Shown: in pieces, positions 1 to 64,000 of the stretch
Layout: every line of letters starts with the position of its first letter
How positions within the stretch are numbered: the first letter of the stretch is position 1
Source: Pseudomonadota bacterium
GTDB lineage: Bacteria > Pseudomonadota > Gammaproteobacteria > Burkholderiales > Burkholderiaceae_C
Length of the DNA: 64,000 bases
Assembly (NCBI GenBank): GCA_021805805.1
Contig: JAJZEB010000006.1
Coordinates: 1 to 64,000, forward strand
Reading direction: 5' to 3'
Translations under genes and position numbers: made by a program
The notes under the pieces: generated by a model
What the model was told of the DNA's origin: nothing
Database searches by the model: none
Seen by the model: the letters and a program-made list of their open reading frames with translations, nothing else

Positions 1-136
1 ATGCGTGCGCGGCGGCTGCCCGCCGCCCGCGGCAAGCGGGCGCGCGCCCAGGTCGCAGCGCAGCTGTCGACAGCGCGACACACCCATGTCAGACACGTTT
101 AGTTACCTTTGGTTCGCAACCGTACGTGGCGACAGC

Positions 137-164
137 AAAAAAAACGCCCGGCATATGCCGGGCG
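137..164 (-). terminator. Rho-independent terminator downstream of amtB
   Basis: Perfect palindrome CGCCCGGCATATGCCGGGCG (145-164) followed on the minus strand by a run of 8 T (A8 at 137-144). Confidence 0.9.
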
Positions 165-191
165 AATCTGCGCTGGAGATGTGATGAGCGG

Positions 192-1592
192 TCAGAGCAC
201 CTGTTCGCCGTGCAAGCTGATGTCCAGGCCTTCGCGCTCCTGCTCTTCGGTCACGCGCAGGCCGATGACCATGTCGACGATCTTGAGCAGCACGAAACTG
301 ACGACGGCGTCATAGCCGATGGTCACCGCCACGCCCTTGGCCTGGATCAGGAACTGCGCAGCATTGCCTTCGAGCACGCCGGCAGTGCCGCCGATGGCCT
401 TGACCGCGAACACGCCGGTCAGCAGCGCACCGAGGATGCCGCCGATCGCGTGCACGCCGAAGGCGTCCAGCGAGTCGTCGTAGCCGAACATCTCCTTCAT
501 GTAGACCGCGGTCCAGAAGCAGACCGCACCTGCGGCCAGACCGATGATCAGCGCGCCGCTGGGTCCGACGAAGCCCGACGCCGGGGTGATCGCGACCAGG
601 CCTGCAACCGCGCCTGAGCAGATGCCCAGGATGGTCGGCTTGCCGCGCGCCATCCACTCGACGAACATCCACGCCAGCGCTGCCGCCGCGGTGGCGATCT
701 GCGTCGCCGCCATCGCCATGCCGGCACGATCGCTGGCGGCACCGGCCGAGCCGGCGTTGAAACCGAACCAGCCCACCCACAGCAGCGAGGCGCCGATCAT
801 CGTCAGCACCAGGTTGTGCGGCGGCATCGGCTCGCGGCCGTAACCCACGCGCTTGCCCATGACCAGCGCGGCGACCAGGCCGGCCACACCGGCGTTGATG
901 TGCACCACGGTTCCGCCTGCGTAGTCGAGCACGCCGTCACCGCCGAGCCAGCCGCCCGGGCCCCAGACCATGTGCGCGATCGGCGCGTAGACCGCGAGCA
1001 GCCAGGCACCCATGAACACCAGCAGCGCGGAGAACTTCATGCGATCGGCGAAGGAGCCGACGATCAGCGCCGGGGTGATGATCGCGAACGTCATCTGGAA
1101 CGTCATGAAGGTGCTCTCCGGAATCGTCCCGGCGATGGCGTTGACGCTGTCCAGCCCCATGCCGGCGAGGAAGAACCGACTGAGGCCTCCGATGAACGGC
1201 GAGCCGTTGGTGAACGCCAAGCTGTAGCCTGCGATCATCCACAGCACGGTGACGAGCGCGGTGATCGCGAAACTCTGCATCAGCGTCGCCAGCACGTTCT
1301 TCTTGCGCACCATGCCGCCATAGAACAGAGCCAGGCCAGGGATGGTCATCATCAGCACCAGCGCTGTGGAAGTCAGCATCCACGCGTTGTCGCCCGAATT
1401 GATGAACGCTGCCGGGTTCTTCGCCGCCGAGGCTGCCGCGGCCGGCGCGGCCGGCGTGGCAGCGGGCGTGGCAGCGGGCGTGGCGGCGCTGACGGCAGCC
1501 GGCGCAGCGCCGGACGATGGCACAGTCTGCGCCGCTGCCGTGCCGCCGAATGCGGCCAGGCTCAGCGCGAGCATTGCAAGGAATTTTTTCAT
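192..1592 (-). CDS. amtB: Ammonium transporter AmtB
   Basis: 466 aa ORF with signal peptide and Amt motifs (ALVLMMTIPGLALFYGGMVRKKNVL, DYAGGTVVHINAG, GVHAIGGILGALLTG). Confidence 0.97.
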   Translation of the reverse strand: MKKFLAMLALSLAAFGGTAAAQTVPSSGAAPAAVSAATPAATPAATPAAPAAAASAAKNPAAFINSGDNAWMLTSTALVLMMTIPGLALFYGGMVRKKNVLATLMQSFAITALVTVLWMIAGYSLAFTNGSPFIGGLSRFFLAGMGLDSVNAIAGTIPESTFMTFQMTFAIITPALIVGSFADRMKFSALLVFMGAWLLAVYAPIAHMVWGPGGWLGGDGVLDYAGGTVVHINAGVAGLVAALVMGKRVGYGREPMPPHNLVLTMIGASLLWVGWFGFNAGSAGAASDRAGMAMAATQIATAAAALAWMFVEWMARGKPTILGICSGAVAGLVAITPASGFVGPSGALIIGLAAGAVCFWTAVYMKEMFGYDDSLDAFGVHAIGGILGALLTGVFAVKAIGGTAGVLEGNAAQFLIQAKGVAVTIGYDAVVSFVLLKIVDMVIGLRVTEEQEREGLDISLHGEQVL

Positions 1593-1620
1593 GTCGAGGA
1601 CCTTTCAGCTGGTACGGGTG

Positions 1621-3201
<1,581 letters not shown>

Positions 3202-3396
3202 TCATTGCGGTGCATGCCGCCCATCCGCGGTGCACGCACCTGCCGCGCCGCACTGCCGTGCGTTGCTGCGGTGCCGCCCGCGCAACAGCACGGCGCACGC
3301 GGGCTTGTTCGCGCGGCGGCGCGTTGTCGCCGACAATAGCGGCGTGGACGCGTTGCGCGCCCAACCCGCCTCGGAACCCGCTACCGCCCGACCGCC

Positions 3397-3654
3397 ATGA
3401 ACTCATCGAACCCGAACTCACCGCGCGCTTTCCTGCACCGCGCCGCGTCCGCGCTGGAGAACTCTCCGCTGAAGGACATGCAACGCAATGCGAAGGCGCT
3501 GGCGCAGTCGGCCGCCGGGCGCCTCGATCTCGTCACCCGCGACGAGTTCGACGCGCTGCAGGCGATGCTGGCCGCAGCCAATACCCGCATCGCTGCGCTC
3601 GAAGCGCAAGTCTCCGCGCTCGAGTCCAGGGTGCAGCCGCCCGCGCAGGGCTGA
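3397..3654 (+). CDS. ubiK: Ubiquinone biosynthesis accessory factor UbiK (YqiC-like)
   Basis: 85 aa with N-terminal amphipathic region and C-terminal coiled coil (LVTRDEFDALQAMLAAANTRIAALEAQVSALE); typical position before yifB. Confidence 0.8.
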   Translation: MNSSNPNSPRAFLHRAASALENSPLKDMQRNAKALAQSAAGRLDLVTRDEFDALQAMLAAANTRIAALEAQVSALESRVQPPAQG

Positions 3655-3705
3655 CGCCACGGCACGCGCGCACCGTGCCGCGCGTGCCGCCGTGCACCGA
3701 CCGCG

Positions 3706-5217
3706 ATGGCGCTGGCCCGTCTCGGCAGCCGCGCGCTGCTGGGGCTCGACGCCCCGGCCGTGCAGGTCGAGGTGCATCTGGCAGGCGGACTGCCCAGTTT
3801 CTCGATCGTCGGACTGGCCGAGGCCGAGGTCCGCGAAGCGCGTGACCGCGTTCGCAGCGCGCTGCTGAATTGCGGATTCGAATTTCCGTCGGCACGGCGC
3901 ATCGTGGTCAATCTGGCCCCGGCCGACCTGCCCAAGGAGTCAGCTCGCTACGACCTGCCGATCGCGCTCGGCGTGCTCGCCGCTGCCGGCGCACTGCCCG
4001 CCGCTGCGCTCGACGACCACGAGTTCGCCGGCGAACTGTCCTTGTCCGGAGAGCTGCGCCCGGTGCGCGGCGCGTTGGCCATGGCGACCGCGGTCGCGCA
4101 CGATTCGCCGCGGAGCCGCTTCGTGCTGCCGACGGCAAGTGCCGCCGAGGCCGCGCTGGGCGCGCCCGCACGCGTGCTCGGCGCGGCTGACCTGTCGCAG
4201 GTCGTGGCGTACCTCTGCGGCCGCCAGGACGCGGCGGCCTTGCAGCCGGCGCCGCCGCCACTGCTGCCGCAGGCGTGCTGGCCCGAGCTGGCCGACGTCC
4301 GCGGCCAGCTCGCCGCCAGGCGTGCGCTGGAGATCGCCGCGGCGGGCGGGCACCACCTGCTGTTGCGCGGCCCACCCGGGTGCGGCAAGTCGATGCTCGC
4401 GCATCGCCTGCCCGGTCTGCTGCCGCCGCCGACCCCCGACGAGGCGCTGGGCAGCGCCGCGCTGCTCGGCGTGGCCGGCCAGTTCGATGCCACGCAATGG
4501 ATGCGGCGCGCGTTCCGCAACCCGCACCACGGCGCTTCGGCAGCGGCGCTGATCGGCGGCGGCAGCGGCGCGCAGCTGCGCCCGGGCGAAGTCTCGCTGG
4601 CGCACGGCGGGGTTCTGTTCCTCGACGAACTTCCCGAGTTCAGCCGCGACGCGCTGGAGAGTCTGCGCGAGCCGCTCGAACGCGGCCACGTCGTGGTGGC
4701 GCGGGCGCGCGCCCGCGCCACCTTCCCTGCGCGCTTCCAGATGGTCGCTGCCATGAACCCGTGCCCATGCGGCTGGTATGGGCACCCGCGCCGCGCCTGC
4801 GGCTGCAGCTCGGCGCAGCTGGCACGCTACCGCGCGCGGCTGTCCGGACCCTTGCTCGACCGCATCGACCTGCAGGTCGACCTGATCGACGTCGCCGCTG
4901 ATGCGCTGCTGCGTCTTCCCGCCGGCGAAACCAGCGCCACGGTCGCGGGGCGCGTGGCGGCAGCACGCCAGCGTCAGTTCGCGCGCCAGGGCGTGCTCAA
5001 CGCCCGGCTCGACGGTGCCGCGCTCGACGTCCACGTCGGCCTCGATCGCAGCTGCGCGCAGTGGTTCTGCAGCGCGCTCGAGCGCCTCGGCTGGTCTGCG
5101 CGCGCCGCGCACCGCACCTTGCGCGTGGCGCGCAGCATCGCCGACCTGGCCGCTGAGGCGCAGCTGTCGCGCGCCGCGCTCGCCGAAGCGATGCAGTACC
5201 GGCTCGGCGACGAATGA
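3706..5217 (+). CDS. comM: YifB/ComM family Mg-chelatase-like AAA+ ATPase
   Basis: 503 aa; LLRGPPGCGKSMLAHRLPGLLPP Walker A, GGVLFLDELPEF Walker B, MNPCPCGWYGHP motif. Confidence 0.95.
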   Translation: MALARLGSRALLGLDAPAVQVEVHLAGGLPSFSIVGLAEAEVREARDRVRSALLNCGFEFPSARRIVVNLAPADLPKESARYDLPIALGVLAAAGALPAAALDDHEFAGELSLSGELRPVRGALAMATAVAHDSPRSRFVLPTASAAEAALGAPARVLGAADLSQVVAYLCGRQDAAALQPAPPPLLPQACWPELADVRGQLAARRALEIAAAGGHHLLLRGPPGCGKSMLAHRLPGLLPPPTPDEALGSAALLGVAGQFDATQWMRRAFRNPHHGASAAALIGGGSGAQLRPGEVSLAHGGVLFLDELPEFSRDALESLREPLERGHVVVARARARATFPARFQMVAAMNPCPCGWYGHPRRACGCSSAQLARYRARLSGPLLDRIDLQVDLIDVAADALLRLPAGETSATVAGRVAAARQRQFARQGVLNARLDGAALDVHVGLDRSCAQWFCSALERLGWSARAAHRTLRVARSIADLAAEAQLSRAALAEAMQYRLGDE

Positions 5218-5282
5218 TGCTGCGGCCGAGTCGGCCGCGCGCATGTCCCGCGACGCGTTCGCTGACGCTTCCCGCCGCGCCG

Positions 5283-6554
5283 TCAGACCGCGGCCAGTGC
5301 CTGCTCGAGGTCGGCGATCAGGTCGTCGGCGTGCTCGATTCCGATCGACAGCCGCACCAGGTCTGCGCTGACCCCGGCGGCGGCCAGTTCGGCGTCGCCG
5401 AGCTGGCGGTGGGTGGTCGTCGCCGGGTGGCACGCCAGCGACTTGCAGTCGCCGATGTTGACCAGCCGCGTGAACAGCTTGAGCGCGTCCTGGAAGCGCG
5501 CACCGGCCTCGCGTCCGCCGTGCAGGCCGAAACTCAGGATGCCCGACGCGCGCCCGCCCATCAACCGCTGCGCGATCGCGTGCTCGGGGTGATCGGACAG
5601 CCCGGCGTAGCGCACCCAGGCCACTTTGGCATGACCGCGCAAATGCTCGGCAATGCGAAGCGCATTGCTGCAGATGCGGTCCATGCGCAAAGGCAGCGTC
5701 TCGATTCCCTGCAGGATCAGGAAAGCATTCAGCGGCGAAATCGCCGCGCCCATATTGCGCAGCGGTACGACGCGGGCGCGGGCGATGAACGCTGCGGCGC
5801 CGAAGGTCTCGGTGTAGCTGACACCGTGGTAGCTGACGTCGGGCTGCACCAGCAGGCCGAAGCGACCGGGGTGCGCGGCCCAGTCGAAGCGACCGCCGTC
5901 GACGATCGCGCCACCGACGCTGTTGCCGTGGCCGCCGAGATACTTGGTCAGCGAATGCACGACGATGTCGGCGCCGTGTTCGAACGGGCGGCACAGGTAC
6001 GGCGACGGCACCGTGTTGTCGACGATCAGCGGCACCCCGGCGGCGTGCGCGACGGCGGCCAGCGCGGCGATGTCGGTGACGTTGCCCAGCGGATTGCCGA
6101 TCGTCTCGCAGTACACCGCCTTCGTGCGCGCGTCGATCAGCGCGGCGAATGCCTGCGGATCCGCCGGATCGGCGAAACGCACTTCGATGCCCTGGCGCGG
6201 CAGGGTGTGCGCGAACAGGTTGTAGGTGCCGCCGTACAGCCGGCTGCTGGAGACGATGTTGTCGCCCGACTCGGCGATGGTCTGGATCGCCGCGGTGATC
6301 GCGGCCATTCCCGAGCCCAGCGCAAGCGCCGCCACGCCGCCCTCGAGCGCGGCCACGCGCGCCTCGAGCACCCCCGTGGTCGGGTTCATGATCCGGGTGT
6401 AGATGTTGCCGGCGACCTTCAGGTCGAACAGGTCCGCGCCGTGCTGGGTGTCGTCGAACGCGTACGACACCGTCTGGTAGATCGGCACCGCAACGGCGCG
6501 GGTGGTCGGGTCGGGGCTGTAGCCGGCGTGCACGGCCTGGGTTTCAAAGCGCAT
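5283..6554 (-). CDS. metY: O-acetylhomoserine sulfhydrylase / aminocarboxypropyltransferase
   Basis: PLP Cys/Met-metabolism fold: VPIYQTVSYAFDDTQHGADLF, YTRIMNPTTGVLEARVAALEGG, HSLTKYLGGHGNSVGG, CHPATTTHRQL. Confidence 0.93.
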   Translation of the reverse strand: MRFETQAVHAGYSPDPTTRAVAVPIYQTVSYAFDDTQHGADLFDLKVAGNIYTRIMNPTTGVLEARVAALEGGVAALALGSGMAAITAAIQTIAESGDNIVSSSRLYGGTYNLFAHTLPRQGIEVRFADPADPQAFAALIDARTKAVYCETIGNPLGNVTDIAALAAVAHAAGVPLIVDNTVPSPYLCRPFEHGADIVVHSLTKYLGGHGNSVGGAIVDGGRFDWAAHPGRFGLLVQPDVSYHGVSYTETFGAAAFIARARVVPLRNMGAAISPLNAFLILQGIETLPLRMDRICSNALRIAEHLRGHAKVAWVRYAGLSDHPEHAIAQRLMGGRASGILSFGLHGGREAGARFQDALKLFTRLVNIGDCKSLACHPATTTHRQLGDAELAAAGVSADLVRLSIGIEHADDLIADLEQALAAV

Positions 6555-7404
6555 CAGGTTCTCCTGCGAAGGTCTCGGTGGACGTCGATTGTGCCTCGGC
6601 AGCGCCGCGCTGGGAGGCACTGCGCCGCGGCGCGCCGAAATACGCCGCCGGCGTCGTGCCCAGCGCGACGCGAAAGGACTTGATGAAGGCGCTGACGCTG
6701 TCGTAACCCAGCGACAGTGCGACATGCTTGACCGCCTGGCCGGTGGCCAGCCATTCGAGCGCCTGCGTCAGGCGGGCCCATTGCCGCCAGCGACCGAAGC
6801 TCATTCCGGTCTCGTCGACGAAGCGCCGGCTCAGCGTGCGCGCGCTGATCCCGGCGAAACGCGCCCATTGCTCGACCCGCCGGGCGCTGGCCGGGTTGGC
6901 CAGCAGCGCGCGCGCCACCGCGAGCAGCCGCTCGTCCTTTGGCCAGGGCAGCTGCAGACCCTGCACCGCGCTGAGGCTAAGTTCATCGAGCAGCACCGCG
7001 AGCATGCGCTGCTGCTCGGCCCGCAGCGCGGAGTCGAGCGGCCAGTCCAGTGCGCGCTGCATCAGCAGCGCGGCCAGCGCGCTGGCCTCGAACTGCGCCG
7101 GGTGCGGCGGCAGCCCGGCGCAATGCCGCTCGGCGAGGAACACGCCGACGCCTGCGATGGGGCCGAACGACTGCACCGAGTGCGGCATGTGCGGCGGCAT
7201 CCAGCCGATGCTGCGCGGCCCCGAAATGACCCGGCCGCGCGCGGTCTCGACCGCCACCAGGCCCTCGGTCAGGTGAAACAGCACGCCGCGCGGCACGCGG
7301 TGGTCGCTGCCGTCCAGCGGCGCGTCGTTGCGCACCCGCACCGCGACCAGCTCGGGGCCGTCGGGGTCGTGGATGCGTTGGTGCAAGGCGTCTGGAATGC
7401 CCAT
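6544..7404 (-). CDS. AraC family transcriptional regulator (cupin N-terminus, NimR-like)
   Basis: C-terminal double HTH (EQWARFAGISARTLSRRFVDETGMSFGRWRQWARLTQALEWLATG...VALSLGYDSVSAFIKSFRVALGTTPAAYF); overlaps the metY start by 11 bp. Confidence 0.88.
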   Translation of the reverse strand: MGIPDALHQRIHDPDGPELVAVRVRNDAPLDGSDHRVPRGVLFHLTEGLVAVETARGRVISGPRSIGWMPPHMPHSVQSFGPIAGVGVFLAERHCAGLPPHPAQFEASALAALLMQRALDWPLDSALRAEQQRMLAVLLDELSLSAVQGLQLPWPKDERLLAVARALLANPASARRVEQWARFAGISARTLSRRFVDETGMSFGRWRQWARLTQALEWLATGQAVKHVALSLGYDSVSAFIKSFRVALGTTPAAYFGAPRRSASQRGAAEAQSTSTETFAGEPDAL

Positions 7405-7614
7405 CGAACAGCAGCTCGGGAAGTCACCGCCACTATAGGCGCATCGCGCGCCCCTGGCTTCGTCGGCGGCTTTGCCAAGGGAAAACGCGCAAGGGTAAAC
7501 ACCGACCTCCGGGCCGATTATTTCATTCAACGGTGAATTAATATGTGCCGCTTCGGCCGCATGGCATATCGCCGCGGCCAGTCGGCGATGCGGCGACGCG
7601 TCGGGAGGAAGGGG

Positions 7615-8352
7615 ATGAAGCGCATTGCATTGGTCACCGGAGCCATCGGCGGAATCGGCACCGCGATCTGCCAGGCACTCGCCAGCGACGGCATGACCGT
7701 GGTCGCGAACTGCCTGCCGAACGATCCGGACAGGGATTCCTGGCACGCTGCGCAGCGCGCGGTCGGCTACGACTTCGCGATCGTCGAGGGCGACGTCGCC
7801 GACGACGCCTCGGCAGGCGCGATGGCGGCCGCGGTCGCTGCCCGCCACGGCGCAGTGGACGTGCTGGTCAACAACGCCGGCATCACGCGTGACCGCTCGC
7901 TGGCGCGCATGCAGCCGGAGGACTGGCACGCGGTCGTCGCGACCAATCTCGGCAGCCTGTACAACGTCACCCGCCACCTGGTCCCGACGATGGCCGACCG
8001 CGGCTGGGGGCGCATCGTCAATGTCGCCTCGGTCAATGGCGTGCGCGGCCAGGCCGGGCAGACCAACTACGCGGCGGCCAAGGCCGGTTGCCTGGGCTTC
8101 ACGAAATCCCTGGCGCAGGAAGTCGCTGCCAAGGGCGTCACGGTCAACGCCGTGGCGCCTGGCTATATCGCCACCGCGATGACCGCGGCCATGCGTCCCG
8201 AGCTGCTGCAGACGCTGCTCGACGGCGTTCCGGTGCGCCGCGCCGGCCGCCCCGAGGACGTGGCCGCAGCGGTCGCGTTCCTGTGCTCGCCGGCCGCAGG
8301 CTACATCACCGGAAGCACGCTGCATGTCAACGGCGGCCTGCACATGGTCTGA
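7615..8352 (+). CDS. SDR family oxidoreductase, acetoacetyl-CoA reductase (PhaB)-like
   Basis: MKRIALVTGAIGGIGTAICQAL; NNAGITRDRS; YAAAKAGCLGFTKSLAQE; GYITGSTLHVNGGLHM. GGAGGAAGG upstream of the ATG. Confidence 0.88.
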   Translation: MKRIALVTGAIGGIGTAICQALASDGMTVVANCLPNDPDRDSWHAAQRAVGYDFAIVEGDVADDASAGAMAAAVAARHGAVDVLVNNAGITRDRSLARMQPEDWHAVVATNLGSLYNVTRHLVPTMADRGWGRIVNVASVNGVRGQAGQTNYAAAKAGCLGFTKSLAQEVAAKGVTVNAVAPGYIATAMTAAMRPELLQTLLDGVPVRRAGRPEDVAAAVAFLCSPAAGYITGSTLHVNGGLHMV

Positions 8353-8367
8353 CGCGGGGAATCGACG

Positions 8368-9971
<1,604 letters not shown>

Positions 9972-9987
<16 letters not shown>

Positions 9988-10766
9988 TTCTGCAGACCCA
10001 CGGCCTGACCAGGCGATTCGCCGGCTTCACGGCGGTCGATGGCGTCGATCTGGCAGTCGCCGACGGCCAGGTCCACGCCCTGGTCGGCCCCAACGGGGCC
10101 GGCAAGACGACCTGCTTCAATCTGCTGACCAAGTTCCTGCAACCGAGCAGCGGGCGCATCGAATTCGCCGGCCGCGACATCACCGCACTGGGACCGGCGG
10201 CGATCGCACGCCTCGGCCTGGTGCGCTCGTTCCAGATCAGCGCCACGTTCGCGCACATGACGCTGCTCGAGAACATCCGCGTCGGGCTGCAGCGCACTGC
10301 CGGACTCGCGCACCAGTTCTGGCTGTCGCGCAGGGCGTTGCGGCGGCTCGACGCCCAGGCCATGCATTACCTGGAACTCGTCGGCCTGGGCGCGCTGGCC
10401 GACGAGCTCGCCGTGAATCTGCCGTATGGGCACAAGCGCGCGCTCGAACTGGCCACCACGCTGGCCATGGAGCCGCGCATGCTGCTGCTCGACGAACCGA
10501 CGCAGGGCATGGGCCACGAGGAAGTGCACCACGTCGCGCAGCTGATCCGGCGGATCGCTGCCGGACGCACGGTGCTGATGGTCGAGCACAACATGTCGGT
10601 GATCGCCAGCATCTGCGACCGCGTGACGGTGATGCAGCGCGGCCGCATCCTGGCCCACGGCGCCTACGCCGAGGTTGCCGCCGATCCGGCGGTGATCGCC
10701 GCGTACATGGGCGAGGCCGACGACGACGACGAGGCGCCGAGCGCAGCGCGGAAGGCGGCGGCATGA
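9972..10766 (+). CDS. livG: Branched-chain-type ABC transporter ATP-binding protein (LivG)
   Basis: GPNGAGKTTCFNLLTKFLQPSSG; LLLDEPTQGMGHEEV; overlaps the end of the acyl-CoA synthetase. Confidence 0.92.
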
Positions 10767-11467
10767 GCGCACTGCAGATACGCAACCTGCACGCCTGGTA
10801 CGGCGAATCGCACGTGCTGCACGGAGTCGACCTGCACGTGGCGCGCGGCGAGACGGTCTGCCTGCTCGGGCGCAACGGCGCCGGCCGCAGCTCGACACTG
10901 CGCGCCGTCATGGGCCTGACCGGGGCGCGCACCGGCGAGATCCGCGTCTTCGACCGCGACCTGGCGGGCGTCGCGCCTCACCGCATCGCCGCGCACGGAG
11001 TCGGCTACTGCCCCGAGGAACGGGGCATCTTCGCCAGCCTGTCGACGCGCGAGAACCTGCTGCTGCCGCCGCGGCAGCGCACCGGCTTCGACGGCCTGTC
11101 GCTCGACGAGATCGACGCCCTGTTCCCGAACCTGCGCGAGCGCGCGCACAGCCCGGGATCGCGACTGTCGGGCGGCGAGCAGCAGATGCTGGCGCTGGCG
11201 CGCATCCTGCGCACGGGCGCGGGGCTGCTGCTGCTCGACGAAATCTCCGAAGGCCTGGCACCGGTCATCGTGCGCGCACTCGGGCGTGCCATCGCCGGGC
11301 TGCGCGAGCGCGGCTTCTCGGTGCTGCTGGTCGAGCAGAACTTCCACTTTTCCGCGCGAATCGCCGACCGCTTCTACGTCATGGAAAGCGGTCGCGTGAT
11401 CGACGAATTCGCTCGTGCCGACCTCGCCGCCAGGCGCGAACAGCTCGAACGACTGCTGGGCGTCTGA
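10763..11467 (+). CDS. livF: Branched-chain-type ABC transporter ATP-binding protein (LivF)
   Basis: GRNGAGRSSTLRAVMGL; LSGGEQQMLALARIL; LLLDEISEGLAP; ATGA overlap with livG. Confidence 0.93.
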   Translation: MSALQIRNLHAWYGESHVLHGVDLHVARGETVCLLGRNGAGRSSTLRAVMGLTGARTGEIRVFDRDLAGVAPHRIAAHGVGYCPEERGIFASLSTRENLLLPPRQRTGFDGLSLDEIDALFPNLRERAHSPGSRLSGGEQQMLALARILRTGAGLLLLDEISEGLAPVIVRALGRAIAGLRERGFSVLLVEQNFHFSARIADRFYVMESGRVIDEFARADLAARREQLERLLGV

Positions 11468-11508
11468 CAGGCGCCCGTTCCATCCGCAGCACTCAGAAGG
11501 AGACATGC

Positions 11509-12702
11509 ATGACCAAGCATTGGCAAGTCGTTGCGCTGGCCATCGGCACCACGCTGGCCGCCAGCGCCCACGCCGCCGCACCGATCAAGGTGGGTTTCAT
11601 CACCGACATGTCGGGCGTGTATTCGGCGCTCGACGGCCCCGGCGGCGTGACGGCGATCAAGATGGCGATCCATGATTTCGGCGGCAAGGTTCTGGGCCGC
11701 CGCGTCGAACTGCTGACCTTCGACCATCAGAACAAGGCCGACCTCGCCGCCTCCCGCGCCAAGGAATACTTCGCCGAGGACGGCGTGGACATGCTGATGG
11801 CCGGAACCAACTCGGCCACCGCGCTGGCCGAGCTGCCGATCGCCGCGCAATACCACAAGCCGCTGTTCGTGATCGGCGCCGGAGATTCGGCCATCGTCGG
11901 CGCGCGCTGCAACGGCTACACGGTCCAGTACGCCTACAACACCACCGCGCTGGCCCGCGGCACGGCCTCGGCCCTGCTCAAGCAGGGCGGCAAGACCTGG
12001 TACTTCCTGACCGCCGACTACGCCTTCGGCAAGTCCCTGGAGAGCGACGCGGCCAAGGTCGTGGCGGCCGACGGCGGCAAGGTTCTCGGACAATCGCTGG
12101 TGCCGCTGAACGCGTCGGACTTCTCCTCGTACCTGCTGCAGGCGCAGGCGTCGAAGGCCCAGGTCCTCGGCCTGGCCAACGCCGGAGGCGACGCTGAAAA
12201 CGCCATCAAGCAGGCGCGGCAGTTCGGAGTCAACCGCACGATGAAGCTCGCCGGCCTGCTGCTGACGATCGACGACGTGCACGCTGTCGGCCTGCAGGCC
12301 GCGCAGGGCCTGTCGTTCACGACTCCGTGGGTGTGGACGCGCACGCCGCAGGCGCGAGCCTTCGCCGAACGCTTCTACAAGGCGCGCGGGGTGATGCCCA
12401 GCTTCCTGCAGGCGGCCGACTATTCGGCCATGCTGTCTTACCTGAAGGCCGTCAAGGCAGCCGGTACGACCGATGGCGCCGCGGTGATGGCGGCCATGCA
12501 CCACATGACGGTCAACGACATGTTCATGCAGGGCGGCCACATGCGCGCCGACGGGCTGATGGTGCACGACATGTACCTCGTGCAGGTCAAGACTCCGGCC
12601 GAGTCGAAGCAGGCCTGGGACTACGAGCGCGTGGTCGCGACGATCCCCGGCGACGAAGCCTTCGGCCCGGCTGCGGCCTACGGCTGTCCGCTGGACAAAT
12701 GA
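11509..12702 (+). CDS. ABC transporter substrate-binding protein (LivK-like)
   Basis: Signal peptide, APIKVGFITDMSGVYSALDGPGGVTAIKMAI, periplasmic binding fold type I. Confidence 0.92.
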   Translation: MTKHWQVVALAIGTTLAASAHAAAPIKVGFITDMSGVYSALDGPGGVTAIKMAIHDFGGKVLGRRVELLTFDHQNKADLAASRAKEYFAEDGVDMLMAGTNSATALAELPIAAQYHKPLFVIGAGDSAIVGARCNGYTVQYAYNTTALARGTASALLKQGGKTWYFLTADYAFGKSLESDAAKVVAADGGKVLGQSLVPLNASDFSSYLLQAQASKAQVLGLANAGGDAENAIKQARQFGVNRTMKLAGLLLTIDDVHAVGLQAAQGLSFTTPWVWTRTPQARAFAERFYKARGVMPSFLQAADYSAMLSYLKAVKAAGTTDGAAVMAAMHHMTVNDMFMQGGHMRADGLMVHDMYLVQVKTPAESKQAWDYERVVATIPGDEAFGPAAAYGCPLDK

Positions 12703-12763
12703 TGCAGGCGCGCGCGGCGGCCGCCCCCGGCCGCCGCGGCGCCATGCCACGCGGAGACGGTTC

Positions 12764-13651
12764 GTGACTGCAATTCTCGGATTTCCGCTGCCGCTGCTGC
12801 TCGGTCAGCTCACGCTGGGACTGGTCAGCGGCACGTTCTACGCCATGCTCGCGCTGGGCCTGGCGGTGATCTTCGGACTGATGGACGTGATCAATTTCGC
12901 GCATGGCGCCTTTTTCATGATGGGTGCCATGTTCGTCTGGATGGGAAACAGGTACCTGCACCTGGGGTACTGGACCATGCTGCTGCTCGCGCCGGCGCTC
13001 GTCGCCGTCATCGGCGCGCTGTTCCAGCTGCTGCTGCTGCGACGGCTGCGCGGCATGGATCCGCTGTACGGGCTGCTGCTGACCTTCGGCGCCGCGCTGC
13101 TGCTCCAGGGCCTGTTCCGCGCCTTCTTCGGCGCCGCCGGCGAGCCCTACAACCCCCCGCTGCAGTTGTCCGGAACGCTCGATCTGCACTTCATGTTCCT
13201 GCCCGCGTACGACGCCTTCGCGGTCTGCGCCAGCGTCGTCGCCTGCGCGCTGACCTGGGGCCTGATCGAGCGCACCCGAATCGGCTCCATGCTGCGCGCC
13301 GGCACCGAGCACCCGGCGCTGGCGCAGGCCTTCGGCATCAACGTTCCGGTGCTGGCGTGCCTGACCTTCGCCTTCGGCTCCGGACTCGCCGCGCTCGCCG
13401 GCGCCCTGGCGGCGCCGATCGAACAGGTGTCGCCGCTGATGGGCTCCAACCTGATCGTGGTGGTGTTTGCCATCGTCGTCATCGGCGGCATGGGATCGGT
13501 GTCCGGAGCGATCGTCAGCGGCCTCGCGCTGGGCCTCATCGAGGCCGTGGCCAAGGTGCTGTACGCGCCGGTCTCGAACACCGTCGTGTTCCTGTTCATG
13601 GCCCTGGTGCTGACCCTGCGCCCGGCCGGTCTGTTCGGCAAGGAGAGGTGA
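12764..13651 (+). CDS. livH: Branched-chain-type ABC transporter permease (LivH), GTG start
   Basis: LGLVSGTFYAMLALGLAVIFGLMDVINFAHGAFFMMGA; GGMGSVSGAIVSGLALGLIEA. Confidence 0.93.
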   Translation: MTAILGFPLPLLLGQLTLGLVSGTFYAMLALGLAVIFGLMDVINFAHGAFFMMGAMFVWMGNRYLHLGYWTMLLLAPALVAVIGALFQLLLLRRLRGMDPLYGLLLTFGAALLLQGLFRAFFGAAGEPYNPPLQLSGTLDLHFMFLPAYDAFAVCASVVACALTWGLIERTRIGSMLRAGTEHPALAQAFGINVPVLACLTFAFGSGLAALAGALAAPIEQVSPLMGSNLIVVVFAIVVIGGMGSVSGAIVSGLALGLIEAVAKVLYAPVSNTVVFLFMALVLTLRPAGLFGKER

Positions 13652-13653
13652 CC

Positions 13654-14622
13654 ATGCGCATCTCGCGTATCGTGGCCGCCGGCGCGCTGCTGGCCGCAGT
13701 GGCAGCGCCCTGGCTCGGCCTTTACCCGGTGCTGGGAATGCGAATCCTGTGCTTCGCATTGTTCGCGGCTGCGTTCAACCTGCTGGCCGGCTACGGCGGA
13801 CTCGTGTCGTTCGGCCACGCCGCGCTGTTCGGCGGTGCCGGCTACATCGCCGGCCTGGCGCTGACCACGTGGCATTGGCCGCTGGCCGCAGGCCTGGCGC
13901 TGGCGGTGTGCTTCGCGTTGGGAGTCGGACTGGCGATGGGGCTGCTGGCGATCCGCCGCCGCGGAATCTATTTCTCGATGATCACGCTGGCGCTGGCGCA
14001 GATCGCCTATTTCTACTTCCTGCAGGCCAGCTTCACCGGCGGCGAGGACGGCCTGCAGGGCATCCCGCGGGGCGCGCTCCTGGGCGTGTCGATGCAATCC
14101 GACCGCGTGCTGTACGAGGTGGTCCTGGCGATCGCCGTCTGCAGCTGGCTGGCGCTGCGGCGCATCGTCGACTCGCCGTTCGGCCACGTGCTGCATGCCA
14201 TCCGCGACAACGAGGCCCGCGCGACCTCGCTCGGCTACGCGGTCAACCGCTACAAGCTCGGCGTGTTCCTGCTGTCGGCCGCGTTCGCCGGCCTGGCCGG
14301 AGCACTGAAGGCTGTCGTGATGGGATTCGAAACCCTGACCGACGTGCACTGGAGCACCTCGGGCCTGGTCGTGCTGATGACCCTGCTCGGCGGCCTCGGC
14401 ACCGACGCCGGACCGATCGTCGGCGCCGCGCTGGTCACGCTGCTGGAGGCCAAGATGGGCGCCATCGCAAGACTGCTGGTCCACCTCACCGGCGTGGCCT
14501 GGTTCGCCCAGCTGGCCGATTCCACCGACATGGTGCTCGGCGCGATGTTCATCGTCTGCGTGCTCGCGTTCAGGCGCGGCATCGTCGGCGAATGGCTGGC
14601 ACGATGGGCCCGCCCGCGTTGA
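13654..14622 (+). CDS. livM: Branched-chain-type ABC transporter permease (LivM)
   Basis: LAGYGGLVSFGHAALFGGAGYIAGL; GGEDGLQGIPR; LLGGLGTDAGPIVGAALV. Confidence 0.92.
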   Translation: MRISRIVAAGALLAAVAAPWLGLYPVLGMRILCFALFAAAFNLLAGYGGLVSFGHAALFGGAGYIAGLALTTWHWPLAAGLALAVCFALGVGLAMGLLAIRRRGIYFSMITLALAQIAYFYFLQASFTGGEDGLQGIPRGALLGVSMQSDRVLYEVVLAIAVCSWLALRRIVDSPFGHVLHAIRDNEARATSLGYAVNRYKLGVFLLSAAFAGLAGALKAVVMGFETLTDVHWSTSGLVVLMTLLGGLGTDAGPIVGAALVTLLEAKMGAIARLLVHLTGVAWFAQLADSTDMVLGAMFIVCVLAFRRGIVGEWLARWARPR

Positions 14623-14660
14623 CGGCACGCGCCCGCGGGTCGCAAGTGGCCACTTTGCCG

Positions 14661-14700
14661 GACAATTCCATGTTTTGTTCACGGTTGGAATGGAATTGTC
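14661..14700. promoter_or_regulatory. Inverted repeat / putative TetR operator abutting the tetR start codon
   Basis: GACAATTCCAT (14661-14671) and ATGGAATTGTC (14690-14700) form an 11 bp perfect inverted repeat; ATG of the TetR gene at 14701. Confidence 0.65.
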
Positions 14701-15393
14701 ATGCGGCAGCAAGCTCCCGTACGGAAAGGCGTCGGGCGCCCGAGGAAGGGCGACCAAGACAAATCAGACAGTGCTTCGCGCATCCTGGACGAAGCCGAGG
14801 CGCTGTTCGCCGCGCACGGCTTTCACGGCGTCACGCTGCGCGAGATCGCTGCACGCGCGAAGGTCGACGCGGCTCTGCTGCACTATTACTTCCAGCACAA
14901 GAAGGGGCTGTTCGACGCCGTCTGGGAGCGGCGCGCCGAAGTCCTCAACCGCGAGCGCCTCGATGCCATGGAGCGCTACGCGAGCACGCACGCCGGACGG
15001 ATGACCGTCGAAGGCGCGATCGAGGCCTTCCTCGGGCCGCTGATGGATCCGCAGCGGCACCGCGAAGCCGGCTGGCGCAATTACTTCACCCTCGCCGCGC
15101 TGGTGAGCAACTCCGCCGCCTGGGGCGGCGAGATGATGGGCCGGTTCTTCGACCCGGTGGTCAAGCGCCTGATCGAGCTGATCGCCACGGCACTGCCGGA
15201 CGCGCGCCAGGACGAGCTGTACTGGAGCTACCACATGCTCAGCGGCGCGCTGATGCTCACGCTTTCCGAGACCGGGCGTCTGGACACGCTGTCGGGCGGC
15301 CTGTGCAGCAGCGCCGACATCGAATCGCTCGCACCGCGGATGGTGCGCTACGCCGCCGCCGGGTTCCGCGCGCTGTGCCAGCCCGCGCGCTGA
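14701..15393 (+). CDS. TetR/AcrR family transcriptional regulator
   Basis: [54 protein letters not shown]. Confidence 0.93.
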
Positions 15394-15454
15394 CGCGCGC
15401 GACGCCGGCCATGCGCCGGTCATCCGCAGGCGCCCACGACACATTGGAGTCATC

Positions 15455-16954
15455 ATGTCGGTGAACGCCGGAGCACACCACCCCCGCGCCCCGCTGGACC
15501 TGCGCGAGCAATCTCTCGGCGTGCACGCGCCGGAGCAGCAGGCCACACTGCGCATATTGCGCGAGTTCGCCGATCACGTCAGGTTGCGCGCCAACGCCGT
15601 GGCCTACGCGGTCGCCGGGCAGACGTTCCACTCGCAGCAGTCGGTGACGCAGACCACGCGACACGCCCGGCAGCAGATGGACGAGATCGCCGGCGTCGAG
15701 CGCGACCTCGACAGCCTGGCCGGCCAGGCCCTCGGGGCCGCCGCCGAGCTGGGCACGATGGACGCCGATCTCGCCCAGGTGGACAGCCTGGCCGAGCAGG
15801 GCCGCACGCAAAGCACGGTCATGCTCGGGCGCTTCGAAACCCTGGTTCAGCTCAACGCGCACACGCAGGACGAACTGACCAGCCTGCAAAAGCAGTTCGG
15901 CTCCATCGTCAGCCTGATGCGACGCATCCGCGACATCGCGCAGCGCATCAACCTGCTGGCGCTGAACGCGGCCATCGAAGCCGCACGCGCAGGAGACGCC
16001 GGGCGCGGCTTCGCCATCGTCGCCGACGAGATCCGCAATCTTTCCCGATCCACCGAAACCGCGGTCGGAGACATCGGCAGCACCGTCGACTCGATCCACG
16101 CTTCGCTGAAGACGACCGGATCCACGGCGGATCGTTTCACCAGCGAAATGCACGCCGGCCAGGTCGAGATGAAGGCGATGACCGGCCACTTCGGAGCCAT
16201 CGCCGACGGCGTCGGCGACGTCGCCGAGCGGGCGAGCACGACGGCGACGACCTTCCAGCAGCAGGCGGCAGCGCTGCAGACCCTGCGCGAAGGCTTCGAC
16301 CGGATGGCAACCCAGGTACGCGACTTCGACGCGCGGACCGTGACCGAGGCAGGCAAGCTGTCGGCCTCGCTGAGCGGCATCCTGCAGAACCTGCAAAGCC
16401 TGTTCGAATCGTCCACCACCTTCCGCACCGATTCGGTCGTGAGCCGCATCATCGACGAGCACGAGCTCCGCAGCAGCGCGCTGCAGGCACGCCTGCAACA
16501 CGCTGTGGACAGCGGCGAGCTGACCGAGAGTGCCTTGTTCGACGACGCCTACGAACCCGTTCCCGACACCGACCCGCCACGGTTCACGACGCGCTTCACC
16601 GACTGGTTCAAGCGCGAGATCCAGGCTGTGCAGGACGCGTATCTCGCCGCTTCGCCACGCTACCGGCTCGCGCTGGCCATCGATCGCAACGGCTATGTCG
16701 CGGTGAGCAACGCGGTGACCGACCAGCCGCTGACCGGCGATCCGGCGCACGACCTGCTGCACAACCGGTCACGGCGCATCTTCGACGATCCGCTGGTGCT
16801 CAACGCAGCGCGCAATCTCGAACCCCTGCTGCTCCAGGTCTACGCGCGCGACAGCGGACAGGTGCTCAGCCTGCTGGCGGCCCCGTTGTTCGTCAACGGC
16901 CGCCACTGGGGCGCACTGGGAATCGGCTACGTCGACGACGGCGCGACGGGCTGA
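15455..16954 (+). CDS. Cytoplasmic methyl-accepting chemotaxis protein with C-terminal sensor domain
   Basis: MCP hairpin [50 protein letters not shown] at about residues 150-210; no clear TM segments; C-terminal Cache/PAS-like [24 protein letters not shown]...[10 protein letters not shown]. Confidence 0.85.
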
Positions 16955-17126
16955 GTTCGGCGCTGTGCGTTGGCGCAGCGAGCCGACGGGCCTCGCGGCA
17001 CCGCCGCGTCCTGTCGCCGACGTTTGTTTGGCAGAATCGCGATATTAAATGGCAGGATCAAGCAACGTCGCCATTGCGCAAAACCCTACCATCCAGAGCG
17101 AACTTTCAAGAGTGGGACCGCTCCTC

Positions 17127-18596
17127 ATGTCACGATCGTCCTTTTCGCCCCGCGCCGGCTGGACCCTGCTGGCGGCGGCGATGCTCGCCGGTTGCACCAC
17201 GGTAGGCCCGGACTTCAAGGCGCCGCCGCCTCCTGCGGTGGCCGGATACACGCACGGCAAGCGTCCGGATGCGACCGTTTCGGCGCCGGTGCCACTGGGC
17301 ACGCAGCAGCATTTCAGCGACGCCGGCGTGGTCGACGCGCACTGGTGGCGCGCGTTCGGCAGCCCCGGGCTCGACGCGCTGGTCGCGCGCGCACTGCAGC
17401 ACAACCCGACGCTGGAGGCTGCCCAGGCCACGCTGCGCCAGGCGCAGCAGCTGTACGCGGCGCAGGCCGGCTCGACGCTGTACCCGACGGTCTCGGCCAA
17501 GCTCGGCGCCACCCGCGAAGGGGTCAACGACGCCGGACAAGGCCAGCCTGGGCACAACCAGAACGTGTTCAGCCTGTACAACGCCGGGATCGGCGTGAGC
17601 TACAACCTCGACCTGTTCGGCGGCAACCGCCGCGCGCTCGAGGCGCTGGCCGCGCAGGCCGATTACCAGCGCTACCAGCTCGCCGGAGCTCGCCTGACCC
17701 TGGCCGCCAACGTCGTCACCACCACGTTCGCGCAGGCCCAGCTGGCGGCGCAGATCGCGGCCACCGAGGCGATCGTCCAGGCCCAGCAGCGGCAGCTCGA
17801 CATCACCCGGCGCCAGTACGCGCTCGGTGCCGCAGCGCGCACCGCGGTGCTGGCGCTGCAGACCCAGGTCGAGACCACGCGCGCCGGCCTTCCGGCGCTG
17901 CGCAACAAGCTCGAGCAGGCCGATCACCTGCTGGCCACGCTGGTCGGAGACGCGCCGGGCAACGCGGCGCTGCCGCGCTTCGTGCTCGACGACTTCACCC
18001 TGCCGTCGGATCTTCCGGTGGCGGTTCCGTCGGCGCTGCTGCGCCAGCGCCCCGACGTGCAGGCATCGATGGCGCTGCTGCACGCGGCCACCGCGCAGTA
18101 CGGAGTGGCGGTGGCGAATCTGTATCCGCAGATCAACCTCAGCGCCACGCTGGGTGCGCAGGCGCTGACCACCGACGCGCTGTTCGGCCCCGGCTCGGCG
18201 ATCTGGACCCTTGCCGGCTCGCTGGCACAGCCGCTGTTCAACGCCGGACTGAAGGCCGGCGCCAATGCCGCGCAGGCCAGCCTGCAGGCGGCGGGCGCGA
18301 ACTACCGCGGCACCGTGCTGCAGGCCTTGCGCAATGTGGCCGATGCGCTGCGCCAGCTCGACAACGACGCGCAGGCGTTGCAGGCGCAAAGCGCGGCCGA
18401 TGCCGCGGCGCAGGCTTCACTGCAGCTGGTGCAGCAGCAATACCAGCTCGGCGCAGCCAGCTACCTGCAGCTGCTCAGCGCACAGCAGGCCGCGCAGCAG
18501 GCGCGGCTTGCGCTGATCGCCGCGCAGTCCGCGCGCCTGGCCGACAGCGCCGCGCTGTACCAGGCCATGGGCGGCGGCCAGCTCGGCGCCAGCTGA
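17127..18596 (+). CDS. Efflux RND outer-membrane lipoprotein, NodT family
   Basis: Lipobox LLAAAMLAGC followed by TTVGPDFKAPPPP; W.AFGSPGLDALVARALQHNPTLEAAQATLRQA. Confidence 0.92.
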   Translation: MSRSSFSPRAGWTLLAAAMLAGCTTVGPDFKAPPPPAVAGYTHGKRPDATVSAPVPLGTQQHFSDAGVVDAHWWRAFGSPGLDALVARALQHNPTLEAAQATLRQAQQLYAAQAGSTLYPTVSAKLGATREGVNDAGQGQPGHNQNVFSLYNAGIGVSYNLDLFGGNRRALEALAAQADYQRYQLAGARLTLAANVVTTTFAQAQLAAQIAATEAIVQAQQRQLDITRRQYALGAAARTAVLALQTQVETTRAGLPALRNKLEQADHLLATLVGDAPGNAALPRFVLDDFTLPSDLPVAVPSALLRQRPDVQASMALLHAATAQYGVAVANLYPQINLSATLGAQALTTDALFGPGSAIWTLAGSLAQPLFNAGLKAGANAAQASLQAAGANYRGTVLQALRNVADALRQLDNDAQALQAQSAADAAAQASLQLVQQQYQLGAASYLQLLSAQQAAQQARLALIAAQSARLADSAALYQAMGGGQLGAS

Positions 18597-18672
18597 TCCG
18601 CAGCGGGCCGCGGCTGCGCCGCGGCGCCGGAAAACGACGCAACAAACGAACGAAGAACCGACGGGGAGTTCG

Positions 18673-19815
18673 ATGAACAAGGGTACGACCAAGCGCATGA
18701 TCATCATGCTCATCATTGCCGGCGCGATCCTCGGCGGCGTGGTGTGGTTCCAGGGCTTCAAGAGCCGGATGATCGCGAAAGTCATCCTCGGGCGCGCGTC
18801 GCCGCCGCAGGCCGTGGCCACTGCGGTGGTGCGATCGTTGCGCTGGCAGCCGACCATCGAGGCGATCGGCAACCTGCGCGCCAGCGAGCAGGCGAACCTG
18901 AGCGCCGAGGTCGGCGGCCTGGTCACTGCGATCCACTTCGACTCCGGCGCCGGCGTGCACGCCCACCACGTTCTGGTGCAGCTCGACGACGCACCGCTGC
19001 GCGCACAGCTCGCGCAGCTGCAGGCGCAGCTCGCGCTGGCGACGCAGAACCTGCGCCGCGACCACGCCCAGTACGCGGTGCACGCCGTCAGCCGCGCGGT
19101 GGTCGATGCCGACGAGGCCAGCGTCAAGGGCCTGCGCGCGCAGATCGAGGCGCAGCGCGCACTGATCGCGCAAAAGCGCATCGAGGCTCCGTTCAGCGGC
19201 CGCCTCGGCCTGCGCCACGTCGACCTCGGCCAGTACCTGGCACCTGGAGTCGCGGTGGTTTCGCTGCAGCGCCTGGACCCGATGGAAGTCGATTTCTCGG
19301 TCCCGCAGGACCAGATCGACCGCGTTCGCGTGGGCATGGCCGCGCAGCTGCGCAGCAGCGCAGTCCCGGGCAAGACCTTCGCGGCGCGGGTGATCGCGAT
19401 CGAGCCGCAGATCGACACGGCCACGCGCAACCTGACGGTGCGCGCACGGGTGCCGAACCCGCACGACCAGCTGCTGCCCGGAGCGTTCGCCACGGTGCGC
19501 ATCGACGATGGCGCGCCGCGTGACTACCTGACGCTGCCGAACGCGGCGATCGCCTACAACCCGTATGGCGCCACGGTGTTCGTGGTCAAGGACGAGGGTC
19601 GCGGCGCCGACGGCAAGCCCAAGCTGGTCGCCGAGCAGCGCTTCGTCACCACCGGGCCGACGCGCGGCGACCAGGTCGCGGTGCTCAAGGGCCTGAAGGC
19701 CGGCGAGACCGTGGTCACGGCCGGCCAGCTCAAGCTGCGCAACGGCTCGCCGCTGATCATCAACAACAGCGTGCAGCCGTCCGACGAGGCCCACCCCCAA
19801 GTGCCCAACTCCTGA
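18673..19815 (+). CDS. Efflux RND periplasmic adaptor (MFP) subunit
   Basis: N-terminal TM; EAIGNLRASEQANLSAEVGGLVTAIHFDSGAGVHAHHVLVQLD; IEAPFSGRLGLRHVDLGQYL. Confidence 0.92.
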   Translation: MNKGTTKRMIIMLIIAGAILGGVVWFQGFKSRMIAKVILGRASPPQAVATAVVRSLRWQPTIEAIGNLRASEQANLSAEVGGLVTAIHFDSGAGVHAHHVLVQLDDAPLRAQLAQLQAQLALATQNLRRDHAQYAVHAVSRAVVDADEASVKGLRAQIEAQRALIAQKRIEAPFSGRLGLRHVDLGQYLAPGVAVVSLQRLDPMEVDFSVPQDQIDRVRVGMAAQLRSSAVPGKTFAARVIAIEPQIDTATRNLTVRARVPNPHDQLLPGAFATVRIDDGAPRDYLTLPNAAIAYNPYGATVFVVKDEGRGADGKPKLVAEQRFVTTGPTRGDQVAVLKGLKAGETVVTAGQLKLRNGSPLIINNSVQPSDEAHPQVPNS

Positions 19816-19838
19816 CCCGCCGCCAGGGGTCCACGCGC

Positions 19839-22800
19839 ATGAACAAGAAATTCACCGATATCTTCATCGAGCGTCCGGTGCTGGCCACCGTGATCAGTCT
19901 CGTGATCCTGGTGCTGGGGCTGCGTTCGGCCGGGCTGCTTCCGGTGCTTGAGTTCCCGTACACCGAGAACGCCGTCGTCACGGTGACGACCGCGTACCCG
20001 GGCGCCGACGCCAACCTGGTCGCCAGCTTCATCACCACGCCGCTGGAGAATGCGATCGCGCAGGCCAACGGCATCGACTACATGACCTCCAGCAGCGTGC
20101 AGGGGGTCAGCACCATCACCGTCAACCTGCGGCTGAACTATGACCCGGACAAGGCGCTGACCGAGATCACGAGCAAGGTCAATTCGGTGCTCAACCAGCT
20201 GCCACCGCAGTCGCAGACCCCGGTGCTGTCGGTTGCGATCGGCCAGACCATCGACGCCATGTACATCGGCTTCTACAGCAAGGTGCTGAAGCCGAACCAG
20301 ATCACCGACTACATCACGCGCTCGGTACAGCCCAAGCTGCAGGCGGTCGACGGCGTGCAGACGGCCGAGATCCTCGGCGCGAAGAACTTCGCGCTGCGCG
20401 CGTGGCTCGACCCGAACAAGCTCGCCGCGTACGGGCTGACGGCGGCCGACGTGTACAGCGCGCTGCAGGCGAACAACTATCTGGCCGCGATCGGCAGCAC
20501 CAAGGGCCAGATGGTGCAGATCAACCTGGCCGCGAACACCGACCTGAAGTCGCTCGCCGGATTCCGCAACCTGATCGTCAAGTCGGTCGGCGGTCAGGTG
20601 GTGCGGCTGAAGGACGTCGCCCAGGTGTCGCTGGGCTCGGATGACTACAACACCCAGGTCGCGTTCGACGGCAAGTCCTCGGTGTTCGTCGGCATCCAGG
20701 TCGCGCCGGGCGCCAATCTGCTCGACGTGGTCGCGCGCGTGCGCAAGGCCTTCCCCGACATCCAGTCGCAGTTGCCTGCCGGGCTTACCGGGACCATCGT
20801 CTACGACTCGACCAAGTTCGTCAATTCGTCGATCGACGAGGTGATCAAGACTCTGGTCGAGGCGATCCTGATCGTCACCGTGGTCGTCTTCGTCTTCCTC
20901 GGCTCGCTGCGCTCGGTGCTGATCCCGCTGATCGCGATCCCGCTGTCGATCATCGGCGCGTTCACCGTGATGCTGGCGCTGGGCTACTCGATCAACCTGC
21001 TGACGCTGCTGTCGATCGTGCTCGCCATCGGCCTGGTCGTCGACGACGCGATCATCGTCGTCGAGAACGTCAGCCGTCACCTCGAGGAGGGCATGACGCG
21101 CAAGGACGCCGCGCTGCGCGCGGCGCGCGAACTGGCCAACCCGATCCTGGCCATGACCATCGTGCTGATCGCGGTCTACGTGCCGATCGGCTTCATGGGC
21201 GGGCTGACCGGCGCGCTGTTCACCGAGTTCGCCTTCACGCTGGTCGGCACGGTCATCATTTCGGCGATCATCGCGCTGACGCTGTCGCCGATGCTGTGCT
21301 CGCGGCTGCTGAAGGCTCCGGACCCGAGCAGCCACAGCTGGCAGGACCGGCTGGTGCTGTTCCTCGACCGCAGCTTCGATCGCCTGCACCGGCGCTACGA
21401 GCGCACGCTGCACGGCTCGCTGAACCACGTGCCGGTGGTCGCGGTGATGGCGTTCATCATCCTGGGTTCGATCTATTACCTGTACACCACGTCGACCTCG
21501 GAGCTGGCGCCGCAGGAAGACCAGGGGGTGCTGATCTCGGTCGCGTTCAACAGCCCGACCGCCACGGTCGAGCAGCGCGGGCTGTACATGCGCCAGATCT
21601 ACGACGTGTACAAGAGCCACCCGGAAACCGACCACGTGTTCCAGCTGAACACGCCGCAGCAGGTCATCGGCGGGATGGTGCTGAAGCCGTGGGACGAGCG
21701 CAAGCTCACCGCGACGCAGCTGCAACCGCAGGTGCAGGCGCAGCTGGCGCACATCGCCGGCTCGCAGATCGCGGTGTTCCAGCCGCCGCCGCTGCCTGGC
21801 GCGCGCGGCCTGCCGATCCAGTTCGTGATCACCACCAGCGAGCCGTTCAGCAAGCTGTACCAGGTGTCGCAGCAGTTCCTGAACGCGGCGCTGAAGACCG
21901 GCAAGTTCATCTTCCTGCAGTCCGACCTGCGCATCGACCTGCCGCAGACGCGGCTGGAGATCGACCGCGACATGGCCGCGCAGCTGGGGCTGAACATGCA
22001 GCAGATCGGCTCGGCGCTGACCGCGATGCTCGGCGGCGGCTACGTCAATTTCTTCGACCTCGACGGCCGCTCGTACAAGGTCATCCCGCAGGTCGCGCGC
22101 GACAGTCGCTTGAACCCGGCGCAGCTGCGCAACTACTACCTGCGCACCAGCAGCGGCGCCATGGTTCCGCTGTCGACCGTCGTGCATCTGAAGACGACCG
22201 TGCAGCCTGAAACGATCAACCACTTCCAGCAGGCCAACTCGGCGACCCTGCAGGGCGTGGCGCTGCCCGGAATCGCCGAGAACCAGGCGCTGGGCGCGTT
22301 GCAGAGCCTGGCCAAGCGCACGCTGCCGTCAGGCTACAGCTACGACTACGCCGGCCCGACGCGCCAGTTCGTGCAGGAATCGGGAGGTCTGCTGCTGACC
22401 TTCGGCTTCGCGCTGGTGATCATTTTCCTGGCGCTCGCGGCGCAGTTCGAGAGCTTCCGCGACCCGATCATCATCCTGGTGTCGGTGCCGATGGCGATTT
22501 CGGGCGCGCTGCTGTTCATCAACCTGGGCATCGGCCACGCCACGCTGAACATCTACACCGAGGTCGGGCTGGTCACGCTGATCGGGCTGATCTCCAAGCA
22601 CGGCATCCTGATCGTCGAGTTCGCCAACAACCTGCAGCGCACCGGCAGATCGAAGCGCGAAGCCGTCGAGCATGCCGCGGCAATGCGGCTGCGCCCGATC
22701 CTGATGACCACCGGCGCCATGGTGCTGGGCGTCATGCCGCTGATCTTCGCCAGCGGCGCCGGCGCCGCGAGCCGCTTCAACATGGGGCTGGTGATCGCCA

Positions 22801-22964
22801 CCGGGCTGGCCATCGGCACCCTGTTCACGCTGTTCGTCGTTCCGGCGATGTACATGATGCTGGGCGCTGAACACGGCCACGAGGCGCGCGCGCAGGCCCT
22901 GCAGGAATCCGAGGCGCACGACCCGCTGGCGCACCCGCCGCACCCGGGACCGACCGAGGCATGA
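19839..22964 (+). CDS. RND efflux transporter permease (HAE1-like)
   Basis: 1041 aa; FIERPVLATVISLVILVLG, GLVVDDAIIVVENVSRHLEEG, YTEVGLVTLIGLISKHGILIVEFAN. Confidence 0.95.
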   Translation: MNKKFTDIFIERPVLATVISLVILVLGLRSAGLLPVLEFPYTENAVVTVTTAYPGADANLVASFITTPLENAIAQANGIDYMTSSSVQGVSTITVNLRLNYDPDKALTEITSKVNSVLNQLPPQSQTPVLSVAIGQTIDAMYIGFYSKVLKPNQITDYITRSVQPKLQAVDGVQTAEILGAKNFALRAWLDPNKLAAYGLTAADVYSALQANNYLAAIGSTKGQMVQINLAANTDLKSLAGFRNLIVKSVGGQVVRLKDVAQVSLGSDDYNTQVAFDGKSSVFVGIQVAPGANLLDVVARVRKAFPDIQSQLPAGLTGTIVYDSTKFVNSSIDEVIKTLVEAILIVTVVVFVFLGSLRSVLIPLIAIPLSIIGAFTVMLALGYSINLLTLLSIVLAIGLVVDDAIIVVENVSRHLEEGMTRKDAALRAARELANPILAMTIVLIAVYVPIGFMGGLTGALFTEFAFTLVGTVIISAIIALTLSPMLCSRLLKAPDPSSHSWQDRLVLFLDRSFDRLHRRYERTLHGSLNHVPVVAVMAFIILGSIYYLYTTSTSELAPQEDQGVLISVAFNSPTATVEQRGLYMRQIYDVYKSHPETDHVFQLNTPQQVIGGMVLKPWDERKLTATQLQPQVQAQLAHIAGSQIAVFQPPPLPGARGLPIQFVITTSEPFSKLYQVSQQFLNAALKTGKFIFLQSDLRIDLPQTRLEIDRDMAAQLGLNMQQIGSALTAMLGGGYVNFFDLDGRSYKVIPQVARDSRLNPAQLRNYYLRTSSGAMVPLSTVVHLKTTVQPETINHFQQANSATLQGVALPGIAENQALGALQSLAKRTLPSGYSYDYAGPTRQFVQESGGLLLTFGFALVIIFLALAAQFESFRDPIIILVSVPMAISGALLFINLGIGHATLNIYTEVGLVTLIGLISKHGILIVEFANNLQRTGRSKREAVEHAAAMRLRPILMTTGAMVLGVMPLIFASGAGAASRFNMGLVIATGLAIGTLFTLFVVPAMYMMLGAEHGHEARAQALQESEAHDPLAHPPHPGPTEA

Positions 22965-23012
22965 CGCGTCAGGGCAGGCGCGGCGCGCCAGCCCTGAGCC
23001 GTTCCGGGCGCG

Positions 23013-25739
<2,727 letters not shown>

Positions 25740-25834
25740 GGCGCGGTCGTGGCATCGCCGGTCGGACGCGACCGGTCGGGCCCGGCGCAATGCGACAATG
25801 CGCGCGCCGGACCCGGCATTTTAGGCACCTGACC

Positions 25835-26407
25835 ATGCTTTCGTTGCTGCGACGCCACATCGCCCCCAAATCGCCCGAACTGCGGCGGTGGACGCCGCGG
25901 ATCGTCGAAGCCCTGCTCGGCTTGCCGGCATGGATACGGCTCGACGCTGCCGACGCGAAACGGCTCGCGCGCTACATGCAGGTGCAACGCATCGCCGTCG
26001 GCACCGCGTTCATCCGCCAGGACGATCCTGCACGCTTCGACGGCCTGCTGCTGCTGCTCGACGGCGATGTCGGAATCGAGCGCAGCGCGGCGCCGCACGC
26101 TGACGGTCTGGTCGTATCGCTGGCGCGCCCCGGCGCGCTGCTCGGCGAAATGGGCCTGCTCAACGACGCGCCGCCTTCGGCCAGCTGCATTGCGCACAGC
26201 GACGTGGTCGTCGCGCTGCTGCCGCGCGACGCGCTCGAACGCCTGGTTCGCGAGCGCCCGCTGCTGGGCGCCAAACTGGCGCTGGGAATCGCTTCGCGGC
26301 TGGCCGAAAAGCTGCGCACCACGTCGACCAAGCTGTCGACCCTGTCGCAGGTCACCGCAGCGATGCATCCGAGCCTGGAGGCGCAGCGCCGCGCGCCGCC
26401 GCACTGA
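25835..26407 (+). CDS. Cyclic nucleotide-binding domain (Crp-like) protein
   Basis: [12 protein letters not shown]...[38 protein letters not shown]; no clear C-terminal HTH. Confidence 0.8.
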
Positions 26408-26436
26408 ACCAGCGCCGCAATGACCGCGTCGCGGCC

Positions 26437-26841
26437 TCAGGCGCGGCGCGCGAGCACCAGCCGCTCGGCGGCAGGGCGCTCCTGCCGCTCGGCGAGATCG
26501 ATCGCGATCTGGGTACACACCATGCGGCACAGCTGCATCGCCTGGTCGTTGTGCACCCGGTAGTAGATCTGATTGCCTTCGCGCCGCTTGCTGACGATCC
26601 CGGCGAGATACAGCACTTTCAGGTGCTGCGAGACGTTCGGCTGTGTCGAATGCACCAGCTCGACGATGTCGTTGACTCCGCGTTCCTGCGTGCAAATCGC
26701 GTTCAGGATGCGCAAGCGCAATGGCGTGGCCAGCACGCCGAACAATTCGGCGGCCGACGCGAACACCCGTGCCGCCGAATCGGGCGCGCAAGGTGCATCG
26801 ATCAAGGCCTGGGTGGACTTCGCCAGCGTGTTGACGGACAT
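26437..26841 (-). CDS. ArsR/SmtB family transcriptional regulator
   Basis: [61 protein letters not shown]. Confidence 0.92.
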
Positions 26842-26948
26842 CGTGTCGCCCGCGGTCGCCGCGGGCCGGATTCGTTAACTATAACGGGCTTATATTGTTG
26901 CTTCGGCGTGCCGATCGAGCTGCCACAATGTGTAACCGACGAGCGGCT

Positions 26949-27992
26949 TCAGGCACGGAAGCGCCCCGGCCCGCCGACGAGCCGCGGCGCCGCGTGCGCG
27001 ACCGCTTCGCCGATCGCGCCGATATGCTCCGGAGTCGTGCCGCAGCAACCGCCGACGATGTTGACCAGGCCCTCGGCGGCGAATGCGTGCAGCAGCCTGG
27101 CGGTCACGTCGGGCGTCTCGTCGAAACCGGTGTCGCTCATCGGATTCGGCAACCCGGCGTTCGGGTAGCAGCTGATGAAGGTGTCGCTTGCCACATGCGC
27201 CAATTCCTGCAGGTACGGGCGAATCAGCGCTGCGCCGAGGGCGCAGTTCAGGCCGACCGCCAGCGGCCGCGCGTGGCGCACGCTGGCCCAGAACGCGGCC
27301 ACCGTCTGCCCGGACAGGATGCGCCCCGAGGCGTCGGTCACGGTGCCGCTGATGATCAGCGGCAGCCGCTCGCCGCTGTGCTCGAACCACTCGTCGATCG
27401 CGAACAGCGCCGCCTTCGCGTTCAGGGTATCGAAAATGGTCTCGACCAGGAACAGGTCGACTCCGGCCTCGCCGAGCGCGCGTGCCTGCTCGTAGTACGC
27501 CGCGCGCAGCTGTTCGAAATCGACGTTGCGCGCTCCGGGATCGTTGACGTCCGGGCTGATGCTCGCGGTGCGCGGAGTCGGGCCGAACGCGCCGGCGACG
27601 AAGCGCGGGCGCTGCGGCGTGGCGTGGCGGCGCGCGCTTTCCAGCGCGATGCGCGCGGCCTCGCGGTTCATCGCCTCGGCCAGGTCGGCCATGCCGTAGT
27701 CTTCCTGCGCGACGCGGGTGGCGCCGAAGGTGTTGGTCTCGACGATGTCGGCGCCGGCGGCGAAATACGCGTCGTGGACGTCGGCGATGACTTGCGGTCG
27801 AGTCAGGTTCAGCAGTTCGTTGTTGCCCTTGACGTCGCGCGGCCAGTCGGCAAAGCGCGCGCCGCGGTACTGCGCCTCGTCGAGCCGCAGTCGCTGGATC
27901 ATGGTGCCCATCGCTCCGTCGAGCACCACGATGCGCTCGCGCAGCAGCCGCGGAAGTTCGCGCGCTCGCGTGTATGCAGGATTCGCGTTCAT
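26949..27992 (-). CDS. metH: Homocysteine S-methyltransferase domain protein (N-terminal part of split methionine synthase)
   Basis: [62 protein letters not shown]. Confidence 0.95.
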
Positions 27993-28053
27993 CGGCTGAT
28001 TTTAGTGTGCCGGCGCAGCTACCATCGGCCGCAGGACCCCGCCCGAGCCCCCG

Positions 28054-28407
28054 ATGACCGCGCGCACTCGAACCATCTGGCTGCTGCTGCTCGCCGTCTT
28101 CGGCGCGCCGCTGGCGCGCGCGCTGGGTGCGCGCACGCAGTGGATCGATGTGCCGTACTGCAGCGCCGCAGCGTCGTCGGGTCAGCCCGCGCATCCGTTG
28201 CGCTACTTGCTGCTGCTGGTCAATCCGCTGGCGGTCGGCGCCGCCGCGCACGGCGCGACCCCGCCGCGCGCGCCGCAGCTGCTGGGGCCGGCGCCAGGCG
28301 TGCACGTTGCGTTGCCGCCGCCCGCATGGCTGGCGCCCGTGCCGCGCACGCTGCTGGCCTGGGCCCGCGCGCCCCCGCCCGGTGCCGCGCCCGGCGCGCG
28401 CGGTTGA
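28054..28407 (+). CDS. Small predicted secreted/membrane protein, unknown
   Basis: 117 aa; hydrophobic N-terminus; HPLRYLLLLVNPLAVGAAAHG; Pro/Ala-rich C-terminus; directly upstream of the PCu(A)C gene. Confidence 0.45.
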   Translation: MTARTRTIWLLLLAVFGAPLARALGARTQWIDVPYCSAAASSGQPAHPLRYLLLLVNPLAVGAAAHGATPPRAPQLLGPAPGVHVALPPPAWLAPVPRTLLAWARAPPPGAAPGARG

Positions 28408-28547
28408 CGCTGCGCCGGGAATCGCCGATCACCGGCGGGCGGCATGCCGCCGTCCGCCCGTCGTGTGCTGTCGCGCGAGACAGCGCACGCGTCCGATTGT
28501 TCGCGGAACGGCACGCCACGCGCGCCGCCCGCACCGAGGAGCTTGTC

Positions 28548-29045
28548 ATGCAACGATTGAACCTGTTCGGGCGCGTCGCCGCGACGCGCCGCCGCTGGCT
28601 GGGGCTGGCGCTCGCGCTGGCCGCGTCGCCGGCGCTTGCGGCATCGCCGCTGCGCGCCAGCGACGCCTGGATCCGCTGGTTGCCCGCCGGTCTGCCGGCC
28701 GGCGGCTACGTGGTGCTGCACAACGACGGCGCCGCCACCGCGCTGATCGGCGCCAGCAGCCCCGACTACGGCGGCGCGATGCTGCACCAGAGCCGCGAAG
28801 TCGGCGGCGAAATGCAGATGGTGCCGGTGGCGCGCATCGCGCTGCCTGCGCACGGCAGCGTCGCGCTCAAGCCGGGCGGCTACCACATCATGCTGATGCG
28901 CGCGCGACACACCATCCGACCCGGCGATCGTGTCCCGGTCACGCTGCGCTTCGCCGACGGGCGCAGTCTGAAGGTCGACTTCGAAGTGCGCACCGCAAGC
29001 GGCACGATGCCGAACATGCCGCAGCACGGCCATCCGACGCCTTGA
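28548..29045 (+). CDS. Periplasmic copper chaperone PCu(A)C
   Basis: DAWIRWLPAGLPAGGYVVLHNDG, MLHQSREVGGEMQMVPV, GGYHIMLMRAR; His/Met copper motif. Confidence 0.88.
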   Translation: MQRLNLFGRVAATRRRWLGLALALAASPALAASPLRASDAWIRWLPAGLPAGGYVVLHNDGAATALIGASSPDYGGAMLHQSREVGGEMQMVPVARIALPAHGSVALKPGGYHIMLMRARHTIRPGDRVPVTLRFADGRSLKVDFEVRTASGTMPNMPQHGHPTP

Positions 29046-29165
29046 TGCGACGGCGCGGCGGCGCCGCCGGCGCGCGGCGCCGCCCGCACCCGCTGCACGG
29101 TCGATCGCCCCGCGGCATGCCCGGGTCGGCGCCGGTTCCTACAATGTCGGTTTGGAACCGACGCC

Positions 29166-32100
29166 ATGAACCCGCCTGAAACCCTGCACGCCGCGGACCC
29201 GGTCGACAGCCCGGCGCGCTTGCGCGAGATCCCGTACAACTACACCTCGTTCTCGGACCGCGAGATCGTCATGCGCCTGCTCGGCGCCGATGCCTGGGGC
29301 TGGCTCGACCAGCTGCGCCAGGAGCGACGCACCGGGCGCAGCGCGCGCATGCTGTACGAAGTGCTCGGCGACATCTGGGTGCTGCGCCGCAATCCGTACC
29401 TGCAGGACGACCTGCTGCATTCGCCGAAGCGGCGCGCTGCGCTGCTCGACGCGCTGCAGCACCGCTTGCGCGAAATCGACCGCCGCCGCGACTCCGGAGC
29501 CGGCGCGCGCGACGCGCTGGTCGTGCAGCTGCTGCACCGCGCGCGCGAGACCGTGACCGCGTTCGGCGACTGGTTCGACGAAGTCGCCGCGCTGCGCAGG
29601 CGCGCGCTGCGCGAGCTGGCCCGCCATACCCGGCGCGACAACATCCGCTTCGACGGCCTGGCGCGGGTCTCGCACATGACCGACGCGACCGACTGGCGGG
29701 TCGAGGTCCCGTTCGTCGTGCTGTGCCCCGACAACGAGGGCGAAATCGCCCCGCTGGTGCAGGCCTGCGCCGCGCTGGACCTGACCATCGTGCCGCGCGG
29801 CGGCGGAACCGGCTACACCGGCGGCGCCGTGCCGCTGGTCTGGAAGAGCGCGGTGATCAACACCGAGAAGCTCGACGCCATCGGTGCGGTCGAGTCGGTC
29901 GAACTGCCGGGGGTCGCCGGATCGGTGCCGACCATCGTCACCGGCGCCGGCGTCGTCACGCAGCGCGTGGCCGACGCGGCCGAGCGCGCCGGGCTGGTTT
30001 TTGCTGTCGACCCGACGTCGGCCGACTCGTCGTGCATCGGCGGCAACGTGTCGATGAACGCCGGTGGCAAGAAGGCCGTGCTCTGGGGCACCGCGCTCGA
30101 CAACCTGGCCTGGTGGCGCATGGTCGACCCGCAGGGACGCTGGGTCGAGGTCACGCGGCTCGAGCACAACCTGGGCAAGATCCACGACGTCGAAAGCGTG
30201 CGCTTCGAGATCCGCACCTTCGATGCTGCGCGCACGACCGAAGTTGAGCGTCGGGTGCTGGAGATTCCCGGCGCGCGTTTTCGCAAGACGGGCCTGGGCA
30301 AGGACGTCACCGACAAGTTCCTCTCCGGCCTGCCCGGGGTGCAGAAGGAAGGCTGTGACGGGCTGATCACCAGCGCGCGCTGGGTGCTGCACAGGATGCC
30401 GCCGCAGGTTCGAACCTTCTGCCTGGAGTTCTTCGGCCAGGCACGCGAGGCGATTCCGTCGATCGTCGAAATCACCAGCTTCATGGCGTCGCGCCCCGGC
30501 GGCGCGATCCTCGCCGGACTCGAACACCTCGACGAGCGCTACTTGCGCGCGGTCGGCTATGCGCCGAAGAGCAAGCGCGGCGCGTTCCCGAAAATGGCGC
30601 TGTTCGGCGACATCGTCGGCGACGACGACGACGCGGTGGCGCGCGCCACCGCCGAAGTGGTGCGCATGGCCAACGCGCGCGTCGGCGAGGGCTTCGTCGC
30701 GGTCAGCGCCGACGCGCGCAAGAAGTTCTGGCTCGACCGCAAGCGCACCGCGGCGATCGCACGCCATACCAACGCGTTCAAGATCAACGAGGACGTCGTC
30801 ATCCCGCTGCCCAGGATGGGCGACTACGTCGACGGCATCGAGCGCATCAACATCGAGCTGTCGTTGAAGAACAAGCTGCAGCTGGCAGCCGAGCTCGACG
30901 CGCTGCTGCGCGGCAGGCTGCCGCTGGCGAAGAGCGACGAGCTCGGCGACGGCGAAGCGCAGGTCGACGGCGACGACCTCGAGGCCGCGCGCGCGCAAGC
31001 GCTGGAGCTGCTCGGCACGGTGCATGCGCGCTGGAGCCACCTGCTGACGCAGCTCGACACCCCGCTGTCGCAGGCGTTGCCCGAACTCGCCAGGCACGGC
31101 CTGGAGGCGGCGTGCACGCCGGCGATGCAGATGCTGCACCGCGCGCCTCGCGCCACGCTGTTCAACCTGCTGCAGGAGCACGCGGTGCGCGCGTCGTGGC
31201 GCGCCGAGATCCGACGCCCGTTGCACGCGCTGTTCGCCGGCGCCGCATACGAGCCGCTGCGCCGCGCGCTCGACACGACCCACCAGCGCGTGCTCAAGGG
31301 CCGCGTCTGGGTCGCGCTGCACATGCACGCCGGCGACGGCAACGTGCACACCAACATCCCGGTCAATTCAGACGACTACGCGATGCTGCAGTCGGCGCAC
31401 GACGCGGTGGCGCGGATCATGGCGCTGGCGCGAAGCCTCGGCGGCGTGATCTCGGGCGAGCACGGCATCGGAATCACCAAGCTGCAGTTCCTCGCCGACG
31501 ACGAAATCGCGCCGTTCCGCAGCTACAAGAGCCGCATCGATCCCGAAGGACGCTTCAACCGCGGCAAGCTGCTCGACGACCCCGGACTGCCGGCCGACCT
31601 GACCAACGCGTACACGCCGAGCTTCGGCCTGATGGGTCACGAGTCGCTGATCATGCAGCAAAGCGACATCGGCGCGATCTCCGCATCGATCAAGGACTGC
31701 CTGCGCTGCGGCAAGTGCAAGCCGGTCTGCGCCACCCACGTGCCGCGCGCCAACCTGCTGTATTCGCCGCGCAACAAGATCCTCGCCACTTCGCTGCTGG
31801 TCGAGGCTTTCCTCTACGAGGAACAGACGCGGCGCGGAGTCAGCATCCACCACTGGGAGGAGTTCGAGGACGTCGCCGACCATTGCACCGTGTGCCACAA
31901 GTGCCTGACGCCGTGCCCGGTCGACATCGATTTCGGCGACGTGTCGATGAACATGCGCAACCTGCTGCGCAAGATGGACAAGCGCAGCTTCAAGCCGGGC
32001 GGAGCGATGGCGATGCTGATGCTCGGCGCGACCGATCCGCGCACCATCAAGGCGCTTCGCGCCGGCGTCGCCGGTTTCGGCTTCGCCGCCCAGCGCCTGG

Positions 32101-33104
32101 GCACGCGGCTGCTGCGCCGCGTCGGTCGCCGGCAGACGTCGGCGCCTCCGGCCAGCACCGGGCGGCCGCAGCTGCGCGAGCAGGTGATCCACTTCATCAA
32201 CAAGCCGATGCCCGGCGGACTGCCGAAGAAGACCGCGCGCGCGCTGCTCGACATCGAGGACAAGAACTTCGTGCCGATCATCCGCGATCCGCAGGCGACC
32301 ACGGTCGACTCGGAGGCGGTGTTCTATTTCCCCGGCTGCGGCTCCGAGCGGCTGTATTCGCAGGTTGGCCTGGCCACGCAGGCGATGCTGTGGAAGGCCG
32401 GCGTGCAGACCGTGCTGCCGCCGGGCTACCTGTGCTGCGGCTACCCGCAGCGCGGCGCCGGCGACTACGACCGCGCCGAGCAGATCATCACCGACAACCG
32501 GGTGCTGTTCCACCGCGTCGCCAACACGCTGAACTACCTCGACATCCGCACCGTGGTCGTCAGCTGCGGGACCTGCTATGACCAGTTGCAGGGCTACGAG
32601 TTCGACAAGATCTTCCCCGGCTGCCGCATCGTCGACATCCACGAATTCCTGCTCGAAAAGGGCATCACCCTGCCTGACCGCGGCACACAGTACCTGTATC
32701 ACGATCCGTGCCACACGCCGCTGAAGACGCAGGAGCCGATGAAGACCGTGCGCGCGCTGCTCGGCGACGGCGTGCGCAAGAGCGAGCGCTGCTGCGGCGA
32801 AAGCGGCACCCTCGGCGTGGCCCGCCCGGACATCGCCACCCAGGTGCGCTTCCGCAAGGAAGAGGAGCTGCGACGCGACGAGGCCGCGCTGCGCGCCGCC
32901 GGCGCGACCGGCGACATCAAGATCCTGACGAGCTGCCCGAGCTGCCTGCAGGGTCTGAGCCGCTACCGCGACGACCTCGCCAGCGGCCTGCTCGAGGCCG
33001 ACTACATCGTCGTCGAGATGGCGCGCCACATCCTCGGCGACAACTGGATGCCCGACTACGTGCGCGCAGCCAACGCCGGCGGCATCGAGCGGGTGTTGGT
33101 ATGA
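29166..33104 (+). CDS. DUF3683-type FAD-binding and (Fe-S)-binding oxidoreductase (D-lactate/glycolate dehydrogenase-like)
   Basis: 1312 aa; [26 protein letters not shown] site; [11 protein letters not shown] and [14 protein letters not shown] 4Fe-4S; two CCG motifs. Confidence 0.92.
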
Positions 33105-33128
33105 GCGCGGCGCACGGCCGCTCCGAAG

Positions 33129-33173
33129 CTGCGCTCACCCCCTCGGGGGGCGGCGCGAAGCGCCTGGGGGCCC
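33129..33173. repeat. REP-like intergenic double-hairpin element
   Basis: CCCCCTCGGGGG and GGCGCGAAGCGCC tandem stem-loops followed by TGGGGGCC, between two CDSs; recalled as a recurring intergenic motif in Burkholderiales/Comamonadaceae genomes. Confidence 0.55.
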
Positions 33174-33177
33174 ACCA

Positions 33178-33633
33178 ATGACCGCGGCGCACGCGGGCAA
33201 CGACTGCGCGCTGTGCAGCGGCGCCGGCGGAGACGTGTTGTGGCGCGGCGCCGGAATGCGCGTTGTGCGCGCCGACGAGGCGCTGTACCCGGCCTGGTGG
33301 AGGCTGGTGCACGACGCCCACGCGACCGAATTCACCGACCTGGACGCTCTGGCGCGCGCCAGCTGCATCGACGCGCTGGCGCTGCTCGAGCAGGCGATGC
33401 GCGAAGTGCTGCGCCCCGACAAGGTCAACCTGGCCAGTTTCGGCAACGCGGTGGCGCACCTGCACTGGCACGTCATCGCGCGCTGGCGCGACGATGCCCA
33501 CTGGCCGCAACCGAGCTGGGGCCCGCCGCTGCGCGGCGCCGACCAGGCCGCGCTGGATGCGCTGCGCGCCAGGCTGCCGCAGGCCGAGGCGCGGCTGCGC
33601 ACCTTGCTCGACTGCCGTTTCGCGCCGGGCTGA
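33178..33633 (+). CDS. HIT family protein
   Basis: DKVNLASFGNAVAHLHWHVIARWRDD: variant His-triad HLHWHV. Confidence 0.88.
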   Translation: MTAAHAGNDCALCSGAGGDVLWRGAGMRVVRADEALYPAWWRLVHDAHATEFTDLDALARASCIDALALLEQAMREVLRPDKVNLASFGNAVAHLHWHVIARWRDDAHWPQPSWGPPLRGADQAALDALRARLPQAEARLRTLLDCRFAPG

Positions 33634-33654
33634 CGCGGCGCCGAGGTCGCGCGC

Positions 33655-35061
33655 TCAGATCACCCGTGAATAGCGCGGCGCGCCAAGCTGTGCGGCCGGG
33701 TCGTGCAGGTAGCGGTCGAACTGCATGGCGACGATTCGCACCAGCAGGCGGCCCTGCGGCGTGACCTGCAGCCGCAGTCCGTCGCATTGGACCAATCCGG
33801 CATCGACCAACGGCGCCACCCGACGCAGGTCGGCAGCGAAGTAGGCCTGCGCGTCGTCGATTCCGTGCGCAGCTGCCAGCGCGCCGAGGTCGAGCGCGAA
33901 ATCGCACATCAGGCGCTGGATCGCGTCGCGCCTGAGCAGATCGTCGTCGTTCAGCGTCAGCCCGCGCTCCACCGGCAGGCGGCCGCTCGCCAGCGCCTCG
34001 CCGTAGGCTTCGATGGTCTTGGCGTTCTGCACGTAATGCGGCCCGAGCTTGGAGATGCCGGACACGCCGAATGCGATCAGGTCGAGGTCGGCCTGGGTCG
34101 AATAGCCCTGGAAATTGCGATGCAGCTCGCCGTGTTGCTGCGCGCGTGCCAGTTCGTCGTCGGGCAGCGCGAAATGGTCCATGCCGATGTAGACGTAGCC
34201 GGCGAAGGCCAGGCGGCGGATCGCCAGCCCGAGCAGCACCAGCTTGGCTTGCGGCGTCGGCAGATCGGCCTCGTCGATCATGCGCTGCGGAGCGAAGCGC
34301 TTCGGCAGGTGCGCGTAGCTGTACAGCGCGACGCGGTTCGGCCGCAGCTCGACGACCTTCTCGAGCGTGGCGGCGAAGTTGAACGCGTTCTGCCGCGGCA
34401 GGCCGTAGATCAGATCGACGCTGACCGAGCGGAACCCGTGCGCACGCGCGGCGTGGATGACCTCGTGCGTCTCCTCGTAGCTCTGCACACGGTTGACCGC
34501 CTGCTGCACCGCAGGATCGAAATCCTGCACGCCCACGCTCATCCGGTTGAAGCCCAGCGCTGCCAGGTGCGCGACGCGCGCCGCGCCGACCTTGCGCGGG
34601 TCGATCTCGATCGAGAATTCGCCCCCATCCTGCAGCGCGAAATGACGCCGCGTCATGTCCATCAGCCGCGCCGCCTCGGCGTCGTCGAGGAACGTCGGCG
34701 TGCCGCCGCCCCAGTGCAGCTGCGATACCGCGAGCTGCGCGCCGAGCAGGTCGCGCACCAGGCCCATCTCCTGCTCGATCTGATCCAGGTAAGGCGCGCT
34801 GCGGCTGTGGTTCTTGGTCGGGATCTTGTTGCAGCCGCAGTAGTAGCACAGCGTTTCGCAAAACGGGATGTGCATGTACAGCGACAACGGCGTGGCCGTG
34901 TCGCGACCGCGCTCGCGCAACGCTGCGGCGTAGGCCTCCGCGCCGAAATCGCTGCGGAAGCGGTCAGCTGTCGGATACGACGTGTAGCGCGGGCCGGCGA
35001 CGTCGAAGCGCCGGATCAGCTCAGGCTGGAAATCGAGATTGGCAGGCATCATGCCAGGCAT
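33655..35061 (-). CDS. hemN: Oxygen-independent coproporphyrinogen III oxidase
   Basis: GPRYTSYPTADRF; YMHIPFCETLCYYCGCNKI radical SAM; SQLHWGGGTPTFL. Start could also be 35049. Confidence 0.95.
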   Translation of the reverse strand: MPGMMPANLDFQPELIRRFDVAGPRYTSYPTADRFRSDFGAEAYAAALRERGRDTATPLSLYMHIPFCETLCYYCGCNKIPTKNHSRSAPYLDQIEQEMGLVRDLLGAQLAVSQLHWGGGTPTFLDDAEAARLMDMTRRHFALQDGGEFSIEIDPRKVGAARVAHLAALGFNRMSVGVQDFDPAVQQAVNRVQSYEETHEVIHAARAHGFRSVSVDLIYGLPRQNAFNFAATLEKVVELRPNRVALYSYAHLPKRFAPQRMIDEADLPTPQAKLVLLGLAIRRLAFAGYVYIGMDHFALPDDELARAQQHGELHRNFQGYSTQADLDLIAFGVSGISKLGPHYVQNAKTIEAYGEALASGRLPVERGLTLNDDDLLRRDAIQRLMCDFALDLGALAAAHGIDDAQAYFAADLRRVAPLVDAGLVQCDGLRLQVTPQGRLLVRIVAMQFDRYLHDPAAQLGAPRYSRVI

Positions 35062-35087
35062 GATCCGACGCCGCCCGACATATCGTG

Positions 35088-35101
35088 TTGACTTGACGCA
35101 A
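35088..35101. promoter_or_regulatory. FNR/Anr-like half-conserved site upstream of hemN
   Basis: Minus strand TTGCG-TCAA-GTCAA versus TTGAT-N4-ATCAA (outer TTG/CAA conserved). Confidence 0.35.
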
Positions 35102-35231
35102 TAAGAATGCGATACGTCGCACGGTCGCACGGTTGGCGCACGTCTGCTTTGTTGCTGCGCAGCAAATACTTTTATGATGTCAACCCCTATCACGCGGGTC
35201 CAGGCGGCGTGCTGCCGCCGAAGCACGAGAC

Positions 35232-37118
35232 ATGCGACATAACGACGAGCCTTCCAAGGAATCCCTGCGCACGCTCGCGCTGGGGGCGCTGGGCGTGGTC
35301 TACGGCGATATCGGCACCAGCCCCCTGTACGCCTTCAAGCAGGCCTTCGACCCCAGCGCCCACCTGCGGCTGCAGCCCGACAACATCTACGGCGTGCTGT
35401 CGCTGGTGTTCTGGGCGCTGACCGTGATCGTGACCATCAAATACGTCGGCCTGGCGCTGCGCGCCGACAACGACGGCGAAGGCGGAATCCTGGCGCTGAT
35501 GGCGCTGGTCATGCGGCGCTACGCTCCGCGCAGCCGCGGCCGCTACATCGCGGTCATGCTCGGTCTGGTCGGCGCGGCGATGTTCTACGGCGACAGCATC
35601 ATCACGCCGGCGATCTCGGTCATTTCGGCCATCGAAGGCACGGTCGTGGCCACACCGCTGCTGCAGGACATGGTGGTGCCGATCACGGCGGTGATCCTGA
35701 TCGGACTGTTCGTCATGCAGCGCCACGGAACCGAAGCCGTCGGGCGCTATTTCGGCCCGATCATGCTGCTGTGGTTCGCCGTGCTGGGACTGCTCGGGCT
35801 GGCGCAGATCGTGCTGCATCCGCGCATTCTTCTGGCGATCAACCCGTGGTGGGGAATCGACATGTTCGTGCGTCGGCCAGGACTGGCGATGTTCCTGCTC
35901 GGCGCCGTCTTCCTGGCGGTCACCGGCGGCGAGGCGCTGTACGCCGACATGGGCCACTTCGGTCGCGTTCCGGTCCAGCGCGCGTGGCTGTTCGTCGTCA
36001 TGCCGGGCCTGCTGCTGAACTATTTCGGCCAGGGCGCTCTGGTGCTGCTGCACCCGCACGCGGTGAAGAACCCGTTCTACTACCTGGCTCCGGGCTGGGC
36101 CGTCTGGCCGCTTGTGGTGCTGGCCACCGCGGCCACCGTGATCGCATCGCAAGCGGTGATCTCGGGCGCGTACTCGATGACCACCCAGGCGATCAAGCTC
36201 GGCTACCTGCCTCGAATCCGGGTGCTGTTCACCAACGAACGCAATCAAGGCCAGATCTATGTGCCTTTCATCAACTGGATCATGCTGATTTTCGTGCTGC
36301 TGCTCGTCATGGCGTTCCGCAGCTCCGACAATCTGGCCGCCGCGTACGGAATCGCGGTCAACATCACCATGGTGACGACGACGATCTTCCTGTGGATGGT
36401 CGCCGGATCACGCTGGAACTGGAGTACGCGCCGGGTCAACCTGACCTTCACTCCGCTGCTGCTGGTCGAGCTGCTGTTCCTGGCGTCGAATTCGCTGAAA
36501 GTCGACCACGGCGGCTGGTTCCCGCTGGTTTTCGGCGCCGCGGTTTACACCCTGCTGTCGACCTGGAAGAGCGGCCGCCGCCTGCTCAAGCGCCAGCTGC
36601 AGGAGCATGCGCTGGATCTGAAGGACTTCGTCCACAGCCTGTCGACCTATCCTCCGATGCGAGTCGAGGGCACTGCGATCTACCTGACGCCCGACGTCAA
36701 TACCGTGCCGCACGCGCTTCTGCACAACCTCAAGCACAACAAAGTGCTGCACGAGCGAGTGTTCTTCCTTTCGGCGCAGACTGCCGACGTGCCGCACGTG
36801 GCACCTGCCCAGGGTGTGCACCTGACGTCGATGGAAGAGGGCATTTATCTGTTGCACGCCGAATTCGGCTTCAAGGATGAACCCGACGTTCAGAAACTGC
36901 TGCGTGACTGCGAGCGGCTGTTCGGACTCGAGTTCCATTTGATGGAAACCTCGTTCTTCCTCGCCCGCCAGACGATCATTCCATCGAAGATTCCCGGCAT
37001 GGCGATCTGGCGTGAAGTGCTGTTTTCGTGGATGAGCCGCAACGCGCAGGAAGCGTCGGACTATTTCAGCATCCCGCCAAACCGGGTCGTCGAACTCGGA
37101 ACACAGATCGAAATCTAG
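35232..37118 (+). CDS. kup: Kup system potassium uptake protein
   Basis: ALGALGVVYGDIGTSPLYAFKQAF; GVLSLVFWALTVIVTIKYV; 628 aa. Confidence 0.96.
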   Translation: MRHNDEPSKESLRTLALGALGVVYGDIGTSPLYAFKQAFDPSAHLRLQPDNIYGVLSLVFWALTVIVTIKYVGLALRADNDGEGGILALMALVMRRYAPRSRGRYIAVMLGLVGAAMFYGDSIITPAISVISAIEGTVVATPLLQDMVVPITAVILIGLFVMQRHGTEAVGRYFGPIMLLWFAVLGLLGLAQIVLHPRILLAINPWWGIDMFVRRPGLAMFLLGAVFLAVTGGEALYADMGHFGRVPVQRAWLFVVMPGLLLNYFGQGALVLLHPHAVKNPFYYLAPGWAVWPLVVLATAATVIASQAVISGAYSMTTQAIKLGYLPRIRVLFTNERNQGQIYVPFINWIMLIFVLLLVMAFRSSDNLAAAYGIAVNITMVTTTIFLWMVAGSRWNWSTRRVNLTFTPLLLVELLFLASNSLKVDHGGWFPLVFGAAVYTLLSTWKSGRRLLKRQLQEHALDLKDFVHSLSTYPPMRVEGTAIYLTPDVNTVPHALLHNLKHNKVLHERVFFLSAQTADVPHVAPAQGVHLTSMEEGIYLLHAEFGFKDEPDVQKLLRDCERLFGLEFHLMETSFFLARQTIIPSKIPGMAIWREVLFSWMSRNAQEASDYFSIPPNRVVELGTQIEI

Positions 37119-37199
37119 TGTCCTGTCCCGCGGTCGCGCGATTCTGGCATCATGCAGGCAAGCGGCCGAGGCGGCCGCTTGCGGCGGCGGAGGTGCGAC

Positions 37200-38159
37200 A
37201 TGATCAGCATGGCGGCGTACAGATCGGTGTATCTGGTCGACGAAGTCCGGAGCAAGCTCGACGCGCTGCCCGATGACGGGCACGAGCCGTTGCGACAGAC
37301 CTACACGCGGATGATCGCCGTCGGCGGCGACCGACTTGCGATCAAGCCTGCGGCAACACCCGACCGCGACCTGCTGCGCGCCGAAATGCCGAATTTTTCC
37401 GCTCCGCTCGAGGACATCTGCCGATCGGTCGCGCTGGCCGCCGACACCGCCGACGCCATCGAGATCGTGCCGATGCTGCTGCTCGGCGCACCAGGGATCG
37501 GCAAGACCCACTTTGCGCGTCGCGTCGCCGAGTTGCTCGGCACCGCTTCGGCGCTGGTGCCGATGAACGCGATGACCGCGGGCTGGATTCTCTCCGGCGC
37601 ATCGTCGCAATGGAAGGGCGCACGCCCGGGCAAGGTGTTCGAGACCCTGGTGCAGGGCGACTATGCCAACCCCGTGGTGGTCATCGACGAAATCGACAAG
37701 GCCGCCGCGCACGCCCAATACGACCCGATGGGCGCGCTGTACAACCTGCTCGAGCACGACACCGCGCGGCGCTTCACCGACGAGTTCGCTGAAGTGCCGA
37801 TCGACTGCAGCGCGGTGATCTGGGTCGCCACCGCGAACGACGCCAGCGCGATTCCGGAGCCGATCCTGAACCGCCTCAACGTCTACGAAATCGAGCCGCC
37901 CGACGAGCAGGGGCTGCGCGCGATCGCGCAGCGGCTGTACCGTGAACTGCGCAACGGTCACGACTGGGGGCGCGCCTTCCCCGACGAACTCGACGGCCCC
38001 GCGCTCGACGCGCTGGTCGGATCCAGCCCGCGCACGATGCGCCGGCTGCTGGCTGGCGCGTTCGGCGCGGCCAAGCTCGACGGTCGCAGCGAACTGCGCG
38101 CCGACGACTTCGCACGGCTGCAGGGGCGGCGACAGCCGCGGATCGGTTTCCTCCAATAG
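37200..38159 (+). CDS. AAA family ATPase (Lon AAA-module-like)
   Basis: LLLGAPGIGKTHFARRVAELLG Walker A; VVVIDEIDKAAAHAQYDPMGALYNLLEHDTARRFTDEF. Confidence 0.85.
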   Translation: MISMAAYRSVYLVDEVRSKLDALPDDGHEPLRQTYTRMIAVGGDRLAIKPAATPDRDLLRAEMPNFSAPLEDICRSVALAADTADAIEIVPMLLLGAPGIGKTHFARRVAELLGTASALVPMNAMTAGWILSGASSQWKGARPGKVFETLVQGDYANPVVVIDEIDKAAAHAQYDPMGALYNLLEHDTARRFTDEFAEVPIDCSAVIWVATANDASAIPEPILNRLNVYEIEPPDEQGLRAIAQRLYRELRNGHDWGRAFPDELDGPALDALVGSSPRTMRRLLAGAFGAAKLDGRSELRADDFARLQGRRQPRIGFLQ

Positions 38160-38181
38160 CCGATCGCGCTACGCTTGGGCG

Positions 38182-38805
38182 ATGAATCTGATCAAGCCCT
38201 TCATCGCGCTGCTGGCGATCGTCAACCCGCTGGGAATCATTCCGTTCTTCATCGCGTTCACCGACCAGTTCACGCCGGCGCAAAAAAAACGCACGATTGC
38301 AGTCAGCGCCTTTTCGGCGTTTGTCGTGATTGCCGTCAGCGCGCTGATCGGTACCGATCTGCTGCGTTTTTTCGGCATCTCCCTGCAATCGTTCCAAGTC
38401 GGCGGTGGCCTGCTGTTGCTGCTGTCGGCGATCAGCATGCTCAATGCCGCTCCAGGCGCACTGCGTTCGGTCCCCGAGGAAGTCGACGAGGCCGTGGCCA
38501 GCGACAGCGTCGCGGTGGTGCCGCTGACCATCCCGCTGCTCACCGGACCGGCGACGATCTCGACCGTGATCATTTACGCCGACAAGGCGCATAGCCTGCT
38601 CGACCACCTTGTTCTGGTCGGCTACGGGGTGGTCATCGCGGGGGTCGCTGCGGCCTGCTTTCGCGCCGCCGAGCCGATCGCGCGCGTGCTGGGCAAGACC
38701 GGGATCAACGTCATGACCCGGCTCATGGGCCTTCTGCTGGCCGCGCTCGCCATCGAGATGATGAGCGACGGCCTGCTCAAGCTTTTCCCCGGACTCGGGC
38801 GTTGA
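38182..38805 (+). CDS. MarC family integral membrane protein
   Basis: LLAIVNPLGIIPFFIAFT; VPLTIPLLTGPATISTVIIYA; GINVMTRLMGLLLAALAIEMM. Confidence 0.92.
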   Translation: MNLIKPFIALLAIVNPLGIIPFFIAFTDQFTPAQKKRTIAVSAFSAFVVIAVSALIGTDLLRFFGISLQSFQVGGGLLLLLSAISMLNAAPGALRSVPEEVDEAVASDSVAVVPLTIPLLTGPATISTVIIYADKAHSLLDHLVLVGYGVVIAGVAAACFRAAEPIARVLGKTGINVMTRLMGLLLAALAIEMMSDGLLKLFPGLGR

Positions 38806-38873
38806 GCGTCGATCCAGCGTCTGCGCCGCTCGCGCTCTTCCGTTCGGTTCGGGTTTTCCCCGGTGCGCATTTT

Positions 38874-39053
38874 CTGTGAAATGTCAATAATTTCGCAGTG
38901 ACGCAACGCCAAAGCGTTGCTGCGGGATCAAGGAAGGGCACCGAGGAGACAGACGAGGAGCAGGCGCACGCGCACTGCTCCCGCGCTGCGCAAGCAGCGA
39001 GCATGACAGAAGACGGGGAAAGCGCCGCGACCACAGGGTCCCGGCGCTTTTTT
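38874..39053 (+). ncRNA. Candidate structured small RNA with intrinsic terminator
   Basis: Four hairpins (38874-38898; 38903-38920; 38957-38981; 38984-38999 with GCAA loop) plus terminator AGCGCCG...CGGCGCT-TTTTTT in a 331 bp non-coding gap between marC and the TSUP gene. Confidence 0.55.
39021..39053 (+). terminator. Rho-independent terminator in the marC/TSUP intergenic region
   Basis: AGCGCCG (39021-39027) pairs CGGCGCT (39042-39048); inner GACC/GGTC; followed by T6. Confidence 0.85.
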
Positions 39054-39136
39054 CTTGTGCCGTGCGCTTGCTTGGTCCGGCGTAGACGCGCTGTTATTCT
39101 GGCGTATTTGCTCCTGGGCCGGCTGCGGTCCGCGCC

Positions 39137-39901
39137 ATGACCTTCGGTTTGTACACGCTTGGAATCGCCGCGTTCGGAGCCGGTTTCGTCGATTCGATCG
39201 TCGGTGGCGGCGGCCTGATCCTGGTACCGGCGCTGTTCTCGACCTTTCCCGACGCGCTGCCGGCGACGCTGTTCGGCACCAACAAGGGCGGGGCGACCTG
39301 GGGCACTTCGGCCGCCTTGCTGTCGTTCCTGCGCCGCGTGCGTTTGCCCTGGCGCACGGTCGCGCCGGCGGCGCTGGCAGCGTTCGCCGGCGCGCTGCTC
39401 GGCGCGCTGGCGATATCCGAAATCGCGTCAGGACCGTTCCGCAAGGTGCTGCCGTTCATCCTCGGCGCACTGCTGCTCTACACCTTGTGGCGCAAGGATC
39501 TCGGCCAGCGCCATGCGCCGCGCCCGCCCGGGCGGCGCACGACCGCGCTGGCGGCGCTCGGCGGCGCCGCGATCGGTTTCTACGACGGATTCTTCGGCCC
39601 CGGAACCGGCAACTTCCTGGTGTTCATGTTCGTGCGCGGATTCGGCTTCGATTTCATGCACGCCGCCGCGAGCGCAAAGCTGGTCAACGTCGCATGCAAT
39701 CTGGCGGCGCTGATGCTGTTTGCAGCAAAGGGGCACGTGATCTGGCGCTACTCGGCGCTGATCGCGGTGTGCAATATCGCGGGCAACCTCGTCGGCGCGC
39801 GCATGGCGCTGCGCGGCGGCACGCGTTTCGTCCGCGCCGCGTTCATCGCGATCGTCATTGCGCTGATCGCGAAGACGGCGTGGGACGCCTTCGGCAGCTG
39901 A
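39137..39901 (+). CDS. TSUP (TauE/SafE) family sulfite/sulfonate-type exporter
   Basis: GAGFVDSIVGGGGLILVPAL; FGTNKGGATWGTSAALLSFLRR; GFYDGFFGPGTGNFLVF. Confidence 0.93.
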   Translation: MTFGLYTLGIAAFGAGFVDSIVGGGGLILVPALFSTFPDALPATLFGTNKGGATWGTSAALLSFLRRVRLPWRTVAPAALAAFAGALLGALAISEIASGPFRKVLPFILGALLLYTLWRKDLGQRHAPRPPGRRTTALAALGGAAIGFYDGFFGPGTGNFLVFMFVRGFGFDFMHAAASAKLVNVACNLAALMLFAAKGHVIWRYSALIAVCNIAGNLVGARMALRGGTRFVRAAFIAIVIALIAKTAWDAFGS

Positions 39902-39922
39902 ACGCGGCTTCTGCCCTGCGCT

Positions 39923-40123
39923 TCAGCTCTGCCGGCTTTTCAGCGGGCAGGTGTTGAGGCCGAGGATGCTGTATGCCGGACAGACGCCGATCGCACCGGT
40001 GATCAGCGGCACCACGCCGATGTAGCCCCAGACGCCGACCACATGGGTGGCGGCAAGCGCGATCAGACCCAGGCCGACGACGACGCGGATCGCACGGTCG
40101 ATACCACCTTCATTGACTTTCAT
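39923..40123 (-). CDS. DUF2892 (YgaP-like) small membrane protein
   Basis: MKVNEGGIDRAIRVVVGLGLIALAATHVVGVWGYIGVVPLITGAIGVCPAYSILGLNTCPL. Confidence 0.92.
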   Translation of the reverse strand: MKVNEGGIDRAIRVVVGLGLIALAATHVVGVWGYIGVVPLITGAIGVCPAYSILGLNTCPLKSRQS

Positions 40124-40178
40124 CGAAAGCTCCTGTCGTTGATGACCGAACTATAGGACTCGACCGCGCCGCGCATCA

Positions 40179-40192
40179 GTGACCCAGGTCAC
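40179..40192. promoter_or_regulatory. CRP-like palindrome upstream of the DUF2892 gene
   Basis: GTGACC-CA-GGTCAC; extended minus-strand form TGTGACCTGGGTCACT resembles TGTGA-N6-TCACA. Confidence 0.55.
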
Positions 40193-40842
40193 ACTGCGGA
40201 CGCCGCGAACGCGCGCAAGGCGCGCGCTGATTTGATGCGGATCTCGTTGCGCCCGAGTTCGACCCATTCCTCCTGCTCGAATCGTCGCAGCAACCGGGTG
40301 ACGATTTCGCGCGCCGTCCCGAGCGCGTGCGCCAACTCCTGGTGCGACGCCTGCACCACCGGGCCATGACCGAGCAGGGCCGCAGCCAGGCGGCGGTCCA
40401 GGCGCTGGAACGCGACCGCGTCGGTGACCGCGACCAGGTCGGCCAGTCGCGACGCGAACTGCTGGAACAGGAAGGCGCGCAATTCTGCGTCTTCGGCCAT
40501 GCGCTGGAATCCCTCCGGGCTGAGCAGCCTGAGCACGCTGTCCTGGGTGGTCACCGCATCCGCGCTCAGCGGCTCGCCCGAGAACAGGCTTGCCGTCGAA
40601 ACCAGGCAGATTTCTCCGGCGCCGACACGGTACAGTTCGAGCCTGCGGCCTTGCGCCGAGGCACGAAACACCTGGACCTCACCGCGAAGCAGCCACGGAA
40701 AGCCCCGGCACGGCTGGCCAACCGCGAACAGCGGTGTGCGCGCTGCGAACTCCATTTCGGAGCCGACCAGCTCGGGGTGGCTCGCGACCCACGCGGCCAC
40801 TGCGTCGGGGCCGCTGCGGGCAACGTATTCAGTCGGTGACAT
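40189..40842 (-). CDS. Crp/Fnr family transcriptional regulator
   Basis: cNMP-binding fold plus C-terminal HTH (SHQELAHALGTAREIVTRLLRRFEQEEWVELGRNEIRI). Confidence 0.93.
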   Translation of the reverse strand: MSPTEYVARSGPDAVAAWVASHPELVGSEMEFAARTPLFAVGQPCRGFPWLLRGEVQVFRASAQGRRLELYRVGAGEICLVSTASLFSGEPLSADAVTTQDSVLRLLSPEGFQRMAEDAELRAFLFQQFASRLADLVAVTDAVAFQRLDRRLAAALLGHGPVVQASHQELAHALGTAREIVTRLLRRFEQEEWVELGRNEIRIKSARALRAFAASAV

Positions 40843-40872
40843 GCGTGCTCCGGGCAACTGCGATGATCGGAT

Positions 40873-40888
40873 TGTTCCACGTGAAACA
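40873..40888. promoter_or_regulatory. parS: parS centromere-like site
   Basis: TGTTCCACGTGAAACA, 15/16 match to TGTTTCACGTGAAACA, 52 bp upstream of mnmG and in the same region as parAB. Confidence 0.9.
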
Positions 40889-40939
40889 TGATGCCGCGCG
40901 CCTGGACCTACAATCGCTGCTCGCGCTGGAAGCATCGCC

Positions 40940-42859
40940 ATGGACCACCCGAACATCTTTGACGTCATTGTCGTCGGCGGCGGACACGCCGGAACCGAGG
41001 CTGCGCTTGCCGCTGCGCGCATCGGTGCGTCGACCTTGCTCCTGACCCACAACATCGAGACCCTCGGGCAGATGTCGTGCAACCCGTCGATCGGCGGAAT
41101 CGGCAAGGGCCATCTGGTCAAGGAGGTCGATGCCCTCGGCGGCGCGATGGCCGCTGCGACCGACGAGGCGGGAATCCAGTTCCGCATTCTCAACGGCAGC
41201 AAGGGCCCGGCGGTTCGCGCCACGCGCGCGCAGGCCGATCGCCTCCTTTACAAGGCCGCCATCCGTCGCCGACTCGAGAACCAACCCGGTCTGTGGCTTT
41301 TCCAGCAGGCAGTCGACGACCTGCTGCTCGAATCGGACGGGAAGGGCGACCGCATCGCAGGCGCAGTCACCCAGAGCGGCATCCGATTCCGCGCGCGCGC
41401 CGTGGTGCTGACCGCAGGCACATTCCTCGACGGCAAAATCCACATCGGCCTGGAGCACTACGCGGCTGGGCGCGCCGGCGACCCTCCGGCCCGGACGCTG
41501 GCGTTGCGCCTGCGCGAACGCGCGTTGCCGCAGGGCAGACTGAAAACCGGAACCCCGCCGCGAATCGACGGCCGCAGCATCGACTTCAGCCGGATGCAGG
41601 AGCAGGCCGGAGACCTCGACCCGATCCCGGTTTTCAGTTTCCTCGGCTCGGCCGCGCAGCACCCGCGCCAGCTTCCGTGCTGGGTCACGCACACCAACGC
41701 GCGTACCCACGCGATCATCCGCGACGGTCTCGACCGCAGCCCGATGTACACCGGGGTCATCGAGGGTGTCGGCCCGCGCTACTGTCCGAGCATCGAGGAC
41801 AAGATCCACCGCTTCGCCGACAAGGACGCACACCAGATCTTCCTCGAACCCGAGGGGCTCACGACCCACGAGTTCTACCCGAACGGAATTTCAACCAGCC
41901 TTCCGTTCGACGTCCAGATCGCCCTCGTCCACAGCATCCCAGGGCTCGAACGCGCGCACGTGCTGCGCCCAGGCTACGCCATCGAATACGACTATTTCGA
42001 CCCCCGCGCGCTGCACGCAACCCTGCAGAGCCGAGCCATTTCGGGTCTGTTTCTCGCCGGCCAGATCAACGGCACCACCGGCTACGAAGAGGCCGCCGCC
42101 CAGGGCCTGCTCGCCGGCGCCAACGCCGCGCTGCAGGCGCTGGAGCGCGCGCCGTGGGCGCCGCGCCGCGACCAGGCCTACCTCGGCGTGCTGGTCGATG
42201 ACCTGATCACCAAGGGCGTCAACGAGCCCTACCGGATGTTCACCAGCCGCGCCGAGTTCCGTCTGAGCCTGCGCGAGGACAACGCCGACCTGCGCCTGAC
42301 CGAAATCGGCCGCAGCCTCGGCCTGGTCGACGACGCACGCTGGGACGCGTTCGCACGCAAGCGCGACGCCATCGACCGTGAGCGCGAGCGGCTGCGCCGC
42401 ACCTGGGTCCAACCCGACGACCTGGCAGCCGACGAGGCTCGCTCGCTCATCGGGCAGCCGCTGGAGCGCGAGTACAGCCTCGAGGACCTGTTGCGCCGCC
42501 CCGAGGTCGACTACGCGCGCCTGACCGACAGCCGCTTCGCGCCCCCCGAACCGGTGCCGCCCGAAGTCGCCGAGCAGGTTCAGGTCGGCGTCAAGTACGC
42601 CGGCTACATCGAACGCCAGCAGCGCGACGTGCAGCGTGCCGCCGAATACGAGGATTTGGTGCTTCCCGACGGACTCGACTACGACACCGTGGCCGGACTG
42701 TCGTTCGAAGTCAGGCAGAAGCTGGCGCGCGCACGTCCGCAGACGCTGGGCCAGGCGTCGCGCGTTTCCGGCGTCACGCCCGCAGCCATCTCGCTGCTGC
42801 TCGTGCACTTGCGTCGCCGCCGCGCCCGACCGACCGTCCCGGCAGCAGCGACGCCATGA
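40940..42859 (+). CDS. mnmG: tRNA uridine-5-carboxymethylaminomethyl modification enzyme MnmG
   Basis: [68 protein letters not shown]. Confidence 0.97.
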
Positions 42860-43527
42860 ACGCTGCGCGCCTCGATGCCGTGCTCGACGCGCTGCAGCTG
42901 CACGCCGAACCCCAGCAGCGACAGCGTCTGCTCGACTACCTGGACCTGCTGCAGCGCTGGAACCGGGTCTACAACCTGACCGCGGTGCGCGACCCTGCGC
43001 ACATGCTCGACCTCCACCTGGCCGACTGCCTGGCGCTGCTTCCGCCGCTGCGCGCGCGCGCGCCCGGCCGCGTGCTCGACGTCGGCAGCGGCGGCGGCTT
43101 GCCTGGACTGGTGATCGCGATCGCGATGCCCGACGTCGCCGTGGTGCTCAACGACGCCGTACGCAAGAAGTGCGCCTTCCTGCAGCAAGTCGCAGGCACG
43201 CTGCAACTGCGCAACGTCACGGTGGTGCACGGTCGCGTCGAGGACCTGCGGCTGCCGGCATTCGACTGCATCACCAGCCGCGCGTTCAGCGACCTGGCAA
43301 CGCTCGTGCGCCTGACCAGGCACCTGATCGCACCCCAGGGCTGCTGGGCAGCAATGAAGGGCGCGCGCCCGGACGCCGAACTCGGCGCGCTCGACGACTC
43401 GGTGCACGCCGAGGTGCAGGCGCTCACGGTACCCGGACTCGACGCACGCCGCTGTGTCGTCTGGATGCTTCCGCAGCATTCGAATTCCCAGTCCAGGCAA
43501 CCGCTGGCGACCGGGCAGCCCCTTTGA
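42856..43527 (+). CDS. rsmG: 16S rRNA (guanine527-N7)-methyltransferase RsmG
   Basis: [47 protein letters not shown]. Confidence 0.96.
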
Positions 43528-43540
43528 TCGAGACCGAGCA

Positions 43541-44323
43541 ATGGCATCCGTGTTCTGCGTAGCAAACCAGAAGGGCGGGGTCGGCAAGACCACCACCTGC
43601 GTCAATCTCGCCGCCGCGCTGGCCCAGATCGGCCAACGCGTGCTGCTCGTCGACCTCGACCCGCAGGGCAACGCCACCATGGGCTCGGGAGTCGACAAAC
43701 GCGAGCTCTCGCCCAGCGTCTATCAGGTGCTGCTCGGAATCGCCGAGCTCGGCGCGGCGCGCCGTACCAGCCCGAAGGCCGGTTACGACGTACTCGGCGC
43801 CAACCGCGAGCTCGCCGGCGCCGAAGTCGAGCTGGTCGACGAAGAGCGCCGCGAACATCGACTCAAGCGCGTGCTGCGCGCGGTCGATGCGGATTACGAC
43901 TTCGTGCTCGTCGACACGCCTCCCGCGCTCGGGCTGCTGACCCTGAACGCGCTGTGCGCCGCGCGCGGCGTCATCGTCCCGATGCAATGCGAATATTTCG
44001 CCCTCGAGGGCTTGTCCGACCTGGTCAACACCGTGCGCCAAGTGCACGCCAAACTCAACCCCGAGCTGGTGCTCATCGGCCTGTTGCGGGTCATGTTCGA
44101 CCCGCGCATCACCTTGCAGCAGCAGGTCAGCGAACAGCTCAGGACGCACTTCGGCGACAAGGTGTTCGACTCCGTGATCCCGCGCAATGTCCGCCTGGCC
44201 GAGGCCCCGAGCTACGGCCTCCCCGGCGTCGTCTTCGACAAGACCAGCCGCGGGGCGCAGGCCTACGTCGACTTCGCCCACGAAATGGTCCGCCGTGTCG
44301 CCCAGCCGGAGTTCGCGTCGTGA
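43541..44323 (+). CDS. parA: Chromosome partitioning protein ParA
   Basis: MASVFCVANQKGGVGKTTTCVNLAAALA deviant Walker A; DFVLVDTPPALGLLTLNALCAA. Confidence 0.96.
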   Translation: MASVFCVANQKGGVGKTTTCVNLAAALAQIGQRVLLVDLDPQGNATMGSGVDKRELSPSVYQVLLGIAELGAARRTSPKAGYDVLGANRELAGAEVELVDEERREHRLKRVLRAVDADYDFVLVDTPPALGLLTLNALCAARGVIVPMQCEYFALEGLSDLVNTVRQVHAKLNPELVLIGLLRVMFDPRITLQQQVSEQLRTHFGDKVFDSVIPRNVRLAEAPSYGLPGVVFDKTSRGAQAYVDFAHEMVRRVAQPEFAS

Positions 44324-44871
44324 CACCGACGACGACGGTGCTGATCCTGCCCGGATGGCAAGGCTCGGGGCCCGGGCATTGGCAAAGCCTGTGGGAACGG
44401 CGGCACGGCGACCTGCGCGTCGAGCAACACGATTGGGATATCCCGCTTCGCGGAGATTGGATCTGCCAGCTCGAGCACGCTGTGCTGGCGCACTCCGGGC
44501 CACTTCTGCTGGCTGCACACAGCCTCGGCTGTCACCTGGCAGCGGGCTGGTCGGCAAGCTCACGCCACGCCAGCCGCGTGCGCGGGGCGCTGCTTGTCGC
44601 GCCACCCGATCTGCAGCGCGCCGACCTTCCTGCGGCGCTGCACAGCTGGCGCAGCCACGCGCCCGGCCGGTTGCCGTTCCCCGCCCACCTGGTCAGCAGC
44701 GACGATGATCCTTACTGCGCGCCGACCGCAGCGACCGCGCTCGCCGCAGCGTGGAATGCGCGCCATACCGCGCTTCCTGCACTCGGCCACATCAACGCCG
44801 CCAGCGGTCTTGGCGACTGGCCACAGGGCCGCGCGTGGCTGAACGAATTCGAATCCACCGAACTCCGTTGA
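44320..44871 (+). CDS. RBBP9/YdeN family alpha/beta hydrolase, GTG start
   Basis: VLILPGWQGSGPGHWQSLWERRHG; LLLAAHSLGCHLAAGW nucleophile elbow; LVSSDDDPYC; HIN. Confidence 0.88.
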   Translation: MTPTTTVLILPGWQGSGPGHWQSLWERRHGDLRVEQHDWDIPLRGDWICQLEHAVLAHSGPLLLAAHSLGCHLAAGWSASSRHASRVRGALLVAPPDLQRADLPAALHSWRSHAPGRLPFPAHLVSSDDDPYCAPTAATALAAAWNARHTALPALGHINAASGLGDWPQGRAWLNEFESTELR

Positions 44872-44872
44872 C

Positions 44873-45769
44873 ATGAACCCGACCAACCCGCCTTCGGGCA
44901 AGAAACGCAAGGGCCTCGGCCTTGGCCTGGAAGCCCTGCTGGGCGCCGGAGGCGCCGATATCACCACCGCCGGACACCCGTCGACGCTGCCGCTGGACGC
45001 ACTGCAGCCGGGCAGGTACCAGCCGCGCACCCGCATGGACGAAGGCGCGCTGTACGAACTGGCCGAAAGCATCAAGTCGCAGGGATTGATGCAACCGATC
45101 CTGGTCCGTCCGGTCGCAACTGGGCGCTACGAGATCATCGCCGGCGAACGGCGCAGCCGGGCCGCGCGCCTGGCCGGACTCGACGAAGTCCCCGTGCTGG
45201 TGCGCGAAGTCCCCGACCACTCAGCGCTGGCCATGGCGCTGATCGAGAACATCCAGCGCGAGGACCTCAATCCCCTCGAGGAAGCGCAGGGCCTGCAGCG
45301 GCTGATCGCCGAATTCGCCTTCACCCACGAGCAGGCCGCGCAGGCCGTCGGCCGCTCGCGCGCAGCGGTCACCAACCTGCTGCGGCTGATCAACCTTGCG
45401 CCCCCGGTGCAGGACATGCTGCTCGCCGGCGACATCGACATGGGCCACGCGCGGGCGCTGTTGGCGCTCGACGGCGCCAGCCAGGTCCAGCTCGCGCAGC
45501 AGGTGCATGCGCGCCGGCTTTCGGTGCGCGAAACCGAGCGTCTTTGCGCGCGCCACGGCGCACAGCCGCGCGCAAGCGCAACGGCGGCACCATCGCGCGA
45601 CGACCGCGAACTCGAACGCCTGGCCGATCAACTCTCGGAACAATACTCGGCGCCGGTGCAGATCCGGGCCAAAGGGCAGGGCAGCAAGCTGCGCGGCGAA
45701 ATCGCCTTGCGCTTCCACTCCCTCGACGAGCTCAACGGTCTGCTCGCCGTGCTGCGCCAGCCCGGCTGA
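44873..45769 (+). CDS. parB: Chromosome partitioning protein ParB
   Basis: [81 protein letters not shown]. Confidence 0.97.
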
Positions 45770-45795
45770 TCGGGATCCAGCGCAGATGTGAGCGC

Positions 45796-46740
45796 TCACT
45801 CCACGGGGTCGTCGCCGAACACCAGCAGGACGGCCGACGCCAACCGTGCGCGCCCCCCGGCGACCTCGCCGCGGCCGAGCAGGCCGATCAGCGCGGTATC
45901 GCCCAAGTGCCGGCGAAGCAGTGCGAGCTCGGCGTCGGCGCTGCCGAAATACGCCCGCCCGCGCTCGGCGCCGGCAATGTAGACCGCGCCTCTGGGCCCA
46001 GCGCCAAGCCCGCGCGCAATCTCTCCGGCAGCCACGCGCGCGTCGCGCCGCTGCTCGAGTTCGTCGCGCACCTCGGTCGCCAGCCGCACCAGGTCGCGCC
46101 GCACTTCGGCTGCGGCGTGCAGCGTGCACGGCCTCTGCCGCATGTCGACCGCCAGCCCGGCGCGCAGCGCTTGCGCGCGCCCCGGCAACAGCCCCCGCGC
46201 CCCCGGCGTCCAGCCACCCGTCAACGCCACCCGCGGCGCGAACGCGACGCCCGAAATTCCTCCGCGCAGCACGCCATCGGCGAGCTGGACGCCGTCGCTC
46301 ACCGCGCCGCTGAGCGATCCGGCACGCGCGCCAAGCTCGTCGAGCAGTTCGTCGACATCAGCCTCTGCCGCATCGGCGTGCACCAGCGCAGCACCGGCCC
46401 GCCATCCGTCCAGCCGTTGCGCGCCGGAGAACACGCGGAAATCACGCTGCTGCAACTGCAGCAGCATCACCGCCAACGCAGGCTCTCCGAGCACCGCGGT
46501 GTCGCCGCACATGACCCCGCGACCGCTGGCGCCGGCCCAGCGCGCCACGCCGCTGCGCACGCGCAGCGCAGCGACCACCTGTGCCAGCGCCGGGCGCAAG
46601 GCCTCGGTGCAATACAGCAAGCCAAGATTCGGCCGCGTCACCGTACCGGGACGCGCGCGCGCCGCGCCGAGCTGCTCGAGCACCTGCTCGAGCGCGACAC
46701 GCCAGTCGGCATGCCGCCCCAGCGCGGCCAGGTATTGCAT
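45796..46740 (-). CDS. FIST-domain sensory protein
   Basis: NLGLLYCTEALRPALAQVVAALRVRSGVARWAGASGRGVMCGD (FIST N); VYIAGAERGRAYFGSADAELALLRRHLGDTALIGLLGRGEVAG (FIST C). Confidence 0.75.
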   Translation of the reverse strand: MQYLAALGRHADWRVALEQVLEQLGAARARPGTVTRPNLGLLYCTEALRPALAQVVAALRVRSGVARWAGASGRGVMCGDTAVLGEPALAVMLLQLQQRDFRVFSGAQRLDGWRAGAALVHADAAEADVDELLDELGARAGSLSGAVSDGVQLADGVLRGGISGVAFAPRVALTGGWTPGARGLLPGRAQALRAGLAVDMRQRPCTLHAAAEVRRDLVRLATEVRDELEQRRDARVAAGEIARGLGAGPRGAVYIAGAERGRAYFGSADAELALLRRHLGDTALIGLLGRGEVAGGRARLASAVLLVFGDDPVE

Positions 46741-47438
46741 CAGCCGCGCCCGCTGCGCCGCCGCGGCGCGCCGGTTGCTCCAGCGGCGGACACGGTCTTC
46801 GCCGCGGTCTTCTTCGTCGCCGCCCTGGCGCCGCGCCTGGTGCCCGGCTCCGGCGCTTGCGCATCCTCGGCGGACGTGCTCGACGCGGCGGGAATCGGCC
46901 ACGGGCTGTCGCGCAACGCCTGCGCCGCGACCTGAGTGAACTGCTGCCCGACCGCGCTCCACCACTGCATCGGATCCATCACCCCCGGCAACGCCGACGC
47001 GGCTGCGTCCTTCGCCTCGGGCTCGGCCTCGGGTGCCGACGCGTTGCGGCCCGCATCCGCCGCCGCAGCGCTCCCGGTGCCGCCTGCAGGCTGCGCGCCC
47101 GCACCATCGCGCGCCGCGGCACCCATGGCCTGCGCGCCGGCCTGCATCGCGTCGCTCATGCGCTCGGCAAGTCCGCCCAGATCGACATTCATCGTCTTCA
47201 GCGCCGACAAGGTCATGCGCTGCACCTCCAGGCCCTGGATCGTCGCCTGTGTCAGCCGCGCGTTGGCCTCAAGCCATTGCAGAACGGCCTTCAGTTCGGT
47301 GATCTTGCGTTCGAGCTCGTCCGCGTCCATCGTCGGCGCCATCCAGCTGGCGAAGCTCGACGGCATTCCCGAGCCCTTGAGCAAGGTCTGGAAGAACTCC
47401 ATGCCGGGCATCGACTGCTTGTTCGCAAATGGATTCAT
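46740..47438 (-). CDS. phaM: PhaM family polyhydroxyalkanoate granule regulatory protein
   Basis: FFQTLLKGSGMPSSFASWMAPTMDADELERKITELKAVLQWLEANARLTQATIQGLEVQRMTLSAL; Lys/Ala/Pro/Arg-rich C-terminus (ARAATKKTAAKTV...RRRSGRG). Confidence 0.88.
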   Translation of the reverse strand: MNPFANKQSMPGMEFFQTLLKGSGMPSSFASWMAPTMDADELERKITELKAVLQWLEANARLTQATIQGLEVQRMTLSALKTMNVDLGGLAERMSDAMQAGAQAMGAAARDGAGAQPAGGTGSAAAADAGRNASAPEAEPEAKDAAASALPGVMDPMQWWSAVGQQFTQVAAQALRDSPWPIPAASSTSAEDAQAPEPGTRRGARAATKKTAAKTVSAAGATGAPRRRSGRG

Positions 47439-47618
47439 CACGGGCCTCGCGCCACGCCGCGGCGGCGATCGGCCCACCCGATCCGGCACGCGGCGCGTGA
47501 CCCCAGCATAGCGCCCGGCGCAGCGCTTGCCTACGACCCGCCGCCGCCACGCCCGACGACTCCAGGCCATTGCCGAGACCGGCAACACGCCTTGCCGCGC
47601 GCACGGCACAATGGCGAC

Positions 47619-48374
47619 ATGACACCGCTGCCGCAACGATGCAACCGCGCAGCGCTGCGAACCGCGGCGCTGGTCTGGCTGCTCGCCGTCGCACCCGCTG
47701 CACCCGCCGCACCTCCTGCGACAGCAGCTGCCGCAGTGCCGCGTTCCGACTGGCTGCCGTCGACCGATCTGCACTACGACCTGCGCGGTCACTACCTGAT
47801 CGGCTTGCGCGGCAGCGGCAGCTTTCTCTGGGTGCACGACGGCGACCGCTACCGCGTCTCGCTGTCGGGGTCCTCGATCGTGCATTTCGCATACACCAGC
47901 GAAGGCCGCATCGACGGCGCCTGGCTGGCCCCCGACAGCTACGTCGAGCAGGTCCTGACACGCCGCAAGATCGTCACCTTCGACCGCGCCGCCGGAGTGC
48001 TGCGTTTCACTGCGATTGGCGGCACCATGCCGCTGACGCAGCACCTGCAAGACAGCGCCAGCGTGTTCATGCAACTGGCACACGAGCTCGGCAGCGACCC
48101 GTCGCTGTTCGCAGCGGGTCGCCGAATGGCGTTTGTCGTCGCGCGCCCAAGCGGAACGACGACCTGGGGCTTCACCGTCGTCGGCCGCGAAACCGTGCGC
48201 ACCGGGATCGGCGCCCTCGATTGCTGGCACTTGCGCCATGCACCCAGCGACGGCAGCATGGGAGCCGAGGTCTGGCTGGCGCCGTCGCTGAGCAACCTGC
48301 CGGTGCAAATCCGGCTGCAGCACGACGGCGACGATTACCTGCTGTTCACGCTGCGCAGCGTGAGCAGGCCATAA
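47619..48374 (+). CDS. DUF3108 domain-containing protein
   Basis: DWLPSTDLHYDLRGHYLIGLRGSGSFLWVHDGDRYRVSLSGS...AEVWLAPSLSNLPVQIRLQHDGDDYLLFTL. Confidence 0.75.
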   Translation: MTPLPQRCNRAALRTAALVWLLAVAPAAPAAPPATAAAAVPRSDWLPSTDLHYDLRGHYLIGLRGSGSFLWVHDGDRYRVSLSGSSIVHFAYTSEGRIDGAWLAPDSYVEQVLTRRKIVTFDRAAGVLRFTAIGGTMPLTQHLQDSASVFMQLAHELGSDPSLFAAGRRMAFVVARPSGTTTWGFTVVGRETVRTGIGALDCWHLRHAPSDGSMGAEVWLAPSLSNLPVQIRLQHDGDDYLLFTLRSVSRP

Positions 48375-48614
48375 AGTCCGCACACCCGGTGTCGTTGCCC
48401 TAGGTGTGCACGGCAGCGCGGGCTGCCGCGTTAAGGCATCAAGAAGTCGATGAATCCGAATCTTTCGCGAGGAGCACGTCAACCACCCGCCAGACCCTTG
48501 AAACACCCCGTCGCCGCCCTCAACTGCAGCACAAACGAGAAAGCGGGGCCGGCACAGCCAACTGCCACCGCCCCGGGTTCACACAGTGCAGCACCGACGT
48601 CAGTGAGGTTCGCC

Positions 48615-48887
48615 ATGCAAACGATGATCTACGATTCCGATGCCTTCTGCGTGTTCCAGCTCGACTGGGGCGAACACACCGCCGGTGACGACGTGCCGTC
48701 GCGCCATGGCGGCTATGAAATCGTCGACAAATTCGCGCGCAAGGAAATCTTCATCGAAGGCCGTGTCGCCGACGGTTTCCGGGCTCGCGTGCAACGGCTG
48801 ATGGCCGATTCGCCGAGCAGCGAAGACATCGACGAGTTCCTCGACGGCTTCTCGTCGCTTTCGCGGCAGAACCTGCACGCGCACTGA
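48615..48887 (+). CDS. DUF3567 (BTH_I0359-like) protein
   Basis: MQTMIYDSDAFCVFQLDW...GGYEIVDKFARKEIFIEG. Confidence 0.85.
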   Translation: MQTMIYDSDAFCVFQLDWGEHTAGDDVPSRHGGYEIVDKFARKEIFIEGRVADGFRARVQRLMADSPSSEDIDEFLDGFSSLSRQNLHAH

Positions 48888-48900
48888 AACGCAGCGGCGC

Positions 48901-50202
48901 TCAGCGCGCGCCCTCGGCCCACGGCCGCGCATGGGTTTCCGCGGCCAGCGCCACGCACACGGCCGCGACCACGACCCAGGCCAGCAGCACGCCGAACGCG
49001 GCCTGGAACGCGAACAGCCCGTACAGCCGAACCGCGCCGACGTGGCGCCCGTCCCACAGCGCGTCGAGCACCCAGCCGAGCAGCGGCAGCTGAAGCAGCG
49101 CGCCGACCATCACGCCGGTGTTGTGCACTCCGGTCGCGGTCCCGGCGAGTCGCGCGGGGACGGATTCCTTGGCCCACGCGAAACCGACGACCATCGCGCC
49201 CGAACCCAGCGCGCCGCCCAGCAGCCCGGTCAGGAGCACCACGCCAGGCGCCCGCGGCCATAAGGTCAGCAACGCAAATCCGGCCACGGTGGCCACCGCC
49301 CCGAGCCCGTACGGCAGCTTGCGCGCGCGCAGCCGATCCGACAACCTGCCCCAGAACACGCCGCCGACCGAAAACGCGATGAGCATGCCCGCGATCACCC
49401 ACGATGCCTGGGCGGGCGTGAAGCCGCGCTGCTGCACCAGGAACGGTGTGCCCCAAAGCGTCGTGAACGTCAGGAATGCTCCGCAGATTCCGCTGGGCGC
49501 GACGAACAGCAAGGCCGTGTTGCGCCATCGCCACACCTCGCGCAGGCCTCGCCAGACCTGTGCCGCGTCGTGCGGCGGTTGAGGCGCCAGCCAGTCGCGC
49601 CAGCCGCGCTCGTGCGGCGCGTTGCGGATCACACGCCAGGCCAGCGCCGACAGCGCCAGGCATGCAAGGCCGACCAGGGCCAGTGAAGGACGCCAACCGA
49701 GTCGGCGCGTCATCGCCAGCAGCGGCGCCTGCGCCAGGACCGCGCCCAGGGTTCCGGCCGACAACGAAAGGCCCGACATGGTGCCGAAAACCCGGGGCGC
49801 GAACCAGCGCGCCGATATTTCCAGCAACGACACCCACGCCACTCCGTGGCCCAGCCCGATCATTCCTCGCGCCAGCAGAGCCACCGGCAGGTTCGGCGCC
49901 GCCGCGAACAGCAAAGTGCCCAGCCCGGTGACGCAGGTGCCGAAAACGATCAGCGCCTTCGGCCCCCAACGGTCATTCGCAATCCCGGTCGGGATTTGTG
50001 AGGCCGCGTAGAAATAGAAATAGGAGGAAGCCAGATTGCCCAGCTGTGCTGCGTCGAGCCCGAAGTCGCGCATCAGTTGCACGTTGAGCACACCCGGGGT
50101 GACGCGCAGGAAAAATCCGGCCATGTACGCGGCCGCGGCCAGCGCCCACATGAGCAGCGCCTGGCGCAATGGCGGATGAGGCGGCAGTGTGGTGTCGTGC
50201 AT
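48901..50202 (-). CDS. MFS transporter
   Basis: MWALAAAAYMAGFFLRVTPGVLNVQLMRDFGLDAAQLGNLASSYFYFYAASQIPTGIANDRWGPK; 12-TM pattern. Confidence 0.92.
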   Translation of the reverse strand: MHDTTLPPHPPLRQALLMWALAAAAYMAGFFLRVTPGVLNVQLMRDFGLDAAQLGNLASSYFYFYAASQIPTGIANDRWGPKALIVFGTCVTGLGTLLFAAAPNLPVALLARGMIGLGHGVAWVSLLEISARWFAPRVFGTMSGLSLSAGTLGAVLAQAPLLAMTRRLGWRPSLALVGLACLALSALAWRVIRNAPHERGWRDWLAPQPPHDAAQVWRGLREVWRWRNTALLFVAPSGICGAFLTFTTLWGTPFLVQQRGFTPAQASWVIAGMLIAFSVGGVFWGRLSDRLRARKLPYGLGAVATVAGFALLTLWPRAPGVVLLTGLLGGALGSGAMVVGFAWAKESVPARLAGTATGVHNTGVMVGALLQLPLLGWVLDALWDGRHVGAVRLYGLFAFQAAFGVLLAWVVVAAVCVALAAETHARPWAEGAR

Positions 50203-50293
50203 TTGGGACCTTGACGGATTCCTTTCAATTTGACCACGGGGAACCTTGTCTTGCGTCAAAGTGGGCGTTCGACGAACCCATAGACTGATCGCT

Positions 50294-50641
50294 ATGGATC
50301 TTGCCGCTACCTCCTCCTCCGTGTCGCTTGCCCATACTGGCGAGCTGCGCGCGCAGCAGTTGCGCGGGCGCTCGGGCGAGCTCGCCGTGCGTGTGCTCAA
50401 GGCCATGGCGCATCGCGAGCGGTTGTCGATCCTGTGCCTGCTGATGGATGGCGCGATGTGCGTGCGCGATCTCGAGCGCGGCGTCGGCATGCGCCAGGCT
50501 GCGCTGTCGCAGCAGCTCTCGCGGCTGCGGGCCGAGAACATCGTCGACGCCGAGCGCCACGGACGCTTCATGCTCTACCGCATCAAGACCCCGCAGGTGC
50601 TCGCGGTGGTCCGCGCGCTGTGCAGCGAACTGAGCAATTGA
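50294..50641 (+). CDS. ArsR family regulator (BigR/YgaV-like)
   Basis: VLKAMAHRERLSILCLLMDGAMCVRDLERGVGMRQAALSQQLSRLRAENIVDAERHGRFMLYRI. An upstream in-frame ATG exists at 50246. Confidence 0.9.
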   Translation: MDLAATSSSVSLAHTGELRAQQLRGRSGELAVRVLKAMAHRERLSILCLLMDGAMCVRDLERGVGMRQAALSQQLSRLRAENIVDAERHGRFMLYRIKTPQVLAVVRALCSELSN

Positions 50642-50830
50642 CCTGCCCCGTGGCCGATCGCGGCCGGCAGCGCGCGCCCGACTGACTTTCGGCGGGCCGC
50701 AGCAATCGCGCGCTGCGCGACCGCAAGCGCTGCTCGCTGCGCTTGCCCGCGACGGCGTCGATGGTTCCAGACGGGTACCGGATGAGGGGCAAAGCACCCG
50801 TTCGCGGGTAAGTGCCTGTACAGTAGCTGC

Positions 50831-51859
50831 ATGGGCATGAACATCGTGATCCTCGACGATTACCAGGATGCCGTGCGCAAGTTGCACTGCTTCGAGCGGC
50901 TGCACGGCCACGAGGTGAAAGTCTTCAACAACAACGTCAAGGGCGCGGGCCAGCTCGCGGTGCGCCTGCGCGACGCGCAAGCCGTGGTGCTGAACCGCGA
51001 GCGCACCATGCTCAACCGCGCGGTGCTCGAAAAATGCCCCAAGCTGCGTCTGGTCGCGCAGATCGGGCACGTCGGCCAGCACCTCGACGTCGACGCCTGC
51101 ACCCGCCTGGGCATCGGCGTCGTCGAGGGTCGCACGGACCCGGAACCGACCGCCGAATTCACCTGGGCGCTGATCATGTCGGCGATGCGCAGGCTGCCGC
51201 AGTACGTGGCCGGGCTCAAGCAGGGCGCGTGGCAGCAGTCGGGGCTGAAGTCGCAGGCGATGCCGGTCAATTTCGGCCTCGGCCAGCGTCTTGCCGGCAA
51301 GACGCTGGGCATCTGGGGTTACGGCCGAATCGGACGCCTGGTCGCGCGCTACGGACGTGCGTTCGACATGCGGGTCCTGGTCTGGGGCGGCGAGGCTTCG
51401 CAACGCAACGCGCGTGAGGAAGGATTCCAGGTCGCCGAGTCGCGGCAGTCCCTGTTCGCCGACAGCGACGTGCTGAGCTTGCACATGCGCCTGTCCGAAA
51501 GCACGCGCGCAGTGGTCACATTGGCCGACCTGTCGAGAATGAAACCGCAGGCGGTTCTGGTCAATACCGCGCGCGCAGAACTCATCGCCCCCGACGCCTT
51601 GGTCGCGGCGCTCAATCGCGGCCGCCCCGGAATCGCCGCCGTCGACGTCTTCGAATCCGAGCCGATCATGCGCGGCAACCCGCTGCTGCGGCTCGAGAAT
51701 GCCATCTGCACGCCGCACATCGGCTACGTCGAATCCGAGCATTACGAACGCCTGTTCGGTCAGGCGTTCGACGCCATCGTCCGCTTTGCCAGCGGCGACT
51801 TCGGCTCCCTGCTCAACCCCGGCGCACTGAACCGGGTGCACGCGCCGCCGCCGCCGTAG
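50831..51859 (+). CDS. D-2-hydroxyacid dehydrogenase family protein
   Basis: LAGKTLGIWGYGRIGRLVARYGRAF; VLVNTARAELI; AAVDVFESEPI; CTPHIGYVE. Confidence 0.92.
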   Translation: MGMNIVILDDYQDAVRKLHCFERLHGHEVKVFNNNVKGAGQLAVRLRDAQAVVLNRERTMLNRAVLEKCPKLRLVAQIGHVGQHLDVDACTRLGIGVVEGRTDPEPTAEFTWALIMSAMRRLPQYVAGLKQGAWQQSGLKSQAMPVNFGLGQRLAGKTLGIWGYGRIGRLVARYGRAFDMRVLVWGGEASQRNAREEGFQVAESRQSLFADSDVLSLHMRLSESTRAVVTLADLSRMKPQAVLVNTARAELIAPDALVAALNRGRPGIAAVDVFESEPIMRGNPLLRLENAICTPHIGYVESEHYERLFGQAFDAIVRFASGDFGSLLNPGALNRVHAPPPP

Positions 51860-51886
51860 CGCGCCGCGGTCGCGCCCGGTCCTGCG

Positions 51887-53302
51887 CTACTTCCCGATGC
51901 AGAACCGGCCGAAGATGTCTCCGAGCAATGCATCGGCGCTGACCTCTCCGGTGATGGTCATCAATGCGTCGTGCGCCAGCCGCAGTTCCTCGGCCAGCAG
52001 TTCCAGATGTTCGTAGCCGAGTTCGCTCCGCGCCGATTGCAGGTGCCCGGCGCACGCGCTCAGCGCCTGCACGTGGCGCGTGCGGGCCAGGAAGACACCG
52101 TCGGGAAGCGCCTGCCAGCCGCACGCCCGCAACAGCTCGGCGCGCAGCTCGTCGAGCCCTGAGTGTTCGCGCGCCGACAGCAGCAGGCCACGGCCGTCGC
52201 CCCAACCTTGCGCCGCGGCGAAAGCGTCACGTGCCGCCGCGGCGTCGCCGCGCGCATCGGCCTTGTTCCACAGATGCAGCGGCGCCACCGAGGCGTGGTC
52301 CGCGAGCCGGCGCGCGATGCGCGCCTCGTCGGCCGCATACTGCGGCTGCTCCAGCCGGGTGAGATCGTGCAGGAACAGCACCGCATCCGCGTCGGCGATC
52401 GCGTCCCAGCTGCGCTGCACGCCGATGCGCTCGACCGGATCGCTGCTGTCGCGCAAGCCCGCGGTGTCGATCACGTGCAGCGCAACGCCGTCGATCTGGA
52501 TCGATTCGCTGACGCGGTCGCGCGTGGTCCCGGCCACGTCGGTGACGATGGCCAGCTCGGCCCCGGCCAGCGCGTTCAGCAACGAACTCTTGCCCACGTT
52601 GGGTTGGCCGGCCAGCACCACCCGCATGCCGTCGCGCAGCAGCGCGCCCTGGCGGGTGCGCTGCAATGCGGCGTCGAGCCGCGCCTGAAGCTCGTCCAGC
52701 CGCGCATCGACTTGCGCCGAGCGCACGAAATCGATGTCCTCGTCCGGAAAATCCAGCGTCGCTTCGACCAGTGCGCGCAACGCGCGCAGCTCCGCAGCCA
52801 GCGCGTTCACCAGGGTCGAGAGTTCGCCGCTCAGCGCCCGGGTCGCGCTGCGCACCGCACTGGCCGTGGTCGCGTCGATCAGGTCGGCCACCGCCTCGGC
52901 CTGGGCCAGGTCGAGCTTGCCGTTGAGAAACGCACGCTGCGTGAACTCTCCCGGTTCGGCAAGGCGCAGACCGCTGTGGCGGCCGCGTTCGAGCACGGTC
53001 TCCAGCGCCAGTTGCAGCAGCGCCGCGCCGCCGTGCAACTGCAGCTCGAGCACGTCCTCGCCCGTGTACGAGTGCGGCGCGACGAAATACAGCACCAGCG
53101 CGCGGTCGAGAAGTCGCCCGGCCGTGTCGTGCAGCGGGCGCAGCGTGGCCTGCCGCGGCTGCGGCGCACTGCCGCCGCACAGCGCCGCAGCCAGGCCGCC
53201 GAGGTCGCGCCCGGAAATCCGCACGATGCCGACTGCGCCGCGCCCGGGCGCGGTGGCCAGCGCGGCGATCGGCGCGTCGCGTGACGCCAGTGTCGGCATC
53301 AC
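51887..53302 (-). CDS. mnmE: tRNA uridine-5-carboxymethylaminomethyl GTPase MnmE
   Basis: [38 protein letters not shown]-terminus. Confidence 0.97.
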
Positions 53303-53318
53303 CGCACCCCGGTCGGCT

Positions 53319-54992
53319 TCAGGTCGAAGACTTGAACTCCGGGACTCCCATCTTCTTGTTGATGAACCACTGCTGTGCGATCGAGAAGATGTTGTTCGTC
53401 AGCCAGTACAGGACGAGGCCCGACGGGAACATGAAGAACATCACCGAGAACGCCAGCGGCATGATCCACATCAGCCGCGCCTGCATCGGGTCCGGCGGCG
53501 TCGGATTGAGCTTGACCTGCAGGAACGAGGTCCCGGTCATGATCAACGGCAGGATGTAGTACGGATCCTTTGCGGCCAGATCGTGGATCCACCCCAGCCA
53601 AGGAGCTCCGCGCAATTCCACGCTCGACAGCAGGACCCAGTACAGCGCGATGAACACCGGAATCTGGATCACCACCGGCAGGCAGCCTCCCAGCGGATTG
53701 ATCTTCTCCTTGCGGTACATCTCGACCATCGCCGCGTTCATCGCCGACGGGTCGTCCTTGTGGCGCTCGCGCAGCGCATTGAGCCGCGGCGCGACCGCTT
53801 TCATGCGCGCCATCGAACGGTAGCTGGCCGCGGTCAGCGGGAAGAACAGCAGCTTGAGAAGAATCGTCAGGCCGATGATCGACCAGCCCCAATTTCCAAG
53901 CAGCTTGTGGATGTGCTCCAGGACCCAGAAAAGCGGCTTGGCGATGATCGTCACCCAGCCATAGTCCTTGACCAGATCGAATCCGGGCGCCAGTCCTTCG
54001 AGCTGGCTCTCGACTTCCGGGCCGACGAACAGGCGGTCGTGCTGCACCAGTTGCGCGCCCGGTGCGATCGACGGCAGTTGCATCATGATGCCGGTGGCGT
54101 ACAGATCGGCTCCGAGCTTGCGCAGATAGAACTGGCGCGACCCCGTCTCCGGTTGCGGCAGCCAGGCCGACACGAAGTAGTGCTGCACGATCGCAGCCCA
54201 GCCATCGGCGGCCTCGATGGTCTTGGCCTGCGGCTCGAAATCCTTGAACGCGAACTTCTGGAACTTGCCCTTGCTGTCGTAGACCGCAGCTCCGGTGAAG
54301 GTGTGATAGAAGTGCGTGTTGCCCTGCGCCGGCTCCTTGCCGTCGCGAACCAGCTGCATGTACAGCTGCGGCGACACTGCGCTCGTGCCCTTGTTGACGA
54401 TGTCGTTGCGCACGTCGACGACATAGCTGCCGCGGTGGAACGTGTAGCTGCGCAGCAGCTGCACGCCACCGACCACCGGCGACTGCAGGCGCACGGTCAC
54501 GCTGTTCGCGCTGCCCAGCGTGGTCGGCCCGGGAAGCACCGTCATCGGCGTCTCGTGGTTCGGAAAATCACCACCGACCAGGCCGCTTTGCGCCATGTAC
54601 TTGTGCGTCGCGGTGTCGTCGAACAGCACCACGTCATGGCCGGCCTCGCCCTCGCTGGCGTATTTCAGCAGCCGTGCGTAAACCAGATTGCCGCCGCGGC
54701 TCGACAGCTTGACGTCGAGCACGTCGGTGCGCACGTCGGTCAGCGTGGCCGGTTGGACCGCAGCGGTCGTCGGCACCGCGGCGCGGCCACCAGCAACCGC
54801 TGCTGCCGGAAGCGCCGCACTGCCCAGCGCCGCCGGCTGTGGAACACTGCTCGTGGGCGCCGCGGCGCTGACTCCGGCCACTGGCGGTTCACCGAACAGG
54901 CCCGCCCGGCCATTGTCGCGCAGCCACGCGTTGTACAGAAAGATCACCGAGGCGGTGAAGATCACCCACAAAATGGAACGGCGGAAGTCCAT
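53319..54992 (-). CDS. yidC: Membrane protein insertase YidC
   Basis: [62 protein letters not shown]. Confidence 0.97.
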
Positions 54993-55079
54993 GCTGGATC
55001 CTGCGTCTGCGATGGAAAATGGAGGGTCTGCTTCTCGGCAGACGAACCATGTATTAGACCTGAGTTCATGTGACGCGCG

Positions 55080-55370
55080 TCACCGGTCGTCTTCATGGCG
55101 CGCTCCGGCATGCTGTGCGGGCTGCTCCGAAGCGCGGCGCCAGGCGTCCCAGCGGAACACCTTCGGCACCGGATCTTCGCCCCCCGCGCACCATGGATGG
55201 CAACGTGCGATGCGCAATGCGCCGAGGTAGGTCCCGCGCGCAGCGCCATGCCGACGCAGCGCATCGATGGTGTATTGAGAGCAGGTCGGCGTGAAACGGC
55301 ACTGGCCGCCGACCCAGGCACTGAACAGCAGCTGATAGCCGCGCACCAACGCGATCAGGACTCGTCTCAT
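55080..55370 (-). CDS. yidD: Membrane protein insertion efficiency factor YidD
   Basis: MRRVLIALVRGYQLLFSAWVGGQCRFTPTCSQYTIDALRRHGAARGTYLGALRIARCHPWCAGGEDPVP. Confidence 0.96.
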   Translation of the reverse strand: MRRVLIALVRGYQLLFSAWVGGQCRFTPTCSQYTIDALRRHGAARGTYLGALRIARCHPWCAGGEDPVPKVFRWDAWRRASEQPAQHAGARHEDDR

Positions 55371-55406
55371 CGTCGTCGCGTCGCGTCGTGCCGCTCCGGC
55401 ACAGGC

Positions 55407-55871
55407 TCAGCCGCGCCTCGGCAGCAACTGCAGAAGCTGTTGCGCGCTGACGCGCAGATGGGCGCGCAACGCGGGCGAAGCCGCGCTGACGAACTGCGGC
55501 GGCAGCTTTTCGGTCAAGCGAACGATCAACGCGCGGCCGCGAAGCACGGACGCGCTTTGCGGATCGCGCAACGCCTCGCGCAGCACCGCGCGCAACACCC
55601 GGCGAATCAGGTTGCGGCGTACCGCGGCCCGGCACAAGCGCTTCGGGAGCACGAAACCGACCATGCACGCCGGTTGTTCCGGAGCTCGGTCGATGTCGCG
55701 CAAGGCACGAAATTGCAGGCGCAGCGCTCCGGCCTGGACGCCAGGCGCACGCAAGCCCGCCTGGAACGATTCCGGGCGGGTCAGCGACAACAGCACGACG
55801 CTCTGGGCGCTCAACGTTCCGGCAGGCTCGCCGCCGCCTGCCGCCGCCCCCAGCGCGTCGGCGGCGAACAT
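55407..55871 (-). CDS. rnpA: Ribonuclease P protein component
   Basis: MVGFVLPKRLCRAAVRRNLIRRVLRAVLRE RNase P signature; between rpmH and yidD. N-terminus uncertain. Confidence 0.9.
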   Translation of the reverse strand: MFAADALGAAAGGGEPAGTLSAQSVVLLSLTRPESFQAGLRAPGVQAGALRLQFRALRDIDRAPEQPACMVGFVLPKRLCRAAVRRNLIRRVLRAVLREALRDPQSASVLRGRALIVRLTEKLPPQFVSAASPALRAHLRVSAQQLLQLLPRRG

Positions 55872-55924
55872 GCGCGCGCACCCGGGATGGGCAGCACACG
55901 CGTGCGTGGCCAGACCGAGGTTCG

Positions 55925-56059
55925 TCAGACGGCCAGGCGCTTGCGGCCCTTGGCGCGACGCGCGTTGATCACGGCGCGTCCACCGGCCGTGCGCATGCGC
56001 ACGAGAAAGCCATGGGTGCGCTTGCGACGGGTCTTCGACGGCTGATAAGTACGTTTCAT
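55925..56059 (-). CDS. rpmH: 50S ribosomal protein L34
   Basis: [44 protein letters not shown]. Confidence 0.98.
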
Positions 56060-56343
56060 GATGGTGCTCGGTGATGTCCGCAATGTCCGCAATACGCTCA
56101 CTGCCCCGGTCACCGCGGCGATGGGCCGGCGGCGATACGGATACGGCAACGGAGGCGTCGGTCTCGCGCCCTCCGGCGCCCCGGAAGACGGGGAGGGCTT
56201 TTCGCTTCCAGCAAAACCGCGAGAAAAGCATGCAATTTCAACAAATTGACCGGCGTGTGTCAATGCCTGACGTCGGATCCCCGAGACAAGCTCTAGCGAT
56301 TCACCCCCCTTCGGGTGCGCCCCTGATCGCCGCGGCCGAAATC

Positions 56344-56352
56344 TGTGGATAA
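56344..56352. promoter_or_regulatory. Consensus DnaA box
   Basis: TGTGGATAA (reverse complement TTATCCACA) about 140 bp upstream of dnaA. Confidence 0.85.
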
Positions 56353-56490
56353 CTTGGTGTCTTGGTCTAAAATCGCCTGCCATTCATTCCGGTCCGTCGC
56401 GCGCTTGCCGCCGCGCCACGCCAGCAGGCGCGGGCGCTCTGGCCGGTTGCCGCCGGCGGGCTGCACAGCCGCACCGGACACCGTCTACCC

Positions 56491-57891
56491 ATGTCGCTCG
56501 AACAGATCTGGCAGGCCTGCTGCAAGCAGCTTGCCGGCGAAATTCCCGTTCAACAATTCACCGCCTGGATCAAGCCGCTGGCGCCGCCGAACTGGAGTGA
56601 CGACAACTCCACGGCGACTTTGTCGGTGCCGAACAGATTCAAGATGGACTGGCTGCGGTCGCAGTACGGCAACCGCATCGCCGAAGCGCTGGCCAGCGTC
56701 GCCGGCCGTCCGGTTCAGCTCGAGTTCGCGATCCACAAGCCGGCGGCGGCGCGACCGACCACGGCCGCCGCGCGTGAAGTTGCCAGCACGACCCCCGCGC
56801 TCGCAGTGACCACAGCAGACGCCGACGACGAGCCCGCAGGCGCGCGTCAGCAGGCTCAGGAAGCGCTCGAGCGTTCACGGCTGAACCCGCTGCTGAGCTT
56901 CGACAGCCTGGTTCCCGGCAAGGCCAACCAGCTCGCGCGCGCCGCCGCGCTGCAGGTCGCCGAGAACCCGGGCAAGTCGTACAACCCCCTGTTCCTGTAC
57001 GGCGGCGTCGGGCTGGGCAAGACGCACCTGGTGCAGGCTGTCGGCAACGCCCTGCTCGCGGTGCGCCCGGGGGCGCGCATCCGCTACCTGCAGGCCGAGC
57101 AGTTCGTCAGCGAGGTGGTCAAGGCATACCAGCGCAAGACCTTCGACGAATTCAAGCGCTACTACCACTCGCTGGATCTGCTGCTGATCGACGACGTGCA
57201 GTTCTTCGCCGGCAAGGAAAAGACCCAGGAAGAGTTCTTCTACACCTTCGAAGCGCTGGCCGCGAAGCGCTCGCAGATCATCCTGACCAGCGACACCTAC
57301 CCGAAGGAGCTGCAGGAGATCGACGCCCGCCTGACCTCGCGCTTCGACTCCGGGCTGACCGTCGCGCTGGAGCCGCCCGAACTCGAGATGCGGGTCGCGA
57401 TCCTGCTGCGCAAGGCCGACGCCGAACTGGTCAGTCTCGGTGAGGACGTCGCGTTCTTCGTCGCCAAGAACGTGCGCTCGAACGTCCGCGAGCTCGAAGG
57501 AGCGCTGCGCAAGATCCTGGCCTATGCACGGTTTTCCGGCGAGGCGATCTCGATCGGGCTGGCACGCGAGGCCTTGAAGGACCTGCTGTCGCTGCAGAAC
57601 CGGCAGATCTCGGTCGAGAACATCCAGAAGACCGTCGCCGACTTCTACAAGATCAAGGTTGCCGACATGTACTCGAAGCGCCGTCCGGCGTCGATCGCGC
57701 GTCCCCGCCAGATCGCGATGTACCTGGCCAAGGAGCTGACGCAGAAAAGTCTGCCTGAGATCGGTGAACTGTTCGGCGGGCGCGACCACACCACGGTGCT
57801 GCACGCGGTGCGCAAGGTCGCGCAGGAACGAACCCGTTTGCAGGAGCTCAACCAGCAGTTGCACGTGCTGGAACAGACTCTGAAAGGGTGA
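56491..57891 (+). CDS. dnaA: Chromosomal replication initiator DnaA
   Basis: [70 protein letters not shown]. Confidence 0.98.
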
Positions 57892-57919
57892 ACAACGCTG
57901 TGGACGCAGTGGGGGACGA

Positions 57920-58051
57920 TTCTGCACAACCGGCCCGATGCACGGATCGCGACTGAGTTGTTCTTCGCCATGCCCAGAACGCCCGTGCGTTTTCCCCAGC
58001 TGTTTTCTGCTTCAATACATTGATTCGGCGGCTTTTTTTGACTTATCCGCA
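57920..58051. promoter_or_regulatory. Possible oriC-associated region between dnaA and dnaN
   Basis: Near-consensus DnaA boxes TTCTGCACA (57920-57928) and TTATCCGCA (58043-58051), each one mismatch, flanking a relatively AT-rich stretch. Confidence 0.45.
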
Positions 58052-58102
58052 GCAAACCGCGACCTCCTGTTATCAGTCCCATCCTGAGAAGGAAGAATCA
58101 CA

Positions 58103-59209
58103 ATGAACAGATTGACCGTAGCGCGCGAAGCCCTGCTGAAGGGCCTGGCCAGCGTGGCAGGCATCGTCGAGCGTCGCCAGACCCTGCCGGTGCTGGCCAA
58201 TGTTCTGATGCAACCCGCAAACGGCGACCTGACGTTGACCAGCAGCGACATGGAAATCCAGATGTGCATGCGCACCACGCTGGGCGACAGCACCGCGCAG
58301 CAGGCGACGACGGTCAATGCGCGCAAGCTGATCGACATCCTGCGCTCGGCTCCTGCCGCCGAAGCGACGCTCGAGTGGGGGGAAGGCAAGTTCACCGTGC
58401 GTTGCGGCAAGTCGCGTTTTTCTCTGCAGACGCTTCCGGCCGAGGACTTTCCTCTGGTCAAGGAAGCTGCCGACTACTCCGACATTCCGTTGCGCCTCGG
58501 GCAGGGACAGCTCAAGCGCATGCTCGGGCTGGTGCATTTCGCGATGGCGCAGCACGACATCCGCTACTACCTCAACGGGCTGCTGATCGTCGCCGACGGC
58601 CATCAGCTCACCCTGGTGGCCACCGATGGCCACCGCCTGGCGCTGGTCACCACCGCAGCCGAAGCCGGAATCGAACGTCGCGAGGTCATCCTGCCGCGCA
58701 AGACCGTCACCGAACTGCTGCGCCTGCTCGGCGACGGCGACGAGCCGATCGAACTGCGTTTCGCGTCGAACCAGGCACGGCTGGATTTCGGCGACCTGGA
58801 ACTGGTCAGCAAGCTGGTCGAGGGCAAGTTTCCCGACTACCAGCGGGTGGTGCCGAAAAGCCACCGCAACCACTTGCAACTTGCACGCCAGGAACTTCTA
58901 GGTGCCTTGCAGCGGGTTGCGATTCTGACCAGCGACAAGTTCAAGGGCGTGCGGCTGAACCTCGATGCCGGCGTGCTGCGCGTGTCGTCGAACAACGCCG
59001 AACAGGAGGAAGCGGTCGAGGAACTCGACGTCGACTACGCCGGCGATGCGATCGAGATCGGCTTCAACGTCGCTTACCTGATCGACGCGCTGTCGAACCT
59101 TCCCGGGGACCAGTTGCGCATCGAATTGCAGGACGGCAACAGCAGCGCGCTGATCACCATGCCCGAAGACGCCGGCTTCAAGTACGTCGTCATGCCGATG
59201 CGCATTTGA
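58103..59209 (+). CDS. dnaN: DNA polymerase III beta clamp
   Basis: TLPVLANVLMQPANGDLTLTSSDMEIQM; ALITMPEDAGFKYVVMPMRI C-terminus. Confidence 0.98.
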   Translation: MNRLTVAREALLKGLASVAGIVERRQTLPVLANVLMQPANGDLTLTSSDMEIQMCMRTTLGDSTAQQATTVNARKLIDILRSAPAAEATLEWGEGKFTVRCGKSRFSLQTLPAEDFPLVKEAADYSDIPLRLGQGQLKRMLGLVHFAMAQHDIRYYLNGLLIVADGHQLTLVATDGHRLALVTTAAEAGIERREVILPRKTVTELLRLLGDGDEPIELRFASNQARLDFGDLELVSKLVEGKFPDYQRVVPKSHRNHLQLARQELLGALQRVAILTSDKFKGVRLNLDAGVLRVSSNNAEQEEAVEELDVDYAGDAIEIGFNVAYLIDALSNLPGDQLRIELQDGNSSALITMPEDAGFKYVVMPMRI

Positions 59210-61777
<2,568 letters not shown>

Positions 61778-61981
61778 GGTTGTGTCCCTGAACTCAATTG
61801 ATGTCATTTCTGGACGAAATCGATGTCAGCTTCGGGCGCACGGCAGCACCTAGGGTGCAACGTGTGAGTTCACCCTGCCAGCTTGTTCAAAGGATGTTGA
61901 GCTGGAACAGCCGACCCGTTTGCGCTGATCCTTGCGCGAACGCGAGGGTCACCGAGACGCCAAGGCTACGCAACTAGCCGC

Positions 61982-62260
61982 GGAAACGCTCCGCCCCGCG
62001 CGCTCGTTGCAACCGGCCGTCTCGTCGGGGAGGGTTTCGACCACCCGCCGCTGGACACCCTGGTGCTGGCGATGCCAATTTCTTGGAAGGGGACGTTGCA
62101 GCAGTACGCCGGGCGGCTGCATCGCGACTCAGCCTTCAAGCGCGACGCGCGCATCGTTGACGTTGTCGACACCGGCCACCCAGCGCTGTTGCGGATGTGG
62201 GAGCGGCGCCAAAGAGGATATCGGGCGATGGGGTATGTCGTCGGGGAGCCGCGGGCGTAG
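61982..62260 (+). pseudogene. Truncated C-terminal fragment of a DEAD/DEAH (type III restriction/TOTE-type) helicase
   Basis: In-frame ALVATGRLVGEGFDHPPLDTLVLAMPISWKGTLQQYAGRLHRDSAFKRDARIVDVVDTGHPALLRMWERRQRGYRAMGYVVGEPRA: helicase motifs V/VI with no N-terminal helicase upstream (gyrB ends at 61777). Confidence 0.75.
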
Positions 62261-62307
62261 TGCCCGCGGTGACGAGCGCGAATCGAAGGCGTTTCGACGG
62301 CCTACGT

Positions 62308-63315
62308 TCAGATGAATGACGAGCGGCCAAGCCTACGGGGCAGCGTGTCGAATCCGCAGAGCTCGTCGGCGGACTCGATGTCCAGTCGGGTGTGGCGCGT
62401 TTCCTCCGGCGCGGGATCCGACAACGCGAGATATGAATTGGTTGTGATTTTGTCGGGGAACACGGCCAGACAGTCGCCCTTGCCCTTGGTCGACTTGTAC
62501 AGGATTCCCTCGTAGCCGCTTGCCCTGACAATTTCAGCAAGAATCTGGCCGTTGGCCGGAAGTCCGAACTGCGCGGGGCGGCCGCGCCAGTTTGGCTCGA
62601 AAATGCTGACATACAGTTGCTGGGCCGTACGAACCATGTAAGACCGCCGGTTCGTGAGGCCGAGCCGCTTGCGCAGCGTTTTGGCGCGTTCGGGCATGTC
62701 GATGCGACGGTAGAGCTTGGCGACGGCGTCAAGAGCAGTTGGGGTCCGTAGATCCAGGACGTTGTCGATCCGTCCGGAGATCCTGACCACCGAGAAGCTG
62801 TCGCGTCCCGCCAATGCGAGCTCTTGCGGCGCGAGGCCGCTGGACTCGTCTGAGCGTGGGGCGGCGAATCGCTCGCGGTACGCCGTCTCGTAGTCCTCGG
62901 CCAAATAAAGGGCAGGCCAAGGCAGCAGCGTCCCTTCGTCCAGCTCGACGCCGGCATTGAAGCGTCCGCCGAACGAGCGCAGGCTTCCAGCGGCCGAGAG
63001 CGGGACAAGGCTGAACTCGTGGGGGACTATCCTCGCCCAATGCTCGATCGGCAGACTTGTGAGATGAGGTGATCCCTGGAGGGCGTCGATCAGCTGGGGC
63101 CGCAGGCGATCCCGCGCTGGACGCAGCGCAAAGAAGAGCTCTCGGCTCAGCTCTTCCAGATCGGCGGACAGGGCCTCCCAGCGCCGAAGGTCGGCAGAGG
63201 AAAAGCGATCGAGTTCGAGAATCCCAGGCGCGGCTCCAGCTGCCGGCTTGGGAGGGGGCCTTTTAGGCTTGGGCACGGCGGGCGCGTGGCGACGTCGCTG
63301 CGCGCTGATTCGCAA
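62308..63315 (-). CDS. RES domain toxin (NAD+ phosphorylase/glycohydrolase-like)
   Basis: SFGGRFNAGVELDEGTLLPWPALYLAEDYETAYRERF and GYEGILYKSTKGKGDCLAVFPD match RES features. Start uncertain; overlaps the antitoxin end. Confidence 0.85.
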   Translation of the reverse strand: MRISAQRRRHAPAVPKPKRPPPKPAAGAAPGILELDRFSSADLRRWEALSADLEELSRELFFALRPARDRLRPQLIDALQGSPHLTSLPIEHWARIVPHEFSLVPLSAAGSLRSFGGRFNAGVELDEGTLLPWPALYLAEDYETAYRERFAAPRSDESSGLAPQELALAGRDSFSVVRISGRIDNVLDLRTPTALDAVAKLYRRIDMPERAKTLRKRLGLTNRRSYMVRTAQQLYVSIFEPNWRGRPAQFGLPANGQILAEIVRASGYEGILYKSTKGKGDCLAVFPDKITTNSYLALSDPAPEETRHTRLDIESADELCGFDTLPRRLGRSSFI

Positions 63316-63688
63316 CTTGTTCAGTCATCGCATTGATGATGAATTTTCGTAGGCGCTCGTAGCGCCCCAGCCGGATCATGTCCTTGGGAGAGACGTCACC
63401 TAGCATGGGATTGCGGGTGCCAAACCAAGCAACGGTTCGCTCGACGTCACCGTCGAAGATCTGCGCGACCATGTTCATCGTGTTGCCAATCTCCTCCAGG
63501 CGATCGCGAACAGCGGCCGGCATCTGGGCATCGAAACGCACTGAGCTCACGGCGACCGACGAGAGCCGCGAGATGTCCACCTTCTTGAGTTGGAGTCGGT
63601 CCTGAACCAGCTTGGGCTGGAACGACGCACCATGCCCGAACTGCATGACGTCCGGTGGCAAGGACTCGAACAAACCCATTGCGCTCAT
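63263..63688 (-). CDS. Xre/MbcA/ParS-type antitoxin (DUF2384 toxin-binding domain)
   Basis: VAQIFDGDVERTVAWFGTRNPMLGDVSPKDMIRLGRYERLRKFIINAM; strong Shine-Dalgarno AAAGGAGG before the ATG; directly upstream of the RES gene. Confidence 0.85.
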   Translation of the reverse strand: MSAMGLFESLPPDVMQFGHGASFQPKLVQDRLQLKKVDISRLSSVAVSSVRFDAQMPAAVRDRLEEIGNTMNMVAQIFDGDVERTVAWFGTRNPMLGDVSPKDMIRLGRYERLRKFIINAMTEQVANQRAATSPRARRAQA

Positions 63689-63789
63689 CTCAACCTCCTT
63701 TGTAGCCCGACCGTGGATCAGGTCGGCCGGGGTCATCGTGCTTGCGTCAGATAGCACGATCGGAACATGATTGAACCACGGTTTCAACA

Positions 63790-63938
63790 AGAACGCTTGG
63801 CGCCCACTTTCCCCTACTTCTAGACATCATGGTCGCCGCCCGAGGGCAGATGGCCGGTCCCCAACATCGTAGGTTGCGCGCCGAGGCGCGTAGAGCTACA
63901 TGCTGTGGCATAGGCCATCAGCAAACAGGAGACCGACC
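63790..63938 (+). ncRNA. Candidate IS110 left-end bridge RNA region
   Basis: About 150 nt non-coding DNA upstream of the transposase start with short hairpins (63838-63847, 63877-63890, 63890-63899, 63900-63911). Confidence 0.4.
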
Positions 63939-64000
63939 ATGGAAAAGGGTACCAAGATACATGTGGGTTTGGACGTCCATAAGGACAGCATCACGGTGGC
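63939..64000 (+). mobile_element. IS110-family transposase, N-terminus (truncated by window end)
   Basis: MEKGTKIHVGLDVHKDSITV: DEDD transposase start typical of IS110. Confidence 0.88.

What the first reader, a model, noticed from the sequence alone, without database searches (positions are those of the whole stretch)
63790..64000. IS110 left end with candidate bridge RNA
MEKGTKIHVGLDVHKDSITV begins at 63939 after about 150 nt of non-coding DNA with several short hairpins (e.g. CGCGC-CGAG-GCGCG, GTAG-AG-CTAC, ATGC-TGTG-GCAT). IS110-group elements encode a bridge RNA in this position that programs target and donor recognition. The insertion point next to the antitoxin promoter may reveal the target sequence.
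Basis: partly seen in the sequence, partly recalled or inferred. Interest (0 to 1): 0.62.

Follow-up and report, generated by a model that had tools for sequence, protein, structure and literature searches.

The report
Broken IS110-family element, no guide RNA

Summary
In detail: an IS110-family transposase starts at 63939 behind about 119 nt of structured non-coding DNA. The bridge-RNA reading is not supported. The contig runs 1,092 bp past the window, and intact relatives at 88-91% DNA identity define the element: about 1.5 kb, subterminal repeats ATGGTCGCCG/CGGCGACCAT with 7-bp and 3-bp extensions, core AG, a short left end (117-140 nt) and a long right end (250-298 nt). The right end encodes a covarying, roughly 200-nt RNA. 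Two of its segments copy the left and right junctions and change with them, so the guide RNA sits at the 3' end (IS1111-like architecture). In the window copy, homology stops at codon 342 (contig 64965). Nine bp later an IS66-type, DruA-bearing element begins, and no right-end RNA is found anywhere in this assembly. The left-end hairpins are nevertheless a true conserved RNA: 12 of 28 pairs show changes on both sides (0/500 shuffles), and an 11-bp helix pairs with the Shine-Dalgarno region. The best reading is a 5'-UTR translational brake, as described for ISPpu9. The transposase falls in a clade with ISSfr2 and ISEc45, equally far from IS621 and IS5075. Ordinary element; a modestly interesting two-RNA subgroup.

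The parts
63820..63821 (+). CT, the target-side bases at the left junction (mostly CT or TT in relatives)
   Evidence: left junctions of 30+ relatives
63822..63828 (+). AGACATC: left terminus, beginning with core AG, 7-bp extension outside the subterminal repeat
   Evidence: core AG by analogy with ISPpu9
63829..63838 (+). left subterminal inverted repeat ATGGTCGCCG; partner CGGCGACCAT lies at the right end of relatives and is absent here
63852..63862 (+). 5' strand of the 11-bp helix (GGCCGGTCCCC) that pairs with the RBS region 63928-63938; 2 C.A mismatches in this copy
63869..63899 (+). central hairpin 63869-63881 with 63886-63899, compensatory changes in relatives
63901..63923 (+). third small helix (TGC-TG 63901-63905 with CAGCA 63919-63923)
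63848..63941 (+). whole left-end structured RNA (covariance model R1), 5'UTR of tnp
   Evidence: R1 96.9 bits (a training sequence)
63928..63938 (+). Shine-Dalgarno GGAG and ATG-proximal strand of the 11-bp helix
63939..64000 (+). start of the IS110-family transposase; homology runs to contig 64965 (codon 342), foreign sequence after that, stop at contig 65028-65030

Best explanation
This is a truncated copy of an IS110-family element from the ISSfr2/ISEc45 clade. In intact relatives the guide (bridge/seek) RNA is encoded downstream of the transposase, in the right-end non-coding region. One segment of it copies the left junction ([C/T]TAGA) and another copies the right junction (ATA[T/C/A]GAG plus the next flank base). 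The left-end hairpins at 63848-63938 are a conserved 5'-UTR structure that hides the transposase ribosome-binding site and so lowers transposase translation. The window copy is very probably dead as a transposon: its last ~29 codons, right terminus and guide RNA are gone, and 9 bp beyond the break lies the end of an IS66-type element carrying a DruA gene. Shown: structures, covariation, junction copying, truncation, absence of right-end RNA from the assembly. Inferred: translational brake, guide function, loss of activity.
For: Boundaries from relatives at 88-91% nt identity. Intact relatives: LE 117-140 nt, RE 250-298 nt. RE RNA: 18/50 pairs with changes on both sides, 95.5% of cells paired, 0/500 shuffles, 28-46% when slid. 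RE copies of the junctions: right variable base 18/19 by script, the one miss (L025) a wrong regex hit that one search shows matching; next flank base 10/19 against 3.9 expected; left base -2 17/19 against 11.5; a C in the loop goes with a C in the flank 7/7. LE RNA: 12/28 pairs, 0/500. SD unpaired probability averages 0.19 against 0.41 in shuffles, near 0.001 in 11 of 26. R1 matches end at the tnp start codon in relatives including ISSfr2; R2 matches lie downstream of tnp, including ISSfr2 and ISEc45. R2 finds nothing in this genome (best 12 bits, E 4.6), and neither does the 3' DNA of a relative. Interrupter. Precedent ISPpu9 (PMC8450116).
Against: In this copy and its nearest relatives the RBS helix has two C.A mismatches and predicted occlusion is weak (0.27 against 0.38 in shuffles). 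The clade of L012, L026 and L091 does not keep the outer helix in the alignment. Junction copying extends only 1-2 bases into the target, and target preference looks loose. Some of the covariation may follow phylogeny. No RNA was measured.
Confidence: 0.78

Rival explanations
1. The left-end RNA is an IS110-type bridge RNA that guides target and donor recognition.
For: It is structured and conserved, and the position is right for IS110-group elements such as IS621.
Against: Relatives have a longer right-end RNA with segments copying both junctions. No left-end column stood out against the flanks apart from the junction bases themselves. The outer helix covers the tnp RBS. The central sequence is nearly invariant although the flanks differ.
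Confidence: 0.06
2. The truncation is an assembly artefact: the real genome has an intact copy and the contig is mis-joined at its end.
For: The break lies 127 bp from the contig end, in a draft of 211 contigs, and the new sequence is a mobile-element end.
Against: The 9 bp before the IS66-type end (CCCGAGTTC) also precede that end in another Thiomonas (L109). No contig of this genome carries the missing 3' part or its RNA.
Confidence: 0.15
3. Both end RNAs act in transposition, as two parts of one guide or as a regulator sensing transposase or guide RNA.
For: Both are conserved together across the clade.
Against: The left RNA has a sufficient explanation as RBS occlusion; no junction match was found in it.
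Confidence: 0.08

Closest known systems
ISPpu9 (Pseudomonas putida; PMC8450116)
   Same: Structured tnp 5'-UTR that likely includes the RBS, an sRNA encoded downstream of tnp (Ssr9), AG direct repeat at the ends, orphan copies of the downstream RNA.
   Different: ISPpu9 has a 244-nt UTR, an antisense RNA (Asr9, not tested here) and sits in REP sequences; sequence homology to the present left-end RNA was not tested.
ISSfr2 (Sinorhizobium), ISEc45 (E. coli)
   Same: Same transposase clade (51% and 44% identity to the window protein). ISSfr2 matches both RNA models; ISEc45 matches the right-end model weakly (28 bits).
   Different: Sequences well diverged; ISEc45 gave no left-end RNA hit.
IS1111-group elements with seekRNA (ISEc11, IS5075/IS4321; PMC11187229)
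   Same: Subterminal inverted repeats with 7-bp and 3-bp extensions, longer non-coding region and RNA downstream of tnp.
   Different: Transposase about 357-384 aa in intact relatives instead of 330-350, and only 25% identical to IS5075; a structured 5'-UTR is not among the listed features.
IS621 / ISCro4 (IS110 group, bridge RNA upstream)
   Same: DEDD plus serine transposase architecture.
   Different: IS621-type bridge RNA lies upstream of tnp; here the junction-matching RNA lies downstream. 24% identity to IS621.

Membership tests
IS110 family (broad sense) | DEDD N-terminal and Transposase_20 C-terminal domains | tested here: met
IS1111 group | subterminal inverted repeats with 7-bp and 3-bp extensions | tested here: met
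   In relatives: AGACATC-ATGGTCGCCG ... CGGCGACCAT-ATG|AG. In the window copy only the left half is present.
IS1111 group | longer non-coding region and guide RNA downstream of tnp | tested here: met
   Relatives: 250-298 nt right against 117-140 nt left, RNA right. Absent from the window copy.
IS1111 group | transposase related over its full length to the IS1111 type, 330-350 aa | tested here: not met
   357-384 aa; separate clade with ISSfr2 and ISEc45, 25% to IS5075; deep branches unsure
IS110 group (IS621 type) | bridge RNA in a long left end with loops matching target and donor | tested here: not met
   left end is the shorter one and no left-end column stood out against the flanks
5'-UTR RBS-occluding structure as in ISPpu9 | conserved pairing of the Shine-Dalgarno region of tnp | tested here: met
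   weak in the window's own sub-lineage
5'-UTR RBS-occluding structure as in ISPpu9 | opening the structure raises translation | not testable with these tools
   needs reporter fusions
bridge/seek RNA | RNA bound by the transposase and required for transposition | not testable with these tools
   needs pull-down and transposition assay

The most novel reading that the evidence does not exclude
This clade carries two co-conserved structured RNAs, a junction-matching guide at the right end and a second RNA at the left end that does more than occlude the RBS, for example sensing transposase or guide RNA so that translation is coupled to ribonucleoprotein assembly.
Probability: 0.12. Interest if true: 0.6.

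Novelty: new member of a known kind. Interest (0 to 1): 0.3.

Why it matters
It corrects a tempting error: hairpins upstream of an IS110-family transposase are not by themselves a bridge RNA. It defines an element clade with both a conserved 5'-UTR structure and a 3' guide RNA, neither matched in Rfam, with many intact relatives on which transposase control and guide-target pairing could be tested.

Tried and rejected
Rfam on the window and five element loci: no match. Empty site for the window insertion in 301 genomes of the family: none. Scan of left-end columns against flanks for guide-like covariation: nothing beyond the junction bases, though the scan is noisy for both ends. Idea that the elements target the ends of other insertion sequences: by eye on the longest open frames, only one of 20 right flanks (L137) clearly carried another transposase, so dropped. 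Consensus promoter and terminator scan of an intact relative: nothing.

Full report
Where the window lies. The window is bases 1-64000 of a 65,092-bp contig in a 211-contig draft genome. Relatives named in public records are Thiomonas, so the host is probably Thiomonas. Reading on past the window, the transposase frame continues to a stop at contig 65028-65030. It is the only copy in the assembly.

Element ends. Close relatives at 88-91% DNA identity match from contig 63818/63820 to exactly 64965 and then stop matching. They continue with ...ANKVCVAVARELAGFVWA... while the window copy turns into CCCGAGTTC followed by GTAAATATTCGGTGA. The latter is the end of an element that in a related genome carries an IS66 transposase fragment and a DruA gene. 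The 3' part of the IS110-type element is not found elsewhere in the assembly. The window copy therefore lacks about 29 conserved C-terminal residues, its right terminus and its right non-coding region. A mis-join at the contig end cannot be fully excluded.

Architecture of intact relatives. About 20 relatives from Burkholderiales and allied bacteria have both ends. The left non-coding region is 117-140 nt. The right is 250-298 nt where no second insertion disturbs it. The ends are [C/T]T|AGACATC-ATGGTCGCCG and CGGCGACCAT-ATG|AG. These are subterminal inverted repeats with exactly the 7-bp and 3-bp extensions described for IS1111 elements (PMC11187229). A conserved TTGAC lies just inside the right end. 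With the left end joined, a promoter-like CATCAT would stand 17 bp away, as in circular intermediates of this family (inference).

Right-end RNA. Eighteen aligned right ends fold into a closed structure of about 200 nt with a 21-bp outer helix. Eighteen of 50 pairs change on both sides and 0 of 500 shuffles reach any of the five measures; sliding the partner by 1-3 bases drops paired cells from 95.5% to 28-46%. One loop reads ATA[T/C/A]GAGN. Its variable base equals the one at the right terminus in 18 of 19 elements by script (the miss, L025, was a wrong regex hit and matches), and N equals the first flank base in 10 of 19 against 3.9 expected. When N is C the flank is C in 7 of 7. A second segment, [C/T]TAGA, copies the left junction; base -2 agrees in 17 of 19 against 11.5 expected. 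L013 has CAAGA in both places. This is the expected behaviour of a bridge/seek RNA. A covariance model of it matches ISSfr2 (74 bits), ISEc45 (28 bits) and many gammaproteobacterial relatives, downstream of tnp. It finds nothing in the window's genome.

Left-end RNA. Twelve of 28 pairs change on both sides and 0 of 500 shuffles reach four of the five measures; the number of pair types does not exceed shuffles. The outer helix GGCCGGTCTCC/GGAGACCGGCC ends at the start codon and contains the Shine-Dalgarno GGAG. Predicted accessibility of GGAG averages 0.19 against 0.41 with a shuffled upstream part, and is near zero in 11 of 26 sequences. In the window copy and its nearest relatives two C.A mismatches weaken it. 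A model of this RNA ends at the tnp start codon in most gammaproteobacterial relatives it matched and in ISSfr2, at 19-36 bits, so the more distant matches are suggestive only. No left-end column stood out against the flanks. ISPpu9 has such a UTR, shown by mutation to limit translation (PMC8450116). I therefore read the left-end RNA as a translational brake.

Filing. The transposase groups with ISSfr2 and ISEc45 (97/97 support) and is about equally distant from IS5075 (IS1111 type, 25%) and IS621 (IS110 type, 24%). It works like an IS1111 element. It is not filed as one, because the transposase criterion was tested and not met.

Target. The right junction of the window copy is lost and no empty site was found, so its target cannot be read. 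The antitoxin-like gene next to it very likely starts at ATG 63688 (an AGGAGG lies just upstream), so the insertion is about 130 bp upstream of that gene.

Noticed in passing
window 62308-63790, minus strand: RES-domain toxin (PF08808) and an Xre/MbcA-like antitoxin (Pfam score just below cut-off), a likely toxin-antitoxin pair; inverted repeats near 63739-63760 and TTGAACCACGGTTTCAA upstream look operator-like.
   Followed up: partly
contig 64975-65092 (L002 4976-5093); L110-L113: End of an IS66-type element carrying a DruA (Druantia) homologue as passenger, multicopy in a related Thiomonas genome (G003).
   Followed up: partly
L005 about 4214-4380; L089 right end: The guide RNA of two relatives is interrupted at CTAG inside its left guide segment: a roughly 163-bp MITE-like insert flanked by CTAG in L005, an insertion-sequence end in L089.
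   Followed up: partly
L007 4246-4327: In Variovorax sp. J22R133 an 83-nt segment holding the guide hairpin is inverted relative to L006 (96% identity on the opposite strand).
   Followed up: partly
L153, L155, L157, L158, L159: Copies of the right-end RNA in other Thiomonas genomes with no transposase found in the ~3 kb fetched, or only its last 33 residues (L155), recalling orphan ssr9 copies of ISPpu9.
   Followed up: partly
window about 62000-62260: Open frame resembling only the C-terminal part of a DEAD/DEAH-type helicase, downstream of gyrB; looks like a gene remnant.
   Followed up: no
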